Assembly (NCBI RefSeq): GCF_000223215.1
Contig: NC_017243.1
Span: 2,356,001 to 2,420,000, forward strand
DNA from: Brachyspira intermedia PWS/A
GTDB lineage: Bacteria; Spirochaetota; Brachyspiria; Brachyspirales; Brachyspiraceae
Direction of reading: 5' to 3'
Length of the DNA: 64,000 nucleotides
Program-made: the position numbers and the translations under genes
Shown: positions 1 through 64,000 of the stretch, piece after piece
Layout of the letters: every line of letters starts with the position of its first letter
Numbering within the stretch: the first letter of the stretch is position 1
Notes under the pieces: generated by a model
Databases searched by the model: none
Told to the model about the DNA's origin: nothing
What the model saw: only the letters and a program-made list of their open reading frames with translations

Positions 1-1568
1 TGATCACCTGCTCTAGCTGCCTCTACTGAAGCATTCAAAGCTAATATATTAGTTTGAAAAGCTATTCCTTCTATAAGTTTAGTAATATCCATTATTTTAG
101 AGCTAGACTCATAAACAGCATCCATTTTGTTTACACTATCTTCTATTATAAGACCTGCTTTATTTACGCATTCTTTTACATCCATTACCATAGATGTACT
201 TTGTGATACGCCTTCAGCTGACTCTTTTATAGCACTAGCCATCTCATTCATAGATGCAGCTGTCTCTTCTAAGTTAGAAGCCTGAGTTTCTGTTCTTTGA
301 GATAAGTCATTATTTCCTACTAAAACCTCATTTGCTGCTGTAGAAACTTGCTCTGCAGAATTTTTTACTGTAGAGACTACATTTCCTAAATTTTTTAAAG
401 TGTTTTCTAATCCTCTTGCAATATCTCCCCATTCATCATTCAATTTTAAAAAGTCATTTGAAATATGAAAAGATATATCTCCATTAGATATTCTTGTAAT
501 GTCTCTTGCTGTATATCCTATTAATTTTGTTACTTTTCTCTTTATTATTAAAGGAACTATTATAGCACTTATGACAACTATTAATGCTGATATTATAAAC
601 ATTATATTTCTTATAATATCAGAATCTTTTAATATAACATCATTAGGAGCAGTTATTTTCAAGCCCCAATATTTTCCTTTTGATATTTCTACAGGAGTAA
701 ATGAATATGTATAAAATTTTTGTAATGTTCCGCTGAAATTTTCAAATAGTAAATTTTCTCCTCGTATTATTTTATTAAATACATCATGCTCTTTGTAGTA
801 TGGATATATTTCATCAAGTGTTTTAGATATATAAATAGCTTTGTCACTATCATAAGCTATAGTTCCGACATTATCAAATAATGTAATTGTAGAACCCTCA
901 AATGGATTTATTTGAGATAATGAATCATTAATAGAATTTACATTCACTTCTAAACATATTACACCTATAACTCTATTTGATGTTTTTATAGGTACAGCCC
1001 AAGTATAGAATAAATCTTTATCATTAACAGGTGATTTATATACATCAGATATATATGTTTCTCCTGTGCTTAAAGTTTTTTTATATGTATCATTTTGAAA
1101 AATTTTTGTATCAAAATATGAAGTTCGAATTTTAGAGTTATCATCTCTTGACAAATAATAATTAAAACGTCCATTTGCAGGACCGTATTTTTCTGAATTG
1201 GTATAATCTGAATCATTGCCTATTGTATCAGGTTCAAATATTATAAGCAAACTATTAACTTTTTTAGGAAGTTCATCAAAAAAACTATATAAAAGTCTTT
1301 CATAAAATGGTCTGCTTAAAGTACCATCATTATATAATCCTCTTATAACCCTTTATAATCCTACAAGAGAATATAAATCTTCTTTCATATATGATAATAA
1401 TTTAGCAGCTTCACCTTTTGAGCTTTCCTCCAATATTCTATGAGACAAATTTTTACTAGCTGATTTTACATAAGCAATATTTATAGCATTTGAAATAATA
1501 AGCATAATCAATAATGGTATCAATATAGCTAAACTAATTTTTATTTGGAGACTAAATTTCTTAACCAT
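1..1568 (-). pseudogene. methyl-accepting chemotaxis protein, premature stop, 3' end outside window
   Basis: Chemoreceptor gene read leftwards and cut by the window edge inside the conserved signalling hairpin. It opens with a membrane helix (ISLAILIPLLIMLIISNAI), then breaks at an in-frame TAA at 1353-1355 (codon 72). The reading frame is unchanged after the stop and stays open to base 1, encoding a Cache-like periplasmic sensor ([19 protein letters not shown]), a second membrane segment, a HAMP-like linker and the start of the MCP hairpin ([20 protein letters not shown]). So this is a nonsense change, not a frameshift. The intact neighbour at 1843-3798 is a close paralogue. As given it would yield a 71-residue fragment; it is either a recently killed receptor or a base-call error. 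Confidence 0.85.
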
Positions 1569-1842
1569 AATTAAACCTATAATTTTTTTTACAATTATTA
1601 TACATTTTTTATTTGCAATTTCAATAATAAAAAAAAATTATTTATTATTGTTCAGATAAAAAACATAGTTTAGAATAGTTATTTATGATATAAAACATAT
1701 TTTTTACTAATAAATAACAAAAACTTATTGATAAAACAAGTATTGGAATTGATATTTTTAGAAAATCTTAAAACATAATTTTATATAATTTTCAGTTCAT
1801 TATTTATATAAGATTAATAATGAACTAAAAATTTCATTTTAA

Positions 1843-3798
1843 TTAATTTTTTAAATTGAAGTATGATATAGCTTTCAATAAATCATTAGCTTCACTTAAT
1901 AAAGACTCTGATGCTGAAGTAGCTTCTGATACCAAAGCAGCATTTTTCTGTACAGAAGCATCCATATTACTAATTGCTATATTAACCTGATCTATTCCTT
2001 TCTCTTGTTCCTGAGCAGCAATATTGATTCTTTCCATTATAGAAGAAGCTCTATCCATTTTTTCTAATATCTCATTAAAAATAGTTTTGGATTCCTGAAC
2101 ACTTGTAGCAGCTAATTTTATTTTATCATTACTATCTGTAATCAATGAAGTAATACTTTTTACAGACTCCTGAGTATTTTGAGCAAGATTTCTTACTTCA
2201 CTAGCTACTACTGCAAATCCTCGTCCCTGATCTCCAGCACGTGCTGCCTCTACTGAAGCATTAAGAGCAAGTATATTAGTTTGAAAAGCTATTCCTTCTA
2301 TAAGTTTAGTGATATCCATTATTTTAGAACTAGATTCATAAACATCATTCATTTTGTTTACACTGTCTTCTATTATTACACCCGCTTTATTCAAAGATTC
2401 CTTAGCATCCGATACCATAGAAGTACTTTGGGCAACGCTCTCAGCTGATTCTTTTATAGCACTAGCCATCTCATTCATAGATGCTGCTGTTTCTTCCAAG
2501 CTAGAAGCTTGTGTTTCTGTTCTTTGAGATAAATCATTATTTCCTATTAAAACCTCATTTGCAGCAGTAGAAACCTGCTCTGCCGAATGCTTTACTGTAT
2601 TTATTACATTATTAAAATTATTCATGGCTTTATCCCAGCCTCTTGCTATATCTCCCCATTCATCAGTTCTTTTCTCAAATCCTTTAGGTATTTCAACAGT
2701 CAAATCACCTGTAGACATAGCAACAATATCTTTAGCCAAAACTATTATTATATTTGATACTTTCTTTTTAATTATTATAGGTGTTATAATCAAAGAAACA
2801 ATTAATATAAACACTAATATTAATACCATTGTATTTCTAATATATCTTGTTTCTGCCTGTATAACTCTGCTTGGAGTAAGAATTTCTATTCCCCAATTAT
2901 GACCTTCAAGCATAGGTATAGGAGATACAACATAAGTACCGACTTCATTAAATACTGTTGTAAAATGCTCAAAATCTAAAGATTGTCCTGACTGAACCTT
3001 TTCTATTATTCCTAAAGTCTTATACCATTCATAGACATCATAACCGTTTTTTCCTATACCTTCTAAATTTCCGGCATTATATACTAAGTTACCAGCACTA
3101 TCAAAAAGTATTACCTTACTTTCAGGATAAGGTTTTATTTTTTCTATAGATTTACTTATACTCTGAGGTGTTACATCAGCAATAACTACACCTATATTCT
3201 TACCACTATTATCAAAAACAGGTATTGACCAAGTATATATTAGAATATTATTACCGGCTACATTGTATGAATATAAAGGAGTTATATATGGTTTTGATGT
3301 ACTTTTTGGAGTAACAAAATAATCTGCATTTAAATCAGAAGATAAAATTCTTTGCTGTACTACATTGCCATTATTTTTAGAAAGATATACTCCAAATTGT
3401 CCTTTTATATCCCTATAAAATTCATTATTAGTATAATCAGCATCATTATCTATAAGATCTTTATTCAATAAAAATCCCATAGCAATTGTACTAGCTTCAT
3501 CTTTTCTCACATAATTACTTACCACATTAATATAAGTATTTCTATCCCTTATACCTATATTATATAAATCTTCAAGCGAAGAAGCTAATTCATTCAAATA
3601 ATTAAATTCTATTTTTAATATATTCTGACCTCTGTAAGATTCTGCCTCTACAGTTTTTTTAAGATAACTTAAAGATTTTGCTCTGTTGGCATTATTAACT
3701 AGAATTATATTTACAAGACTAGAAACTATAATCATAGCGAAAAAAATTGAAAGTATAAGCAAACTAATTCTAAATTGCAAACCAAATTTCTTAAACAT
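1843..3798 (-). CDS. methyl-accepting chemotaxis protein
   Basis: Transmembrane chemoreceptor that would pass ligand binding to the CheA/CheW signalling array. At 651 residues it has the classical layout: N-terminal membrane helix (about 11-33), a large periplasmic dCache-like sensor with the motif [12 protein letters not shown], a second membrane helix near 325-350 ([20 protein letters not shown]), a HAMP region, and a cytoplasmic coiled coil with the invariant hairpin around residues 500-545 ([20 protein letters not shown], then [16 protein letters not shown]). A GGGAG ribosome site precedes the ATG. The ligand is not deducible. It lies in tandem with the broken paralogue at 1-1568; their signalling regions are almost identical while the sensors differ. 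Confidence 0.95.
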
Positions 3799-4006
3799 AA
3801 AAATCTCCCAACATTTATTTAATATGTTTATATCAATTGAAATAATGATTACTGCATAATTATAATATTTTAATTATATAAAATATATTAACCCTAATTT
3901 TTTAAAAGGCTACCATGAAAACGAAAAAAGTCAATACAATTAATTTGATTTATCATAATAAAAAATAGCGTAAAATAATTATTATTTTTTAAAGTGATAA
4001 ATGAAC

Positions 4007-4030
4007 AGCTGATAACTTTAGTTGTCAGCT
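4007..4030 (-). terminator. stem-loop at the 3' end of the MATE gene
   Basis: AGCTGATAACT and AGTTGTCAGCT form an 11-bp stem with one mismatch and a 2-nt loop. It overlaps the stop codon of the minus-strand MATE gene. The U-tract on the minus side is weak, so intrinsic termination is plausible but not certain. Confidence 0.45.
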
Positions 4031-5435
4031 ATTTTGTAGCTAGTTTATCATTAGCATTAATACTCATTAATTTTTTAAATGAAATAGTAAATAATGTTAC
4101 TGTTGTACAAACAGCCAAAAAATCTGCTATAGGCTCTGCTAAAAGTACAGCCATTACTTTATTCTCCATAAATATAGGCAATATAAATATAAGCGGTATC
4201 AATAATATTACCTTTCTTAATATGGCTAGGAATGCAGATATTTTAGCGTTTCCTAAAGCTACAAATGTTTGCTGACATGCAGTTTGTGCCCCAAATATTA
4301 ATGAAGCTGCCATATATATTTTTAAAGCCCAAATAGCATAATTTATTAATTCTTCATCGCTTGTAAATATTCTAACAAAAACATAAGGAAAGAATTCTGA
4401 TATAAACCACATTAAAAAAGAAAAAGAAAGACAGCTTATTAAAAGTATCTTAAAAGCAGATTTTACTCTATTTAAATTATTTGCTCCATAATTATAACTT
4501 ATAATAGGCTGAGCTCCTTGTGTAAGTCCCATTATAGGAAGAAAAGAAAACTGCATAATACTGCTTAATATTGTCATAGCACCAACAGCCAAATCACCGC
4601 CGTATTTCAAAAGCGAAGTATTGAAAGATACAAATAAAATACTTTCTGTAAACTGCATTATAAAAGGTGAAAATCCTAAAGCTAAACATGGAAGTATTAC
4701 ATTAGGAGATATTTTTAAATTTTTTAATTTTAGTTTTAATACAGTTCTTTTAGATGTCATAAAAGAAAGTATCCATATACATGATATAGCCTGAGATATA
4801 ATAGTAGCAAGTGCTGCACCTCTAACATCCATATTAAATACAAATATAAATATAGGATCTAATATTATATTAGTAACAGCACCTATTAAAACAGTAAACA
4901 TACTTGTTTTTGCCTTTCCCTGAGCAGTGATAAAAGCATTGAGTCCTAAAGCTAATTGAACAAATATAGTACCTATAGAATATATTCTTAAATATCTCAA
5001 TGCATATATAATAGTATTTTCACTTGCACCGAAAACCATAAGAAGAGGCTTTGAAAATAATAATAATATTATAGTTAAAGTTACTGAAATAATGATTAAG
5101 GTCATAGCACAGTTTCCGACTATTTCTTCGGCTTTATCATAATCCTGCTTTCCCATCATTATAGAAGCACGAGGAGAACCTCCCATACTGATAAGATATG
5201 CAAATGCAGATACAGCCATTATAACAGGCATTGTAACACCTACCCCTGTTAAAGCCTTTGCACCAATATCAGGAATATGTCCTATATACATTCTGTCTAC
5301 AACATTATAAAGTACATTTATTATTTGCGCCGCTATTGCAGGAAGTGCTAGCTGAAAAAGCAATTTTCCTACAGGCTTATTTCCAAGCTCATTTGATTTT
5401 AAATTATTATTATCTAATACTGCTTCATTACTCAT
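4029..5435 (-). CDS. MATE family efflux transporter
   Basis: Multidrug and toxic-compound extrusion permease, 468 residues, about twelve hydrophobic helices. The N-terminal half has the typical MATE opening (PVGKLLFQLALPAIAAQIIN, then LYNVVDRMYIGH) followed by GGSPRASIMMGKQDYDKAEE in the first cytoplasmic loop, and the second half repeats the pattern (GLTQGAQPIISYNYGANN). MATE proteins exchange Na+ or H+ for organic cations and drugs at the inner membrane; the substrate here is unknown. It is divergent from the 5'-nucleotidase gene, sharing a 138-bp intergenic region. Confidence 0.93.
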   Translation of the reverse strand: MSNEAVLDNNNLKSNELGNKPVGKLLFQLALPAIAAQIINVLYNVVDRMYIGHIPDIGAKALTGVGVTMPVIMAVSAFAYLISMGGSPRASIMMGKQDYDKAEEIVGNCAMTLIIISVTLTIILLLFSKPLLMVFGASENTIIYALRYLRIYSIGTIFVQLALGLNAFITAQGKAKTSMFTVLIGAVTNIILDPIFIFVFNMDVRGAALATIISQAISCIWILSFMTSKRTVLKLKLKNLKISPNVILPCLALGFSPFIMQFTESILFVSFNTSLLKYGGDLAVGAMTILSSIMQFSFLPIMGLTQGAQPIISYNYGANNLNRVKSAFKILLISCLSFSFLMWFISEFFPYVFVRIFTSDEELINYAIWALKIYMAASLIFGAQTACQQTFVALGNAKISAFLAILRKVILLIPLIFILPIFMENKVMAVLLAEPIADFLAVCTTVTLFTISFKKLMSINANDKLATK

Positions 5436-5518
5436 AATTATCTCATCTATTATTTTTTAATATAGTTTACATTTTATATATCATAAACCTATTTATATTT
5501 TAGTCAAACTTTAAATTA

Positions 5519-5546
5519 TTGACTTTAAAAGTTAATGTTATATCAT
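5519..5546 (+). promoter_or_regulatory. putative sigma-70 promoter of the 5'-nucleotidase gene
   Basis: TTGACT, 16-bp spacer, TATCAT; transcription would start near 5553, about 20 bases before the ATG. Each box has one mismatch to consensus. In such AT-rich DNA chance matches occur, so this is a moderate call. Confidence 0.45.
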
Positions 5547-5573
5547 TAAATTATTATATGTTAGGATGTTTAA

Positions 5574-7094
5574 ATGAAAAACTTATATATATTATTAATT
5601 GTTTCTATTTTAATTTTATCATGTTCTAATAAAGCCAATGATCAAAAAGTATTTACAATAGTTCATATGAATGATACGCATTCAAAAGATAAAGAATTTA
5701 TTACTGTTTCAAAAGAAGATGGAACTACAAACAGATACGGCGGTGCTGCCAGAAGAAAAACCTTTATTGATAATGTAAGAAAAGAAAATGAAAATGTTAT
5801 AGTAATGCATGCAGGAGATACTATCACAGGAAGCGTATTTTCTATTGTTTATCAGGGTATGGACGAAGTGGAACTTATGAATGAAATGGGAGTTAATGTA
5901 TCAACTCTTGGCAATCATGAATTTGATTTTGGAATAGATCAATTAAATAATATTATTAGCAATAGAAATTTCCCTACAATAGCATGCAATGTTAAAGTAA
6001 AAGCCACAGGTGAAAATTATATTCCTCCATATATAATAACAAATATTAAAGGTGTACATGTTGCTATAATAGGAGTTTTGCAAAGCGAAAAAATGAATAT
6101 TATTCAGGGACTTGATTATATAGATATAGAAGAAGAGGTATCATCTTTAAAAAATCTTTTAAAAGAAATACCATTAAATACTACTAACGATATAACAATT
6201 TTATTAAGCCATGCAGGATTCGATACTGATAAAAAAATAGCACAGGAAATACCAAATACTTTTAATATTATAATAGGCGGACATACTCATACTTTATTAA
6301 AAAAACCTATCATTATAGGAAAAACAACAATAGTTCAAGCAGGACAATACGGAGAGTATATAGGTACTATTGATGTAATATTTAAAAACGGTAAATATGC
6401 TTATCCTGAATATACACTTACTAGATTAGATGAAAATATAAAAGAAGATGAAACTATATTAGCAAAAATAGAAAAAATGCAGCTTGAAGTAGATAAAGAG
6501 TTTAATATTGAAATAGCAAAACTTCCTTATGAATTAACTGATGAAAATGTCAGAAATAAATCCACCGCTTTAGGAAATTTCGTTTCTGATATAGTAGCTT
6601 CATCTCAAGAAGGCATTGACATAGCATTAATAAATTCAGGTTCTTTAAGAGGTCAGCTTCCAAGCGGAAAGGTAACATTAGGAAATATGTATGAGTTTTT
6701 CCCATTCGATAATTTAATAATACTTACAACTTTAAAAGGAAAAGATTTAAAGAATATATTGGAATTATCAGCCTCAAGAAAAGGAGAAGGTGCATTTTTA
6801 CAAGTTTCAAAAGACTGCATTATTAATTTTGACAGTAAAGGAAAACTTTTAGAATCATCTATCAAAGGTAGAACTATAAATGACAATGAAAAGTATGTAG
6901 TTGCTGTTGCTGATTATATATTTAATGGAGGAGAAAAATATATTGATGAAAGCGGAAAGCCTTTATTTCAGTATGGAGAAAATACTATACATACAGGACT
7001 TGATATAAGAGATTTAATAATAAAAACTTTGAAAGAATATCAAAATGTACCTGAAAATGCCATTGACAATACAGAACGTATAATATTTAAATGA
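5574..7094 (+). CDS. 5'-nucleotidase / 2',3'-cyclic phosphodiesterase family lipoprotein
   Basis: Metallophosphoesterase of the UshA/5'-nucleotidase family, 506 residues. A lipoprotein signal (ILILSC, cleavage before Cys17) predicts anchoring to the envelope, so it probably dephosphorylates external nucleotides for salvage. Metal-binding motifs appear in order: NDTHS, GDTITG, GNHEFD, LSHAGFD and GGHTHT. The C-terminal 5'-nucleotidase substrate domain follows (LGNFVSDIV, INSGSLRG, FPFDNLI). AGGAT sits 6-10 bases before the ATG. It stands alone, divergent from the MATE gene and closed by a strong bidirectional terminator. The exact substrate cannot be read from sequence. Confidence 0.92.
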   Translation: MKNLYILLIVSILILSCSNKANDQKVFTIVHMNDTHSKDKEFITVSKEDGTTNRYGGAARRKTFIDNVRKENENVIVMHAGDTITGSVFSIVYQGMDEVELMNEMGVNVSTLGNHEFDFGIDQLNNIISNRNFPTIACNVKVKATGENYIPPYIITNIKGVHVAIIGVLQSEKMNIIQGLDYIDIEEEVSSLKNLLKEIPLNTTNDITILLSHAGFDTDKKIAQEIPNTFNIIIGGHTHTLLKKPIIIGKTTIVQAGQYGEYIGTIDVIFKNGKYAYPEYTLTRLDENIKEDETILAKIEKMQLEVDKEFNIEIAKLPYELTDENVRNKSTALGNFVSDIVASSQEGIDIALINSGSLRGQLPSGKVTLGNMYEFFPFDNLIILTTLKGKDLKNILELSASRKGEGAFLQVSKDCIINFDSKGKLLESSIKGRTINDNEKYVVAVADYIFNGGEKYIDESGKPLFQYGENTIHTGLDIRDLIIKTLKEYQNVPENAIDNTERIIFK

Positions 7095-7104
7095 TTTTTC
7101 ATAT

Positions 7105-7140
7105 AAAAAAAGGGGCTGTAATAAACAGTCCCCCTTTTTT
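7105..7140. terminator. bidirectional intrinsic terminator
   Basis: A-run, GGGGCTGT stem, short loop, ACAGTCCCC, T-run. It sits between the convergent 5'-nucleotidase and rhodanese genes and can serve both. Its stem is nearly identical to the hairpin at 7759-7792. Confidence 0.85.
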
Positions 7141-7155
7141 AGTTTTAATTAATAA

Positions 7156-7587
7156 TTACTTTTTTAAAGCAGCATTTAATTCAGTATATCCTGCATCTTT
7201 AAGATAATTCACATTTTTAAATCCGTTATCAAGCAAATACTGAACTGTTTTTCCTGAACGTCCGCCGCTCTTACAATAGAAGAAATATTTTTTAGTTTTA
7301 TCTAATGATAATATTTTTTTGCTGTAGCCTTTAGCTCTATAATCAATATTCATAGCACCTTTTATAGTTCCTGTTTCTTTAATCTCCTGAGGTGTTCTGA
7401 CATCAACTAATATTATATTAGGATCAGCTTTCCATGATGATATAAAGTCATTAAGAGCTAGGCCGTTTTTATTAACAACTTTTACATTGTCAAGTTCGTA
7501 TACAGCTTCATTAGTTTTTGCTGTTTGTGCATTACATACGATTGTTGTTAATAATAATGCGATAATAATAAAAAGATTTCTTTTCAT
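7156..7587 (-). CDS. exported rhodanese-like domain protein
   Basis: Single rhodanese domain of about 100 residues behind a signal peptide (MKRNLFIIIALLLTTIVCNA), 143 residues in all. The active-site loop CKSGGRS carries the catalytic cysteine (C105), and the LVDVRTPQE segment is the typical rhodanese CDC25-like motif. Such periplasmic rhodaneses bind sulfane sulfur; the acceptor is unknown. C18 lies at the end of the signal core but the spacing does not make a convincing lipobox. It is flanked by two near-identical terminator hairpins, so it is probably monocistronic. Confidence 0.9.
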   Translation of the reverse strand: MKRNLFIIIALLLTTIVCNAQTAKTNEAVYELDNVKVVNKNGLALNDFISSWKADPNIILVDVRTPQEIKETGTIKGAMNIDYRAKGYSKKILSLDKTKKYFFYCKSGGRSGKTVQYLLDNGFKNVNYLKDAGYTELNAALKK

Positions 7588-7758
7588 AAATCTTACCCCT
7601 GTATAGTATTTACTATATTAGACGAATACAACATACAAAAGTTCCTTAAAATATAATTTTTATTATTTTTTAAGGAAAAATTTAATATTTTTTGTATTTT
7701 TCATAGTTATTTGATAATTTAAGGCAATAAATTTCAATATTTTAATGAACTTAATAAT

Positions 7759-7792
7759 AAAAAAGGGGCTGTAATGAACAGTCCCTTTATTA
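7759..7792 (-). terminator. intrinsic terminator of the OLD-family gene
   Basis: Stem AAAGGGGCTGT / ACAGTCCCTTT with T-rich tail on the minus strand, just after the stop of the 7811-9826 gene. Its arms match the terminator at 7105-7140 almost base for base. Confidence 0.8.
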
Positions 7793-7810
7793 TTATAGCA
7801 TCTTTTTCTA

Positions 7811-9826
7811 TTAATCTATTTCTCTAATAACCTTGAAAAAATTATCAATAGTAGTTTGAGATATCAGATTTTTTTCATAATAGTCTATTATATTATTTTT
7901 GAACAAAGCAGAATCCAGAGCATCTTTATTCTTTTTATCTATTTTATGAATTTGCTTATCATTATCATCGAATAAATCTTCTATTGTAACAAAATTAGAA
8001 CTTATATCTTCAAGCTGTGTTATTCTTAAATTTGTTCCTTCTGCTAACTCTGTAAATTGATCTGCTGAAATATCACTGTCAATTAATAATATCGGCTTAG
8101 CAGAAAGTTTACATAATGAATCTATTATATCATTTTTCTTTCTTTCATCATTAGGCCTTCCCACTCCATTAATAGGCATAAATGCTGTATTTATTTCTCT
8201 ATTTTCTATATGCTCCATTAATAATTTAAAAGCTGTAAGATAATTATAATCTGTAATACCTTCAACATATACTATTTTAGTATCTCTCATAATATCTATA
8301 TGCTTAACACCAAATGCATTTATAATTTTTTCTAATGTATCTACTTTACCATAAGTAGCAGAGAAATCATTTTCTATTTTTACTCCTATACCGTCTTGTT
8401 TTGGTTCTACTATTTTTAATTCATCTAAATAATGAATATCTGCAAAATAAGGAATTTGAGTAGATGTGATTATAGTAACGCCATTATCTTTAGCAAACTC
8501 TTTCAAAAATTTTCTTAATTCTTTTATTAAAGGAACTGATAAATGCTGTTCAGGCTCATCAATTATAATTATATCACCTTTTTTTAATTCATTAGGATTG
8601 ATTGTATTAAAGAATAAACTGAAAAACCAATTAAATCCTTCAGATTCATTTTCTAGATTAGTAATACCATTTCTAGTTTCAAAATATATTTTTATAAAGT
8701 ATTCATCTAATGCTATTTTAAATTTATATTCATTATTTGATTTATATAGTTCATTGAATTTCTTTGATACGGTGTTGTCAAAAAGTTTATTTATTTCATT
8801 TTCTGTCTGTTTTGCAAAAGCAACATCAGATAATATATTAGTATAGTTTTTTATTAAATTATTATACATCTCCATATTATCTGCCGCTTTGAATAATGAA
8901 CGTAAAAAATGAGATTTGGTTATAATATTTTCAGTTTTATCATGATAATGTCCATTACTGCTATAGCATCCCACAGTAAGCTCGCTGTTTTTTACATTTT
9001 CTCTATGAACATATATATTTATATTTACAGACTCAATTTCTGCTAAAATTTCTAATAAGTATTTTAAATCATTTTTATTAATCTGATTTTCATCGAAATT
9101 AAACTCACGGTATCCGGTATTTTTATTTTGTTCATAAGATTCATCATCAAGCAAACTTATTAATAATTTTAATTTATCTATATTTTCATTTTCTTTATAT
9201 TTAGAAATTATATCCATTATTTTTGATACAGTATAATTTAATATATCTTCATAAGCATATTCTGTTTTTGATTTATTATCATATTTATAATTATATTCAT
9301 AAACAAAGTATATACTGCTGCCGTATTTTGAAGTAACATTATTTGTGGAATTGTATATATAATCCATTATTTTTGACAAATAATTTTTACTTAAAATAAT
9401 ATCTGAATTGATTTTATTTTCTTCTAATTCCCATACAAGTTTATCTTTATATTCATCTTTTTCGCTGTATCCAGTTTTTTTTATTCTAATAGTTCTACAT
9501 TTACCTTTATATACAAGTCCGCTATCTGCTTCAATAAATATTTCTAACTCTGGTTTGCATCCTATAAAACCATCTATTTTAGGATTATCTTTTCTGCCGT
9601 TTATACCGCCTTTAAATGATTTTTCTATTGCTGATAGTATATTACTTTTACCGGTGCCGTTTGCCCCTATAATGCTTATTAATGCCCCTTGCTCTATATC
9701 ACCATTAAGATATAATCTGCCGTATTTTACTTCATCTTCTTTCTTTTCTGAATTATATTCTGCCTCCTTACTTACAATTACAGGATTAATATTTCTGAAG
9801 TTTTTAATTGTTAAATATCTTTTCAT
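7811..9826 (-). CDS. OLD-family ATP-dependent nuclease (AAA ATPase + TOPRIM)
   Basis: 671-residue ATPase fused to a TOPRIM domain. Walker A is GANGTGKS (residues 54-61), an ABC-signature-like ESEGFNW lies at 394-400 and Walker B is IIIIDEP (419-425). The C-terminal TOPRIM has the metal-binding glutamate in VEG (E522) and the DSD motif (D583, D585). This order is that of overcoming-lysogeny-defect (OLD) enzymes and of the GajA and PARIS-like anti-phage proteins, which act as ATP-regulated nucleases. No helicase partner (GajB) is present. It sits 17 bases behind the HTH gene 9844-10350, so both are likely co-transcribed. Anti-phage function is inference. Confidence 0.85.
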   Translation of the reverse strand: MKRYLTIKNFRNINPVIVSKEAEYNSEKKEDEVKYGRLYLNGDIEQGALISIIGANGTGKSNILSAIEKSFKGGINGRKDNPKIDGFIGCKPELEIFIEADSGLVYKGKCRTIRIKKTGYSEKDEYKDKLVWELEENKINSDIILSKNYLSKIMDYIYNSTNNVTSKYGSSIYFVYEYNYKYDNKSKTEYAYEDILNYTVSKIMDIISKYKENENIDKLKLLISLLDDESYEQNKNTGYREFNFDENQINKNDLKYLLEILAEIESVNINIYVHRENVKNSELTVGCYSSNGHYHDKTENIITKSHFLRSLFKAADNMEMYNNLIKNYTNILSDVAFAKQTENEINKLFDNTVSKKFNELYKSNNEYKFKIALDEYFIKIYFETRNGITNLENESEGFNWFFSLFFNTINPNELKKGDIIIIDEPEQHLSVPLIKELRKFLKEFAKDNGVTIITSTQIPYFADIHYLDELKIVEPKQDGIGVKIENDFSATYGKVDTLEKIINAFGVKHIDIMRDTKIVYVEGITDYNYLTAFKLLMEHIENREINTAFMPINGVGRPNDERKKNDIIDSLCKLSAKPILLIDSDISADQFTELAEGTNLRITQLEDISSNFVTIEDLFDDNDKQIHKIDKKNKDALDSALFKNNIIDYYEKNLISQTTIDNFFKVIREID

Positions 9827-9843
9827 AAGTTTTTCCCTAAATT

Positions 9844-10350
9844 TTATTGCTTATCTTTATTTGATAATCTCATTCTGAAACCTTGAGATTTATATAAACT
9901 CATAAGAGGTGATATAAACTCATAATCCTCTTCAGATAATTTTTTGTCCGGATCAGTAGAAAGTTTTTTACATTTCATCAAATAATCTAATATAGGATCA
10001 AAAAAATTATCCTCTGTAAGCATATATATAAAATCCTCTTTTGTTTTATTTTCTGTTTTTAATAATGATTTTATTTTCATCCTTTTAACCTCCTCAGTAT
10101 TATTTGTATTGCTATTCTCAACGATATTATTCATTATATAATAAATAACATTATTACTTCCTATGTTTTTACTGTTTTGTATATAATCAAAGAGATTTAA
10201 TATTTTTGTATCTATTGTACTTCTATTACCTTCTTCGTACATATCTATATATTTATATAAAGTAGGTCTTGATATTTTAAGATATTCTGCAAGATCAGAT
10301 ATTCTCAAACCTAAATCTCTTATTTTTTCTCTTAATAATTTATTTTCCAT
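9844..10350 (-). CDS. helix-turn-helix regulator paired with the OLD-family nuclease
   Basis: 168 residues. The N-terminus (about residues 5-37) is a helix-turn-helix: LGLRISDLAEYLKISRPTLY, which resembles Xre/MerR-like recognition folds. The remaining two thirds are polar and unrecognised, perhaps oligomerisation or sensing. It is the first gene of a two-gene unit with the OLD-type nuclease. Three palindromes of the form TTTACA-N5-TGTAAA lie upstream, one covering the -35 box, so I infer autorepression. Ribosome site is weak (AGAG). An alternative is that it is an integral partner of the nuclease rather than only a repressor. Confidence 0.7.
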   Translation of the reverse strand: MENKLLREKIRDLGLRISDLAEYLKISRPTLYKYIDMYEEGNRSTIDTKILNLFDYIQNSKNIGSNNVIYYIMNNIVENSNTNNTEEVKRMKIKSLLKTENKTKEDFIYMLTEDNFFDPILDYLMKCKKLSTDPDKKLSEEDYEFISPLMSLYKSQGFRMRLSNKDKQ

Positions 10351-10457
10351 TTTTATTTTTCTCTTTTATTAAATTAAAAATTAATATTCCATAGACATAA
10401 TACAATTTTTCTAATAACTAAAATATAGTGTTCTTATAAAATCCCTAATACATCTAG

Positions 10458-10485
10458 AATATAAACTATTTACACAAAATGTCAA
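10458..10485 (-). promoter_or_regulatory. sigma-70 promoter of the HTH/OLD unit
   Basis: On the minus strand TTGACA (10485-10480), 16-bp spacer, TATATT (10463-10458). Start of transcription would be near 10451, leaving a leader of about 100 bases before the HTH start. The -35 box is the outer arm of operator 1. Confidence 0.65.
10469..10485. promoter_or_regulatory. operator 1 (TTTACA-N5-TGTCAA)
   Basis: 17-bp palindrome with one mismatched pair, overlapping the -35 box and spacer of the HTH/OLD promoter. Occupancy would block RNA polymerase. First of three sites at 24-bp pitch. Confidence 0.7.
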
Positions 10486-10492
10486 TATTTAA

Positions 10493-10509
10493 TTTACAAA
10501 TAATGTAAA
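10493..10509. promoter_or_regulatory. operator 2 (TTTACA-N5-TGTAAA)
   Basis: Perfect 6-bp inverted repeat around a 5-bp centre (AATAA), 24 bp from operator 1 and just upstream of the -35 box. Confidence 0.7.
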
Positions 10510-10516
10510 ATAATAA

Positions 10517-10533
10517 TTTACAAAAAGTGTAAA
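10517..10533. promoter_or_regulatory. operator 3 (TTTACA-N5-TGTAAA)
   Basis: Perfect 6-bp inverted repeat around AAAAG, again exactly 24 bp from its neighbour. The regular pitch suggests cooperative binding by one protein. Confidence 0.7.
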
Positions 10534-10537
10534 CAAC

Positions 10538-10579
10538 AAAAAGGTTCGCAAAAAGTATCAAACTAATTGCAAACCTTTT
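10538..10579 (-). terminator. intrinsic terminator of the activase gene
   Basis: Stem AAAAGGTTCGC / GCAAACCTTTT with one mismatch, followed on the minus strand by T-rich sequence. It separates the activase gene from the HTH/OLD control region. Confidence 0.75.
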
Positions 10580-10610
10580 ATATTTATTATTTTTTATTAA
10601 TCATTAAAAA

Positions 10611-13600
10611 TTATTTAGCATATTCTCCAATAGACTCTTTAACATAATTGATATTTGCTGCAGTATTCATACTATCTTTAGCAGAACGAACGAAGAACTC
10701 TAAACGATTTACAGTATTAACTTCGCTTGCTCCTGCATCCATATCTAAATAAAGAAGATTCAAATCAGGATATCTAGTTTTAAGTCTAGTTTCAATACCT
10801 CTAGCTATGATATGGTTAGCAATACAACCGAAAGGCTGAAGACAAAGTACATTGTTTACGCCCTCCTCAGCGAAAGTTGCTATTTCACCAGGTAAAAGCC
10901 AAGCCTCTCCAAACTGATTAGTCATAGCAGTAACTTTAGCAGCATTTTCAGCTATTTGTCTTATATGATGTGCAGGTCTAAAGCCTTTGAATTTAGACAT
11001 CATCTGATTTATAGAATCTATTCTCATATCAATAACTTTTTCAGATATTTTAGAACCATAATATCCTAAGAATGATACATCTCTAGCATTAGTTTCTTTA
11101 TTAACCTGTTCGCTTATAACCTTCTGTACAAAGAAGTCAAATACAGGAGGAACTATAACCTCAACGCCTTTAGCCATAAGCCAATCGCAAACATCTCCAT
11201 TAGCAAAGCTGTTATATTTTACATAAATCTCACCTACTAATCCAGCTTTAGGAAGCATTAAATTATCATTAGTTTCAATAGCATTAAACTCTGCTATAGC
11301 CTGTTTTAATAATTTATCAGTAGGTTTAAGAGCGAAATCTTTAGGGTGTAATGCTATATATTTATTAGCAAGTGCCAAAGACTCACCTTTTTTAACTTCT
11401 CTGGCAGCACAGTAATAATACATTGTAGATATAGCATCAGCATAAGGCATAGCTATAATACCCTCTTTCATCAAGTCCATTTTTGAAAGCTCAAATCCAG
11501 GCTGATCATTTATAACTGTTAAACCAACTGTAACAACAGGAACATCAGGATAACCTGCATTTATTAATCCTCTCTTTATAAGAGAAGCATAATTACTAGC
11601 CCTACATTGTCCGCCTGTTTGAGTGATACCTGCAGCTATATTTTTAGGATCATATTTTCCGCTTTGAACGGCTCTTATAATATCACCTATTACTATTGTT
11701 GCAGGATAACATATATCTTGGTTGGCATATCTTAAACCTAATTCCACAGATTCAACATCAGGTTCAGGAAGAGGTATTGTATCATATCCGCTTCTTTCTA
11801 ATAAAGTTAAAATCATAGGATCATAGAAATGTCCAAATTTAGGTACAAGTATTGCACGTCTGTCATTTTTCTCATATCTTTTAATAATAGTTCTATTAGA
11901 TTCTTCGCTTGGTGTAAAGTCGCCTTTCATCTTCATACTTTCTATCATAGAACGTATTCTTAATCTTATACTTCCAGGACTTGATATCTCATCTACTTTT
12001 ACCAAAGTAGGACTCTTACCATAAGCATTAAGTATAGATTTTATTTCATCTGAAGTAGTAGCATCAGGACCGCATCCGAAACTATTAATTTGAACTACTT
12101 CAAGCTTCATATCTTTTTGTTTGCAAGCCCATAAAGCAGCTTTAAACATTTTATTAGGGTAAGACCATTGAGTTAATACTTGAACATCAGCAAGAGATTC
12201 ATCTATATCCAAACCATCTTCAGTAATAACATTGATACCAAATGAAGCAATAGTTTCAGGTATCTTATGATTGATTAATGGGTCAATATGATAAGGTCTG
12301 CTTACTATAAGTATAGTAGGAGTTTGAGTTTCTTTGGCATGTTCTATTATTTTTTTGCCTTCAGCTCTTAATTCCTCTTTAATTCTTACCTGTTCTTTTA
12401 AAGCCATTTTGAAAGCTCTGTCGAAATCTTTTTTATTTATTCCTAATACTTTAACGAAATAAGCCTTACAGCCTTTGTACAATAAATCTTCATTCAAGAA
12501 AGAAATTGTCGGAGCATCAAAAGGAATTCCGTATTTAGTTAATGGACTTATAGAACTGTCTATTACATCAGGATATCCTGTAACAACCGGACAGTTATAA
12601 CTATTAACACTTCCGTCATCTTCAGCTTTTTCTAATACTACAGATGGATAGAATATTCTGTCAACTTTAGACTCTATCAAATCATATATATGTCCGTTAG
12701 CTATTTTAGCAGGGAAACATATATTATCGCTCATAACAGTACCGGAACCTTTTTCAGCTATAGCCATGCTTGATGGTGAAGATAATTGTACTCTGTATCC
12801 GCATTCAACAAGTATAGTAGCCCAGAATGGGAAGTTTTGATACATATTAAGTACGCGAGGTATACCGATAGTACCTTTTATTTCATCTGAAGCAGGTGCT
12901 AAAGGTCTGTCGAATAATAAAGAAAGTTTTTTCTGAGTGATATCCATTCCATAATTTCTTTCTTTATTTCCTTTATTAGTGAATATTCTTTCGCATTTAT
13001 TGCCTGTGTAGAATGATTTATTATCTTTGAATTTTAATCTAGTAACTGTACAAAGGTTTTCGCAGCCTTTACAAGTAAGCTGTTTTCTTTCATAATCATT
13101 AGCTTCCTGTAAATTATCCAAACCTATAAATGTTGTATCTTCTTCTTTAGCGTTGTATGTATCTAAAGCAAGCAATGCACAACCATAAGCTCCCATAAGT
13201 TCAGATATATCAGGACGAATAACTTTTTTATCTAAAAACTTTTCTACAGAACGCAACACTGCAGCATTTTTGAAAGTACCGCCCTGAACAACTATATGAT
13301 CGCCCAAAATAGAAGTATCAGTAATTTTTAATACTTTAGTGAAACAGTTTAAAGTAACACTCTTAGCAAGTCCTGCAGAAATATCAGCAACTGAAGAACC
13401 TTCTCTCAAAGATTGTTTTACTTTACTATTCATAAACACTGTACAGCGGCTTCCCAAATCGCAAGGTCTTGCAGATTCGCATGCAATATTAGCAAAATCA
13501 GCAACTTTATAACCCATTCCGCGTGCAAATGTTTCTATGAATGAACCGCATCCTGAAGAACAAGCCTCATTAATTTCAATATTTTCTATAATACCGTCTT

Positions 13601-14915
13601 TAATGAATATAGCTTTCATATCCTGTCCGCCTATATCAAGTATAAAGCTGACATCTTTATCGAAAGCCTTAGCACCTCTGTAATGTGCCATAGTTTCAAC
13701 GATACCCTCGTCCATATTGAAAGCGGCTTTTATTAAATCCTCTCCATAACCTGTAACGGCAGTTCTTGCTATATTGATTTTTATATTTTTCTCATCTAAT
13801 TCTTTTTTAATCTCTGTAAGTCCTTCAGTAACAGCACCAACAGGATTACCATTATTGTTTCTATAATGTCTTAATACTACCTGTCCGTCCTCATCAATAA
13901 TAACGATTTTTGTAGTAGTAGAACCAGAGTCTATTCCTAAGAATGTATTTTTACCATTAACAGTTGATACATCAGCAGATCTTACTTTATCTTTGCTATG
14001 CTCTTCTGTCCATTCTTTGTATTCTTCCTGACTTGTAAATAAAGCTTCTCTTGTTTTTGAATTAGTGATTTTTACTTCTGCTGAAATATTTTCTACTAAT
14101 TTATATAATTCAGAAACTTTTATTGTAGTTTGTTCCTCTTTTTCACCGAAAGCTGCACCTATTGCTGCAGTTAATTCTGGGTGGTCTACTGTATACATAT
14201 CATCTTCTGAAGCATTAAGAAGAGCCAAGAATGTTTTTCTTAATTCAGGAAGGAATGTTAAAGGTCCGCCTGTAAATAATATTTTAGGCTTAATCTCGAA
14301 ACCTTTAGCCAAAGTATTAACTGTTTGAACAGCAACAGCTTGGAATATACTTTTAGCAATATCAGCTTTAGGTATATCACGGCTTATAAGAGTTTGAACA
14401 TCTGTTTTAGCGAATACTCCGCATCTGCTTGCCATAGGATATATAGAAGTAGATTTTTCAGCTAATACAGAAAGTTCTGAAGGCTGAACATTAAGAAGTG
14501 TAGCCATCTGGTCTATGAATGCTCCTGTACCGCCTGCACAGTTACCATTCATTCTTATATCCGCTTTGAAATTATCATCAAATACTATGATTTTAGCATC
14601 CTCTCCGCCTATATCTATCAAAGTTCTTCCATAAGGATAAATCTTTCTGATAGCTGTTGAAGAAGCAATTACCTCTTGAATGAAACTAATACCTGTTTTT
14701 TCGCAGACACCCATTCCTGCTGTACCTGTCATAGCAAGAGAAAGTTTTAAATCTCCATGCATAGCTTGTAAATTATCAAGTATAGACAATAATGTATCCT
14801 TTACATCAGCGTTATGTCTGACATAAGTTTTGAATATCATATTGTCATTATCATATACAACCATCTTTGCGGTAGTTGAACCAATGTCAATACCTGCTTT
14901 GAAAATTTTTTCCAT
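10611..14915 (-). CDS. acyl-CoA dehydratase activase-related protein (BcrAD/BadFG ATPase, fused multi-domain)
   Basis: 1434 residues with two ASKHA ATPase domains in series. The first begins GIDIGSTTAKMVVYD near residue 8 and has IDIGGEDAKI, NGNCAGGTGAFIDQ and SRCGVFAKTD. The second begins FLGIDSGSTTTKIVIID near 325 and has DIGGQDMKAIF, CSSGCGSFIE and SRCTVFMNS. The paired cysteines match those that hold the bridging [4Fe-4S] cluster in 2-hydroxyglutaryl-CoA dehydratase activator. A DUF2229-like cysteine-rich section (CKGCENLC) and an HgdB-like region (NQDICYPATIV) follow. Related activators drive ATP-dependent one-electron reduction; the substrate of these long fusions is not established. 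AGGAGAG precedes the ATG. It follows the aspartate-decarboxylase-like gene by 29 bases, probably as one transcript. Confidence 0.88.
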   Translation of the reverse strand: MEKIFKAGIDIGSTTAKMVVYDNDNMIFKTYVRHNADVKDTLLSILDNLQAMHGDLKLSLAMTGTAGMGVCEKTGISFIQEVIASSTAIRKIYPYGRTLIDIGGEDAKIIVFDDNFKADIRMNGNCAGGTGAFIDQMATLLNVQPSELSVLAEKSTSIYPMASRCGVFAKTDVQTLISRDIPKADIAKSIFQAVAVQTVNTLAKGFEIKPKILFTGGPLTFLPELRKTFLALLNASEDDMYTVDHPELTAAIGAAFGEKEEQTTIKVSELYKLVENISAEVKITNSKTREALFTSQEEYKEWTEEHSKDKVRSADVSTVNGKNTFLGIDSGSTTTKIVIIDEDGQVVLRHYRNNNGNPVGAVTEGLTEIKKELDEKNIKINIARTAVTGYGEDLIKAAFNMDEGIVETMAHYRGAKAFDKDVSFILDIGGQDMKAIFIKDGIIENIEINEACSSGCGSFIETFARGMGYKVADFANIACESARPCDLGSRCTVFMNSKVKQSLREGSSVADISAGLAKSVTLNCFTKVLKITDTSILGDHIVVQGGTFKNAAVLRSVEKFLDKKVIRPDISELMGAYGCALLALDTYNAKEEDTTFIGLDNLQEANDYERKQLTCKGCENLCTVTRLKFKDNKSFYTGNKCERIFTNKGNKERNYGMDITQKKLSLLFDRPLAPASDEIKGTIGIPRVLNMYQNFPFWATILVECGYRVQLSSPSSMAIAEKGSGTVMSDNICFPAKIANGHIYDLIESKVDRIFYPSVVLEKAEDDGSVNSYNCPVVTGYPDVIDSSISPLTKYGIPFDAPTISFLNEDLLYKGCKAYFVKVLGINKKDFDRAFKMALKEQVRIKEELRAEGKKIIEHAKETQTPTILIVSRPYHIDPLINHKIPETIASFGINVITEDGLDIDESLADVQVLTQWSYPNKMFKAALWACKQKDMKLEVVQINSFGCGPDATTSDEIKSILNAYGKSPTLVKVDEISSPGSIRLRIRSMIESMKMKGDFTPSEESNRTIIKRYEKNDRRAILVPKFGHFYDPMILTLLERSGYDTIPLPEPDVESVELGLRYANQDICYPATIVIGDIIRAVQSGKYDPKNIAAGITQTGGQCRASNYASLIKRGLINAGYPDVPVVTVGLTVINDQPGFELSKMDLMKEGIIAMPYADAISTMYYYCAAREVKKGESLALANKYIALHPKDFALKPTDKLLKQAIAEFNAIETNDNLMLPKAGLVGEIYVKYNSFANGDVCDWLMAKGVEVIVPPVFDFFVQKVISEQVNKETNARDVSFLGYYGSKISEKVIDMRIDSINQMMSKFKGFRPAHHIRQIAENAAKVTAMTNQFGEAWLLPGEIATFAEEGVNNVLCLQPFGCIANHIIARGIETRLKTRYPDLNLLYLDMDAGASEVNTVNRLEFFVRSAKDSMNTAANINYVKESIGEYAK

Positions 14916-14944
14916 AATATCTCTCCTAAAAGTAAACTATTTAT

Positions 14945-15295
14945 TTATTCCAGTATCATATTGTACGTATTAACAAATATTATTTTAGTTTTATGATTCT
15001 TTATATTTTCCTCCGGTATATGTCCGTAGGAAAGAACTATTATAGTATCATCTTTTTTAGCATAGTGAACATTGTCGCCATTGATGCCTATAATACCAGT
15101 ACCCCTTATTCCTTTAACAACTTCAGTTTCAAAGCGAATATCATTACTCAAATTAATAACAGATACCCTCTCCCCGTCCATTATATCCGATTTATCGAGT
15201 AAGGCTTCATCTATTGTTATTGAATCTCTAAAATTTAAATCCGTCCTTGTAACTGTAAGTCTATTTATCTTGGATTTTATGACACTTCTCATCAT
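14945..15295 (-). CDS. panD: aspartate 1-decarboxylase-like protein (divergent PanD)
   Basis: 116 residues aligning without gaps to pyruvoyl-dependent aspartate decarboxylase, which makes beta-alanine for pantothenate. Conserved are K9, S25 (source of the pyruvoyl group), T57, R54 in RFET, N72, and the start MMRSVIKSKINRLTVT. Odd are D24 in place of the usual glycine before the cleavage serine (RDSITID rather than GSxTID), E58 in place of the catalytic tyrosine, and GDNVHY where most have GAAAR. So self-cleavage or decarboxylation may be altered. No panB or panC lies nearby. It is upstream of the activase in the same direction. The family call is firm; activity is uncertain. Confidence 0.75.
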   Translation of the reverse strand: MMRSVIKSKINRLTVTRTDLNFRDSITIDEALLDKSDIMDGERVSVINLSNDIRFETEVVKGIRGTGIIGINGDNVHYAKKDDTIIVLSYGHIPEENIKNHKTKIIFVNTYNMILE

Positions 15296-15442
15296 ATATT
15301 AAAATCCATATAGTCTATTTTTTTACAAATATTTTACTTATTATATTAGAAAATGTCAATATTACAAATTTAAATATTTATTAATAATGGTTATTATATA
15401 CTAGGCAAATTTTTATTATAATTATACATATTATACGTATAA

Positions 15443-16267
15443 TCAAAAAGGACTTATAAAAGCATTAAATAAATTTCCGTTCAAGTTTCCTTCTACAATT
15501 ATATCCATTCTGAAAACATTTTTATTTCCTAATCTATAATTAACATAATCATCTTTTTCATGAACTATAATTTCTAGAAAATCCATCTTACCCATAAACT
15601 CTTTTATAAAAACTTCTTCATCAATGGTATTTCCTCCATTCTTAGAAGAAATATTATTACCCTCTCTTATAATTTTTCTTGCAGAATAATCTTTTACTTT
15701 TTTATCAAATTCTTCTTTGTTTAAAAATACATCTCTTAAAAATGAAGCAGCCTTATTTTTATCGCTTTCATTAGAATCATCAAAAGCAGTAAGAATTTTT
15801 TTATTATTAACCCATTCAATCTCTTTATCAAAAGAACCTACCATTCTATTATATAAGAAGCTTCCAAGAACTTCATCATTATAATAAATAGGAATTAAAT
15901 ATTCTTTAAGCATTTTATTTAAATCTTCATCTTTATAATTATTATCTATAATATCTGAAAGCAAAAACTCGGCAAGATCTTCACCCTGCTCTTTTTCGTA
16001 TCTGACTTTTAATTTGACAATAGATTCTCTTTTTATTATCTTCTTATAATAATCTAATTCCTTTTCATAGATTTTCATTCTTACAACTATTTTTTTATTC
16101 TTTTCTATGTATCCTGTTTCAATATCCTTATATGCAATACACATAATAAGCACATTAATTTTATTATCATCTTCAGTTTTTGCCCCAAAAAAATCAGGAG
16201 AACCTATTATAAAAGCAACATCTTTATATTCTTCTGAAAACTCACTTTCTTTTTGCAAATAAAACAT
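15443..16267 (-). CDS. conserved hypothetical protein, DUF2262-like
   Basis: 274 residues from the ATG at 16265-16267; an in-frame start further upstream would add a hydrophobic stretch with no ribosome site. The protein is soluble, charged and rich in lysine and glutamate, with no signal peptide. Recognisable pieces are FIIGSPDFFG near the start and NKAASFLRDVFLNKEEFDKK in the middle. From memory this resembles DUF2262-type proteins found in several Brachyspira genomes, but I cannot confirm the match. It stands alone between the PanD-like gene and the divergent YedE-type gene. No function is proposed. Confidence 0.6.
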   Translation of the reverse strand: MFYLQKESEFSEEYKDVAFIIGSPDFFGAKTEDDNKINVLIMCIAYKDIETGYIEKNKKIVVRMKIYEKELDYYKKIIKRESIVKLKVRYEKEQGEDLAEFLLSDIIDNNYKDEDLNKMLKEYLIPIYYNDEVLGSFLYNRMVGSFDKEIEWVNNKKILTAFDDSNESDKNKAASFLRDVFLNKEEFDKKVKDYSARKIIREGNNISSKNGGNTIDEEVFIKEFMGKMDFLEIIVHEKDDYVNYRLGNKNVFRMDIIVEGNLNGNLFNAFISPF

Positions 16268-16407
16268 AATTAAAATCCATAATTGTATTATAAAATAATG
16301 ATTTATTTTAAAACAAATAACAATAATTGTCAAAAAAAAATATACTATATTGATAATAAATATTTTTTATTATAAAATTACGCAAAAATATATTAAAGGA
16401 GTTGAAA

Positions 16408-17493
16408 ATGAAGAAAGACATTTTCACAAGCTCTATAGGAGTTATAATAGCCGGTGCTATTATAGGTGCTATAGCTGCTTGGCTCTCTGTAATGGGCAAT
16501 CCTGCTAATATGGGTATATGTATTGCATGCTTTACCCGAGATTTAGCCGGAGCTGTCGGATTGCATAGAGCGGCTGCTGTACAATATATAAGACCTGAAT
16601 TAATAGGGCTTGTTATAGGTGCATCAGTTTCGGCAATACTCTCTAAAGAATTCGTTCCTAAGGGAGGAAGCTCGCCTATTATAAGATTCTGTTTAGGCTT
16701 CTTTGCTATGATCGGTGCTTTAGTTTTCTTGGGCTGTCCTTGGAGAACTTTGCTTAGAGTAGCAGGAGGAGATATTAACGGAATATTCGGTTTAATAGGC
16801 ATCATTATAGGCGGAGGAATTGGAGTTTTCTTCTGGAAACAAAATTTCTCTTTAGGTCAGCCAAAAGCTTATAAAAATAAGTTAGTAGGTTTATTGCCTC
16901 TAGTTGTATCAATAATACTTTTGATTTTATTATTGAAACAAACAAAATTTTCTGAAGGAGGTCCAATATTCTTTTCTGAATCCGGTCCGGGAAGTATGAG
17001 AGCCCCTATCATTATAGCTTTAATAGCTTCAATAGTTATAGGGTTCATAGCACAAAAATCAAGATTCTGTACTGTAGGCGGACTTAGAGATGGAATATTT
17101 ATGAAAGATTTCCATATGACTAAAGGTGTTATAGCTTTTATAGTTGCTGCTTTTATAGTAAACATAATAACTAACAGATTTAGTTTTTCTATGGAAAATC
17201 AGCCAATAGCCCATACAAATATTTTATGGAATACTGTATCAATGATTCTTACAGGTTTAGCATTTACTTTAGGTACAGGATGCCCTGGAAGACAAGTGAT
17301 ACAATCTGCGGAAGGTAATATGGACAGTTTCATATTCGTTATAGGTATGTTAGTTGGTGCTGGATTTGCTCATAACTTTAATTTAGCAAGTTCAACTTCA
17401 GGCCCTACTACTTATGGAATGGGAGCTGTTATTTTAGGTTTGGTATTTTGTATAATAATTGGTTTTACAATGAAAGAAAATACCGCTAATTGA
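16408..17493 (+). CDS. yedE: YedE family selenium/sulfur transporter
   Basis: 361-residue membrane protein of the YeeE/YedE (sulfur transport) family. It shows two homologous halves, each with a conserved cysteine motif: GICIACFTRD and FLGCPWRTLLRVAGGD in the first, SRFCTVGGLRDG and GTGCPGRQVIQS in the second. Related proteins carry thiosulfate or selenium species across the inner membrane. The ATG at 16408 follows AAAGGAG by six bases and is preferred over an in-frame TTG two codons earlier. A TusA/YedF-like gene lies downstream at 17769, the usual partner for such transporters, supporting a role in sulfur or selenium delivery. Confidence 0.85.
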   Translation: MKKDIFTSSIGVIIAGAIIGAIAAWLSVMGNPANMGICIACFTRDLAGAVGLHRAAAVQYIRPELIGLVIGASVSAILSKEFVPKGGSSPIIRFCLGFFAMIGALVFLGCPWRTLLRVAGGDINGIFGLIGIIIGGGIGVFFWKQNFSLGQPKAYKNKLVGLLPLVVSIILLILLLKQTKFSEGGPIFFSESGPGSMRAPIIIALIASIVIGFIAQKSRFCTVGGLRDGIFMKDFHMTKGVIAFIVAAFIVNIITNRFSFSMENQPIAHTNILWNTVSMILTGLAFTLGTGCPGRQVIQSAEGNMDSFIFVIGMLVGAGFAHNFNLASSTSGPTTYGMGAVILGLVFCIIIGFTMKENTAN

Positions 17494-17576
17494 TATATTT
17501 CTTGTACAGCCGTGTGCTGCCATAATATAAATGGAAATATACCGCAACAAATTTTTGGAAGTAATATAATGAACTT

Positions 17577-17634
17577 TGCCTCTGCTTTGTATTCTTAAAA
17601 CTTAATAAAGTTATGATAATACAAGGCAGAGGCA
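17577..17634. repeat. long imperfect stem-loop between yedE and the TusA-like gene
   Basis: Two 17-bp arms (TGCCTCTGCTTTGTATT and AATACAAGGCAGAGGCA) differ from perfect pairing at one position and enclose 24 bases. There is no T-run afterwards, so it is not a standard terminator; it may be a transcript-stabilising or regulatory element. Confidence 0.7.
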
Positions 17635-17768
17635 GAGATCATAAAAAAATTTAGATAAAAAATATAATGCTTATTATAATAATAAGAATTTTTCTAAATA
17701 AAACTTCCACAATTTTCAAAAAAACACTACAAATTACTCATTTTTTAATTAATCAAAAGGAAATTGCT

Positions 17769-18002
17769 ATGCCGGATACTATAAAAGTAGATACTAGAGG
17801 AATGTCATGTTCTCAAGCCTCTTTTCAGGCCAAATGTGCCGCTATTAATAATACAGAATTAAATACTATTATAGAAGTTTTGGTAAGCGGACATTCAAGC
17901 TGTGAAAGTGTTATAAGAGGATGCAAAAAATACGGTTATGAAGGTACTTTCAAAAATATAGAAAATGAAGATATACTTGTAACCTTAACAAAAGTAAAGT
18001 GA
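17769..18002 (+). CDS. TusA/SirA-like sulfur-carrier family protein
   Basis: 77 residues from the ATG at 17769, which follows AAGGAAA. It has the TusA-like fold signature beginning DTRGMSCSQASF, where most relatives read DxRGxxCPxP. The sulfur-binding cysteine (C14) is kept but the following proline is replaced by serine and the second by alanine. Four further cysteines occur in a short protein (C23, C45, C52 among them). Placement 275 bases behind yedE suggests a partner that accepts or passes sulfur/selenium imported by that transporter. Start codons further upstream lack a ribosome site. Confidence 0.72.
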   Translation: MPDTIKVDTRGMSCSQASFQAKCAAINNTELNTIIEVLVSGHSSCESVIRGCKKYGYEGTFKNIENEDILVTLTKVK

Positions 18003-18014
18003 TATTTTAATTAT

Positions 18015-18421
18015 CAATACTAAAAATTTTTAAGTTTTTCAATTTTTTTATTGTTCTTTTTCCCGCTAGACTTCATTGAGAACCATACTAAGTACTCCTC
18101 ACGAAGTGTCCCTATGGCAAGCGAAAGTGCAAGTATAAAATTAGTATTGAATCTACATTTAAGATAGATTATTAATTTAATCCCAAATTTAGCCTTTTAC
18201 AAAGCGTATCCGAGTCTGTTGAGGATATAGCTTCTTCGTGCAATACCATACCTACACTTACAGTGGACTTCGTCAGGTACTCTTTTCAGTCGCAGTACTT
18301 TCTTCGGTCTCAAAAGAAGTGGGGTGCGGCACGACTGTGTGCTTCGCAAGGCAAAGCCCCAGATATCAAAACAAAAATATAACTTTACTTTTGACAAAAT
18401 ATAATTGTTTAGGTATATACA
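18015..18421 (-). repeat. dispersed GC-cored repeat, copy 1 (inverted)
   Basis: The 532-base gap between the convergent TusA-like and gatA genes is mostly this element. It shares with the copies at 24424, 26902 and 37025 the CCCGC/GCGGG + AAAAAGAAC block at one end, a GC-rich core with GGGGCTTTGCC and ACTTCTTTTG, and an AT-rich end with TTGACA-N17-TATATA (18391-18419). Here it is reversed relative to the others. No coding potential is convincing. The outward promoter-like end points into the 3' end of gatA, antisense. Confidence 0.7.
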
Positions 18422-18484
18422 TATAATTTTTATAAAACATTATTATTCTATTTACTATCATTATTATAATTAAAAATAAGTTAA

Positions 18485-18516
18485 ATAAAAAAGGAGGCAT
18501 TAAAGCCCCCTTTATA
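18485..18516 (-). terminator. intrinsic terminator of gatA
   Basis: AAAGGAGGC / GCCCCCTTT stem with a 5-base loop just beyond the gatA stop, T-rich on the minus side. Confidence 0.75.
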
Positions 18517-18534
18517 TTCAAAATGAAAATTCAA

Positions 18535-19982
18535 TTATTTACTAGCTAATTCATGAGCATAAGCCATTCTAAACATATCAACTTCATTAAATTGTTTAGT
18601 AATGAATTGAATACCTATAGGCATATTGTTTTTATCTGCTCCGCAAGGTACGCTCATAGCAGGAAGACCTACCAAGTTAATATTAGAAACATAACTATCA
18701 GCCAAGAAACTTAAAGCACTGTCAGTTTGATCTCTTGTACCTAAAAGTCCTGCAGTTACAGGAGAAGTAGGAGAAACAATAACATCAACATTTTTGAATG
18801 CATTATCAAAATCCATTTGCATTAACTTTCTTACTTTTAATGCATGCTGATAATGGCTGTAGAAGAATCTTTTACCAGTCATTAAAGTACCGAATAATAT
18901 TCTAGCTCTAGTTTCAAAAGCAAGTCCTACACTTCTTGAAGTATAGTAATATTCATCTAGATTGAAATCGCCTTTAGGGTGATATCCGTATCTTATACCG
19001 TCATATCTTCCCATATTAGAAGCTACTTCAACATCCATAACTGCTGTATAAACTCTTGAACCATATTTTGCATTAGGTAAGCTAATCTCAACAATTTCAG
19101 CACCTTGATCTTTTAATTTACCTATAGCATCCATAACATTTTCTTTAACATCATGAGATATTAAATCTGTGTCATAATACTCTTTAGCAAGTCCTATTTT
19201 CATTCCTTTAATATTACCATCTAAAGCAGCAACATAATCAGGAACCGGTATATTTAAAGTAGTGGATTCTTTAGGATCGAAACCAGCTATAATTTTTGTC
19301 ATCAAAGCAGCATCTTTAACATCTTTAGTCAAAGGTCCAACTTGGTCTAAACTGCTAGCCATAGCAATACATCCTAATCTAGGAACTCTTCCATAAGTAG
19401 GCTTAACACCAACTATACCGCAGAAAGAAGCCGGCTGTCTTATAGAACCGCCTGTATCACTTCCTAAAGCACCGAAAGCAAAATTAGCAGCAACCGCAGC
19501 AGCAGAACCGCCTGAAGAACCACCAGGAACATGAGCTCTGTTTTTAGGGTTTCTAGTAACTCCATAGTTAGAAGTTTCTGTAGTACCGCCCATAGCAAAC
19601 TCATCCATATTAGTTCTGCCTATAATAATAGCACCATTATCTATTAATCTCTGAACTGTTGGAGCAGTATAAGGAGCTTTATAGCCTTCAAGCATTTTTG
19701 AAGAAGCTGTCATTAAATGATCCTTATAACATAAATTGTCTTTGATAGCCAAAGGAACACCAAGCAAAGGCAAATCTTCACCATTATTGATTCTTTCCTG
19801 AGCTTTTTTAGCCTGTTCTAATGCTTCTTCTTTGAAAATTTCAAGATATGCGTATATTTTATCATCTCTTTTATTGTCTTCTTCTATTTTTTTATAATAG
19901 AATCAACTAATGTAGGAGCATCTATTTCTTTATTCTTTAATTTTTCTCTTATTTGAATTATAGTCAATTCATTTAACTCCAT
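18535..19982 (-). pseudogene. gatA: gatA, Asp/Glu-tRNA amidotransferase subunit A, interrupted by a 1-base frameshift
   Basis: Amidase subunit of GatCAB, which converts Glu-tRNA(Gln) and Asp-tRNA(Asn) to the correct amides. The ATG at 19982 opens MELNELTIIQIREKLKNK but a run of seven A (19887-19893) throws the frame into TAG; eight A would restore a 482-residue protein, the normal GatA length. In that numbering the catalytic triad is K81 (AIKDN), S156 (GGSSGGS) and S180 (SDTGGSIRQP). The downstream open frame alone would begin at a TTG (19773), too late to keep the N-terminal helices. Since GatCAB is normally essential, a sequence error or transcriptional slippage is more likely than a dead gene. 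gatB and gatC are not in the window. Confidence 0.88.
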
Positions 19983-20096
19983 AGTAAAAAACCTCTCATA
20001 TTAAATAGAAATATAATAAAAGTTATTAATTTGAAAGATTATATCATAAATATATGTTTTTTGCAAAAAATAAATATATTTTTTAAACCATAATAT

Positions 20097-20137
20097 AAAA
20101 AATAGAGAGCCTGAATATTACAGACTCTCTATTTATT
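20097..20137 (-). terminator. intrinsic terminator
   Basis: AAATAGAGAGCCTG / CAGACTCTCTATTT stem with T-rich tail on the minus strand, directly after the stop of the 20153-21049 gene. Confidence 0.75.
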
Positions 20138-20152
20138 AAAAATCAATTACAA

Positions 20153-21049
20153 TTACTGAGCATTATCAGTAGCTTGAGTATTATTCTCATCTGCATTTTC
20201 ATCTTTAGGAGGATTAATTTCAGGTGGTATTCCTACAGGAACATCAGCAAAATCAAAATAATTTTCATAATAAGATTTTTGGAATCTGTTAGCTATAGGC
20301 TGCATTCTAAAATTATCTACATAAGAAGCTACAAAGTTAATGTTTTTACCACCATAAGTAGCATAATAAACAGCCAAAGAAGTATTAGCTGATTTATTAG
20401 CATAGTTACCATATCTCATAGAAGTAAAATCATCAAAAGTAGAATATCTGCTATTATGGAATCCACCATATTTAGTATGGAATCCGCCTAAAGTTCTGCT
20501 GAATAAACCTCTAGACATTACATAACCAGGATGGGCATATTCTTTACCTTCATTTCTTGATTTGTATTGTTCTAAAGTGTAATCACCTTCATAAACAGCA
20601 CTTACAGCAAATAATTTATCTTCATGGAAGAAGAATTTATAAGCCCATTTAGTCTGTTTTCCTGCTAAAGTAGCATCATCATTAATATTATCAGCTCTAA
20701 CTGTCATACATTTAAATTCATTAGTAACTATAAAGTTAAAGTATAAAATGCCTGAATCTCTTGTGAAAAGTTCAGAAACATCATTAGTAGTGAATTTAAC
20801 ATTTATCCAATTCATAGTATGAGGATTGTACCATACTAAATCAGGATCTGGATACTTACTAACATAAAATGTACCGCTTATAGGCTCAGCAGCAGCTGAA
20901 GAGAAATTAGAAGCTATTAATATCTCATTAACTTCATCTGGAGTAATTCCATAAGGAACCATATTGTGGAACATGTATGGAACTGTTTCATAAGCAAAAG
21001 CAGAGATACTTACAGCTACAAACAAAAACATAACTAGTAATTTTTTCAT
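20153..21049 (-). CDS. exported protein of unknown function
   Basis: 298 residues with a clear signal peptide (MKKLLVMFLFVAVSISAFA, cleavage before YETVP). The ATG at 21049 follows GGAG by seven bases, so the in-frame TTG upstream is rejected. The mature part is rich in aromatic residues (YYENYFDF, FHTKYGGFHNSRYS) and ends in an acidic Asn/Asp/Thr tail. It looks like a periplasmic or outer-surface protein; I recognise no domain. It is transcribed alone, with its own terminator. Confidence 0.8.
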   Translation of the reverse strand: MKKLLVMFLFVAVSISAFAYETVPYMFHNMVPYGITPDEVNEILIASNFSSAAAEPISGTFYVSKYPDPDLVWYNPHTMNWINVKFTTNDVSELFTRDSGILYFNFIVTNEFKCMTVRADNINDDATLAGKQTKWAYKFFFHEDKLFAVSAVYEGDYTLEQYKSRNEGKEYAHPGYVMSRGLFSRTLGGFHTKYGGFHNSRYSTFDDFTSMRYGNYANKSANTSLAVYYATYGGKNINFVASYVDNFRMQPIANRFQKSYYENYFDFADVPVGIPPEINPPKDENADENNTQATDNAQ

Positions 21050-21178
21050 TTTGTTCTCCAAGATTTTTATTATTCATTATTATACATTATTGAATAATAA
21101 AATCAAATGCATTATGTTTACTTGCAGATATTTTTTTACACTTTTAATAAACATAACTTAATAATAAAGTTATATATA

Positions 21179-21207
21179 TTGACTTTTTGTAAAAAATAAT
21201 TTATTAT
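21179..21207 (+). promoter_or_regulatory. sigma-70 promoter of rpsF-ssb-rpsR
   Basis: TTGACT, 17-bp spacer, TATTAT; each box is one base from consensus. Start of transcription near 21214 gives a leader of about 88 bases before rpsF. Confidence 0.6.
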
Positions 21208-21301
21208 ATTACGATTAAAAATATATACTTCGCTTCTATGATAAAATTTTTACAAAAAATTAATAAAATTCAGAGAAGCTTTGTCCAAGGAGTTAAAAAC
21301 A

Positions 21302-21652
21302 ATGAGAGAATATGAAATATTATTCGTAACAGAAATCAATGACGCTGTGCATCAAACTGCAAAAGATCATGTAAAAACTATTCTTCAAAACTATCATGCT
21401 GAAATATTTAATGAAGCTGATTATGGTATTCATAATTTAAGCTACCCTATCCGTAAAGTAAATCAGGGTAAATTCTATTATTATCATTTTAGATGCGACG
21501 GCAATAGTTTAGCTAGCATTGAAAAAGAATTACGTTATGAACTTAGCATATTAAGATTTATAATAGTGCGTTTAGATGAAATAATTCAGAAAAACAAAAA
21601 AGAAAATAATAAAGAAAATGTTAATAATGAGGAAGCTTCTAAAGAGGCTTAA
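21302..21652 (+). CDS. rpsF: 30S ribosomal protein S6
   Basis: 116-residue S6, which binds 16S rRNA together with S18 in the platform of the small subunit. Typical features are MREYEILFVT at the start and the basic, glutamate-rich tail after IIVRLDEI. The ATG at 21302 follows AAGGAG; an earlier in-frame TTG includes that ribosome site and is rejected. First gene of the conserved rpsF-ssb-rpsR operon. rplI, often the fourth member, is absent here because a terminator follows rpsR. Confidence 0.95.
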   Translation: MREYEILFVTEINDAVHQTAKDHVKTILQNYHAEIFNEADYGIHNLSYPIRKVNQGKFYYYHFRCDGNSLASIEKELRYELSILRFIIVRLDEIIQKNKKENNKENVNNEEASKEA

Positions 21653-21664
21653 GCAGGTTTTATT

Positions 21665-22096
21665 ATGGCAACAGATTTTAACAGCGTAACTTTAATAGGA
21701 AGACTTACAGCAGACCCTGTATCTAAATATTTACCTAGCGGAAGTGCTGTTGTAGAGTTTTCTATAGCAAATAACTACTATGTAAGCAGCAAAAACACTA
21801 CTGAAGTTAATTATTTTGATGTAGTGGCTTTTGGAAAAATGGCGGAAACTGTAAGCAAATATCTTACAAAAGGTAAGCAAGTTGCTATAATGGGTACTTT
21901 AAGACAGGAAAGATGGCAGGATAAAGATACTAATGCAGCTAGATCTAAAGTGAGAATCATCATGCAATCTATGCAGATGCTTGGTGCTTCTTCCGGAAAT
22001 GTTGCTGCTGGTATGGATACAGCATATTCACCTTCTGTTTCTGCTGGAAATGTTGATTTAGGCAGCTTTGAAGATGATGATGAAGTGCCATTTTGA
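21665..22096 (+). CDS. ssb: single-stranded DNA-binding protein
   Basis: 143 residues: an OB fold (NSVTLIGRLTADPVSKYLPS, then VEFSIANNYY, YFDVVAFGKMAE) and a short linker to the acidic tip DDDEVPF that recruits replication and repair proteins. It coats single-stranded DNA as a tetramer. Twelve bases behind rpsF and 37 before rpsR, in the classical operon order. Confidence 0.96.
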   Translation: MATDFNSVTLIGRLTADPVSKYLPSGSAVVEFSIANNYYVSSKNTTEVNYFDVVAFGKMAETVSKYLTKGKQVAIMGTLRQERWQDKDTNAARSKVRIIMQSMQMLGASSGNVAAGMDTAYSPSVSAGNVDLGSFEDDDEVPF

Positions 22097-22133
22097 TGAT
22101 TAATAAAAAGCATAATTTTTTAGGAGAAAAACA

Positions 22134-22466
22134 ATGGATTTAGAAAATACAGAAAATGTAGAAAATAATAATAATGAAGAAGAAATAAAAGCTAAAGGCG
22201 AAAAAAAGCCTCATTTCAATAAAGAATTAAATGAAAAAGACGGAAGAAAAAAATTCTTTAAGAAAAAAGTTTGCTACTTCTGCAAAAACAATATTGATGT
22301 TTTAGACTATAAAGATATTAAATTATTAAAAAGATACGTTAAAGACAGCGGTAAAATTATACCTAAACGCTTAAACGGTACTTGCTCTAAACATCAGAGA
22401 TTAGTTACTAAAGCTATTAAAAGAGCTAGAAATATAGCACTTTTACCTTATGAAACTAGATATTAA
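22134..22466 (+). CDS. rpsR: 30S ribosomal protein S18
   Basis: 110 residues. The core starts at CYFCKNNIDVLDYKDIKLL and ends ALLPYETRY, as in bacterial S18, the partner of S6. Two cysteines in CYFC and C/H in CSKHQ suggest the zinc-binding form. An acidic, asparagine-rich N-terminal extension of about 45 residues precedes the core, longer than in most bacteria. AGGAG precedes the ATG and a strong terminator follows the gene. Confidence 0.95.
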   Translation: MDLENTENVENNNNEEEIKAKGEKKPHFNKELNEKDGRKKFFKKKVCYFCKNNIDVLDYKDIKLLKRYVKDSGKIIPKRLNGTCSKHQRLVTKAIKRARNIALLPYETRY

Positions 22467-22484
22467 TTTTTAAAATTATAAATT

Positions 22485-22524
22485 AAAACAGCCGTTATGA
22501 TATATTCTAGCGGCTGTTTTTTTA
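22485..22524 (+). terminator. intrinsic terminator of the rpsF operon
   Basis: AAAACAGCCG / CGGCTGTTTT stem followed by a run of seven or more T, immediately after rpsR. Confidence 0.9.
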
Positions 22525-22625
22525 TTTTAAATTTCAATAAAATACGTATATACTGTATTTACTAAAATAGAATATATTTGTTATATTTAATTAAGAAAAC
22601 TAAATATGATAAAAAAGGATAATCA

Positions 22626-24362
22626 ATGAATATAAGACTATTAAGATATATAATAATTACTATTTTTATTACAGCATATATTTCACTTGCTCAAAATAAT
22701 AATTTGCTTAATTTAAACCAGTTTGATTCATTAAATAAAAATCCTGAAATTAATTTTAATTTAGAAACTAATGATAATAAATTAATAGTAAAAGCAATCA
22801 TACCAAATAATTATTATGCATATTTAGATTCAAAAATAGCAAATAAAATATTATTCTTTGCAGACAATAAAGAAATAAATACAACTTATCCAAAAGGCAA
22901 AAAATATCATGATGATACTATAATAAAAGGCGAACAAGAGTTTATATTAAATGATATTGATATAAATAAAATCAACTTTATAAAAACAACCTATCAATTA
23001 TGCTCAGCAAAAGATAATGTATGCTTACAGCCTCAAAGTAAAATAATATACGGTGAAGAAATTGATATAGCAAATACTAATATAACAGATGAAAAACCAG
23101 AGAATGCAAGCTCTATAGAAAACTATATAAAAGGAAGCAATAATATATTTATAACATTGATTTTAATATTTGCAGCAGGACTTGCATCTGTGCTTTTGCC
23201 TTGTACCTATCCCCTACTATCAATTACAGTGTCTATTTTAGGAACCACAACAGACGAAAAAAACAATAAAAAATCAAGCGTATTAGCTTCGCTTTTATTT
23301 GCATTGGGTGTAATCACAACTTATACACTTTTAGGTGCTGTAGTTTCTGTGGCTGGATTTGCTTTTCATAAAACTATTCTATTTGGAAGTATTGGATATA
23401 ATCCTATTGTTTTAACCATATTAGTATTATTATTTTTATACTTCACATTTTCAATGGCTGGATTTTATGAAATTAAAGCTCCTAGTTTCTTACAGTCTGC
23501 AAAAACAAATGCATACAGCAAAAAAAATCAATCAATATTCCATAAATATATAATGGGACTTCTTGCAGGAATAGTTGCCACTCCTTGTGCTGCTCCTATA
23601 ATAGCGGTTATATTGGAAATAGGTTTTCTTAATCCTGTGTTCGCTACTCTATACATGGCTGTTTATGCTTTGGGTTTCGCTTCTGTATTATTCATTCTTG
23701 GTACATTCGCTTCAATACTCACAAAAATGCCTAAGGCTGGAACTTGGATGGTATATGTTAAATATATTTTCACTTTCCTAATGATGATAATAAGTTTCTA
23801 TTATGCTAATATACTTTTCGGAGTTTTAGGATTTAATAAAATAAGTTATATACTTGCTTCAGCTACGATATTAGTATTTGCTGTTTTAGTTTACATAATA
23901 AAAAACAAATCTGCTATGTTAAGTGCATTAGAAATAAAAATATTCGTTTCTGTAGTTATTATATCAATAGCATTAGGCTGTACTTACGGATTCATAAAAC
24001 AAAAAAATGAAGTTTCAAATCATATAACATACAGTGAAGCATTAGAGCTTTCAAAACAAAACAACAAACCGATACTAATAGATTTCTCTGCTGTTTGGTG
24101 TGCGAATTGTTATGAGCTTAAAGAGAAAGTATTCGTAAATGAAGAACTAAAAAAATTCATAGATGATAATTTGATTTTCACTGAAGTTGATGTTGATAAA
24201 TACAAAAATATTTCTGATGAGTATAATGTTAAATGGCTTCCTTGGATAATAGTAATTGACAGCGACAAGAAGATATTATACACAAAGAATTCATTTTCAA
24301 GTTTCGATGACAAAATGGCTTTGAGTATAAAAGAAGAGTTAGAGAAAATAATTAATAAATAA
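22626..24362 (+). CDS. dsbD: thiol:disulfide interchange protein DsbD
   Basis: 578 residues that carry electrons from cytoplasmic thioredoxin across the membrane to periplasmic disulfide reductases. Domains in order: signal peptide, periplasmic alpha domain with a cysteine pair (C126, C133), eight-helix CcdA-like membrane domain with LLPCTYPLL and ATPCAAPII as the redox cysteines, and a C-terminal thioredoxin-fold domain with WCANC (C492, C495). All three disulfide pairs are present, so it should be complete. It stands alone, followed by an 830-base gap of repeats. Confidence 0.95.
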   Translation: MNIRLLRYIIITIFITAYISLAQNNNLLNLNQFDSLNKNPEINFNLETNDNKLIVKAIIPNNYYAYLDSKIANKILFFADNKEINTTYPKGKKYHDDTIIKGEQEFILNDIDINKINFIKTTYQLCSAKDNVCLQPQSKIIYGEEIDIANTNITDEKPENASSIENYIKGSNNIFITLILIFAAGLASVLLPCTYPLLSITVSILGTTTDEKNNKKSSVLASLLFALGVITTYTLLGAVVSVAGFAFHKTILFGSIGYNPIVLTILVLLFLYFTFSMAGFYEIKAPSFLQSAKTNAYSKKNQSIFHKYIMGLLAGIVATPCAAPIIAVILEIGFLNPVFATLYMAVYALGFASVLFILGTFASILTKMPKAGTWMVYVKYIFTFLMMIISFYYANILFGVLGFNKISYILASATILVFAVLVYIIKNKSAMLSALEIKIFVSVVIISIALGCTYGFIKQKNEVSNHITYSEALELSKQNNKPILIDFSAVWCANCYELKEKVFVNEELKKFIDDNLIFTEVDVDKYKNISDEYNVKWLPWIIVIDSDKKILYTKNSFSSFDDKMALSIKEELEKIINK

Positions 24363-24423
24363 ATATTATATAATGATTATATTTATCTAAAACTAAATGA
24401 TATAGAAAATTTATTACTTTTTA

Positions 24424-24750
24424 TATATATACCAACAACTATATTTTATCAAAAATTATTTTCTTATTTTTATTATTTATGGGGACTAGCCCCACCGCTC
24501 TGCGTACTTCGCAACACACCCAACTTCTTTTGCGACCGAAGGAAGTACTGTAAGTATTGCCACAAAGAAGCAGGCACAGCCCGCCTACGGCGAAAGGCTA
24601 TATTTTGGCTTTAATTTAATAAATTATATTACATGTAAGGCTATTTTAGTATGATTGAGTACTAATTTTGTACTTGCACTTTTTGCAACTTTTTGCGGCG
24701 GGAAAAAGTTGAATAAAAAATTGACAAACTTAAAAATTTTTAGTATATAC
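24424..24750 (+). repeat. dispersed GC-cored repeat, copy 2
   Basis: About 85% identical by eye to copy 3 (26902-27204), in the same orientation. Shared landmarks: CAACTATATTTT, CCGCTCTGCGTACTTC, GCAGGCACAGCCCGCCTACG, GCGGGAAAAAG and TTGACAAACTTAAAAATTTT. Lies between convergent dsbD and the KAP gene. The right end keeps TTGACA-N17-TATATA, a weak outward promoter. Confidence 0.75.
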
Positions 24751-24796
24751 TGAAACAAATATTGTAAAAAATAAATTTTTTAAATTTAAAATATTT

Positions 24797-25181
24797 GCAG
24801 GGCTTTGCCCTTACGAAGTACACAGCGTGCATTAGTAGGGCATTCCTCTGTAAGTTCGGCTGATTACCCAACCATTACTGTACAATATTTTTTTGAAAAA
24901 ATTAGAAAAATATTGTACTTTTTTCGTAGGAAAAAGTACCTTATGTCCTCGCTTTGCTCGTACACGCTACGCGAAAAACTACTTCTTTTGTGGCACAGGC
25001 AAAGCCCGCCTACGGCGAGAAGCAAAAAGCATTAACAATCTAATAATATAACTTTAATTTATGCATTGCATAAATGTTCTTTTTTATAAAAAAGAACCAA
25101 AAAATTTTAATTATATTAATAATGCAGGATAAAGCCTTTTATACTAAAATAATAACATACTTAAATATACGGCTGATTACC
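24797..25181. repeat. degenerate, partial GC-cored repeat with internal hairpin
   Basis: Further pieces of the same family (GGGCTTTGCCC, GCCCGCCTACGGCGAGAAGC) in a scrambled order. It contains a perfect 13-bp inverted repeat, GTACAATATTTTT (24880-24892) and its complement (24906-24918). CGGCTGATTACC occurs at 24857-24868 and again at 25170-25181, a direct repeat that may mark an insertion boundary. I see no credible gene. Confidence 0.5.
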
Positions 25182-25194
25182 AAACATCAGACAA

Positions 25195-26831
25195 TTATTT
25201 TATAGTATTACTTAAAAAATAAGTTTTTTCTAATAAAATATACCACTTAGTATCAATATTATCTAACAATGAATATATCTTCATAATCCTAGTATCTCCT
25301 CCTCTATGGAAACTAGGTTCAATATAATATTCTAAAAATAATTTTATATTAGAATTTTCAATTAATTCTATTGCCTTGCAAACTTTTTTGCAACCATCAT
25401 CCATAAGATAATAATTCTCTTCTATGTACTTAGTAAAATATTTTTTTCATCTATAAAAATAACAAAAAAAGATGTAATAATTGAAGCTTTAAAAATTTCT
25501 TCATTTGAGAATAAATTTCCTTCTTTAATCATTAAATAATTTAAAACAACCTTATTAATAAAATAAATGATATCTCTTGGAATTATATTTCCAAAACTAA
25601 ATACATTATATAAATTAATTATACTTTTTATAGTATTATCAGTTATAACAATATTATTAAATGCTTCTTTTAATTTATTTTCAAAAAATGTTCCCCAATT
25701 AATATGGGATATATTAGGGATATCTATTATAAGAGTAAATATTTTTTCAAAAAATTGAGAATTTACACTTGAAATATTTTCCGTATTCATTTGATCATTA
25801 AATTTAGAATTAATATTCATAACAGTATCAATGTTTCTCTGCCCATTAATATAATTAAAAAGTATCTCTTTATCTATCAAAAATATAAAAAATATATTTT
25901 TATCTAATTCATTATTTGTAGATATAAATAAATATAAATCATATAATATATTTTTTATTTTCTCTGTTTCTATTCTATCGAAATTATCTATAACTATTGC
26001 TATACTATTACAATGAGTTTCCTTTCTATAATATTGCTCGACTATATGGTGATAATATTTTTTAAAATCTAAACTTGTTATATCGCCTGTTTCTGTTTCT
26101 TCATTTGAAATTTCTTCTGTTTTTAAAGAAGAATTAATAAAAGGAAAAATAACATTAATTATATTGTCAATTAGTTTACATTTATTATTTTTATCATTTT
26201 CTTCTTTTTTATTCTCTTTATTCTTTTTATCGCTCTCACCATCTTTTCTGCTTCTACTAAAAGAGAATAATATAAGTATTGAAACTAATACTGATATTAT
26301 AAGATTATACATTTTATAATATGAATGATGAAATATATTTAACATATCACCAAAATATGAAACTATTTTATAAATAGGCATATGTACAATATAAATAAAT
26401 ATAACTAATATTATTAACTTTGTTGATGTATATAATTTATTTCCTGTTTTTTTCGTAGTCTTTTTTACTGTTCCAGAAATTAATTCTTCTAACTTTGATT
26501 TTTCCAATTCCTGACAAGTTTCTTTTATTCCTAATTCATTAGCCAAATTTATCAAAAAACTCTTTTTAATATGCTCATTATATAAAGATAAAGTGTCAAA
26601 TTCTATGACCTTTATATCTTTTTTTTCTTCTTTTTTAATCATATTAATAATTGTATTTTTACCAGAACCCCACTTTCCAGATAACGCAATTACTTTATTG
26701 TCTAATTGATTTCCTTTTATAATATTAACTATACTATTTTTTATTAAAGTAAAAGAATTATTACCTTCAAAAAAATTTTCATCTACAGGTTTATCTGATA
26801 TAAATTTAGGTTTAGGAATATTATCACTCAT
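25195..26831 (-). pseudogene. KAP family P-loop NTPase, interrupted near the 3' end by a 1-base frameshift
   Basis: KAP-type NTPase of the PifA/Kidins220 group. The P-loop is GKWGSGKN (residues 52-59; N where S/T is usual), Walker B is IAIVIDNFDR, and two transmembrane segments (LIILVIFIYIVHMPIYKI; LIISVLVSILILFSFS) are inserted between them, as is typical of KAP proteins. The frame breaks at seven A/T (25441-25447); one more A would join the remaining 85 or so residues up to 25195, giving 545 residues. Some members, such as PifA, exclude phages. Direct copies of the GC-cored repeat lie on both sides, suggesting accessory DNA. Confidence 0.78.
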
Positions 26832-26903
26832 AATTTACCTTCATAATATTTTACTTTTGTTAATTTAAATTATAAAGAAAACAATTAAATTATCAACCCA
26901 CTA

Positions 26904-26932
26904 TATATACCTAAACAACTATATTTTGTCAA
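26904..26932 (-). promoter_or_regulatory. outward promoter at left end of repeat copy 3 (drives KAP gene)
   Basis: On the minus strand TTGACA (26932-26927), 17-bp spacer, TATATA (26909-26904). The KAP ATG at 26831 lies about 65 bases further. Confidence 0.6.
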
Positions 26933-27175
26933 AAATTATTTTATTATTTTTATTATTGGTTGGGACTAGACCTACAGCTCTGCGTACTTCATAACACCCC
27001 ACTTCTTTTGTTGCCACAAAGAAGCAGGCACAGCCCGCCTACGGCGAAAGGCTACATTTGGCTTTAATCTAATAAATTATATTATATGTAAGACTATTTT
27101 AGTATGATTTAGTACTATTTTTTATACTTGCACTTTTTGGTTCTTTTTGCTGCGGGAAAAAGAACAACATAAAAA

Positions 27176-27204
27176 TTGACAATTTAAAAATATATTAGTA
27201 TAAT
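27176..27204 (+). promoter_or_regulatory. outward consensus promoter at right end of repeat copy 3
   Basis: TTGACA (27176-27181), 17-bp spacer, TATAAT (27199-27204), a perfect sigma-70 match. The lipoprotein start at 27252 is about 40 bases beyond the expected +1. Confidence 0.75.
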
Positions 27205-27251
27205 GCCTAAAATATTTTAAATACAGTCTGTAAAAAGTTAAAGGAAAGTTT

Positions 27252-28827
27252 ATGAAAAAATTATATTAATGACAGCTTTAAGCATTTTAATAAGCTGTAA
27301 TAACAAATCTAATAACACACAAAACAATACAACATTTAATAACAATACAAACATAACAATCACTAACAATACCACTCAAAATACAAATCAAATTATAAGT
27401 CAGCAAACAACTCCAACAAGAAAGAAAAAATAGAATTTAAAAATATATATCCTATCAAACCATATACAGAAGCAGAAATTGATGAGATATTATACAAAAC
27501 TATTGACACAGAATTAGCAGATTATGGAATATCCGACAATTCCAAAAAAGAAAGAAGAGAAGAAGAAAAACAAAGAATGCAGAATATTAAAGATTTACTT
27601 TTGAAAGGTATAAATAGCAAAGATGAAGATGGAAACAGCGTATTGACTCTAATGCATAAACTTGATTATAGAAATTATGCTTATAATGATTTAGTGAAAT
27701 GGCTTGTTGAACATGGCATTAGTTTAGATGATAGTGAAATACTAAATTATAATTATACTGATGAGATTATAGATTATTTATTAGATAGCGGAGTTAATTT
27801 TGATTATCAAACAGTATATAATAAAATTGACTTAAAAAATAATAACTATAATTTAATATCAAAATTGATTAAAAAGTTAGAATCTGCAGGTTATTATTTT
27901 TCTGATATAGATTATCAATTGCAAAGCGACTTATTATTTCAGTCTATTTTAGCTGACAATTTGGATTTAGTAATATTATTTTTTAAACTTGGTGCTGATA
28001 TCAATTCCATAAACAGAATGAGTGATGGTTATGTGGGAACTCCTTTAATGTATAGTGTCTATTATGAAAAGTATGATATTATGGATTATTTAAAAGAGAA
28101 AAATGCTGATATTACTATTCACTGCTTTCAAGATACAGAAGAATTAGAAAGTATTCATACTTATGATCTTCATATATCTTTTGTATTGATGGAAAATTTT
28201 CCTGTTTTAAGTCCTACAAATTTAATTAATACTGTTATCACTGGAAATAATAATGAAGATTTGATGATAAGAATATTAAATAAAATATCTCAAACTTTTA
28301 AATTTGCAGATACTAGCTATATTTATTCACCTACCTCACAAACTGAATTTACAAACAATAATGAAAAATATATTTTAATACAAAGTCATATATTAAATGA
28401 AGAATATGTAGAAAATCTTATATCAATGGAAAAATATGTACATGATTTTGAAGTAAACGATAAATATTTTAATTATGTAACTATATGGAAAAGAGATAAA
28501 AACGATGAAAATAAAGCACAGTTTATAACAGGTTTTTATCCAATGCAAAATGAAGACTATTCACAAACTTATGATATTGCTTCATCAGGAAATTACGTTA
28601 CAATAGAAGCAATAGATGACGGTACATATTATTATACATTCATAATAGAAAATAATGATTTTTATTTAGATAAATTTTCTATGGAAAAATATAATCGATC
28701 AGATCTTAACAAAAAAGAAGAAGAACATTATTATAATTACAAAACAGATGCTGCTAAATTTAATCACACAAGCAGAATAAAACCTATTGATTTAGAAAGA
28801 GGTTTCTTTAATAATTTAATAGAATAA
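27252..28827 (+). pseudogene. ankyrin-repeat-like lipoprotein, two 1-base frameshifts near the 5' end
   Basis: As given, the ATG after AAGGAAAG (27252) stops after five codons. One extra A in the A6 run at 27255-27260 yields a lipoprotein signal, MKKIILMTALSILISC, and a polar Asn/Thr linker. A second extra A in the A6 run at 27425-27430 joins this to the long open frame that continues to 28827, giving about 525 residues. The rest holds weak ankyrin-like units (LVKWLVEHGISLDDSE; LDLVILFFKLGADINSI; YDIMDYLKEKNADITI) and an unrecognised C-terminal domain. Without repair, translation could start at 27577, lacking the export signal. Function unknown. Confidence 0.75.
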
Positions 28828-28844
28828 TACAATAAATAAAAAAC

Positions 28845-28887
28845 AATAAAGGGCTTTAGTTTTTTAATTAACTAAAGCCCTTTATAT
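28845..28887. terminator. bidirectional intrinsic terminator
   Basis: ATAAAGGGCTTTAGTT / AACTAAAGCCCTTTAT, a perfect 16-bp stem between convergent genes. Confidence 0.9.
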
Positions 28888-28906
28888 TATGTTACCTACT
28901 AAAAAA

Positions 28907-29356
28907 TTAAATTTCCTCACCATTCTCTATTTTTGTAAGCAAGTCAACTCTTCTGGCATGTCTTCCGCCTTCAAACTCAGCATCAAGCCATTCTTTTACT
29001 ATCATCTTAGCTAAATCAACACCTACTACCCTAGCACCGAAAGCTATTATATTAGAATTATTATGCTGTTTGGAAAGTTTAGCAGAATAAGGCTCACTGC
29101 AAACCGCTGCCCTTATGCCTTTAACTTTATTAGCAGAAAGTGAAATACCTATACCAGTTCCGCATATCAAAACACCGCATTCACATTCTTTGCTTACAAT
29201 AGCATCAGCAACTTTTTTTCCATATATTGGATAATCAACACTTTCTGTGGTATGCGTTCCAAAATCAGTAACATTATGTCCTAATTCTTCTAAATATTTT
29301 ATTATCTCTTTTTTCAACTCAACAGCCGAATGATCACAACCTATAGCAATTTTCAT
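28907..29356 (-). CDS. rpiB: ribose 5-phosphate isomerase B
   Basis: 149 residues from the ATG at 29356, which sits nine bases after AAGGAA; an in-frame ATG 18 bases upstream overlaps that site and is rejected. It interconverts ribose 5-phosphate and ribulose 5-phosphate in the pentose phosphate pathway. Motifs: IAIGCDHSAVELKK at the start, the catalytic cysteine in GVLICGTGIGISLSANK, and GARVVG with the conserved histidine cluster QHNNSN. Standard RpiB/LacAB length. Next upstream on the same strand is the thioesterase gene, 68 bases away. Confidence 0.95.
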   Translation of the reverse strand: MKIAIGCDHSAVELKKEIIKYLEELGHNVTDFGTHTTESVDYPIYGKKVADAIVSKECECGVLICGTGIGISLSANKVKGIRAAVCSEPYSAKLSKQHNNSNIIAFGARVVGVDLAKMIVKEWLDAEFEGGRHARRVDLLTKIENGEEI

Positions 29357-29424
29357 AGTTTTTATTTCCTTCATATATTTTTTTTATTAATAAAAATCAA
29401 TTTACAGCAATAAAGTAAAATTAA

Positions 29425-30132
29425 TTATAGACTATAAGAAAACTCTAATATAGCATAAGTTTTATTATCTTCACTGTCAAACTTTAATAAAACTTTATCA
29501 TCAATTACAGCTTTCTTTACAACAATAGTATCGCCTAAAGCAGCAGGCACTCTGTATTCTATTCTTATTCTTTTATAATAATCATCAACATAATCTATTG
29601 CCATATCAATATATCTGGCATTATTAACATGATTATTATCATCTATAAAATATTTTTTTACTTTGAATCTATCAACTTCTTTTAATAAATTATTATCAAC
29701 TTTTATTTTTCTAGGTAAATAATTCATTTCCTGCTTCTCATCAAATTTGAAATTTTCTATAAATGATGAAGGCACTCTAATCAAATTACCATTAGATAAA
29801 TCTACAAATCCGCCTATAGCATAGCAAATAGCAAGCTCATTATAATTTTCATCGTATATAACAGTATTTCTATAACCATAAGCCTCATTACATTCATAAA
29901 CATAAGTACGTACTATAACTTTATCGCTATATTTTGGAAGTTTGTATATATCAACTTGCCTAGACACCAAAAACATACTCACATTGTTTTCATTAAAATA
30001 TTTTGTAAGATCTTCTTCTGAATCTAATTGAAAAAAAGAACAGTCCTGCATAAGATCAAATATTGATGATGTTTTCAAAAGTCCGTCTTTATCAATCTGA
30101 CTTGTTCCTACAATTGTTTTCATTTCATACAT
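29425..30132 (-). CDS. acyl-ACP thioesterase
   Basis: 235-residue double hot-dog protein of the FatA/FatB-like acyl-ACP thioesterase family (PF01643). The second hot-dog carries DDNNHVNNARYIDM, with the asparagine/histidine catalytic pair, and the first has SMFLVSRQVDIYKLPKYSD. It would release free fatty acids from acyl carrier protein. AAAAGG precedes the ATG at 30132. Upstream is the large non-coding palindrome. Confidence 0.85.
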   Translation of the reverse strand: MYEMKTIVGTSQIDKDGLLKTSSIFDLMQDCSFFQLDSEEDLTKYFNENNVSMFLVSRQVDIYKLPKYSDKVIVRTYVYECNEAYGYRNTVIYDENYNELAICYAIGGFVDLSNGNLIRVPSSFIENFKFDEKQEMNYLPRKIKVDNNLLKEVDRFKVKKYFIDDNNHVNNARYIDMAIDYVDDYYKRIRIEYRVPAALGDTIVVKKAVIDDKVLLKFDSEDNKTYAILEFSYSL

Positions 30133-30230
30133 AAATAATACCTTTTCTTAAATTTAATTAATATAATTCAAATATTATAATACTAAAATTATAATTGTCA
30201 AAGCTATCAAATCATAACACTTTCATATAT

Positions 30231-30655
30231 ACCGCACGGTTAGCTGATTTCTTATATAATAAAAATTCTATTATTTAATATGCTAACTTTATATATTAAA
30301 ATTTAATCGTGCGTTGATACTGCTTTAAATTTAAAAAACTCTAGGGTGGGAATCTATAATTCATATTTAAATTATAAAAATGAATAAAACTATAAAATCA
30401 AAATAAATCATTAAATATTAAGGGTGGGAGTGAAATTAAAATTTAAAATCTACTTACATACCCCGCCCTTTAGATTTATAGATTAACTTAATATTTTAAC
30501 TATATTTATCTTTATTAATTTACAAAGAAAAAAGAAACCCCACCCAAGTTTTGATTAGATTGAATGATAAATTCACCGCACGATTAATATTATTTTTATA
30601 ATTAATAAAATTAAAAAATGAACTATTTTAAATTATTAGCTTTATTTACCGTGCG
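30231..30655. repeat. nested ~425-bp imperfect palindrome (non-coding)
   Basis: Most of the 539-base gap before the thioesterase gene. GC cores stand in mirror order: CGCACG 30233 with CGTGCG 30650; CGTGCG 30308 with CGCACG 30577; GGGTGGG 30344 with CCCACCC 30539; GGGTGGG 30422 with CCCGCCC 30462. All four pairs centre on 30444-30445 and the spacings match to within two bases, while the AT-rich spacers have diverged. It resembles a miniature inverted-repeat element or a large regulatory RNA fold. No reading frame of note. Confidence 0.75.
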
Positions 30656-30671
30656 ATTTAGAAATAAAAAA

Positions 30672-31385
30672 TTATAAAATAACTCCAAGAGTAAGCATTC
30701 TTCCTACCTGAACACCATCACGTCTATAAGAATAACAAATATCATCATAAGTATTTATACTAGAAATCTCAATATTATTTTCTAAGATACCGCATTCAAT
30801 CATCTGGTCTTTAATCTCTAAACCATTATCAATATACCATTTATCATCAATCATAGCTTTATTTTTGAAATGAATAGCCACTTCATCACCAACTTCATAA
30901 TCTTTTTGAGCTATATAAGGTCCTATATAAGCATACATTTTTGAAGGATTGGCATTATATTCTTTTTTCATTAAATCTATAGTTTTTGAGGTAATATTCT
31001 GAACAGTTCCTCTCCAACCAGAATGTATTGCCGCCATAGACTTACTTTCATCGCAATAAAGTATTATAGGTGCACAATCAGCTGTTTGAACTATTAAAGG
31101 AATGTTTTTAAGATTCGTTATCAAAGCATCAGTATCTTTAACTAATTTTTCTCGGCTTCCAAATAAATGAATGTTAGATTCATCTATTTTAATTATATTG
31201 TCCTTATGAACTTGATGCATAAAGATAGCTTTGTTTATATCAAAATTAATATATTTAAAAAAATCTTTTTCAGCGTTTTCTCTACATTCTAAAGTTATAT
31301 CATGAGCATTAATATTTCCTTTAGACAATATAGCTATATATATTTTTTTATTATCATTTTTAGATGGATAAAAAATATTATTCAT
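30672..31385 (-). CDS. pgeF: polyphenol oxidase/PgeF family protein (multicopper-like, YfiH)
   Basis: 237 residues of the YfiH/LACC1 family, implicated in peptidoglycan editing and purine nucleoside phosphorolysis. The zinc/copper-site motifs are present: HQVHKDNI, TADCAPIILYC, AIHSGWRGTV, and CYSYRRDG near the end. Eight bases overlap the upstream coiled-coil gene, indicating translational coupling. Confidence 0.9.
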   Translation of the reverse strand: MNNIFYPSKNDNKKIYIAILSKGNINAHDITLECRENAEKDFFKYINFDINKAIFMHQVHKDNIIKIDESNIHLFGSREKLVKDTDALITNLKNIPLIVQTADCAPIILYCDESKSMAAIHSGWRGTVQNITSKTIDLMKKEYNANPSKMYAYIGPYIAQKDYEVGDEVAIHFKNKAMIDDKWYIDNGLEIKDQMIECGILENNIEISSINTYDDICYSYRRDGVQVGRMLTLGVIL

Positions 31386-31614
31386 TCTTCAATCTTCTAA
31401 TCTCTTCTTCCAATTCTTTTACTTTTATAGTTAATTCTTTAGTTTCGTTTCTAGATTGTTCCATAATATTTTCATATAAAGTAAAAAATTTCTTTGCGTA
31501 CTCTAATTTCTGCTTCAATTCATTTATCTCTTCTTTATAGATATCTATTTTAGAGGAAAGCAGTTTATTATCTTCCTGCAATTCTAAAATGATCTCTTTA
31601 TCAGTATATTCCAC
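31378..31614 (-). CDS. small coiled-coil protein
   Basis: 78 residues, nearly all heptad-patterned and charged (ELQEDNKLLSSKIDIYKEEI; ELTIKVKELEEEIRRLKNE), so an extended alpha-helical coiled coil. It overlaps the start of pgeF by eight bases, which argues that it is real and coupled. ZapB- or SlyX-like size, but no assignable family. Confidence 0.7.
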   Translation of the reverse strand: MEYTDKEIILELQEDNKLLSSKIDIYKEEINELKQKLEYAKKFFTLYENIMEQSRNETKELTIKVKELEEEIRRLKNE

Positions 31615-31706
31615 TTCTACAAACCCTCTATTTATTTAATATATAATATCTATTATGTACATTATAAATGAATTGTCAAGTAAAATTGAACAATATTATG
31701 AAGTAA

Positions 31707-31734
31707 TTAACAAGAGGTTTTTACCTCTTGTTAA
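31707..31734. terminator. perfect 12-bp hairpin after leuB
   Basis: TTAACAAGAGGT / ACCTCTTGTTAA with a TTTT loop. No T-run follows on the minus strand, so it may act as a 3' stabiliser or weak terminator for the leu operon. Confidence 0.6.
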
Positions 31735-31748
31735 TAAAAATTACATAA

Positions 31749-32837
31749 TTATATATTGGATAGTATTATATCGCCCATCTCAGAACATTTAACTTGCTTG
31801 TATAAATAAGTCATCATATTATGCTTAGGCATTATATCTGTAGTTCTATAACCATCATCTATAGCCTTATAAACAGCCTTTTCTATATCTTCAGCCTCAT
31901 TTTCCATTTTAAAAGAGTATCTAAACATCATAGCAAGAGAAAGTATTGTTCCTATAGGATTAACTAAATCTTTACCAGCTATATCAGGAGCTGAACCATG
32001 AATAGGCTCATACATACCAACTGTTCCATCAGAAAGACTAGCAGAAGGCGCCATACCAATAGAACCGCTTATAACGCTAGCCTCATCCGAAAGTATATCC
32101 CCAAACATATTCTCTGTTACTATAATTCCAAATTGTGAAGGATTTGAAGCTATCTGCATAGCTGCATTATCAACATACATGTCATTATATTTAACATCGC
32201 TGTACTCTTTGGCTAAATTATTCATAACCTCGCGCCATAATTTAGAAGTATGAAGTACATTAGCTTTATCAACAGAAGTTAAAGGTCTTTTAAGACTCCT
32301 AGCTAATTCAAAAGCAACTTTTCCTATTCTTTTAATTTCTGTTTCTGTATAAAGCATAAGATCAGTAGCCTGTTTAACACCATCAACTACTTCAAATTTA
32401 TGCTCTCCGAAATATACTCCTCCAGTAAGTTCTCTCACCATAATAAAATCAATAACATCTTTACAGATAGTTTCTTTCAAAGGAGATGCATATTCTAAAG
32501 ACTTTAATATTTTAGTAGGTCTTATATTAGCATATAATCCCATTCCCTTACGAAGTTTTAATAATCCTCTTTCAGGTCTGTTTTCAGGAGCAACATTATC
32601 CCATTTAGGTCCTCCTACAGATCCAAGCAGTACTGAATCGGACTTAATACATTTCTCTAAATTTTCATCTGTTAGAGGAACCCCGTATTTATCTATAGAA
32701 GCACCTCCCATATCAACATATTCCAAATTAAATTTATGAGAATATTTCTCTTCTATCCTCTTTAGAATATCTACGGCTTTTCCTACAACTTCAGGACCTA
32801 CACCGTCACCTTCAATAACAACAATATTCTTTTCCAT
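31749..32837 (-). CDS. leuB: 3-isopropylmalate dehydrogenase
   Basis: 362 residues; NAD-dependent oxidative decarboxylation of 3-isopropylmalate in leucine synthesis. Motifs: IEGDGVGPEVV at the start, LLGSVGGPKWD, the substrate arginines in RPERGLLKLRKGMGLYANIR, YVDNAAMQ, and GMYEPIHGSAPDIAGKD. AAGGGG precedes the ATG, seven bases after leuD. Last gene of the leu group, followed by a hairpin. Confidence 0.97.
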   Translation of the reverse strand: MEKNIVVIEGDGVGPEVVGKAVDILKRIEEKYSHKFNLEYVDMGGASIDKYGVPLTDENLEKCIKSDSVLLGSVGGPKWDNVAPENRPERGLLKLRKGMGLYANIRPTKILKSLEYASPLKETICKDVIDFIMVRELTGGVYFGEHKFEVVDGVKQATDLMLYTETEIKRIGKVAFELARSLKRPLTSVDKANVLHTSKLWREVMNNLAKEYSDVKYNDMYVDNAAMQIASNPSQFGIIVTENMFGDILSDEASVISGSIGMAPSASLSDGTVGMYEPIHGSAPDIAGKDLVNPIGTILSLAMMFRYSFKMENEAEDIEKAVYKAIDDGYRTTDIMPKHNMMTYLYKQVKCSEMGDIILSNI

Positions 32838-32844
32838 TTAATAA

Positions 32845-33336
32845 TTACCCCTTAGAATTTTTTATAGAATTTAAAAGCCCATTAGAATTAATAATATTTT
32901 TTATAAACTCAGGAAAAGGCTCTGCTTTATAGCTTTCATTTTTAGTAATATTTTTTATTATACCATTATCAAAATCAACTTCAACTTCATCTCCGGCATT
33001 TATTTTCTTGCTTGCCTCATCGCATTCTAATATAGCAAGTCCTATATTAATAGAATTTCTATAAAATATTCTAGCAAAAGATGATGCTATAACACAAGAT
33101 ATACCAGATTCTTTAATAGCTATAGGAGCATGCTCTCTTGACGAACCACATCCGAAATTATCCCCTCCAACCATAATATCACCAGTTTTAACCTTGCTTA
33201 CAAAATCTTTATCAATATCTTCCATACAATGTGCTGCTAACTCTTTATGATTTGCAGTATTTAAATATCTTGCTGGAATAATAACATCTGTATCAACATT
33301 ATCACCATATTTATGAACGAAACCTTTAGCTTTCAT
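32845..33336 (-). CDS. leuD: 3-isopropylmalate dehydratase small subunit
   Basis: 163 residues from the ATG at 33336, six bases after GGGAG; the in-frame ATG 12 bases upstream is therefore rejected. It contributes the substrate-binding swivel domain to LeuCD. Motifs are [30 protein letters not shown] and [15 protein letters not shown]. The short form, matching the short archaeal/HacA-like LeuC encoded upstream. Confidence 0.96.
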
Positions 33337-33378
33337 ATTATCTCCCATTAAAAAATAATAATATAATTTATAAATTTA

Positions 33379-34626
33379 TCATTTAGGCTCTGTTATATAT
33401 CCTGTTATAGCACTATATGCAGCAGTAGCAGGACTAGCCAAATATACTTTTGAAGTTTTATCTCCCATTCTTCCAACAAAGTTTCTATTAGTTGTAGTAA
33501 CAGCCACTTCATCATGAGCAAGTATTCCCATATATCCACCCAAACAAGGTCCGCATGTAGGAGTAGATACTGCACAGCCTGCATCAATAAATATATCCAT
33601 ATAACCTAATTTTATACATTCTTTATAAACTTTCTGAGTGGCTGGAATAACTATACATCTTACACCTTTAGCTACTTTTTTTCCTTTCAAAATATTAGCA
33701 GCTGTTGCCATATCAGATAATCTTCCATTAGTACAAGAACCTATAACCACTTGATCAACTTTTATATTCTTTAATTCTTTAGCTTCTTTTGTATTCTCTG
33801 GTAAATGGGGACATGCAACTGTAGGCTCTATTGAAGATAAATCAATATCATATTCTTTATCATAAACTGCATCATCATCAGCTTTGAAAATAGTATAATC
33901 TCTTTTTACTATATCTTTTAAGTATTCTATAGTTTGATCATCAACTTCAAATATCCCGTTTTTAGCACCCGCCTCAATAGCCATATTAGCAATACAAGCT
34001 CTATCGTCCATAGTAAGAGATGAAACTCCTTCACCTCTAAACTCCATTGACTTGTATAATGCTCCGTCAACTCCTATCATACCTATAATATGAAGTATAA
34101 CATCTTTACCAGATACATTTGGTTTTAATTTTCCTTTAAGATTAAATTTAATAGCAGAAGGAACTTTAAACCAAACCTGTCCTGTAGCCATAGCAGCAGC
34201 CATATCAGTGCTTCCTACTCCTGTAGAAAAAGCCCCAAAAGCTCCATAAGTACAAGTATGAGAGTCTGCACCTATTATAACTTCACCAGGTGCCACTAAT
34301 CCTTTTTCAGGTAAAAGTGCATGCTCAACTCCCATATCTCCAACATCATAATAATTTGAAATATCATATTTATTAGCAAAATCTCTGCATTGCTTGCATT
34401 GTTCTGCAGCTTTTATATCTTTGTTAGGAGCAAAATGATCCATAACCAAAGCTATTTTTTCTTTGTCAAAAACTTTATCAAAACCATACTTTTCAAATTC
34501 ATTAATTGCAACAGGACTTGTAATATCATTTCCTAAAACTAAATCAGTTTTAACCATGATAAGTTCGCCGGCCTCTACTTTTTCAACGCCAGCATGAGCA
34601 GCTAAAATTTTCTGAGTAATAGTCAT
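33379..34626 (-). CDS. leuC: 3-isopropylmalate dehydratase large subunit
   Basis: 415 residues, the shorter LeuC/HacA class rather than the ~465-residue enterobacterial one. It isomerises 2- to 3-isopropylmalate with a [4Fe-4S] cluster. Cluster cysteines occur in [10 protein letters not shown] and in [25 protein letters not shown] is the characteristic early motif. AAGGAT precedes the ATG. Partner leuD follows at once. Confidence 0.97.
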
Positions 34627-34710
34627 ATTCGTATCCTTAAATTAATTTTTTAATTCTTCTCATTTTTACTTTGAAATACTAAAAATTTTATTATAATATG
34701 AAACTGAATT

Positions 34711-35382
34711 TTAAACAACATATTCATCTTCAGTTTCTTCATCAAATTTATGATTTTCTAAATAACTTTTATAATCAGGGTCCAATTCTATAGCTTTATT
34801 AAAATGTTTTTCGGCAATATCATTTTCGCCTTTCTTTATATAATATTTTCCAAGCATAAAGTAATTGATTCCATCATTTACAGCAATACCCAATTCTATA
34901 AGTTTATTTATAGTTTCTATAGCATCGTCATATTTTTCTGTCTTATCATAATATTGAGCTAATCTTAAATAATTATATTCTTCAGGGCTAAACTCTATAA
35001 CTTTTTTAATAGTATCTATAGCATTATCATAATCGTTTATACTCTCATAATATTTGCATAGCATTAAATAGTTATCTTCTTTATTATCACCCATCTCTAT
35101 AAGTTTATTTATAGTTTTTAAAGTATTATCATTATCTTCCATTTCTTTATAAATACTTATTAACTTAATATAATTATCTTCATTATGCAAATCAATTTCT
35201 ATAGCTTTATTAAAATTCTCTATAGCTTTCTCATAATCATTAAGCTCATAAAAATAAAATTCACCCAATTTAGACCAACTTTCAGATTTATTAGGGTATT
35301 TTTTAGTATTATCTATTAAATATTCTAAACTTTTTTCTTCTGATATTATATCTTTATCATCAAGCTCATTATTAATATTCAT
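34711..35382 (-). CDS. TPR-repeat protein
   Basis: 223 residues made of about five tetratricopeptide units, for example YEKAIENFNKAIEIDLHNED, NYLMLCKYYESINDYDNAID and AEKHFNKAIELDPDYKSYLE. No signal peptide or membrane helix, so a cytoplasmic protein-interaction scaffold. It is inserted between leuA and leuC in the same direction; a role in the leucine pathway is unproven and it may just share the transcript. Confidence 0.85.
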   Translation of the reverse strand: MNINNELDDKDIISEEKSLEYLIDNTKKYPNKSESWSKLGEFYFYELNDYEKAIENFNKAIEIDLHNEDNYIKLISIYKEMEDNDNTLKTINKLIEMGDNKEDNYLMLCKYYESINDYDNAIDTIKKVIEFSPEEYNYLRLAQYYDKTEKYDDAIETINKLIELGIAVNDGINYFMLGKYYIKKGENDIAEKHFNKAIELDPDYKSYLENHKFDEETEDEYVV

Positions 35383-35415
35383 AATTAAATCCGCTATTTT
35401 ATGATAAAATTATAA

Positions 35416-35453
35416 TTCCGCATAAAAATTGATTACTCAATAATTATGCGGAA
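35416..35453 (-). terminator. hairpin after leuA
   Basis: TTCCGCATAA / TTATGCGGAA, ten perfect pairs around an 18-base loop, with AT-rich sequence beyond. Lies just after the leuA stop and may partly uncouple leuA from the TPR and leuC genes. Confidence 0.55.
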
Positions 35454-35462
35454 AATATATAA

Positions 35463-36959
35463 TTATAATTTATTTAACCCATTAACATAAGCTTTCAAAC
35501 TAGCTTCAATAATATCTGTGCTTACTGCTCTTCCAATAACAGTTTTATCATTAGAAGCTAATCTAACAATAACCTCTCCCAAAGCATCTTCACCTTCTGT
35601 AATAGCATTAATACTATAATTAACCAACTTAGCTTTATTAGAAGTAATAGAGTCTATAGCACCAAATGCAGCATCAATAGGTCCGTTTCCTTTTCCTATT
35701 CCCTCAACAATATTCTCCTGATTGTCCATAATAGATACAGTAGCCAAAGAAGATATTGAATTACCGTCATTAACAACAAATCCGTTTAATGTATAAGTAG
35801 GATTTTCTGAATCATTATTACCTATCAATAATGCTTCTATATCTGAATCAGTAACTATTTTTTTCTTATCAGCCAAAGCCTTAAACTCTATAAACTTATC
35901 CTCTAAAGACTTATCATCAATATCATAACCTAAAGATTCAATTCTGTCTTTAAAAGCATGTTTTCCTGAATGCTTACCTAATACCATTTTATTTTGAGGT
36001 ATTCCTATATCTTCAACATTCATAATCTCATAAGTAGAACGTTCTTTTAATACTCCATGTTGGTGAATACCTGCCTCATGAGCAAAAGCATTAGCACCTA
36101 CTATAGCTTTATTAGGAGCAACTACCATACCAGAAATTGTAGATAATAATTTTGAAATCTTATAAATTCTTTTAGTATTAATATCAGTATAAGCATTATA
36201 AAAATCTTTTCTAGTTTTAATGCCCATTACAATTTCTTCCAAGCTAGCATTACCAGCACGTTCCCCTATACCATTAATAGTACATTCTACCTGAGTAGCT
36301 CCAGCCAAAACAGCAGATAAAGAATTAGCAGTGCCAAGTCCTAAATCATCATGACAATGAACAGATATATCAACATTTTCTATACCTTTAACATTCTCTT
36401 TTAAATACTTTATCAAATCAGCCATTTCTAATGGAGTGGTATATCCTACAGTATCAGGAACATTTATTGTAGTAGCACCGTTTTCTATTGCAGTAGAATA
36501 AGCCTGAGCCAAAAATTCTCTATCGCTTCTTGATGCATCTTCAGCAGAAAATTCTATAAACTCAAATTTAGTTTTAGCATAAGAAACAGATTCTTTTATG
36601 GTTTCCAATACCTGCTCTCTGGTCATCTCTAGTTTATGCTTTAAATGTATATCGCTAGTAGCTATAAATGTATGAAGCATAGGATGTTTTGCCTCAGCTA
36701 GTGATTCATAAGCTCTGTCTATATCCTTCTTATTACATCTTGCCAAACTAGCCAATTTAGCATTCTCTACAACTTTACTAACTTCTCTTATAGCATTGAA
36801 GTCATCATCTGAACATATAGCAAATCCAGCTTCTATAACATCAACGCCTAATTTATCTAATTCAGCTGCCATTTCTAATTTTTCAGCCAAATTCATAGTA
36901 CAACCAGGAGATTGTTCTCCATCTCTTAAAGTAGTATCAAAAATCTTAATCTTTCTCAT
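35463..36959 (-). CDS. leuA: 2-isopropylmalate synthase
   Basis: 498 residues; condenses acetyl-CoA with 2-ketoisovalerate, the first step of leucine synthesis. The TIM-barrel begins KIFDTTLRDGEQSPGCTMN and has the metal-binding HCHDDLG and NGIGERAGNASLEE. A C-terminal LeuA dimer (leucine feedback) domain follows (GKGNGPIDAAFGAIDSI). Complete length. AAGGG precedes the ATG. Upstream lies repeat copy 4, separating it from ilvC. Confidence 0.96.
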   Translation of the reverse strand: MRKIKIFDTTLRDGEQSPGCTMNLAEKLEMAAELDKLGVDVIEAGFAICSDDDFNAIREVSKVVENAKLASLARCNKKDIDRAYESLAEAKHPMLHTFIATSDIHLKHKLEMTREQVLETIKESVSYAKTKFEFIEFSAEDASRSDREFLAQAYSTAIENGATTINVPDTVGYTTPLEMADLIKYLKENVKGIENVDISVHCHDDLGLGTANSLSAVLAGATQVECTINGIGERAGNASLEEIVMGIKTRKDFYNAYTDINTKRIYKISKLLSTISGMVVAPNKAIVGANAFAHEAGIHQHGVLKERSTYEIMNVEDIGIPQNKMVLGKHSGKHAFKDRIESLGYDIDDKSLEDKFIEFKALADKKKIVTDSDIEALLIGNNDSENPTYTLNGFVVNDGNSISSLATVSIMDNQENIVEGIGKGNGPIDAAFGAIDSITSNKAKLVNYSINAITEGEDALGEVIVRLASNDKTVIGRAVSTDIIEASLKAYVNGLNKL

Positions 36960-37024
36960 TGTTAAAACCCTTATAAAATAAACATTTGTATAATTAAATA
37001 CTTTTATTGATTTTTGTAATAGAA

Positions 37025-37370
37025 TAAAGTTATATTTTTATTTTGATATCTGGGGCTTTGCCCACCGCTCTGCGTGCTATAGGCAAGCCCCCACTTCTTT
37101 TGCCGACGCTCTGCGTGCCGTAGGAAGGCACCTACTCAGTGTTGCCACAGGCGAAGCCCGCCTCGCTGTGCGTGCCGACGAAGTCCACCTTTGGTGTCGG
37201 CAGGCGAGAAGCAAAAAGGCAATATTTATATCAAAAAAGCATAGTTAATATTTTTTACTTGTACTTCGTATGGTTCTTTTACGAAGTCCGCCTCGCGAAG
37301 CGTACCTACGGTAGGCGTGCGGCGGGAAAAAGAACAATAAAAAATTACAAACTTAAAAATTTTAAATATA
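37025..37370 (+). repeat. dispersed GC-cored repeat, copy 4
   Basis: Fills most of the 461-base gap between ilvC and leuA. Landmarks: GATATCTGGGGCTTTGCC, CCACTTCTTTTG, GCCCGCCTCGC, GCGGGAAAAAGAACAATAAA. It is longer and GC-richer in the core than copies 2 and 3, and its outward promoter boxes are degraded (TTACAA). The core resembles copy 1 most. A 92-codon open frame through it has repeat-like composition and is not credible. Confidence 0.7.
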
Positions 37371-37420
37371 GATCTCCAATATTAAAGTATTTAATTATAA
37401 CAATAGAGTGTGAATAAAAA

Positions 37421-38428
<1,008 letters not shown>

Positions 38429-38446
38429 TTAACTTATTATTATTTA

Positions 38447-38974
38447 TTAAAATTCAAAATTATTGATTATATTCATATCAGGAACTTCATCGCCTAATTG
38501 TATTGAAGTTACCCCTGTTCTTGAAAGCTCTAAAATATTGAAATCTTTCAATGCTTCTAAATAGCCGTCTATTACTGTAACAGAAGCAGTAATTTCAACT
38601 ATCATGCTTTTTTTACCTATATCAAGTATAACTCCGCTATGTGCATTAGTTATATCGCAGGCTTTTCTTCTATTGCTGTCATCAATTTCTATTTTTACTA
38701 ATAATAAATCTCTTATTATACTATTAGTATGATCTATTAAATGAACAGAGTGAACTTCTATAAGTTTATAAGTCTGCTTTATAATATGTGATATTTGTGT
38801 ATCATCGCCTTCAGTAACTATAGTCATTCTTGATATGCTAGGAACACAAGTTACAGAACAAGTAATGGTTTCTATATTAAAACCTTTTTGGCTGAATAAT
38901 AAAGTTATTCTATTTAATACACCTGAACTGTTATCTACAAATAAAACTAAAACCCTTCTTTGTTTCTTATCCAT
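38447..38974 (-). CDS. ilvN: acetolactate synthase small (regulatory) subunit
   Basis: 175 residues: an ACT domain (RVLVLFVDNSSGVLNRITLL, then FSQKGFNIETI) followed by the ALS small-subunit C-terminal domain. It activates the catalytic subunit and gives valine feedback. AGGAG precedes the ATG; 18 bases separate it from ilvB. The name could equally be ilvH by some schemes. Confidence 0.94.
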   Translation of the reverse strand: MDKKQRRVLVLFVDNSSGVLNRITLLFSQKGFNIETITCSVTCVPSISRMTIVTEGDDTQISHIIKQTYKLIEVHSVHLIDHTNSIIRDLLLVKIEIDDSNRRKACDITNAHSGVILDIGKKSMIVEITASVTVIDGYLEALKDFNILELSRTGVTSIQLGDEVPDMNIINNFEF

Positions 38975-38992
38975 TTTTTACTCCTACTATTT

Positions 38993-40666
38993 TTAATCTA
39001 CTATTATATCATCTATAGTACCGCCGGCTGGAATCATAGGTAAAACTTTCAAATCTTTATCTATAACACATTCTATCCATACAGGACAATTACATTTCAA
39101 AGCCTCTTCAAATGCTGTTTCAAATTCTTTTATAGTTTCGCATCTGAAGCCTTTAGCACCGAAACCTTCAGCAACTTTAACATAATCCATTTTTTTATTT
39201 ATATCTGTGCTGGAATATCTTTTATCATAAAATATAGTCTGCCATTGTCTAACCATACCTAATGTACTATTATTTAATATTATTGTTATAACAGGAAGAT
39301 TATATTCAACAGCAGTTGCAACTTCATTCAAATTCATATAGAAAGAGCCGTCACCTGTTATATGTATTACTCTTCTATCCGGCTTGGCAACCTGAACGCC
39401 TAAAGCAGCACCATATCCGAATCCCATAGTACCCAAACCGCCGCTTGTTATAAAACTTCTTGGCTTGGTATGTCTTATATATTGAACTGCCCACATTTGA
39501 TGCTGTCCTACATCTGTAACATAAATAGCATCATCTTTAGTTTTATTACCTATTATATCCATAACCTTGCTTGGATAAATACCGTCTTTCTTAGTGTTTC
39601 TGTCTGAATCTTCCTTCATCTCTTTAGCTCTTAAATCAGACAAATATTTTACCCATTCATCATCTTCCACTCTTTTTACAAGTTTATTGAATCTATCCAA
39701 AACATCATTCAAGTCGCCTATTATACTGTAATCAACATGAACATTCTTGTTTATTTCGCTTTTATCAATATCTATATGAATCTTTTTAGCAACTCCTCCA
39801 AATTTAGAAGTATTCAAAGCAACTCTATCACTGAATCTAGTTCCAACGGCAAGTATCAAGTCTGCTTCATTCATAACCTTATTAGCGGTAGCAGAACCAT
39901 GCATTCCCAAAAGTCCTATATTTAATTTTTCATTATAACCTAATACTCCAGCTCCCATTAATGTATGAACTGAAGGAATATTTGAGTTGATCATAAACTC
40001 TCTCAACTTATCGCTTGAATCTTTAGCACCGCCTCCGAAATATATAATAGGTCTTTTTGATTCATTTATTAATTTTGCTACTTCTTCTATAGTTTTCTCA
40101 TCTTCAGCACTTATTTTGACATGCTTAGGAACAAATTTTTCTTTTCTTTCGTATTCTGTTTCTGTAAATGTGAAATTTTTAGGTATATCTATTAAAACAG
40201 GTCCTTTTCTTCCTGTATTTGCTATAACAAATGCCTTTCTTATTATATTTGCTAAATCATTAATATCTCTTACAACAAAATTATGTTTAGTAATAGGCAT
40301 TGTAATACCTGCAATATAAACCTCCTGAAATGAATCTTTACCTATTAAACTTTCAGGCACATTTGCAGTTATAGCAATTAAAGGCACACTGTCCATGTAT
40401 GCTGTTGCTAAAGGCGTAACCAAATTAGTAGCACCCGGTCCGCTTGTAGCAATTACCACTCCTGTTTTTCCGCTTGCTCTTGCATATCCATCTGCTGCAT
40501 GACAAGCTCCTGTTTCATCTGCAGGCATTATATGTTTAATTTTATCTCTATATTTATAGATAGCATCATATATAAATAAAGCTGCTCCTCCCGGATAGCC
40601 AAATACTGTATCAACGCCTTCCTCTATTAGAACTTCCATTATTATATCAGAACCGTTTAACTTCAT
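38993..40666 (-). CDS. ilvB: acetolactate synthase large subunit
   Basis: 557 residues, thiamine-diphosphate enzyme that joins two pyruvates or pyruvate and 2-ketobutyrate. The catalytic glutamate lies in PADETGACHAADGYARASG; the ThDP/Mg motif is GDGSFYMNLNEVATAVEYNL with NNSTLGMVRQWQ. AAGGAG precedes the ATG. First enzyme gene of the ilv group. A 50-codon reading frame with a branched-chain-rich tail lies 122 bases upstream. Confidence 0.97.
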   Translation of the reverse strand: MKLNGSDIIMEVLIEEGVDTVFGYPGGAALFIYDAIYKYRDKIKHIMPADETGACHAADGYARASGKTGVVIATSGPGATNLVTPLATAYMDSVPLIAITANVPESLIGKDSFQEVYIAGITMPITKHNFVVRDINDLANIIRKAFVIANTGRKGPVLIDIPKNFTFTETEYERKEKFVPKHVKISAEDEKTIEEVAKLINESKRPIIYFGGGAKDSSDKLREFMINSNIPSVHTLMGAGVLGYNEKLNIGLLGMHGSATANKVMNEADLILAVGTRFSDRVALNTSKFGGVAKKIHIDIDKSEINKNVHVDYSIIGDLNDVLDRFNKLVKRVEDDEWVKYLSDLRAKEMKEDSDRNTKKDGIYPSKVMDIIGNKTKDDAIYVTDVGQHQMWAVQYIRHTKPRSFITSGGLGTMGFGYGAALGVQVAKPDRRVIHITGDGSFYMNLNEVATAVEYNLPVITIILNNSTLGMVRQWQTIFYDKRYSSTDINKKMDYVKVAEGFGAKGFRCETIKEFETAFEEALKCNCPVWIECVIDKDLKVLPMIPAGGTIDDIIVD

Positions 40667-40788
40667 TAAATAACTCCTTATATTTTATAGCCTTTTTTAA
40701 TTTTCTTATTAGTATTTCTACTTATAGAAATTATATTTTTAAATGTATTCAATCAAATAATGTATTTTATAAAAAATAGATTATAATA

Positions 40789-40941
40789 TTACAGGATAAT
40801 GAGAAGAATTGAGAGGAGAATATTTAAGAAGACAATGTTTTTTGAAGATTTATTTTGTTTGTAAAAATTAGAGGCAGATGCTGGCATTTTTTTCATATCA
40901 TCAAAAACAGCATTCATACCATTAGCAGATGATGTATTCAT
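40789..40941 (-). CDS. small hydrophobic-tailed protein upstream of ilvB
   Basis: 50-residue frame starting at 40941 with a good site (AAAAGGAG, eight bases before ATG). The first 35 residues are polar (MNTSSANGMNAVFDDMKKMP at the start) and the last 16 are NIVFLNILLSILLIIL, then stop. Two readings are possible: a tail-anchored small membrane protein, or a leader peptide rich in Leu/Ile/Val codons ahead of the branched-chain operon. I see no strong terminator between it and ilvB, which weakens the attenuation idea. Confidence 0.6.
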   Translation of the reverse strand: MNTSSANGMNAVFDDMKKMPASASNFYKQNKSSKNIVFLNILLSILLIIL

Positions 40942-41041
40942 CTTTATTCTCCTTTTAATATTTGCTAAATATTATAATATTTTTGAGTAATATTGCAATA
41001 CTTAAAATAAATTTTTTCTCAACTTTTATTATTAATAGTAA

Positions 41042-41069
41042 TTGACAATATAAATTATTTTAGTATACT
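41042..41069 (+). promoter_or_regulatory. sigma-70 promoter of the sanA-like gene
   Basis: TTGACA, 16-bp spacer, TATACT; start expected near 41076, about 20 bases before the ATG. Confidence 0.6.
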
Positions 41070-41095
41070 ATCACAACAACTATGTTGCAGGTTTT

Positions 41096-41917
41096 ATGAA
41101 GATATTAAAAAATAGATACAAAAATAAAATATTATATATAAAAAATAATAAAAGAATAATTGAAAATAGAATAGAAAATAAAAGTGGTGTATATAAATTT
41201 ATCAATTATATACTACTAATTTTTATTTTCATTTTTAGTTTTCTTCCTGAAATTATTATTCTATCTCTTATATCTGCAGTAATATTATATTCATCTGTTT
41301 CACTTTATTCAAAAAGATATATATATTCATCAATAGAAGAAATACCATATAATGATGTTGCATTGGTATTAGGAACCAGTAAATATATGAATAATGGCAG
41401 AATAAATATGTATTTCAAATTCAGAATGGATGCTGCTTATGAATTATATAAAAGTGGAAAAGTGAAATACATACTTGTAAGTGGAGACAACAGATATAAA
41501 TCATATAATGAACCTAGACAAATGCGTCTCGATTTAATAAAGTTGGGAGTAAATAAAAAGCATATATTCTTGGACTTTGCTGGATTTAGAACAAGAGATT
41601 CTATCATAAGAGCTAATAAAGTTTTTGAACTTACAAATTTCACTATAGTTTCTCAGCCTTTTCACAATGAGAGAGCAATATTAATAGCAAGACAAAAAAA
41701 TATTAATGCAATAGCATATAATGCCAATAATGTTAGAAAACTTTACAGAGTAAGACAATTTCCAAGAGAATTAGGTGCAAGAGCTTTAATGTTTCTTGAT
41801 ATACTATTTAACAGACCGCCTAAATTCTATGGAGATATCATTAAAATAGAAGAGAGAGAAGATGATATAATAGATAAAAGTAATAAATTCGATAAATCAA
41901 AAATTAAAAAATTATAA
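41096..41917 (+). CDS. SanA/YdcF-like (DUF218) membrane protein
   Basis: 273 residues with a basic N-terminus, two hydrophobic segments (about 38-66) and a DUF218 domain. Motifs: VALVLGTSKYMNNGRINMYF, RMDAAYELYKSGKVKYILVSG, DFAGFRTRDSIIRANKVF and TIVSQPFHNERAI. SanA-type proteins affect envelope permeability and vancomycin resistance in enterobacteria; biochemical activity is unsettled. It may form a two-gene transcript with gltS, 40 bases on. Confidence 0.85.
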   Translation: MKILKNRYKNKILYIKNNKRIIENRIENKSGVYKFINYILLIFIFIFSFLPEIIILSLISAVILYSSVSLYSKRYIYSSIEEIPYNDVALVLGTSKYMNNGRINMYFKFRMDAAYELYKSGKVKYILVSGDNRYKSYNEPRQMRLDLIKLGVNKKHIFLDFAGFRTRDSIIRANKVFELTNFTIVSQPFHNERAILIARQKNINAIAYNANNVRKLYRVRQFPRELGARALMFLDILFNRPPKFYGDIIKIEEREDDIIDKSNKFDKSKIKKL

Positions 41918-41957
41918 ATACTAAAAAAATAAAAACATTCATTTTTAAGGAAACAAT

Positions 41958-43394
41958 ATGACATCTAAACTATTAACTGAATTATTGCAGTCATTATCTT
42001 TATTATCGGTATTGCTGCTTATAGGAGTTTTTTTAAGGGCTAAAATAAAGCTCTTTCAAAAATTATATTTGCCGGCTTCTGTAATAGGAGGATTTATTGG
42101 GCTTTTAATATCTCCTGAAATATTGGGTAAATTCTCAAACTATTCAATATCCTCAGAATGGATAAGCACTTATTCACTTCTTCCCGGTATATTATCAATA
42201 CCTATATTTGCCGCTATTCCTTTGGGTATGTTCTTAAATGAAACAAAAAGTATAAAATCACTCTACCCTACAAAAGTTTTAATAGCATTCGGTATATTTC
42301 AATGTGCAAGTATGTTTCAGTCTGCCATAGGATATGCCACTAATATACTATTTACAAAAATAAATCCTGATATAAATATGTATAGAACTTTCGGTTATGA
42401 ACTTTCAGCCGGATTTGCCGGAGGACATGGACTTGCAGCTTCAACAGGAAAATTACTTGAAGGTTTCGGAATACCTCAATGGGAAATAGCTCAGGGAGTT
42501 GCTCTTACTACTGCTACAATAGGACTTGTAGGCGGAATGATATTCGGAATCATATTCATTAATATTGCAGTAAGAAGAAATAAAACAAATGTTATAAAAA
42601 AAGTAGTTAATGAAAATGATGACAATCAAAATATAAATAAAATAGATAGAAACATGGAAGTAGGATACAACAATGATATAAGCAAGCAAGCTAGTTTGGG
42701 AAGAGAAACTTTTTTAAGCAGCTCTATAGAAACTATAACTTTTCATTTGGCTGTAATATTTGCCGTATGCGGACTTGCTTTTATAGTTTTGAACTTCATT
42801 AAAAAATTAAAAGTACCGGGATTGGATGTTCTTCCTGTTTGGACTTATTCTATGATTATAATGTTTGCTTTAAATATGATAATAAAAAAATTAAAATTAT
42901 CTTGGATGGTAGATGCTAAAGTTAAGGCAAAAATCATAGGTACATTAAGCGACTTTGCTATAGTATCAGCTATAACAAGTCTTCCTATAAAAGCCATAAT
43001 ACATTATATAGCACCTATAATAGTTATGTGTGTAGCTGGTTTCATATTTACTTATTTGATAGTATTCATATTTAACAATATGTTATTTAAAGATGATTAT
43101 GCTTTTGAAAGAGCTATAATTTCATGGGGTACTTTGACAGGGGTTTTAATAACAGGAATGACTCTTCTTAAAATATGCGATCCTGAATATAAAAGCCCAG
43201 CACTCACAGAATTTTCTTTAGGATTTTCTTTGATGTCTGTTACAGGTTTATTAGTTGTGCCTATACTTAATACAGTTTTGGCTGTAGGCTCAACTTGGGA
43301 TAATCTTATAACAGCATTAATCACTTCGGCTATTTATTTGATTATAGCATTTGCTGTTTACTTCGTTCATAAAAAGTCAGCTAAACAATCATAA
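41958..43394 (+). CDS. gltS: sodium/glutamate symporter
   Basis: 478 residues, about ten to twelve helices in two inverted halves. GltS signatures include the first pore loop (ELSAGFAGGHGLAASTGKLL) and the second half (WGTLTGVLITGMTLLKICDP). It would import glutamate with Na+. The segment around residues 205-240, polar and Lys/Asn-rich, is the cytoplasmic connector and is longer than in E. coli GltS. A terminator follows. Confidence 0.9.
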   Translation: MTSKLLTELLQSLSLLSVLLLIGVFLRAKIKLFQKLYLPASVIGGFIGLLISPEILGKFSNYSISSEWISTYSLLPGILSIPIFAAIPLGMFLNETKSIKSLYPTKVLIAFGIFQCASMFQSAIGYATNILFTKINPDINMYRTFGYELSAGFAGGHGLAASTGKLLEGFGIPQWEIAQGVALTTATIGLVGGMIFGIIFINIAVRRNKTNVIKKVVNENDDNQNINKIDRNMEVGYNNDISKQASLGRETFLSSSIETITFHLAVIFAVCGLAFIVLNFIKKLKVPGLDVLPVWTYSMIIMFALNMIIKKLKLSWMVDAKVKAKIIGTLSDFAIVSAITSLPIKAIIHYIAPIIVMCVAGFIFTYLIVFIFNNMLFKDDYAFERAIISWGTLTGVLITGMTLLKICDPEYKSPALTEFSLGFSLMSVTGLLVVPILNTVLAVGSTWDNLITALITSAIYLIIAFAVYFVHKKSAKQS

Positions 43395-43419
43395 AATAAA
43401 AAATAATAATTTAAATATA

Positions 43420-43456
43420 AAAAAGACGAAACTCAATATTGGGCTTCGTCTTTATT
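43420..43456. terminator. bidirectional intrinsic terminator
   Basis: AAAGACGAA / TTCGTCTTT stem, partly extended towards the loop, with A-run before and T-rich tail after. Between convergent gltS and cyclophilin genes. Confidence 0.85.
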
Positions 43457-43479
43457 ATATTAGATTATAAACTTTTTAA

Positions 43480-43971
43480 TTATTCTACTTCTTTAACATA
43501 AACTTTATTCATAGTAGAATTTTCCATAGGGTTGTCATTATGGTCTCTTTTTAATGCCACTATTTTATCAGCAACGTCCATACCATTAACAACATTTCCC
43601 CAAACTGTATATTGTCCATCCAAATGAGGTGCATCAGCTACACAGATAAAGAACTGAGAACCGGCACTATCAGGATGCTGACTTCTAGCCATAGAACATA
43701 TACCTCTTTTATGAGGCTTATCGCTAAATTCAGCAGGGATATTGAATCCAGGACCGCCTGTACCATGTAAATGTCTTTTTGTTGCATCTTTACTTACAGG
43801 GTCTCCACCTTGTATCATAAATCTAGGTATTACTCTATGAAATCTTATTCCATCATAAAAACCTTCATTAGCAAGCTTTTTTATAGCTTCAACATGTTTA
43901 GGTGCTATTTCAGGATAGAATTCTATTTCTATAGTACCATAATCTGTTTCAATAAATAAATGTTCTTTCAT
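43480..43971 (-). CDS. peptidyl-prolyl cis-trans isomerase (cyclophilin type), cytoplasmic
   Basis: 163-residue cyclophilin without signal peptide. Motifs: GFYDGIRFHRVIPRFMIQGG with the catalytic arginine, GSQFFICVADAPHLDGQYTV and FGxV-equivalent WGNVVNGMDV. It catalyses proline isomerisation during folding. Roughly 75% identical by eye to the next gene, 31 bases upstream, from which it differs mainly in lacking the N-terminal anchor; a tandem duplication. Confidence 0.93.
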   Translation of the reverse strand: MKEHLFIETDYGTIEIEFYPEIAPKHVEAIKKLANEGFYDGIRFHRVIPRFMIQGGDPVSKDATKRHLHGTGGPGFNIPAEFSDKPHKRGICSMARSQHPDSAGSQFFICVADAPHLDGQYTVWGNVVNGMDVADKIVALKRDHNDNPMENSTMNKVYVKEVE

Positions 43972-44002
43972 TTTAATTTCCTATTTCCTTTATAAAAATA
44001 AA

Positions 44003-44578
44003 TTAATTAACTGTTTTTACATAAACTCTATTCATTTTAGCAGGCTCTAAAGGATTATCATTAGCATCTCTTTTTAATGATACTATTTTATCAGCAACAT
44101 CCATACCGCTAACAACTTCTCCCCAAACTGTATATTGTCCATCTAAGAAAGGACTATCAGCTACACAAATAAAGAACTGAGAACCAGCACTATTTACACT
44201 TGCACCTCTAGCCATAGAACATATACCTCTTTTATGAGAAACATCATTGAACTCTGCAGGTATAACAAAATTAGGGCCGCCTGTACCATGCAAAGATCTA
44301 TTAGGCTGTTTGCTCAATGGATCTCCGCCTTGAATCATAAAACCAGGTATAACTCTGTGAAATAATGTTCCATTATAAAAACCTTCATTAGCAAGTTTTT
44401 TTATAGCCTCAACATGTTTTGGTGCTTTTTCAGGAAAGAAAGCTATTTCTATAGTACCAAAATTTGTTTCTATAAACAAATGCTCTTTTGAAGTTTTCGG
44501 TTTTTGTGCTATAAGAACTGTTCCGAATACAATCACACCCAATAATGAAATAATAATGATTTTTAATTTTTTACCCAA
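44003..44578 (-). CDS. peptidyl-prolyl cis-trans isomerase (cyclophilin type), exported or membrane-anchored
   Basis: 191 residues. An N-terminal hydrophobic segment (IIIISLLGVIVFGTVLIA, residues 7-24) acts as signal or anchor; the cyclophilin domain follows from residue 32 (EHLFIETNFGTIEIAFFPEK, FHRVIPGFMIQGGDP, GSQFFICVADSPFLDGQY). So one paralogue folds proteins outside the cytoplasm and the other (43480-43971) inside. Confidence 0.92.
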   Translation of the reverse strand: MGKKLKIIIISLLGVIVFGTVLIAQKPKTSKEHLFIETNFGTIEIAFFPEKAPKHVEAIKKLANEGFYNGTLFHRVIPGFMIQGGDPLSKQPNRSLHGTGGPNFVIPAEFNDVSHKRGICSMARGASVNSAGSQFFICVADSPFLDGQYTVWGEVVSGMDVADKIVSLKRDANDNPLEPAKMNRVYVKTVN

Positions 44579-44653
44579 AATATGTACCTCTTAAATTATA
44601 ATAAACTTCAATAATATTCGTAATTATTTTCTATAAATTTATTTTTACTTTTA

Positions 44654-46111
44654 TTATTGATTTCCTTCTTCTGCTGTTGTCTCATCATCAGCCATTTCTG
44701 CATTCTCATCAGTAACTGTTGTATCTTCTTCTGTTATTTCTGCATTCTCATCAGTAACTGTTGTATCTTCTTCTGTCATTTCTGCATTCTCATCAGTAGC
44801 TGCTGTATCTTCTGTCATTTCTGCATTCTCATCAGCAGTATCAGTTTGTTCATCTATAACAGTTTCTTCTGTCTGCTCTGTTTGCTCTTCCATAGCTTTT
44901 TCATCTTCTATGATTATATTACCTTCAATCTGATTAGTAGAGAAAGTAGTTATATTTCCATAAGTTTGATTAGTGCTATAAGTTCCCTGTCTTGTTTCTC
45001 CTTTAAGACTAGGTATAATTAATTTTTGACCTGCTCTTATGACATTAGGATTTTTTATAGTATCTTTGTTAGCATCATATATTTTTTTCCATAAATTACC
45101 ATTACCATATATGAAGTCATAAGAAGCGATACGCCATAATGAATCTGTATTAGTTCTTCTAGATTGAACTATATAATACTGAGGGAATACTGTTCCATCT
45201 GTTACTATCACTTCTTCTTCAGGAGAAGATATATCTCCAGATGTACTTTCCATTGAATTAACTAAACTTATAACATTCTTAGAATGCATTAAAGAATCAC
45301 TATAATTATTAGCTATCAAAGTTTCACCTGCTGAAGATAATGATTTCAAAGCTTCAGTGTATAAATTAGGCTTACTATTATTATAGCCGTCTTGTTTAGC
45401 TTTATCCATAGAATCTTGAGCTTTAGCATAAGCTAATGGAGCTTCTAACATATCAAGCATATTCATAGCTTCTCTTGATTTTGCCAAAGAGTTAGTATAA
45501 TCTCCGCTACTTAATGCATTTTTAGATTCATCTCTTAAATTTGTAATTTGTGTATCATTATTATCACCATTAGTTAATACTGATTCACTCATTAAATATT
45601 CTCTTCTTAAATCTATAGCAAGGACATTGTATCCTAATTCAGATTTTTCAGCTGATTTATTATACTCAAGCATAGTGTTAGTATAATCTGTGCTATTAGT
45701 AGATGTCTCAAGCATGCTATGAGCAGAATTAAGATCGGTAACAGACTCTTCATATAAAGAAGTTGTCAATTCATTAGTATCTCCCCCAACTCCTTTGAAT
45801 AAGCTAAGTTTTCTTTCCGCATCTCTTTGACTATTCAAAACATATTCATAAACACCATATCTCAATATGATTTTATCAGAATATTCTTTACTTTGTTTTG
45901 AATATTCTATACTTTGATTATAATCACCTACACTATGAGCATCTATAGCCATTTCTCTATATCTTTGTGCCAATTTATAATCATCGCTTTCCTTTATACT
46001 AACAGGTAAATCTGCTGGTAATTCAGGAGGTAAAACTAATTCATTTGTTTCCTGTGCATACAAAAAACAAGAAAACGTTAATAAGATAAATAAAAATAAT
46101 CCCTTTTTCAT
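44654..46111 (-). CDS. exported LysM-domain protein with acidic repeat tail
   Basis: 485 residues: signal peptide (KKGLFLFILLTFSCFLYA), a helical region with repeated motifs about sequestered cell-envelope geometry (QSIEYSKQSKEYSD, DYTNSLAKSREAMNML, NYSDSLMHSKNVISLV; TPR-like), a LysM domain at about 312-368 (SLWRIASYDFIYGN, NPNVIRAGQKLIIPS) that should bind peptidoglycan, and a low-complexity tail of Glu/Asp/Thr repeats (TDENAEMTEEDTTV) after residue 420. The next gene upstream (46151-46741), a lipoprotein with similar helical pieces, is probably its partner. Confidence 0.85.
   Translation of the reverse strand: MKKGLFLFILLTFSCFLYAQETNELVLPPELPADLPVSIKESDDYKLAQRYREMAIDAHSVGDYNQSIEYSKQSKEYSDKIILRYGVYEYVLNSQRDAERKLSLFKGVGGDTNELTTSLYEESVTDLNSAHSMLETSTNSTDYTNTMLEYNKSAEKSELGYNVLAIDLRREYLMSESVLTNGDNNDTQITNLRDESKNALSSGDYTNSLAKSREAMNMLDMLEAPLAYAKAQDSMDKAKQDGYNNSKPNLYTEALKSLSSAGETLIANNYSDSLMHSKNVISLVNSMESTSGDISSPEEEVIVTDGTVFPQYYIVQSRRTNTDSLWRIASYDFIYGNGNLWKKIYDANKDTIKNPNVIRAGQKLIIPSLKGETRQGTYSTNQTYGNITTFSTNQIEGNIIIEDEKAMEEQTEQTEETVIDEQTDTADENAEMTEDTAATDENAEMTEEDTTVTDENAEITEEDTTVTDENAEMADDETTAEEGNQ
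44693..44844 (-). repeat. 42-bp tandem repeat inside the LysM gene
   Basis: Units begin CATTTCTGCATTCTCATCAG on the plus strand at 44693, 44735 (42 bp), 44777 (39 bp) and 44816 (partial). They encode the 14-residue Glu/Asp/Thr unit with one 13-residue variant. Copy number is likely to vary between strains. Confidence 0.85.
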
Positions 46112-46150
46112 ATTTTTTCTCCATTAATTTTTATATTAAAGTAAAAGTAT

Positions 46151-46741
46151 TTACTTGGAAGATGATCTTTCTAATTCTTCAACTTGTCTAATTTTATCTT
46201 CAGCTTCTTTTATTCCTCTTGTACTTTCATCATATCTTATCTTAGTTGTGAAATAGGCTTTGTGATGATATTTTTTAGCATTTAAAAAACAACTTACAGC
46301 TTCTTCATAATTGTTTGTACTTAAAGCTGATAATGCATTTATATAATTAAGTTCTGCAAACTCATAATTTTCTTTATCTACTCTATACGCTTTTACCTCT
46401 TTAGAATATACTCTTTCTAAATCTATTTCACTTCTTAAAACTTCAGCATACTGTGGTAATCCATCATTTAATACGGTCTGATATGAATTTGATGCTGTTG
46501 TAAGAAGTTCTTTTACTTTCGCTGAATCTTTATTTTCATCTATTAATATCATAGCTTCTGAATAATTTGCTTCAGCTATATCGAATTGTTCTTTAGAATA
46601 GTTTTGCAAATCATATCTTATAGCTTTATCTCTCAAGGTAGTTGCATCTTTATATTCTTTTAAAGGCATACTTTCCGAACATGATACAACGATAATCAAA
46701 CAAAATACTAGCGGCATAAAAATATATTTCTTTAATTTCAT
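46151..46741 (-). CDS. lipoprotein with helical repeat region
   Basis: 196 residues from the ATG at 46741, five bases after GGAG; an in-frame ATG 42 bases upstream lacks such a site. Lipobox VVSC (Cys in VVSCSES) predicts membrane anchoring. The remainder is alpha-helical, with repeated YxxAEANYSEAM / FAELNYINALSAL type units resembling the helical part of the LysM protein encoded next. Probably an envelope partner of that protein; no named family is certain. Confidence 0.78.
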   Translation of the reverse strand: MKLKKYIFMPLVFCLIIVVSCSESMPLKEYKDATTLRDKAIRYDLQNYSKEQFDIAEANYSEAMILIDENKDSAKVKELLTTASNSYQTVLNDGLPQYAEVLRSEIDLERVYSKEVKAYRVDKENYEFAELNYINALSALSTNNYEEAVSCFLNAKKYHHKAYFTTKIRYDESTRGIKEAEDKIRQVEELERSSSK

Positions 46742-46835
46742 AATCACTCCAAATATTTTATCTAAAAAAACAGAAATATACATTTATATTATACTACTGA
46801 ATATAAAAGTCAATAGTTTATTAAAAATTTAAAAT

Positions 46836-46878
46836 AAAAAAGGCAAGATAATATAAAAATATCATCTTGCCAAAAAAT
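46836..46878 (-). terminator. intrinsic terminator of the META-domain gene
   Basis: GGCAAGAT / ATCTTGCC stem, partly extended, followed on the minus strand by TTTTTT. Confidence 0.8.
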
Positions 46879-46893
46879 ATAGATAGTGTTTAA

Positions 46894-47358
46894 TTAGTTT
46901 GCATTTTCACTTGCTACTTCTACATTACCTTTGAAAGTATAAATTAAATTAGTACCTGAAGTAGTAGTAATAGTTAATACATCTCCGTCTAAAGAAATTG
47001 TATCAGCACCATTTAATATTTGTAAATATTCTGTTTCTACAGCCATATCTTCTTCAGGGCCAGCCATTTTAGTAGAAGCTAAAGCATTTAATTTTATTTT
47101 GTTACCGTCTAATGAAAACTCAGTAAAATAGTTATTAACAGCTGATTTTCCGCCTAACATATTAGTATCAGAAAAAGCTATAGTAACTTCTTTGCCTTCG
47201 TACATATTAGTAAGAGAATACTCTTTTCCTAACAAATCATTAACTGTAACTACTGCAGCAGCTGCATCGTTTGTAGTAGTATTAGAAGTATTACCGCCGC
47301 ATGATACTACAAATACTGTTCCCATAACAATAAGAACTAAAGACAATATTTTTTTCAT
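46894..47358 (-). CDS. META-domain (HslJ-like) lipoprotein
   Basis: 154 residues. Signal with lipobox VVSCGG, a Thr/Asn linker, then a META domain (LLGKEYSLTNMYEGKEVTIA; NYFTEFSLDGNKIKL; ASTKMAGPEEDMAVETEYLQ; LTITTTSGTNLIYTF). META domains occur in heat-shock protein HslJ and in secreted virulence-linked proteins; the molecular role is unknown. Monocistronic with its own terminator. Confidence 0.82.
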   Translation of the reverse strand: MKKILSLVLIVMGTVFVVSCGGNTSNTTTNDAAAAVVTVNDLLGKEYSLTNMYEGKEVTIAFSDTNMLGGKSAVNNYFTEFSLDGNKIKLNALASTKMAGPEEDMAVETEYLQILNGADTISLDGDVLTITTTSGTNLIYTFKGNVEVASENAN

Positions 47359-47492
47359 GTTTTCTTTTTTCCTTTACAAAATTTTTAATTGCGAATCATT
47401 ATATTATAATTAAAATTTATTATCAATGTTATATATAGTAATTTCAAATAAAAATCACACTTTTTTTATATTTTGTAATTAAAACTTTAAAT

Positions 47493-47945
47493 TTATTTAC
47501 CGCCTGCTGCTTTTAAAAGACTAATTACATTTTTATGTTTCTCTTCTGAAGCATAAGTTAAAGCTGTTTTATCTTTTCTATCTTTCAAATTAACTTTAGC
47601 ACCTGCATCGATTAAAAGTCTTACAACATTAACATGTCCATTTTCTGACGCCTTACTTATTGCTGTTCTTCCATCTTTGTTTTGAAGATTTAAACTGCAT
47701 CTATATTGCACCAATAATTCTATAACTTTTAAATGTCCATTTTCAGAAGCTTTTATTAATGCATTATCTCCTTTAGAATCCTGCTCATTTATATTAGCTC
47801 CTCCTCTAAGAAGTTCTCTTACCTTTTTTATGTCGCCATTTTCTGCTGCATTTACTAATTCTACATTACTTTTAGAAAATGCACTGTTATAAAAAAGTAA
47901 TGAAAAAACTATAAAAAACAAAAATATTTTATTATTTAATTTCAT
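47493..47945 (-). CDS. exported ankyrin-repeat protein 1
   Basis: 150 residues, signal peptide (KIFLFFIVFSLLFYNSAFS) and four ankyrin units (DSKGDNALIKASENGHLKVI; GRTAISKASENGHVNVVRLL; DRKDKTALTYASEEKHKNVI). Ankyrins mediate protein binding. First of four adjacent paralogues on the minus strand, here and at 48117, 48578 and 49051; its N-terminus (AFSKSNVELVNAAENGDIKK) matches the fourth copy. Confidence 0.85.
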   Translation of the reverse strand: MKLNNKIFLFFIVFSLLFYNSAFSKSNVELVNAAENGDIKKVRELLRGGANINEQDSKGDNALIKASENGHLKVIELLVQYRCSLNLQNKDGRTAISKASENGHVNVVRLLIDAGAKVNLKDRKDKTALTYASEEKHKNVISLLKAAGGK

Positions 47946-48116
47946 AAAAAACTCCTATCTTAAAATAAGAAAATAAATTTACATAATTTTATAATAATTA
48001 TTAAATCGTCATTTTTTTATTTTTACACAAATATTTTTTAAAAAATTAAATAATTTTACAAAATAATTTAATGACTTAAATTAAAATATATTCAAATTTA
48101 ATAGATAAAATTAATA

Positions 48117-48539
48117 CTACTTTTTTAATATAGAAACAATATCTTTATGTCCTCGCTCTGAAGCATAGTCCAAAGCAGTTTTTCCATATTTATCTTTAAT
48201 ACTTCTATCAGCTCCTGCATTCACTAACATAAGAACTATTTCTGTATACCCTTTATGTGAAGCCCTGCTTAATGCTGTTCTATTTCTAACATTAGCTGCA
48301 TTCAAATTTGCTTTCTTTTCTATCAAAACTTTCACTACTTCTGTAAGTCCTTCTTCTGCTGCCTCTATTAACGGAGTTTCCCCCATTCTATCTTTGGTAT
48401 TAATATCAACTCCTGAGTTTATTAATTCTATGGCTATTTTAGTATCTTTTTTCTCTAAAGCCTCCATTAAAGGTGTCATCTTTCTTTGAGCAAAAACACT
48501 AACACTAATTATGAAAATTAAAACTAAAATCTTTTTCAT
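48117..48539 (-). CDS. exported ankyrin-repeat protein 2
   Basis: 140 residues: signal peptide (MKKILVLIFIISVSVFAQ) then four ankyrin units (KMTPLMEALEKKDTKIAIEL, DRMGETPLIEAAEEGLTEVV, NRTALSRASHKGYTEIVLML, KTALDYASERGHKDIVSIL). The first 60 residues match the broken copy 48578-49011 nearly exactly. Confidence 0.85.
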   Translation of the reverse strand: MKKILVLIFIISVSVFAQRKMTPLMEALEKKDTKIAIELINSGVDINTKDRMGETPLIEAAEEGLTEVVKVLIEKKANLNAANVRNRTALSRASHKGYTEIVLMLVNAGADRSIKDKYGKTALDYASERGHKDIVSILKK

Positions 48540-48577
48540 AAATATATCTCCTTAATTAAATATTTAATATGTTAACT

Positions 48578-49011
48578 TTATTTTGCACCTGCTGTTTGTA
48601 AAATTTTTACTATATTCTGATGTCCTCTTTGACTAGCATAACTTAATGCTGTTCTTCTTCTATTGTCTTTAATATTCAAATCTGCTCCTGATTCTACAAG
48701 CACTTTCACTATATTAGCATAACCTTTTGAAGAAGCTCTCATCAATGCTGTTCTTCCCCATTTACTTTTGAGATTCAGATTTACTTTATTTCTATAAGCA
48801 ATTTTACAACTTCTATATGTCCGCCTTCTGCTGCTTCTATTAATGGAGTTTCACCTCGTCTGTCTCTTGTATTAAGATCAACTCCGGAGTTTATTAATTC
48901 TATGGCTCTTTTAGTATCTTTTCTCTCCAAAGCCTCCATTAAAGGTGTCATCTTTCTTTGAGCAAAAACACTAACACTAATTATAAAGATTAAAACTAAA
49001 ATCTTTTTCAT
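48578..49011 (-). pseudogene. ankyrin-repeat protein 3, 1-base frameshift; mosaic of its neighbours
   Basis: Signal peptide and first ankyrin unit are those of the 48117 gene (MKKILVLIFIISVSVFAQ, then KMTPLMEALERKDTKRAI), but from EAAEGGHIEVVKLLIE onwards it follows the 49051 gene (SKWGRTALMRASSKGY, NIVKIL). GAAAAT in the intact copy is GAAAT here (48789-48791), creating a TAA at codon 77; one A more gives 144 residues ending QTAGAK. So it is both chimeric, through unequal recombination, and interrupted. Confidence 0.85.
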
Positions 49012-49050
49012 AAATATATCTCCTTAATTAATTATTTAAATATATTAACT

Positions 49051-49506
49051 TTATTTAGCACCTGCTGATTTTAATATTTTTACTATATTCTGATGTCCTC
49101 TTTGATTGGCATAAGTTAATGCTGTTCTTCCTCTATTGTCTTTGATATTCAAATCGGCTCCTGCTTCTACAAGTACCTTTACTATATTGGTATAACCTTT
49201 TGAAGAAGCTCTCATCAATGCTGTTCTTCCCCATTTACTTTTGAGATTCAGATTTACTTTATTTTCTATAAGCAATTTTACAACTTCTATATGTCCGCCT
49301 TCTGCTGCTTTTATCAATGCATTCTCACCTATTCTATCCTGCTGATTTACATTAACTGCGCTACTAATTAATTCTTTAACCTTATTAATATCTCCTCTGC
49401 CAGCTGCATCAATTATTGCTATATTGCTTTTTGAAAATGCATTCAGACAAAATATTAAAAATAATACAAATGAAAATATTAATATCTTATAATTAAAATT
49501 TTCCAT
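49051..49506 (-). CDS. exported ankyrin-repeat protein 4
   Basis: 151 residues with signal peptide (ILIFSFVLFLIFCLNAFS) and four ankyrin units ending NQRGHQNIVKILKSAGAK. Its last three units are nearly identical to those of the broken copy 48578-49011, and its first part is like the 47493 gene. Secreted or periplasmic. Confidence 0.85.
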   Translation of the reverse strand: MENFNYKILIFSFVLFLIFCLNAFSKSNIAIIDAAGRGDINKVKELISSAVNVNQQDRIGENALIKAAEGGHIEVVKLLIENKVNLNLKSKWGRTALMRASSKGYTNIVKVLVEAGADLNIKDNRGRTALTYANQRGHQNIVKILKSAGAK

Positions 49507-49827
49507 AAAAAATCTACGTATAATAATATATAATAATTATAAAGATAGTATAATAAATATAATAGATATTGTCAATTTTTTGTAAATAAAATTTATTTAA
49601 ATTTTACACTCTATAGATTGCATGGTATTTATGTAAACTAAATTTATATACAACAAAAGTTTTATGATAAGTTTTTATCATTAACCGCAACATTGTAAAG
49701 AAACATAATAGAGTAAACATAATATTTACATATTTTTTTAATCTTAGAATTTAATTTATATATTTTGCAATATATATCATTGATATATAAATTAACTTAA
49801 TAATTTTATTGATTAGTGATTTTATAA
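49507..49827. other. 321-base gap without recognisable feature
   Basis: AT-rich spacer between the ankyrin cluster and rsgA. I see no gene, no strong hairpin and no repeat belonging to the families in this window. Confidence 0.5.
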
Positions 49828-50946
49828 TTATTTCTTATTTTTAACATTAATCTTTTTATAATTATTTCTATGCTTCGTTATTTTTTTCAATGCCATCTTT
49901 CTATCTTTCTTTATCTCTATAGAACTTTTCTGCAATTCTCTGTTTTCATTAAGAAGTGTTATATAAGCATCGTATCTTTCATAAGGTATTTCATCATTTT
50001 CTAAAAGTTCCAATATATAACAATCCGGCTCATGCTGATGGGTACAATCTTTAAATTTACATTTTTTAGCATACTCCTCTAAATCTTCAAAAGTTTTCTT
50101 TATACCTTTATCATCTTCCCATAAACCTAAATTTCTTAAACCAGGAGTATCTATAACTACACCTCCGCTATCTAAAACTAAAAGCTCTCTATGTGTTGTG
50201 GTATGCATTCCCTTAAAATCGTATTCCCTTACTTCCTGGGTTTTCATCTTCTCATCTTTTAAAAGATAATTAATAATAGTGGATTTACCAGCACCGGATG
50301 CACCTATAAAAACCGATGAAGTATCTTTCTTAATATATTTTAAAAATGTATCTGCATTCTTTCCTGTTTTTGAACTGTAGGCAAATGCTGTTTCATTAGG
50401 ATAAGTTTCTTTTATAGCTGCTAATAATTCTTTATATTCAGCATCTTCATACAAATCTATTTTACTAATTGCAATTATTGGTTTAATTCCTGAAGTATGA
50501 ACAACTGACAAATATCTTGCTATGGCAGACATTGGCATTTCATTATCAATACCAACTATAATAAAAGCATAATCAATATTACTTACTATAGCCTGAATAT
50601 CATTTTTTTTAACATTAGCTTTTCTATATAAAATATTTTTTCTAGTGAGTATAGTATCAATAAAAGCATTATTATCCGACTTCTTCATTAATACCCAATC
50701 ACCAACTACAGGAAGCTCGCTTTGTATTTCAGAATTATATCTTATCTTTCCTTTGATTCTTGCTAAAAACTCACCATCATCAGCAAACAAAGTATAATAT
50801 CTTTTGTTAATCCTTATAACTCTTGCAGGTACAAGTTCTTCATTATTAATTTCTTCTAAAGAATTAACATTCAAACTTTTAAGTGCCAATTTCTCAAAAT
50901 ATTCATCAAAGCCAATATCTTTTATTTTCAATATTTTTATCCCCAA
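49828..50946 (-). CDS. rsgA: ribosome small subunit-dependent GTPase A
   Basis: 372 residues. Circularly permuted GTPase (order G4-G1-G3) that helps late 30S assembly: OB-like N-terminus (ARIKGKIRYNSEIQSELPVV), AISKIDLYED (G4), GASGAGKSTI (P-loop, about 213-222), DTPGLR (G3) and the zinc knuckle CKFKDCTHQHEPDC. A basic tail (KKITKHRNNYKKINVKNKK) completes it. Transcribed alone, divergent from the MFS gene. Confidence 0.95.
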   Translation of the reverse strand: MGIKILKIKDIGFDEYFEKLALKSLNVNSLEEINNEELVPARVIRINKRYYTLFADDGEFLARIKGKIRYNSEIQSELPVVGDWVLMKKSDNNAFIDTILTRKNILYRKANVKKNDIQAIVSNIDYAFIIVGIDNEMPMSAIARYLSVVHTSGIKPIIAISKIDLYEDAEYKELLAAIKETYPNETAFAYSSKTGKNADTFLKYIKKDTSSVFIGASGAGKSTIINYLLKDEKMKTQEVREYDFKGMHTTTHRELLVLDSGGVVIDTPGLRNLGLWEDDKGIKKTFEDLEEYAKKCKFKDCTHQHEPDCYILELLENDEIPYERYDAYITLLNENRELQKSSIEIKKDRKMALKKITKHRNNYKKINVKNKK

Positions 50947-51105
50947 AATTTAATATTACTATTATATAATACTAAATATAAAAGTTTTGTCAATTTTATT
51001 ATTACTAACAAATAATAAGATTTATTATAAAATTATTTATTTGATAAGTATTCAATAAAAAATTATTTGTATTATAATATTAAAATAACTTTGCGGATAT
51101 TTAAT

Positions 51106-52266
51106 ATGGTTAATTTACTACTTGCTATTATATATTTATCTTTTATAAGTTTAGGGCTTCCGGATGCACTTTTAGGATCAGCTTGGCCTACTATGCATAA
51201 AGAATTGAATGTGCCAATTTCCTATGCAGGCATAATATCAATGATCATATCAGCAGGCACTATAATTTCTAGTTTGCAAAGCGACAGATTAACTAAAAAA
51301 TTTAGTACAGCAAAAATAACTGCATTCAGTGTAGCAATGACAGCTATAGCACTTTTTGGATTTTCTATCACTCATTCATATTTATTTCTTTGTGTTTGGG
51401 CTATACCTTATGGATTAGGTGCTGGAAGTGTAGATGCCTCTTTAAATAATTATGTTGCACTTCATTATGAAAGCAAACATATGAGCTGGCTTCATTGTAT
51501 GTGGGGAATAGGTGCAACAATTGGACCATATATAATGGGATATGCTATTACTAATAATAATTGGAATGCAGGATACAGATATATATCAATAATGCAAATT
51601 GTACTCACTGCTATTTTATTTTTCAGCCTTTCTCTATGGAAGAAAAATGATGAAGAAAATAAAGAAAAAATAAGTACAAAAGTTTTAAGCTTAAAAGAAA
51701 TAATAAAAATACCCGGTGCCAGAGAAATTATGATATGCTTTTTTTGTTATTGTGCACTTGAAGCTACAACTGGATTATGGGCAAGTAGTTATTTAAATCT
51801 ATATAAAGGAGTGGATATAAAAACTGCGGCTTCATTTGGAAGTTTATTTTATATAGGCATCACTGTTGGAAGAGCTATATCTGGTTTTATAACAATGAAA
51901 TTAAATGATAATCAAATGATAATTTTAGGCGAGTCATTAATTTTGATAGGTATAATACTAATGATTATTCCTGCTGTAAATATTGTATCTTTAATAGGTT
52001 TTATAACTATAGGTTTAGGCTGTGCTCCAATATATCCTTCAATAATACATTCAACTCCAAGTAATTTTGGTGCAGAAAATTCTCAGGCTATAATAGGAGT
52101 ACAAATGGCTAGTGCTTATATAGGTACTCTTGCCATGCCTCCTTTATTCGGCTACATTGCAAATCATATATCAATATCATTACTTCCCTTTTATTTAATA
52201 TTGATTTTAGTACTTATGTTTATTATGCATAGATTAATGATAATAAAAACTATAAAAAATAAATAA
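51106..52266 (+). CDS. major facilitator superfamily transporter
   Basis: 386 residues and about twelve helices. The ATG at 51106 (GCGGA upstream) gives a protein that starts in the first helix, MVNLLLAIIYLSFISLGLPD; the in-frame TTG 39 bases earlier adds a non-hydrophobic tail. The loop SLQSDRLTKKFSTAKIT holds the MFS motif A position. It resembles the YbjJ/FucP-like group; substrate unknown. Terminator follows. Confidence 0.85.
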   Translation: MVNLLLAIIYLSFISLGLPDALLGSAWPTMHKELNVPISYAGIISMIISAGTIISSLQSDRLTKKFSTAKITAFSVAMTAIALFGFSITHSYLFLCVWAIPYGLGAGSVDASLNNYVALHYESKHMSWLHCMWGIGATIGPYIMGYAITNNNWNAGYRYISIMQIVLTAILFFSLSLWKKNDEENKEKISTKVLSLKEIIKIPGAREIMICFFCYCALEATTGLWASSYLNLYKGVDIKTAASFGSLFYIGITVGRAISGFITMKLNDNQMIILGESLILIGIILMIIPAVNIVSLIGFITIGLGCAPIYPSIIHSTPSNFGAENSQAIIGVQMASAYIGTLAMPPLFGYIANHISISLLPFYLILILVLMFIMHRLMIIKTIKNK

Positions 52267-52270
52267 AAAA

Positions 52271-52301
52271 ATAGATGCATGAATAATAATCATGCATCTA
52301 T
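52271..52301. terminator. bidirectional intrinsic terminator
   Basis: TAGATGCATGA / TCATGCATCTA perfect 11-bp stem, 7-base loop, A-run before and after. Between the convergent MFS and P-type ATPase genes. Confidence 0.85.
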
Positions 52302-52326
52302 AAAAAATATAATTATCAATGATTAA

Positions 52327-54270
52327 TTAATGTCCGCATCCGCAGTTAGTAACTTTTATATCGCAAGTTTTAGTATCTATATTAACAGCCTCTTCTTTTT
52401 CTCCTAAAGGATAAAGAAGTCTTAATGCATTCAATACTACTATCATAGTAACACCTGTATCAGCAAAAATAGCAAGCCACATAGATGCAAGTCCTAAAGC
52501 TCCTAATATAATAGCTCCGAATTTTATTACTAATGCTAAAAGTATATTTTGCAAAACTACTACATGATTTTTCTTAGCAAGTTTTATAGCAAGAGCAACT
52601 TTAGAAGGCTTATCATCCATAATTACAACATCTGCATTTTCTATAGCAGCATCAGAACCAAGTCCGCCCATAGCAATACCAATATCAGCACGAGCAAGAG
52701 AAGGAGCATCATTTATACCATCGCCTACAAATATTGAAGCCTTAGAATCTTTCATCATTTCTTCTAATACAGTTACTTTATCTTCAGGCAAACAGCCTCC
52801 TTTGAATGATTGAATATTCATCTCTTTTGCAAATGCTTCTACCCTATCAACATTATCTCCGCTTATTAATGCAGTTTTTATATTCATTGAATTCAATAAA
52901 TCAATAGCTTCTTTTGTATCATCTTTCACACTGTCATCAATGAAAAATCCGCCTACATATTTGGAGTCTACAGCAATATGAACATTGATATTTTCTTTAA
53001 TTTCTGATATTTCAACATTATTTTGTTTTAATAAATCAAGTCCTCCAATCAATATATTTTTATTTTCAACTATTGATGAAGCACCTTTTCCGCTTATATC
53101 TTTATGAGTTGAAATTAAACTATCATTTATAATGCCGTTATGATGATTTTTATAATGCTCAACTATTGATACTGCAATCGGATGAGAAGAACCTGTTTCA
53201 GCATAAGCAGCATATTTTAATAAAGTTTCATTATCATATAAACCTGTATTATGTATATCTCTTATAGAAAACTCTCCTTTTGTAAGAGTTCCTGTCTTAT
53301 CAAAAATAACTTTATCAACCTTAGCAAGCAAATCCAAAAATACTCCGCCTTTAACCATTATTCCAAATTTAGATGCTCTTCCTATAGAAGCAAAATATGT
53401 TAATGGAATACCAACCATAAACGCACAAGGACAAGATACAACTAATAGAGTCAAAGAACGTTTGAACCAATTATCAAAAACTTCAGTACCATATATTATA
53501 GTAGGTATTACAGTAAGGAAAATTGCACCGAATACTACTATAGGAGTGTATATGCCTGCAAATCTGCTTATGAACTGCTCAATATTAGCTTTTCTATTTT
53601 GTGAATCCTGAACTAATTTTAATATTTTAGCTATAGAAGATTCTCCGTAAGCTCTTATAACTTTTGCCTTTATAGTATTATCACCATTGATAGTTCCTGC
53701 TAAAATTTCATCATTAACTTTAACACTTCTAGGCATACTCTCACCAGTTAAAGCCTTAGTATCAATCCAGCTTTCACCTTCATATATAAAAGAATCAAGA
53801 GGCACTTTCTCAAATGGATTTATTATTATATTATCATTAATATGAACTTCAGATATATCAACTTTTTCAACATTTCCGTTCTCTCTTATAATATTTGCTG
53901 AATCTGGTCTTATCGCCATTAATGCTGCTATTGTGCGTTTAGATTTATCAACTGCCATATCTTCAAAGTATTCGCCCACCCTATAAAACATTAATACTGC
54001 TAATGCTTCAGGAAGTTCATGAAGTATAATAGCTCCAACTGTAGCAATACTCATAAGAAAACTTTCACGCATGAATTTTCCTTTGATAAAATCCAAAGCT
54101 GCATTTTTAAATACATCTCTTCCCAAAATAAAATATGGTATAAAGAAAATAATATATTCTATAGCACCATGTATAGTTTTATGCAAAGTGTATAATAATA
54201 TTAATACTATAAGTCCTAAAAAAATTTCTGATAAAAATAAAAGTCTTTCTTTATTCTTTAACATGTTCAT
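52327..54270 (-). CDS. heavy-metal translocating P-type ATPase (Zn/Cd/Co type)
   Basis: 647 residues, P1B-type pump that extrudes divalent metal ions. Motifs: TGESMP, SCPCAF (metal-binding CPC in helix 6), DKTGTLTKG with phosphorylated aspartate near 322, GSSHPIA (HP locus), GDGINDAPSL. It has no N-terminal heavy-metal domain; instead the C-terminus ends CDIKVTNCGCGH, a Cys/His tail. The ATG at 54270 lies inside the 3' end of arsR, in another frame, which suggests translational coupling. Confidence 0.93.
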   Translation of the reverse strand: MNMLKNKERLLFLSEIFLGLIVLILLYTLHKTIHGAIEYIIFFIPYFILGRDVFKNAALDFIKGKFMRESFLMSIATVGAIILHELPEALAVLMFYRVGEYFEDMAVDKSKRTIAALMAIRPDSANIIRENGNVEKVDISEVHINDNIIINPFEKVPLDSFIYEGESWIDTKALTGESMPRSVKVNDEILAGTINGDNTIKAKVIRAYGESSIAKILKLVQDSQNRKANIEQFISRFAGIYTPIVVFGAIFLTVIPTIIYGTEVFDNWFKRSLTLLVVSCPCAFMVGIPLTYFASIGRASKFGIMVKGGVFLDLLAKVDKVIFDKTGTLTKGEFSIRDIHNTGLYDNETLLKYAAYAETGSSHPIAVSIVEHYKNHHNGIINDSLISTHKDISGKGASSIVENKNILIGGLDLLKQNNVEISEIKENINVHIAVDSKYVGGFFIDDSVKDDTKEAIDLLNSMNIKTALISGDNVDRVEAFAKEMNIQSFKGGCLPEDKVTVLEEMMKDSKASIFVGDGINDAPSLARADIGIAMGGLGSDAAIENADVVIMDDKPSKVALAIKLAKKNHVVVLQNILLALVIKFGAIILGALGLASMWLAIFADTGVTMIVVLNALRLLYPLGEKEEAVNIDTKTCDIKVTNCGCGH

Positions 54271-54648
54271 ACCCCCATGTATAAATTTTTTCTATATGCT
54301 CATCATCTAATCTATAAAAAACATGAAGTCCTACCTTCCGTTTTTTACTACCCTAGCCTGCCAAAGCATCTTTAAATGCTGTGATATAGAAGGCTGCTTC
54401 ATATCTAGTAAAGAAGATAATTCATGCACGCATAATTCCTTCTCACTTAAGGCAGATATTATCTTTAATCTTGTAGGATCAGAAAACACAGAAAAAAATC
54501 CTGCTAAAAGTGAAAACTCTTCATCGTTTGGAAGTTTTGGTATTAATGATGATATATTTGAATCTTTTGTGCTTATTTCGCAATCATCATCATTATTTAA
54601 ATATTCTTCATCAGAAGTTTCTATATCTTTTTTTATATTCTTTTTCAT
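54251..54648 (-). pseudogene. ArsR/SmtB family metal-responsive regulator, 1-base frameshift
   Basis: Winged-helix repressor; LAGFFSVFSDPTRLKIISAL and CVHELSSLLDMKQPSISQHL are the typical ArsR helices, CVHEL containing the metal-binding cysteine position. The frame stops early (RVVKNGR, TAG at 54331) at residue 105. One extra A near 54336 would read KNGKVGLHVFYRLDDEH, the expected beta-wing and C-terminal helix, ending VKE at 54251 (132 residues) and overlapping the pump start. GAGG precedes the ATG. A perfect 15-bp inverted repeat lies immediately upstream. Likely assembly error. Confidence 0.82.
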
Positions 54649-54661
54649 ATTGCCTCATCTC

Positions 54662-54699
54662 TATATAAGTATATTATAATATAATAATATACTTATATA
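54662..54699. promoter_or_regulatory. 15-bp inverted repeat, ArsR operator
   Basis: TATATAAGTATATTA (54662-54676) and its exact complement TAATATACTTATATA (54685-54699), eight bases apart, 14 bases before the arsR start. Form and place fit SmtB/CadC-type operators. Confidence 0.75.
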
Positions 54700-54918
54700 A
54701 TAATTAAGTCAATAGATGATATTAATTTTTTAAAAAATTTATGAAATACAAAATATAGTCTAAATAAAAAATAATAATAGAAAATTATTTTATTTTGATA
54801 TATAATCTGTAATATTTTTCATTTTTTAACGAATTTTGATTTTTACACAAATTTTACACAAAATCACAAAGTTAACATAATGATTAATAAATAATGGAAA
54901 AAAGGAAAACTTTTAATT

Positions 54919-56904
54919 ATGTATATTTTCAAAAAACAGGATAAAGATTTCAGAAATCTCACAAATGAAGAAATAAACTTTCTCAAATCTCAAGGCTGTT
55001 CTTCTCAGTCATGGGAAAAAATTTTAATAAAAAATGTAGATTTAAGCAGAATAAAAGATGTTAAATTTTATGGCAAAGTAAAAATAAACGCACTTAATGG
55101 TATGGTGAAATATCATAAAAAAGTTAAATTATTAGCTTCTATTAACAGAGCCACTTTAATAAATGTATATATTAATGGAAATGTTTATATAAATAATGTA
55201 GGAAGATTCATAGAAAATTATAAAATAGAAAATGGGGTTATTATAGAAAATGCCGGTTCTATATATATGGAAGGAAAAAGCAGTTTCGGAAACGGAGTTG
55301 AAACTTCACCAATCATGGAAGGCGATGGAAGAAGCGTAAAAATATTTTATAGACTTAATTCACATATAGCATATTTAGTTGCAATGTATAGACATGAAAA
55401 AGTAATGCGTGAAAAAATTAATACCCTTATAGATGAATACACAAAACAAAAAACAAGAAGATTCGGAAAAATAAAAAAATATGCACAAATAATAAATGCA
55501 AGACTAATAAAAAATTCTTTAATAGATCCTTATGCCACAATAGAAAATACTGATGAAATTAATAATACAACAGTAATAAGTACAAAAGAATGTCCTTCAT
55601 ATATAGGAACATCTGTTATATTAAAAGATTCTATTGTTCTTAAAGGTGCTCATATAGTTGATGGAACAGTTATAAAAAAAGCGTTTATAGGTGAAGGAGT
55701 TAAACTTGGAAGACAATTTTCATGCGAGGATTCACTTTTATTTGCAAACTGCGAGGGAGAGCATGGAGAAATGTTTTCTATATTTGCAGGTCCTTATACT
55801 GTTACGCATCATAAAGCTACACTTTTAATAGCAAGTCATTTTTCTTTCTTCAATGCTGGAAGCGGAACTAATCAAAGTAATCATATGTACAAACTTGGAC
55901 CTTATCATCATGGTTTTATGGAAAGAGGATGCAAAACAGGAAGCAACTCATATATTTTATGGCCTTCTCATATAGGAGCTTTCTCAACTGTTATAGGGGC
56001 ACATTATGATAATGTTGATACTTCTGATTTTCCTTTCTCATATATCACTGAGCATGGTTATCATCAAACAAGACTTATACCTGCTTTAAATTTATTCGGT
56101 GTGGGTTTATCAAGAGATGAAAATAAATGGAGAGATAGAGACAGAAGAAAAGGAGATAAAAAAGATTTAATAATATTTGATGTATTCAGTCCTTACACTG
56201 TATCAAAAATTATTAAATCTGAAAAAATATTAGAAGAAATAAAAAAAGAAAGTAATAATATTTATAATAAAGATTTTTTAACATATAAAAACATGATTAT
56301 AAAAATATCCTCTTTAGATAAATATTCAAAAAGATACTCAATAGCAATAGATTTATATCTTCATAATAAAATACTTTCATATATAGAAAACTCTAAAAAT
56401 ATTGATGAAATTATAAAAAATCTTCAGTACAATGAAGATACTATTTTTGAAAAATGGGTTGATATAGGCGGACTTATATGTGCAAAACAGAGAGTTGATA
56501 ACATCATCAAAGATTTAGAAAATGATAAAATAAATGATATAAAATCATTAACTGAAAAGTTTGAAAACATATACAATATATATTCAGAAGATGAAAAATC
56601 TTGGGTTATGAATACTGTAAAATCAAGATATAATATAAATACTATCAATAAAGAAAATATAAAAAAATTATTAGAAGACCATAAATCATTATTAAAAGAA
56701 GCATATAATATATTTTATAAAGATGTTGAAAAAGAATATGATATATCAAAAATGGTAAGTTCAGGTATTGATGATAAAACAATGATGGAAAAAGATTTTG
56801 AGGCTGTAAGAGGCACTGTTAATGACAACACTTTCGTAATAAAATATAAAAAAGATATGGAAAATAAAATTGAATCTATTAACAATATTATTAATATATT
56901 GTAA
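54919..56904 (+). CDS. DUF4954 family protein (left-handed beta-helix type)
   Basis: 661 residues. The first 400 contain short hexapeptide-like beta-strand repeats (INRATLINVYINGNVYINNV, VILKDSIVLKGAHIVDGTVI, IGEGVKLGRQFSCEDSLLFA) and the conserved GEMFSIFAGPYTVTHHKATL block followed by HFSFFNAGSGTNQSNHMYKL, as in DUF4954 proteins of spirochaetes and Bacteroidetes. The C-terminal third is helical. No transferase activity is known. AAAAGG precedes the ATG; prmA follows 28 bases on. Confidence 0.78.
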   Translation: MYIFKKQDKDFRNLTNEEINFLKSQGCSSQSWEKILIKNVDLSRIKDVKFYGKVKINALNGMVKYHKKVKLLASINRATLINVYINGNVYINNVGRFIENYKIENGVIIENAGSIYMEGKSSFGNGVETSPIMEGDGRSVKIFYRLNSHIAYLVAMYRHEKVMREKINTLIDEYTKQKTRRFGKIKKYAQIINARLIKNSLIDPYATIENTDEINNTTVISTKECPSYIGTSVILKDSIVLKGAHIVDGTVIKKAFIGEGVKLGRQFSCEDSLLFANCEGEHGEMFSIFAGPYTVTHHKATLLIASHFSFFNAGSGTNQSNHMYKLGPYHHGFMERGCKTGSNSYILWPSHIGAFSTVIGAHYDNVDTSDFPFSYITEHGYHQTRLIPALNLFGVGLSRDENKWRDRDRRKGDKKDLIIFDVFSPYTVSKIIKSEKILEEIKKESNNIYNKDFLTYKNMIIKISSLDKYSKRYSIAIDLYLHNKILSYIENSKNIDEIIKNLQYNEDTIFEKWVDIGGLICAKQRVDNIIKDLENDKINDIKSLTEKFENIYNIYSEDEKSWVMNTVKSRYNINTINKENIKKLLEDHKSLLKEAYNIFYKDVEKEYDISKMVSSGIDDKTMMEKDFEAVRGTVNDNTFVIKYKKDMENKIESINNIINIL

Positions 56905-56932
56905 TATATAGAAAATTATTATTGGAGTCATT

Positions 56933-57802
56933 ATGTTAATATATTCATTATCTATAAAAATAGAAAGAGGATTTGAGGATATAATTGAAGCTGTTATAGA
57001 AAGCGGTAAATTAAATATATTAGGTTTTAATACAGAGTTTCCTATTAAAGAAGAAAGTATTTCAATAGTTAATATATACAATGAAAATGAAGAAATATTA
57101 AAAAATAATCTAAGTATAATAGAAGAAAATATTAAAGGTATTGCTGAATATACTTATAAAATAGAAGAATTAAAATCTGAAGAATATTTAACTTCATATA
57201 TGGATTTTCTTAAACCATTTAATATAGGAGATGTTACTATAGTACCGAATTTAAAAGATTTTTATAATGAAGAATGTGAAAATCCGCTTTATATAGCAAA
57301 ACAATATGCATTCGGTTCTGGAACTCATGAAACTACATCGCTTGCACTTGAAATGATTTATGAATATTCAAATAACAATGATATTATTTCAAAAAGTATA
57401 GTTGATGTAGGATGCGGAAGCGGTATATTATCATTATTCGCCTATAAATTAGGAGCAAGAAATATTACATCTATAGATATTGATAATGATGCCGTTCATT
57501 GCACACTTGATAATGCTGATTACAACAGTATAAAGCTTGATAATGTGATACTTGGAAATGCTAGAGATTTAATCAATATGAATTTAAAATTCGATTTAGT
57601 AATAGCTAATATTGAAACTGATATTTTAATAGATATTCTTCCGGATTTAAAAGAATTATTAAAACCGAGTTCTATTTTAATATTATCAGGAATTTTATTA
57701 GAAAAAGAATCATATATGATTAATGCCATTAGAGAAAATAAACTCAATACCATTTTAAGAAAGAGAAAAAATGATTGGGTATCTTTAATGCTTAATCTAT
57801 AA
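56933..57802 (+). CDS. prmA: ribosomal protein L11 methyltransferase
   Basis: 289 residues. The SAM-binding site is VDVGCGSGILSLFAYKLGA and the YGSGTH-like motif reads AFGSGTHETTSL; NIETDILIDILPDL matches the NI/NP motif. It trimethylates L11. GGAG precedes the ATG at 56933. Between the DUF4954 gene and proA, all on the plus strand, probably one transcript. Confidence 0.9.
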   Translation: MLIYSLSIKIERGFEDIIEAVIESGKLNILGFNTEFPIKEESISIVNIYNENEEILKNNLSIIEENIKGIAEYTYKIEELKSEEYLTSYMDFLKPFNIGDVTIVPNLKDFYNEECENPLYIAKQYAFGSGTHETTSLALEMIYEYSNNNDIISKSIVDVGCGSGILSLFAYKLGARNITSIDIDNDAVHCTLDNADYNSIKLDNVILGNARDLINMNLKFDLVIANIETDILIDILPDLKELLKPSSILILSGILLEKESYMINAIRENKLNTILRKRKNDWVSLMLNL

Positions 57803-57845
57803 TAAAAATAATTATGTTTACTAAAAATATATTAAGGAGAATAAT

Positions 57846-59144
57846 ATGCAATTAATAGATTTAGTAAAAAATGCAAAAGAAGCCACATATAAATTACAAT
57901 CATTGAATACAGATATAAAAAATAATGCTCTTCTTGAAATAGCAAAAAAAATTGAAGAAAATAAAGACAAAATATTTGAAGCAAATAAAAAAGATTTAGA
58001 ATATGCTCAAAAACTTCTTGATGAAAATAAAATTTCAAAATCTATGTTTAACCGATTAAAACTAGATGAAAATAAATTAATAGACGTTGTTTCAGGAATA
58101 AGAGATGTTGTAAAACTTGAAGACCCTATTAATAAAGTATTATTAGAAACAGAGCTTGATGACAATTTATTATTAAAAAAAATATCCTGCCCTATTGGAC
58201 TTATAGCAGTAATATTTGAGGCTCGTCCTGATGTAATATCCCAAATATCTTCTTTATGTATAAAATCATCTAATGCCGTTATACTTAAAGGAGGAAGCGA
58301 AGGAGAAAACACTAATAAAGCAATATATAGTATAATAGAAGAAACTCTAAATAATATAAAAGAATTTCCAAAAAACTCTGTTAATTTGGTATTCACTAGA
58401 GAGGATATAAAAGAATTATTATCAATGGATAAATATATTGATTTAATAATACCAAGGGGCGGAAACAGTTTGGTACAGTATATAAAATCAAATACAAATA
58501 TACCAGTATTAGGACATGCTGACGGTATATGTCATTTATATATAGATGAATCTGCCGATCAAGAAAAAGCATTAAAAATATGTTTAGATTCAAAGGCTCA
58601 ATATCCAAGTGCCTGCAATGCTGTTGAAACTATACTTATAAACAAAAATATAGCTTCAGAATACTTGCCAAAACTTTATGATTTATTCAAAGAAAATGAA
58701 ATAAAAATGAATGGCGATACTGAAGTAAAAAAAATATTAACTTCATCTGATATAGGCGAAGTGAAAGAATGGCATTTTGAATATGGCGACAAAGAAGTAT
58801 CTTTAAAAATAGTATCAGACATAGAAGAAGCATACGATCATATTAACAAATACGGCTCTCATCATACTGACTCAATAATATCAGAAAATAAAGACAATAT
58901 AGAAAAGTTTATGACATTCGTTGATTCTGCTAATGTGTACTGCAATGCTTCAACAAGATTTTCAGACGGATTTAGATATGGTTTCGGTGCTGAAGTAGGA
59001 ATATCAACAAATAAAACTCATGCTAGAGGTCCTGTAGGTTTGGAAGGCTTAACAATATACAAATATAAAATTTTTGGAAACTATCAAATAGTTAATGATT
59101 ACGTTACTCATAAAGCAAGTTTTAAACATAAAAGAATAAAATAA
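57846..59144 (+). CDS. proA: glutamate-5-semialdehyde dehydrogenase (gamma-glutamyl phosphate reductase)
   Basis: 432 residues; NADPH-dependent step of proline synthesis. The catalytic cysteine lies in QYPSACNAVETILINK, and IPRGGNSLVQYIKSNTNIPV and GHADGICHLYID flank the nucleotide site. ProA-like ending FGNYQIVNDYVTHKASFKHK. AAGGAG precedes the ATG. proB is not in the window. The 3' end is repeated in degraded form at 59226. Confidence 0.95.
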   Translation: MQLIDLVKNAKEATYKLQSLNTDIKNNALLEIAKKIEENKDKIFEANKKDLEYAQKLLDENKISKSMFNRLKLDENKLIDVVSGIRDVVKLEDPINKVLLETELDDNLLLKKISCPIGLIAVIFEARPDVISQISSLCIKSSNAVILKGGSEGENTNKAIYSIIEETLNNIKEFPKNSVNLVFTREDIKELLSMDKYIDLIIPRGGNSLVQYIKSNTNIPVLGHADGICHLYIDESADQEKALKICLDSKAQYPSACNAVETILINKNIASEYLPKLYDLFKENEIKMNGDTEVKKILTSSDIGEVKEWHFEYGDKEVSLKIVSDIEEAYDHINKYGSHHTDSIISENKDNIEKFMTFVDSANVYCNASTRFSDGFRYGFGAEVGISTNKTHARGPVGLEGLTIYKYKIFGNYQIVNDYVTHKASFKHKRIK

Positions 59145-59157
59145 AATATAAACAATA

Positions 59158-59220
59158 TAAAAATTGTTAGTACCTGCTATTCGTTAGAATGGCAGGAGAT
59201 ATTTAACTAACAATTTTTAT
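59158..59220 (+). terminator. terminator of proA
   Basis: AAATTGTTAG / CTAACAATTT outer stem and CCTGCTATTC / GAATGGCAGG inner stem, T-rich tail. Confidence 0.75.
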
Positions 59221-59225
59221 TAGCA

Positions 59226-59282
59226 ATAATAAAAGATTATCTCACTTATAAATCTAGATTCAAGCATAAGAGAATAAAATAA
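59226..59282 (+). pseudogene. relic of a second proA 3' end
   Basis: The reading ends DYLTYKSRFKHKRIK then TAA, matching the proA C-terminus (DYVTHKASFKHKRIK) at 10 or so of 15 positions, and sits past the proA terminator. Only about 19 codons remain; no upstream proA sequence is present. Likely the scar of a duplication or deletion. Confidence 0.65.
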
Positions 59283-59297
59283 ATGCATTAAAATATA

Positions 59298-59336
59298 AAA
59301 ATAATCTGATAGCTTTGAAGTTATCAGATTATTTTA
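59298..59336. terminator. bidirectional intrinsic terminator
   Basis: AAAATAATCTGATA / TATCAGATTATTTT, a perfect 14-bp stem, between the proA relic and the convergent lipoprotein gene. Confidence 0.85.
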
Positions 59337-59357
59337 TGCTATTATCGAATATTTTGT

Positions 59358-59764
59358 TTAATATAATTTTTCATAATAATAAATTAGATTAGATATATTT
59401 CCATAACTTATTTCGCATTCATTCTCACTTGTAAAATAAAATATAATGCTTCCTACAATCGGTATATTAGATATAACTAATTCATAATAACTTCTTTCAT
59501 CATATTTATAATAATCCCAATTATCAATATAATGCCTGCTATATGTACCATCAGCATTATAAAAAGTTAATATACCATTATAAGAAATAGTAAATCTCTC
59601 ATAATAATTATCTATATTTCTCCAAGTACCTATTAGATCATAAGGTCTGAATCTTCCTCTATAATCAGGATCAAATAATGATGAACAGCTTATAGAAAAT
59701 ATAGATATTGTAGAAAACAAAGCAATAAATACCAAACCTCTCACATTTTTTTATTTTTTATCAT
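59358..59764 (-). pseudogene. small lipoprotein, 1-base frameshift near the start
   Basis: AAGGAGGG precedes ATG at 59764, which reads six codons (MIKNKKM) then TGA. One more A in the A7 run (59746-59752) or the A6 run (59754-59759) gives MIKNKKNVRGLVFIALFSTI, a proper basic-hydrophobic signal, with lipobox SISC and 135 residues. A start at the GTG inside (59744) would keep the signal without lysines but has no ribosome site. The mature part (FDPDYRGRFRPYDLIGTWRN, ADGTYSRHYIDNWDYYKYDE) looks like a small lipocalin-like beta protein. Function unknown. Confidence 0.7.
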
Positions 59765-59953
59765 AAGCCCTCCTTGAATGTATATCATACTAAAAAATAA
59801 ACTAATAAGATATACATTAACAACCTATAATATAATAACAGGATATTTTGTCAATAATATTTACATTATATATAATAAAATAAATTATATTATTATCACA
59901 TAAAAATAAATATGTAAAATAAACTATATTAATAAAATAGTTATACATAAAAC

Positions 59954-59981
59954 TTGATAAAATGCCCGATTTTGATATAAT
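59954..59981 (+). promoter_or_regulatory. sigma-70 promoter of parAB
   Basis: TTGATA, 16-bp spacer, TATAAT; start near 59988, 34 bases before parA. Confidence 0.6.
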
Positions 59982-60021
59982 AATATAATTTCATGATAGT
60001 TTTTAGTTTAAGGATATATTT

Positions 60022-60786
60022 ATGTCTAAAGTTATAGCTATAGTCAATCAAAAAGGCGGAGTAGGAAAAACTACCACAGCCGTTAATTTAAGTGCATGCA
60101 TAGCAAAAATGGGTCATAAAACACTTCTTATAGATATAGACCCTCAGGCTAATGCTTGTTTAGGTGTTGGCGTTACAAGAGAACAAATGCAAAAAAGCGT
60201 ATACGATATATTAATAGGACAAGCTGAAGCAAAAGAAGTAATAATACCTACATATCAGGAGAATTTATTTCTAATACCGGCAGATTCCGACTTGGTTGGT
60301 GCTCAAATAGAACTTGTTAATGAAATAGCTAGAGAATATAAATTAAAAAAGGCTGTAGAAACTGTAAAAAATGACTATGAATATATTATTATAGACTGCC
60401 CTCCTACTTTGGGTATATTAACACTTAATGCTTTAACTGCTGCTGATTCTGTTCTTATACCTATACAATGTGAGTTTTATGCTTTAGACGGTGTTGCTGA
60501 ACTTAATAACACAATAGCACTTGTAAAAGAAAATCTTAATAAAGAATTAAAAATAGAGGGTGTTCTACTCACTATGTATGATGCTAGAACAAAATTAGCT
60601 TCAGATGTAGTAAAAGAAGTAGTAAATTTCTTTAAAGAAAAGACTTACAAAACTATGATACCTAGAAATGTACGTTTAAGCGAAGCACCTTCCTATGGTA
60701 AAGCTATAGGGGATTATGATAAAGATTGTGTGGGAGCTAGAAGTTATAAAGAATTTGCAAAAGAGTTTGTTGAAAAATCTAAATAA
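60022..60786 (+). CDS. parA: chromosome partitioning ATPase ParA/Soj
   Basis: 254 residues. Deviant Walker A NQKGGVGKTTTAVNLSACIA, DIDPQANACLGVG, IDCPPTLGILTLNAL and the basic C-terminal SEAPSYGKAI region are classical. It drives segregation with ParB. AAGGA precedes the ATG. Followed by parB after 83 bases. Confidence 0.95.
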   Translation: MSKVIAIVNQKGGVGKTTTAVNLSACIAKMGHKTLLIDIDPQANACLGVGVTREQMQKSVYDILIGQAEAKEVIIPTYQENLFLIPADSDLVGAQIELVNEIAREYKLKKAVETVKNDYEYIIIDCPPTLGILTLNALTAADSVLIPIQCEFYALDGVAELNNTIALVKENLNKELKIEGVLLTMYDARTKLASDVVKEVVNFFKEKTYKTMIPRNVRLSEAPSYGKAIGDYDKDCVGARSYKEFAKEFVEKSK

Positions 60787-60869
60787 TGAGTATTTTTAAT
60801 ATAATAATGCTATTGTATTGATAATATTATTTAAAAATATATTAATTAAATAAAATTAAGAGGGTTTAT

Positions 60870-61835
60870 ATGAGCAGAAAAGGCGGACTTGGCGGTCAGG
60901 GTTTAAGTGCATTAATAAAATCTACTGACAATGAAATAAGAACAGCAGCCGAAGAGGCAGAAAGAAGAGGAGTATTGGAAATAGATGTTTCTCTTATAGA
61001 TGTTAATCCGGATCAGCCTAGAAAAGTATTCAATGAAGAAGAAATACAAGGTCTTGCCGAATCTATAAAAGAAAATGGACTCATAAACCCTATTACTTTA
61101 AGAGAAAAAGACGGAAAATACCAAATAATATCCGGAGAAAGAAGATTCAGAGCATTTAAATTCTTGAACAGGGATAGAGTTCCAGCATTGGTATTAGAAA
61201 ATATAGCAGATTCTAAAATGCTTGAGCTTACTTTAGTTGAAAACATACAAAGGGCGGATTTAAATGCCATAGAAGTTGCTAGAAGCTATAAAAAATTAAT
61301 ATATGATTTGAATATTAAACAAGAAGAATTAGCAAACAGAGTTGGAAAAAGCAGAAGCACAATATCTAATTCTATGCGTATACTAGATTTAAGCGAAAAT
61401 ATACAAAATTTAGTATTAGAATCCAAAATAACAGAAGGACATGCCAGAACTATATTATCATTAGATGACGAGAATGAAAGAGAAGAATTTGCTAAAGAAA
61501 TAGTAGAAAAAGGATATTCTGTAAGAGAATGCGAGAGAATAGTAAAAGAAAGAAAAAATAATATATCAAATGATTCTAATACAAATAATAATGAAGAAAA
61601 TACAGAAAATCAAAACGAAGTAAAAAAAGATAATAAGAAAGACCCTAATATAAAAAAGCTAGAAAATGATTTAGAAAAAATATTCTCTACCAAAGTTAAT
61701 GTTATAGATAAAAATGGGAAAGAGGGTAAAATAGTAATAGAATATTACAGTTCTGATGATTTATCAAGAATAATGGATATGCTTGAAAAAGTATATGAAA
61801 GAGAAACAGGAATAAAACCTACTCTTGAATATTAG
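60870..61835 (+). CDS. parB: chromosome partitioning protein ParB/Spo0J
   Basis: 321 residues. N-terminal CTPase/ParB domain (NPDQPRKVFNEEEIQGLAES, GERRFRAFKFL box), helix-turn-helix (QEELANRVGKSRSTISNSM) and a C-terminal dimer domain after an Asn/Glu-rich linker (about 225-265). It binds parS sites; I saw no TGTTTCACGTGAAACA-like site in the window. GAGGG precedes the ATG. Eight bases separate it from the next gene. Confidence 0.95.
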   Translation: MSRKGGLGGQGLSALIKSTDNEIRTAAEEAERRGVLEIDVSLIDVNPDQPRKVFNEEEIQGLAESIKENGLINPITLREKDGKYQIISGERRFRAFKFLNRDRVPALVLENIADSKMLELTLVENIQRADLNAIEVARSYKKLIYDLNIKQEELANRVGKSRSTISNSMRILDLSENIQNLVLESKITEGHARTILSLDDENEREEFAKEIVEKGYSVRECERIVKERKNNISNDSNTNNNEENTENQNEVKKDNKKDPNIKKLENDLEKIFSTKVNVIDKNGKEGKIVIEYYSSDDLSRIMDMLEKVYERETGIKPTLEY

Positions 61836-61843
61836 GAGCAATT

Positions 61844-63040
61844 TTGAAAACAATATTAAAATACATTTTGATTATCACTATAATAACATTAAATCTTTAT
61901 CCTAGAGAAACTATGCTTATAGCTACTGTAGATTTGGATCATAGTTTAAGGGCTAATGAGCCTATGAGAAAAGAGTTTGTGAGAACAATAAATAGATTTG
62001 CCTCTCTCAAACAAAAAACTTCTATTTCGGTAGATAGAGAGAAGAAAAAACTATTTTCTACAAATGAACTTAGCTTAGAAGAGGGATTAACTGTTGCTTC
62101 TAACTTAAAAGTACAGGCTGTTATTATAATGGATAGTGAAAAAGTATTAAAAGACACTAATAATACCGCTACTAATAAGAATATCACTATTAATTCAAAT
62201 GAAATAAATACAATATTAAGCAATTATAACATTACAAATACTATGCTTAGTAATGATATAGTGCTTACAAATGAAGTTAAAGACTTAGGCGATTTAATAG
62301 AATATGGAATTGGAGAAAAAACAGAAAAAATTGATAAAGACGGAGAAGAAAAAAGTGATGAAGAGCTTTATGAAATGAGATATAATTTTAAAGTCATAGA
62401 TATGTTAACTGGTGATACTCTTAAAGAATATGAACTAAAAAATCAGTCTGAAAGTGTAACAACTATACAAGAAATATGTACTTATTTAGAATTTTATTTC
62501 TCTAACCTTTTATTCAAAGCTATGGAATCTCCTATAAACGGTATATATTTAAATTTTAGAATAGAAAGAATAACATTAGAAAATAAAACAAATGTAATAA
62601 ACAATGAAGGTGAAATAATAGAAGGAGAATCTTTTACTCTAAATTTCAGACCAAATACTGAAGGATATTTATATATATTTGCCTTTCAAAATGATGGAAA
62701 TGTAATATTAATGTTTCCAAATGACTTCAATAATTTTATAAACAATAAATATGAAAACAAAATAGAAGCAAGAAAAAATTACGTAATCCCCCCTGCAAAT
62801 TCTAAATTCAATATAAAAATAAGACCTCCATTTGGAGAAGATGCTTTTTATTGTCTATACACAAAGAAAGAACAGCAATGGATAACAGGTGAATATTTCA
62901 AAGGTGATGGTTTTCAAATGTGCCCAAAAAATAAAATTGCTGAGTTTACAGATAAATTGAAATATAAATTAAAATTCATTAGTTCTAATGATTGGCAAAT
63001 ATCAAAAGTATATTTAAAATCCATTTCAGAAATAAAATAA
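61844..63040 (+). CDS. exported DUF4384-domain protein
   Basis: 398 residues starting at TTG (61844), which follows GGAG by six bases. Signal peptide (ILKYILIITIITLNLYPRET). The central part is Asn/Thr/Asp-rich; residues about 255-350 are a DUF4384 domain (SFTLNFRPNTEGYLYIFAFQ, NVILMFPND, YVIPPANSKFNI). DUF4384 proteins often form part of the envelope or of surface adhesins. It is in the parAB transcript, an unusual neighbour. Confidence 0.75.
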   Translation: MKTILKYILIITIITLNLYPRETMLIATVDLDHSLRANEPMRKEFVRTINRFASLKQKTSISVDREKKKLFSTNELSLEEGLTVASNLKVQAVIIMDSEKVLKDTNNTATNKNITINSNEINTILSNYNITNTMLSNDIVLTNEVKDLGDLIEYGIGEKTEKIDKDGEEKSDEELYEMRYNFKVIDMLTGDTLKEYELKNQSESVTTIQEICTYLEFYFSNLLFKAMESPINGIYLNFRIERITLENKTNVINNEGEIIEGESFTLNFRPNTEGYLYIFAFQNDGNVILMFPNDFNNFINNKYENKIEARKNYVIPPANSKFNIKIRPPFGEDAFYCLYTKKEQQWITGEYFKGDGFQMCPKNKIAEFTDKLKYKLKFISSNDWQISKVYLKSISEIK

Positions 63041-63079
63041 AGCTATCAACTCATTATAAAGTCAATAGCTTTCTTGATT
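63040..63079. terminator. bidirectional hairpin terminator
   Basis: AAAGCTATCAACT / AGTCAATAGCTTT, about 11 of 13 pairs, between convergent genes. Confidence 0.65.
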
Positions 63080-63105
63080 AATAAAACTTTTTTCGTATAT
63101 ATAAA

Positions 63106-63795
63106 TTATTTATAAATATATTTGCTGTTCAAAAGAGGCTGATATCTATTTTCTTTATCCAAAAATGAATTGAGATAAAAATCATATAAAACAATAGTTC
63201 CATCTTCTTGTACATGTCCTACAGGATCATATTTATAAAAAGGTAAAATGGAACCTTTATATTTTACTGTATCTGAAGGACCCCATCTTTGAGGTACATC
63301 AACACCAAATACTTTTTCCTCTTCTACAGGTACTCCATATATATATACATATTTTGTATATATATCTATAGCTACCAAAGTATTATCTAAAGATATTATT
63401 CCGCCGCCCTTTCCTGTAAATCTATAGAAATAAAAACGTTTCATCATATTAGCATTAGCTCTATTTCTTTTCTCTGTATATAAAGGATTATAGCCTCTAT
63501 ACTGATAATATGTCATAGATGATATAAAAAATATACCAGCTTTTGAATTTTTACCTTTGTACATATATTCTTTTATAGAAGAGTCAGAAGATTCCCAAAA
63601 CATATTTTCAGTTTTATCTATAAATTGTAATGTAGGCACATTATCACCATCAAAAGTAGCAACTAAAAGCCAATCATTGAATTTTGAAGAACTAAAGTTT
63701 GGATTATATGATAAATCTCTCTCTATAGTTTCTTTTGAAAATAAAAATAAACTATTTATAAATATCAATAATAAACAAAAAAATACTTTTTTCAT
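63106..63795 (-). CDS. exported protein of unknown function
   Basis: 229 residues with signal peptide (MKKVFFCLLLIFINSLFLFS). Mature part rich in Tyr/Phe (RFYFYRFTGKGGGIISL, VYIYGVPVEEEKVFG, LPFYKYDPVGHVQEDGTIVL), like the 20153-21049 protein in style though not clearly homologous. Probably a periplasmic or surface protein. GAG precedes the ATG. Confidence 0.75.
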   Translation of the reverse strand: MKKVFFCLLLIFINSLFLFSKETIERDLSYNPNFSSSKFNDWLLVATFDGDNVPTLQFIDKTENMFWESSDSSIKEYMYKGKNSKAGIFFISSMTYYQYRGYNPLYTEKRNRANANMMKRFYFYRFTGKGGGIISLDNTLVAIDIYTKYVYIYGVPVEEEKVFGVDVPQRWGPSDTVKYKGSILPFYKYDPVGHVQEDGTIVLYDFYLNSFLDKENRYQPLLNSKYIYK

Positions 63796-63937
63796 AAAAT
63801 CGACTCAAAATCATAGTAGTAATTTAATTTTTATTAAATTTATAATACACTAAAAAATATATAAGTAAATGTTAAAAAGATAGTATGTAATGTAAATTTA
63901 TAGAAAATTAAAGAAAAAATATATTCTAACCACAATT

Positions 63938-63973
63938 ATACTACATTTTATACGAAAAATACTACATTTTATA
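63938..63973. repeat. direct repeat ATACTACATTTTATA x2
   Basis: Two identical 15-mers start at 63938 and 63959, 21 bases apart (two helical turns). It lies upstream of the exported-protein gene; a tandem binding site is possible. Confidence 0.5.
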
Positions 63974-64000
63974 TTTATTGTTGCTGAATTATTGAACATT

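Follow-up and report, generated by a model that had tools for sequence, protein, structure and literature searches.

The operon and its surroundings

Two genes follow one another on the minus strand of the window (the whole 64,000-nucleotide stretch of Brachyspira intermedia PWS/A DNA that was analysed). The first of this operon encodes a 168-residue HTH protein, a predicted autorepressor (9844..10350, minus strand), and the second, which starts after a spacer of 17 bp, a 671-residue OLD-like ATPase/TOPRIM protein (7811..9826, minus strand). The pair proposed in the initial annotation is thus real, as is the claim that it has no helicase or second effector, none of these (nor a reverse transcriptase) being found next to the pair in the window. 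Rfam detects no RNA family at the locus. A terminator-like hairpin (7762..7788; one found, 0.3 expected) lies 3′ of the nuclease gene, before a rhodanese gene; it was called on the plus strand, and by sequence reading its stem is followed by a T-run on the minus strand as well.

The pair is flanked by a 2-hydroxyglutaryl-CoA-dehydratase-activase-like gene and the gene of a secreted rhodanese, and by 5′-nucleotidase-like and MATE-like genes (both by sequence reading). These neighbours are of housekeeping type and do not form a defence island, which counts against a role in defence. An empty-site comparison showed that the DNA downstream of the activase gene has been rearranged throughout the rest of the genus. 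The small rhodanese gene (7156-7587 in the window, where its product is secreted) adjoins the OLD copy here and is also found beside OLD at different Brachyspira loci (L054, L055, L059, L062, L063, L066 and L067), and may mark a site of recombination.

Three predicted operators at a promoter

Upstream of the HTH gene lie three 17-bp palindromes with the consensus TTTACA-N5-TGTAAA, at a pitch of 24 and 24 bp, in keeping with the three operators first noticed there. O1 (TTTACACTTTTTGTAAA, minus strand, 10517..10533) and O2 (TTTACATTATTTGTAAA, minus strand, 10493..10509) are exact, while O3 (TTGACATTTTGTGTAAA, minus strand, 10469..10485) has one mismatch and contains the −35 hexamer of a predicted promoter, TTGACA-N16-TATATT (10458..10485, minus strand), which matches the consensus at 11 of 12 positions and has the joint top score in the region. 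Promoter-like sites are not more numerous than in shuffled sequences, and it is therefore their position and conservation that carry weight. The arrangement is the same at other Brachyspira HTH loci, where O3 (or O2 when O3 is missing) lies over the −35 box and the 24-bp pitch is retained in nearly all cases.

The exact palindrome is present in all 12 intact HTH promoters of Brachyspira (shuffles predict 0.01 of 12), and a palindrome is found upstream of the six intact pairs outside the genus (one in a spirochaete of another family, five in archaea). Counted together, 17 of 18 HTH-OLD loci, in two domains of life, have the exact site, and the 18th has the variant TATACA-N5-TGTATA. Nuclease copies that lack the HTH gene have no intact palindrome; two of them, at the window's own site (in genomes G004 and G005), keep what appear to be decayed operator remnants, e.g. 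TTTACACTTTTTGAGAG. Since an operator covers the −35 box and the operators are lost together with the HTH gene, the HTH protein very probably silences the promoter that serves both its own gene and the OLD gene. It would be a local regulator, because exact TTTACA-N5-TGTAAA sites number only three in the whole 3.3-Mb genome, and two of them are at this locus; a regulon extending beyond the operon was rejected, the third site being within a coding sequence.

Three of the HTH-less copies (L050:6992-7343, L051:6492-6858 and L052:9113-9492) share a conserved AT-rich stretch, TATAAAAATAATGTTTTATATATTGTATAAAATATTATTTAAG, which may be a replacement promoter or regulatory site.

An OLD-type protein

The motifs of OLD proteins listed in the initial annotation (Walker A and B, the TOPRIM glutamate and DSD) are all there. 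Walker A is GANGTGKS (residues 54-61; 9644..9667, minus strand), with G54, N56, G59 and K60 invariant, and Walker B is IIIIDEP; the TOPRIM glutamate E522 (8261-8263, minus strand) and the aspartates of D583-S-D585 (8072..8080, minus strand) are invariant in alignments. K60, D423-E424, E522, D583 and D585 do not vary in 17 aligned Brachyspira copies, HTH-less ones included, nor in alignments with the archaeal protein from L079. The ATPase is N-terminal and of the ABC/AAA_21 type with both Walker motifs, as in the OLD family, and the Pfam AAA_21 match scores 44.5 bits for a cut-off of 27.

The likeness to the ATPase-TOPRIM logic of GajA and PARIS, also suggested earlier, is upheld by PADLOC profiles, which match the protein as AbiLi, AriA (E 1.9e-12), Old (E 2.9e-6, residues 413-614) and GajA (E 7.6e-6), but not by the Pfam model of the OLD TOPRIM domain (PF20469), which misses the window protein and matches its homologue from L104 below the cut-off. 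The TOPRIM assignment is thus based on the motifs and on profiles that match in part, because the Pfam TOPRIM model alone is sub-threshold. The nearest PDB match by profile is T. scotoductus OLD (6p74; E 1.9e-10, ATPase part), which also ranks first by fold in a comparison that used a poor model (pLDDT 58.9) whose N-terminal half has low confidence.

A predicted regulator made of two halves

The HTH protein consists of an N-terminal HTH half (residues 1-76; 10123..10350, minus strand), with the recognition helix SRPTLYKY, and a C-terminal helical half (residues 79-168; 9847..10116, minus strand). In the AlphaFold model, confidence is high for roughly residues 1-70 and low in the C-terminal half, and a structure search with this model gave no significant fold match. 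In Pfam, no WYL domain is detected in the protein, and the C-terminal half has no relative in Pfam or the PDB.

The two halves differ in their occurrence. SRPTLYKY is also found in weaker archaeal matches to the HTH, several of which carry the exact palindrome too, and these adjoin SbcD/SbcC genes or stand elsewhere. The C-terminal half is restricted to OLD-paired members: when a profile built on it was run against test proteins, each of the five paired with OLD gave a match (E 8e-7 to 1e-12), as against none of 12 other HTH proteins. The HTH regulators beside archaeal SbcCD resemble the window protein in their N-terminal half and recognition helix, and several of them in their operator, but differ from it in the C-terminal half, and their effector is of the Mre11/Rad50 type. 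A DNA-reading half and its operator are thus common to different effectors, and the C-terminal half goes with the effector, which is the main new observation of this analysis.

The archaeal loci in which SbcD/SbcC (Mre11/Rad50-like) genes sit beside an HTH with the window's recognition helix are L133:5146-9949, L134:424-5290, L136:254-5083, L135, L139 and L141, and some of this group share the window's palindrome, or have one like it, upstream.

Distribution in and beyond Brachyspira

The HTH gene occurs in 13 of 26 Brachyspira genomes (one a pseudogene) and the nuclease gene in 22 of 26 (one a remnant), and wherever the HTH is intact, a nuclease copy follows it directly. The pairs fall into two clades, between which the identity is about 57% for HTH proteins and about 38% for nucleases. 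In the second clade the two genes have a 4-bp start/stop overlap. Nuclease copies without an HTH are found at other sites, and at the window's own site in G004, G005 and G006. In the tree they are nested among HTH-bearing copies, with five changes of HTH presence. There are broken copies in G004, G009, G015 and G020, and in G009 it is the HTH that is a pseudogene, the nuclease being open. The initial annotation had named fixation at a single locus throughout Brachyspira, with strong purifying selection and no phage phenotype, as a sign against its reading. The pair is instead patchy and found at several sites, although in one clade the nuclease has a fixed site and evolves slowly, whereas strong purifying selection does act on both genes (omega is 0.03-0.13 for the HTH among close relatives and 0.09-0.22 between HTH-less nuclease copies). 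A variant layout is seen at L049:2107-6563, where a single HTH gene precedes two OLD genes in tandem; these have diverged, one being 50% and the other 85% identical to that of the window.

A scan for the HTH in 84,980 species (one genome per species) gave a single match outside Brachyspira, in the archaeon Candidatus Methanoplasma. That HTH is 37% identical, its gene end is overlapped by an OLD gene whose product shares 32% identity with the L066 protein (663 alignment columns), and the locus (L079) has two TATACA-N5-TGTATA sites 22 bp apart (L079:4932-4948 and 4954-4970). Searches of whole genomes revealed two pairs in a second spirochaete family, of which one is intact and the other decayed, and four more in methanogenic archaea of the Methanoplasma class, which places the known pairs in spirochaetes and Thermoplasmatota; the five intact pairs thus added all carry the exact palindrome. 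An OLD gene lies directly downstream in L104, L126, L127, L128, L129 and L079, as found by an HTH profile search, the nuclease frame of L129 being interrupted, and overlaps between the two genes also occur in archaea. The pair is thus conserved as a pair well beyond the genus, and the earlier worry that the HTH gene might be unrelated in other genomes is dispelled. The HTH remains rare, being found in 15 of 393 spirochaete genomes.

The archaeal pairs had been detected by way of the HTH, and a reverse search from the nuclease was run to test for the bias that this could bring: five of ten archaeal OLD relatives have an HTH of the window type, and others have either a HFX_2341/DUF6293 regulator or a coiled-coil gene. 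At L222:4022-6918, in an archaeon, the HFX_2341/DUF6293 regulator (CARF-like plus winged helix) is directly upstream of the OLD relative; by its sequence, it is a second kind of predicted DNA-binding partner in this OLD group.

The idea that the pair came from a phage or plasmid was rejected, since the HTH has no match in phage, plasmid and IMG/VR collections and the phage relatives of the nuclease are all distant or broken. One such relative, in a Helicobacter pylori phage (L179, PQ159898.1, 4841-5870), is a fragmented OLD gene without an HTH, which shares about 38% identity with the L104 protein.

Relation to known OLD and defence systems

The five described OLD classes are defined largely by gene context, and the window pair fits none of them. 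Class 1, defined as a standalone gene (P2 Old, 6p74, E. coli YbjD/OldB), shares with it the fusion of ABC ATPase and TOPRIM in one protein, but in the window an HTH gene of its own and operators form part of the unit, and the sequences have little identity; the HTH is directly upstream in all HTH loci, and only the HTH-less copies would qualify as class 1. Gabija (class 2) was rejected for want of an adjacent UvrD/PcrA/Rep-like helicase, retrons (class 3) for want of an adjacent reverse transcriptase or ncRNA, and PARIS (class 4) because ATPase and TOPRIM are here in one 671-residue protein and not in separate genes. AriA/AriB and GajA/GajB are alike in their ABC-ATPase plus TOPRIM logic; the window pair differs in having neither a split TOPRIM gene nor a UvrD-like helicase, its partner being an HTH protein. 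Class 5 (Cran1), an operon with a predicted membrane-protein gene that is vertically inherited and confined to Sulfolobales (PMC12796447), was set aside as well, in view of the HTH partner and a distribution that covers spirochaetes and Thermoplasmatota.

Closer parallels are found among repressors of defence systems. RptR (about 9 kDa) represses Type I RM/DarTG2 islands through TAGCTA sites of 6 bp that are set in 9-bp repeats and lie at the −10 box, and is conserved with its sites across bacteria (PMC12255303). Its gene comes first in a defence operon, and it binds three palindromes in tandem that overlap the promoter of that gene (PMC12255303). The gene order and the number of sites are alike in the window, but the window protein has 168 residues, 17-bp sites at a 24-bp pitch over the −35 box and an OLD effector, and is also found in archaea. 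BrxR and CapW are HTH repressors of defence systems that bind inverted repeats (PMC9122601, PMC9122588), and BrxR has a WYL ligand domain that the window HTH lacks by Pfam. The site architecture of RptR and BrxR, with palindromes at the promoter, is thus present here, whereas the regulator differs in size and domains. By analogy, the control logic would be that of RptR, BrxR and CapW for defence, exerted by a different regulator protein through a different operator.

No OLD gene with a repressor or HTH partner came up in the literature searched, whose scope leaves out many subscription papers. The window group may coincide with one of the uncharacterised OLD clades U1-U10 of the Cran1 study (PMC12796447). 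The suggestion of an undescribed architecture is supported by the dedicated HTH partner, and the sequences point to a previously undescribed HTH-OLD module, probably anti-phage.

A model, and its alternatives

The model that we infer – with DNA binding, repression, an inducer, nuclease activity and a role in defence – is built on what the sequences show, i.e. gene order, operator conservation, the co-occurrence of operators with the HTH, catalytic motifs and the link between C-terminal half and effector. We consider it reasonably probable that the pair is an autoregulated operon in which the C-terminal half of the HTH protein senses a signal or contacts OLD, and which provides an induced effector against phages or mobile elements. 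The HTH protein, probably as dimers, would bind the three tandem TTTACA-N5-TGTAAA palindromes, of which O3 lies over the −35 box, and would repress both the HTH gene and the OLD-like gene downstream. The C-terminal helical half would either sense an inducing signal or contact the OLD protein, phage infection or DNA damage would relieve repression, and the OLD protein, as its level rises, would act on nucleic acid, most likely that of phages or mobile elements.

Among the possible roles defence is the likeliest, given the kinship with OLD, the patchy occurrence, gene decay and the defence genes beside two of the loci, which together make it likely on sequence grounds. At L127 (1418-5645), a HEC-01A-type ATPase gene (PADLOC E 1e-128) is directly downstream of the pair, and at L105 (5008-7794) a decayed pair has as neighbours a type II methyltransferase and PDC-S34, a candidate defence gene. 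Kinship by itself is no proof, since Cran1, an archaeal OLD, is a cell-cycle protein (PMC12796447). At L104 (1884-3188), the pair is followed by a gene for a 434-residue protein with no Pfam or PADLOC match, possibly a third component.

A broader reading, which we regard as possible rather than probable, is that of a cross-domain cassette, in which one HTH half and a near-invariant operator are joined to C-terminal halves matched to OLD (in spirochaetes and archaea) or to SbcCD (in archaea). Each C-terminal half would sense or restrain its own nuclease, making the protein repressor, sensor and inhibitor at once.

It is unlikely that the pair is a toxin-antitoxin system, in which the HTH antitoxin would repress the operon and block an OLD toxin through its C-terminal half, so that HTH loss would free the toxin. 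The order of the genes (small gene first), their overlaps in the second Brachyspira clade and in archaea, the autoregulatory palindromes and the OLD-specific C-terminal half would all suit such a system. However, at several Brachyspira loci nuclease genes are open and under purifying selection without any HTH, G009 has an open nuclease beside its HTH pseudogene, and loss of an obligate antitoxin would be expected to be rarer than the five changes of HTH presence on the tree. Repeated loss of the HTH with a retained, selected nuclease argues against an obligate antitoxin; open nuclease genes without HTH or operators suggest that the HTH is dispensable for harmlessness in some backgrounds.

Equally improbable, in our estimate, is a housekeeping DNA-repair or cell-cycle module in which this HTH family controls OLD or SbcCD upon DNA damage, with no dedicated anti-phage role. 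The presence of the N-terminal HTH and operator beside archaeal SbcCD, the Cran1 precedent (PMC12796447) and the housekeeping neighbours in the window speak for it, but core repair genes would not be expected to be so patchy, to occupy multiple sites and have broken copies, or to combine cross-domain spread with such rarity within phyla (those 15 of 393 spirochaete genomes). As for an accidental pairing of unrelated neighbours, it is scarcely credible and was rejected: HTH-less nucleases are common in Brachyspira and make up five of the ten archaeal matches, but each full-length HTH found, in spirochaetes as in archaea, sits directly upstream of an OLD gene.

This family offers a ready test of how OLD nucleases are silenced and switched on, thanks to (i) an operator kept from spirochaetes to archaea, (ii) a C-terminal half that tracks the effector and (iii) nucleases that are naturally devoid of the regulator. 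The TTTACA-N5-TGTAAA operator motif could moreover be used for finding related modules.

Follow-up and report, generated by a model that had tools for sequence, protein, structure and literature searches.

Positions 30233 to 30655 of the window, the whole 64,000-nucleotide stretch of the Brachyspira intermedia PWS/A chromosome that was analysed, hold an array of eight G+C cores in mirror order. The array lies between two genes read from the minus strand, and the features of the locus are as follows.

29425 to 30132, minus strand: acyl-ACP thioesterase gene (domain matches PF01643 and PF20791)
30201 to 30174, minus strand: TTGACA-16-TATAAT promoter-like pair, read by eye, between the array and the thioesterase gene
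30233 to 30313, no strand assigned: left A module, CGCACG (30233-30238), 69 bp, CGTGCG (30308-30313); orthologous copies exist
30344 to 30428, plus strand: B module, GGGTGGG (30344-30350), 71 bp, GGGTGGG (30422-30428), the core being repeated directly
30429 to 30461, no strand assigned: spacer at the B-B' centre, 33 bp (mode in the family, 35-36)
30462 to 30545, minus strand: B' module, CCCGCCC (30462-30468), 70 bp, CCCACCC (30539-30545)
30577 to 30655, no strand assigned: right A module, CGCACG (30577-30582), 67 bp, CGTGCG (30650-30655)
30672 to 31385, minus strand: gene for a Cu-oxidase_4/YfiH-type protein (PF02578), with about 17 bp between its stop and the array

B' is the B module in the opposite orientation, with an inner core of the C type, and CGCACGGT forms the outer arm of both A modules. 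Successive cores start 75, 36, 78, 40, 77, 38, and 73 bp apart, which gives the mirror pairs 75/73, 36/38, and 78/77; the 36/38 pair corresponds to spacers of 30 and 31 bp, the difference arising from cores of 6 and 7 bp. A preliminary description of this DNA had reported four core pairs in mirror order with equal spacing (75 vs 73, 37 vs 37, and 77 vs 77). The core pairs are real and the spacing is right to one or two bases. Compared with shuffled sequence, the array is strongly enriched in these cores: CGCACG occurs five times in the 64-kb window, four of them inside the array (expected 0.77), CGCACGRTTA three times, all inside (expected 0.01), and GGGTGGG four times, three of them inside (expected 0.37). 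The description had also called the array a nested palindrome; the mirror order stands, but the palindrome is not a strict one, since the facing inner cores, GGGTGGG and CCCGCCC, put T opposite G.

The window array is one member of a mosaic repeat family confined to Brachyspira, with about 100 intergenic arrays in the B. intermedia genome. In that genome (3,308,048 bp in two contigs) the pattern CGCACGN{50,80}CGTGCG is found at 131 places, and the reversed-pattern control at none; these 131 A modules make up 105 loci. A DNA search of the genome returned 99 matching places, the last ones at chance level. Module A can be written as CGCACG-68-CGTGCG and module B as GGGYGGG-71-GGGYGGG, with direct cores. 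Over 400 kb that were mapped, the lattice reads, start to start, A (74), 36, forward B (78), 43, reverse B' (78), 38, A (74), and this A-B-B'-A order recurs about every 347 bp in stretch after stretch. The array forms seen were A-B, B'-A, B'-A-B, B-B', A-B-B'-A, which is the form in the window, and longer ones. From copy to copy, spacer length changes by just a few bp: when gaps of 20-140 bp were searched in B. intermedia, 129 of 135 A modules had a gap of 66-71 bp and 171 of 174 B modules one of 67-73 bp. The gap modes were much the same at loci of named Brachyspira and in a further genome of the genus (G007), with slightly more B outliers. Free A ends favour the CGCACGGT terminus, which is found on 64 of 110 free arms and on 42 of 148 arms facing B, while some arrays end beyond B. 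At one locus the arrays of B. intermedia and G007 differ in length by 349 bp, one whole period.

Several variants of this architecture were seen. In another genome of the genus, G010, tandem half arrays at C1:2494111-2495553 have a different period (about 233 bp), with several copies in one orientation, and at 3058856 and 3061610 of the B. intermedia chromosome there are short overlapping GGG-core clusters with 4-bp spacing and no A modules. The B spacers of B. intermedia show an AA/TT periodicity of 9 bp (power 0.678 vs 0.320 in the control) that is absent from the A modules; phasing of A-tracts near 10.5 bp was also considered and dropped, its power in the spacers being not above control. 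Modules with T and C as the fourth core base do not form separate B subfamilies, as similarity between interiors is about the same (0.552 vs 0.542), and the module allows the type to be predicted in part (AUC 0.75-0.78).

The preliminary description proposed that selection holds the cores only, and suggested looking for the core order in other Brachyspira genomes and for core conservation in orthologous gaps. The same order of cores is present in 23-24 of the 26 genomes of the genus, and the cores are conserved in orthologous gaps. At the site of the window array, full or near-full arrays occupy the orthologous gap in several species and shortened ones in others, and the gap is coreless in two (G017 and G019) of the 17 genomes that have both flanking genes. 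Both flanks could be located in G007 for 40 of 120 B. intermedia arrays, within the 400 kb sampled; 31 of these 40 syntenic gaps keep at least two cores, one keeps a single core and eight have none, so that individual arrays are dispensable. Among the 13 of these 40 pairs that were of similar length, changes affect 8 of 492 core sites (1.6%, fourth base excluded), 12 of 52 fourth bases, and 549 of 3759 spacer sites (15%). A gene-anchored comparison (9 array gaps and 49 control gaps out of 99 orthologous gaps) gave 4.5% change in cores including the fourth base, 14.0% in spacers, 10.0% outside the arrays, and 11.1% in array-free control gaps. Gap columns in the same comparison numbered 1.8 per 100 sites in spacers and 7.2 in control gaps, in a test that required most cores to be kept and so favours low indel counts. 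The cores thus bear the mark of purifying selection looked for in origin-domain protein-binding arrays, and spacer lengths are constrained as well, while spacer sequence drifts at or above the ordinary intergenic rate. Of the earlier proposal, the conservation of the cores is upheld and the word "only" is not.

The arrays have polarity. Inner cores that face each other combine a GGGTGGG with a GGGCGGG in 37 of 39 cases in B. intermedia, in 14 of 15 in G007, and in 54 of 62 in named Brachyspira; two T-type or two C-type cores, which would make a true palindrome, are avoided. This heterotypic arrangement indicates that the arrays are polar and not true palindromes. A modules with two GT arms are likewise rare (4 seen vs 21.8 expected), and polarity markers agree along an array at 0.650, against 0.407 in shuffles (shuffle maximum 0.521), again indicating polarity. 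Replication-strand polarity was rejected, the association with the leading strand being weak (50 of 80 arrays, Fisher p 0.043; 83 arrays were scored and 3 ties left out), and no association was found between array polarity and gene strand.

One reading offered at the outset was a structured RNA, to which a cruciform-forming palindrome can be joined. Shuffled sequences do fold far less well than either strand of the array (z -5.97 and -5.66), and such values are expected of any palindrome with G+C cores and follow from these cores alone. Complementarity between arms is no greater inside one copy than among different copies, either in the A modules (oriented z -1.54, unoriented z -5.55) or at the B-B' centre (oriented z -2.51, unoriented z -2.83), which also speaks against hairpin units of the REP/BIME type. 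The covariance analysis that had been suggested, made on seven orthologues, gave an unfavourable covariation term of +1.11 kcal/mol, and compensatory changes were seen in 3 of 83 pairs. Watson-Crick partners are avoided where fourth bases face each other, and there is no Rfam match within the window. With no link to gene strand and with convergent gaps used equally, the RNA reading is contradicted, and RNA or cruciform formation is very improbable. G-quadruplexes formed by the B modules are equally improbable. Two GGGYGGG cores, directly oriented on one strand, would supply the four G3 tracts, Y serving as a one-base loop, and 348 of 356 core positions indeed carry T or C as the fourth base. 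The central loop of about 71 nt would be very long and its length is tightly kept, the spacing scale is the same in the A modules, which lack G tracts, and a T/C pairing rule across opposite strands is not expected of such structures.

The description also proposed a MITE-type element. In a wider form this is the main rival explanation: a mobile or formerly mobile intergenic repeat, of MITE, REP, BIME, or BOX likeness, would have been spread long ago by a transposase acting at the CGCACG ends, and its copies would now decay and recombine, the plasticity of the origin region accounting for their crowding there. The high copy number, the mosaic of modules, the restriction to one genus, the inverted ends with a preferred terminus, and the presence and absence differences between species all agree with such a history, and the available text of a paper on B. 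pilosicoli states that genes at oriC vary extensively between species (PMC3532143). Against it, no target-site duplication borders the window array (30225-30230 reads ATATAT and 30656-30661 ATTTAG), duplications at 13 full arrays and at 11 A modules standing alone did not exceed those in shuffled flanks, and boundaries vary by module. Y1_Tnp/RAYT, the only transposase family searched, matched in none of the 26 genomes of the genus and in 5 of 14 control genomes. No array match was found in plasmid and phage collections; a viral origin was discarded, as the 31 viral-contig matches have 54-90% G+C and look like chance. Decaying copies should not hold their cores at 1.6% change with spacers at 15%. 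A decayed mobile repeat would therefore account for copy number and mosaicism, not for the selective pattern, and we regard it as unlikely, though it deserves to be kept in view.

The distribution of the family is narrow. A modules occur in 24 of the 26 genomes of the genus, with 27-146 copies in 23 of them, two in G019, and none in G001 and G003. The half array CGTGCG-30-GGGYGGG-71-GGGYGGG was found in 23 of 296 Spirochaetota genomes, all of this genus, and was absent from the other 270 Spirochaetota genomes and from G001, G003, and G019. A direct DNA search of these three genomes gave short weak matches only, and G010 gave clear ones. With no or almost no copies in three of its genomes, the family is not essential to the genus. 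A scan of the genomes of 84,980 species gave at least 120 matches, and the 80 matches listed were all from Brachyspira. No published account of such a Brachyspira repeat family was found in the literature open without subscription, and the available portions of PMC2897892, PMC2650404, PMC3532143, and PMC3163572 contain no mention of one.

All 57 arrays with at least three cores avoid every ORF of 80 aa or more, and a coding remnant is ruled out by this and by the frame-breaking variation in length. The 52 of these arrays for which both neighbours could be used lie in 20 convergent, 20 tandem, and 12 divergent gaps. These figures bear on a further alternative, that the arrays are regulatory sites activating or silencing neighbouring promoters from upstream. 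Their strictly intergenic location and the position of the window array just upstream of the promoter-like pair of the thioesterase gene would suit this role. A promoter is not expected in the convergent gaps that hold 20 of the 52 arrays, array polarity shows no association with gene strand, and the origin-centred gradient described below would be left unexplained, which makes a regulatory role distinctly unlikely. The proximity to the acyl-ACP thioesterase gene, to which the description had tied the element, is incidental, as arrays adjoin unrelated genes throughout the origin-proximal chromosome.

The position of the arrays on the chromosome is far from uniform. The circular mean of the 105 B. 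intermedia loci falls at 3,285,662 (R 0.593). The published genome has its origin at position 1 by skew, unlinked to dnaA (PMC3163572, available text), and the available text of PMC3532143 likewise gives an origin not linked to dnaA. Third-position skew agrees with this origin in B. intermedia, as does the skew of the closed genome G009. An origin at dnaA, which would put the arrays at the terminus, is overturned by the third-position skew, the published statements, and the parS-like pairs. These parS-like sites were called with TGTTNCACGTGNAACA as the parS consensus, most of them with one mismatch. Paired sites lie at 14.7-15.3 kb in B. intermedia, 1.676 Mb in G004, 1.593 Mb in G009, and 1.883 Mb in G010; further one-mismatch hits occur elsewhere, two in B. 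intermedia and one in G009. The distance from the centre of the arrays to the parS-like sites is 34 kb in B. intermedia, 41 kb in G004, and 81 kb in G009. Binned by distance from these sites in tenths of the genome, the counts are 61, 22, 8, 10, and 4 in B. intermedia, 33, 14, 5, 4, and 1 in G004 (drawn from the 61 half-array hits of the forward strand), and 18, 4, 5, 0, and 0 in G009, and none of 20000 random sets was equally concentrated in any of the three. In G010 (closed, 28 loci) clustering around parS was not significant, 1995 of 20000 random sets being as concentrated, so that origin-centring is not universal. The sites are thus concentrated on one chromosome domain in three of the four closed genomes tested (B. 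intermedia, G004, G009, and G010). Gaps carry arrays in 42 of 167 cases near the origin, 1 of 24 at middle distance, and 1 of 58 far from it, and gap density is similar near and far; availability of gaps therefore does not explain the gradient. The window array, about 930 kb from the parS-like sites, belongs to the sparse part.

The arrays are not parS centromeres, as 32 kb of array contain CACGTG twice and parS half-sites once; DnaA boxes, of which there are three in 32 kb of array, show no enrichment. Between the two parS-like sites of B. intermedia (14726-15331, in an rsmI/tonB-like gap, the genes named by eye) lies a single isolated A module carrying an unusual GGGGTGGGAGGGCGGGC block, and G004 is arranged similarly. 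An A module between the parS-like sites is present in G000 and G004 and absent in G009 and G010, and no general link between arrays and parS is therefore claimed. The window itself carries, roughly 0.9 Mb from the parS-like sites, a parA-parB operon at 60022-61835 (ParB_N match, chromosome position 2,416,972). With dnaA at 1.33 Mb, the dnaA gene, parAB, and the skew origin are in three separate places.

Some features of the family recall known repeats and binding sites. BIME/REP elements of enterobacteria and others are extragenic mosaics of high copy number with reported protein binding (PMC2817692, available text). The Brachyspira arrays share with them the extragenic mosaic of short units, the alternating orientation, the regular spacing, and the high copy number; they differ in showing no selection for hairpins, in having units of about 80 bp bounded by cores, in their centring on the origin, and in belonging to a genus without a Y1/RAYT transposase. 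The BOX elements of Streptococcus pneumoniae are similarly modular intergenic repeats of narrow host range and variable module number; they are not known to keep distant cores at a strict spacing or to show a gradient around the origin. In Bacillus subtilis the ram sites form an origin-proximal cluster that is bound by RacA and anchors the origin. The Brachyspira sites also cluster near the origin, but as about 100 long arrays of fixed geometry. Sites for Noc or SlmA, and matS, are dispersed short single sites, many in number, with a chromosome-scale gradient. The gradient and the number of dispersed sites are common to the Brachyspira arrays, which differ in not being short single sites. Noc is a ParB-like protein and would thus be a second one of its kind; each of the six genomes searched has one ParB_N match only, which makes the Brachyspira case unlike that of Noc.

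The constrained cores and spacing, the independence from hairpin formation and gene orientation, and the gradient around the origin point to a docking array on duplex DNA for a putative protein that would organise or anchor the origin-proximal chromosome. We give this reading an even chance, and among the three offered by the preliminary description it is the protein-binding array that is favoured. The cores would be contact points of a sequence-specific protein, or of a small set of proteins, held at fixed positions on the duplex along a lattice of about 38 bp; within a single 347-bp period, cores would fall at lattice units 0, 2, 3, 5, 6, 8, and 9. Arrays of DNA and protein formed in this way may organise, condense, or anchor the chromosome near oriC and parS, by analogy with ram/RacA, Noc, and MatP/matS elsewhere. 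Arrays would grow or shrink by recombination between repeats, one whole period of 347-349 bp at a time, and would otherwise be inherited in place. A more specific version, possible but tentative, is that Brachyspira has an origin-domain organiser of its own, in which about 100 phased, polar nucleoprotein arrays, graded around parS and bound by a putative factor, give shape to, compact, or tether the half of the chromosome nearest the origin. We know of no described counterpart of such an organiser in spirochaetes.

Little is known of how spirochaete chromosomes are organised, and the Brachyspira genome papers, as far as their available text goes, place the origin by skew or dnaA and not by experiment. 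A repeat family with selected cores and spacing, and with its density peak at parS-like sites, provides a handle on both organisation and origin, and the array gradient supports the skew origin over dnaA. Because they change by whole periods of about 347 bp, the arrays could serve as strain markers, and they are a ready bait for the putative binding protein.
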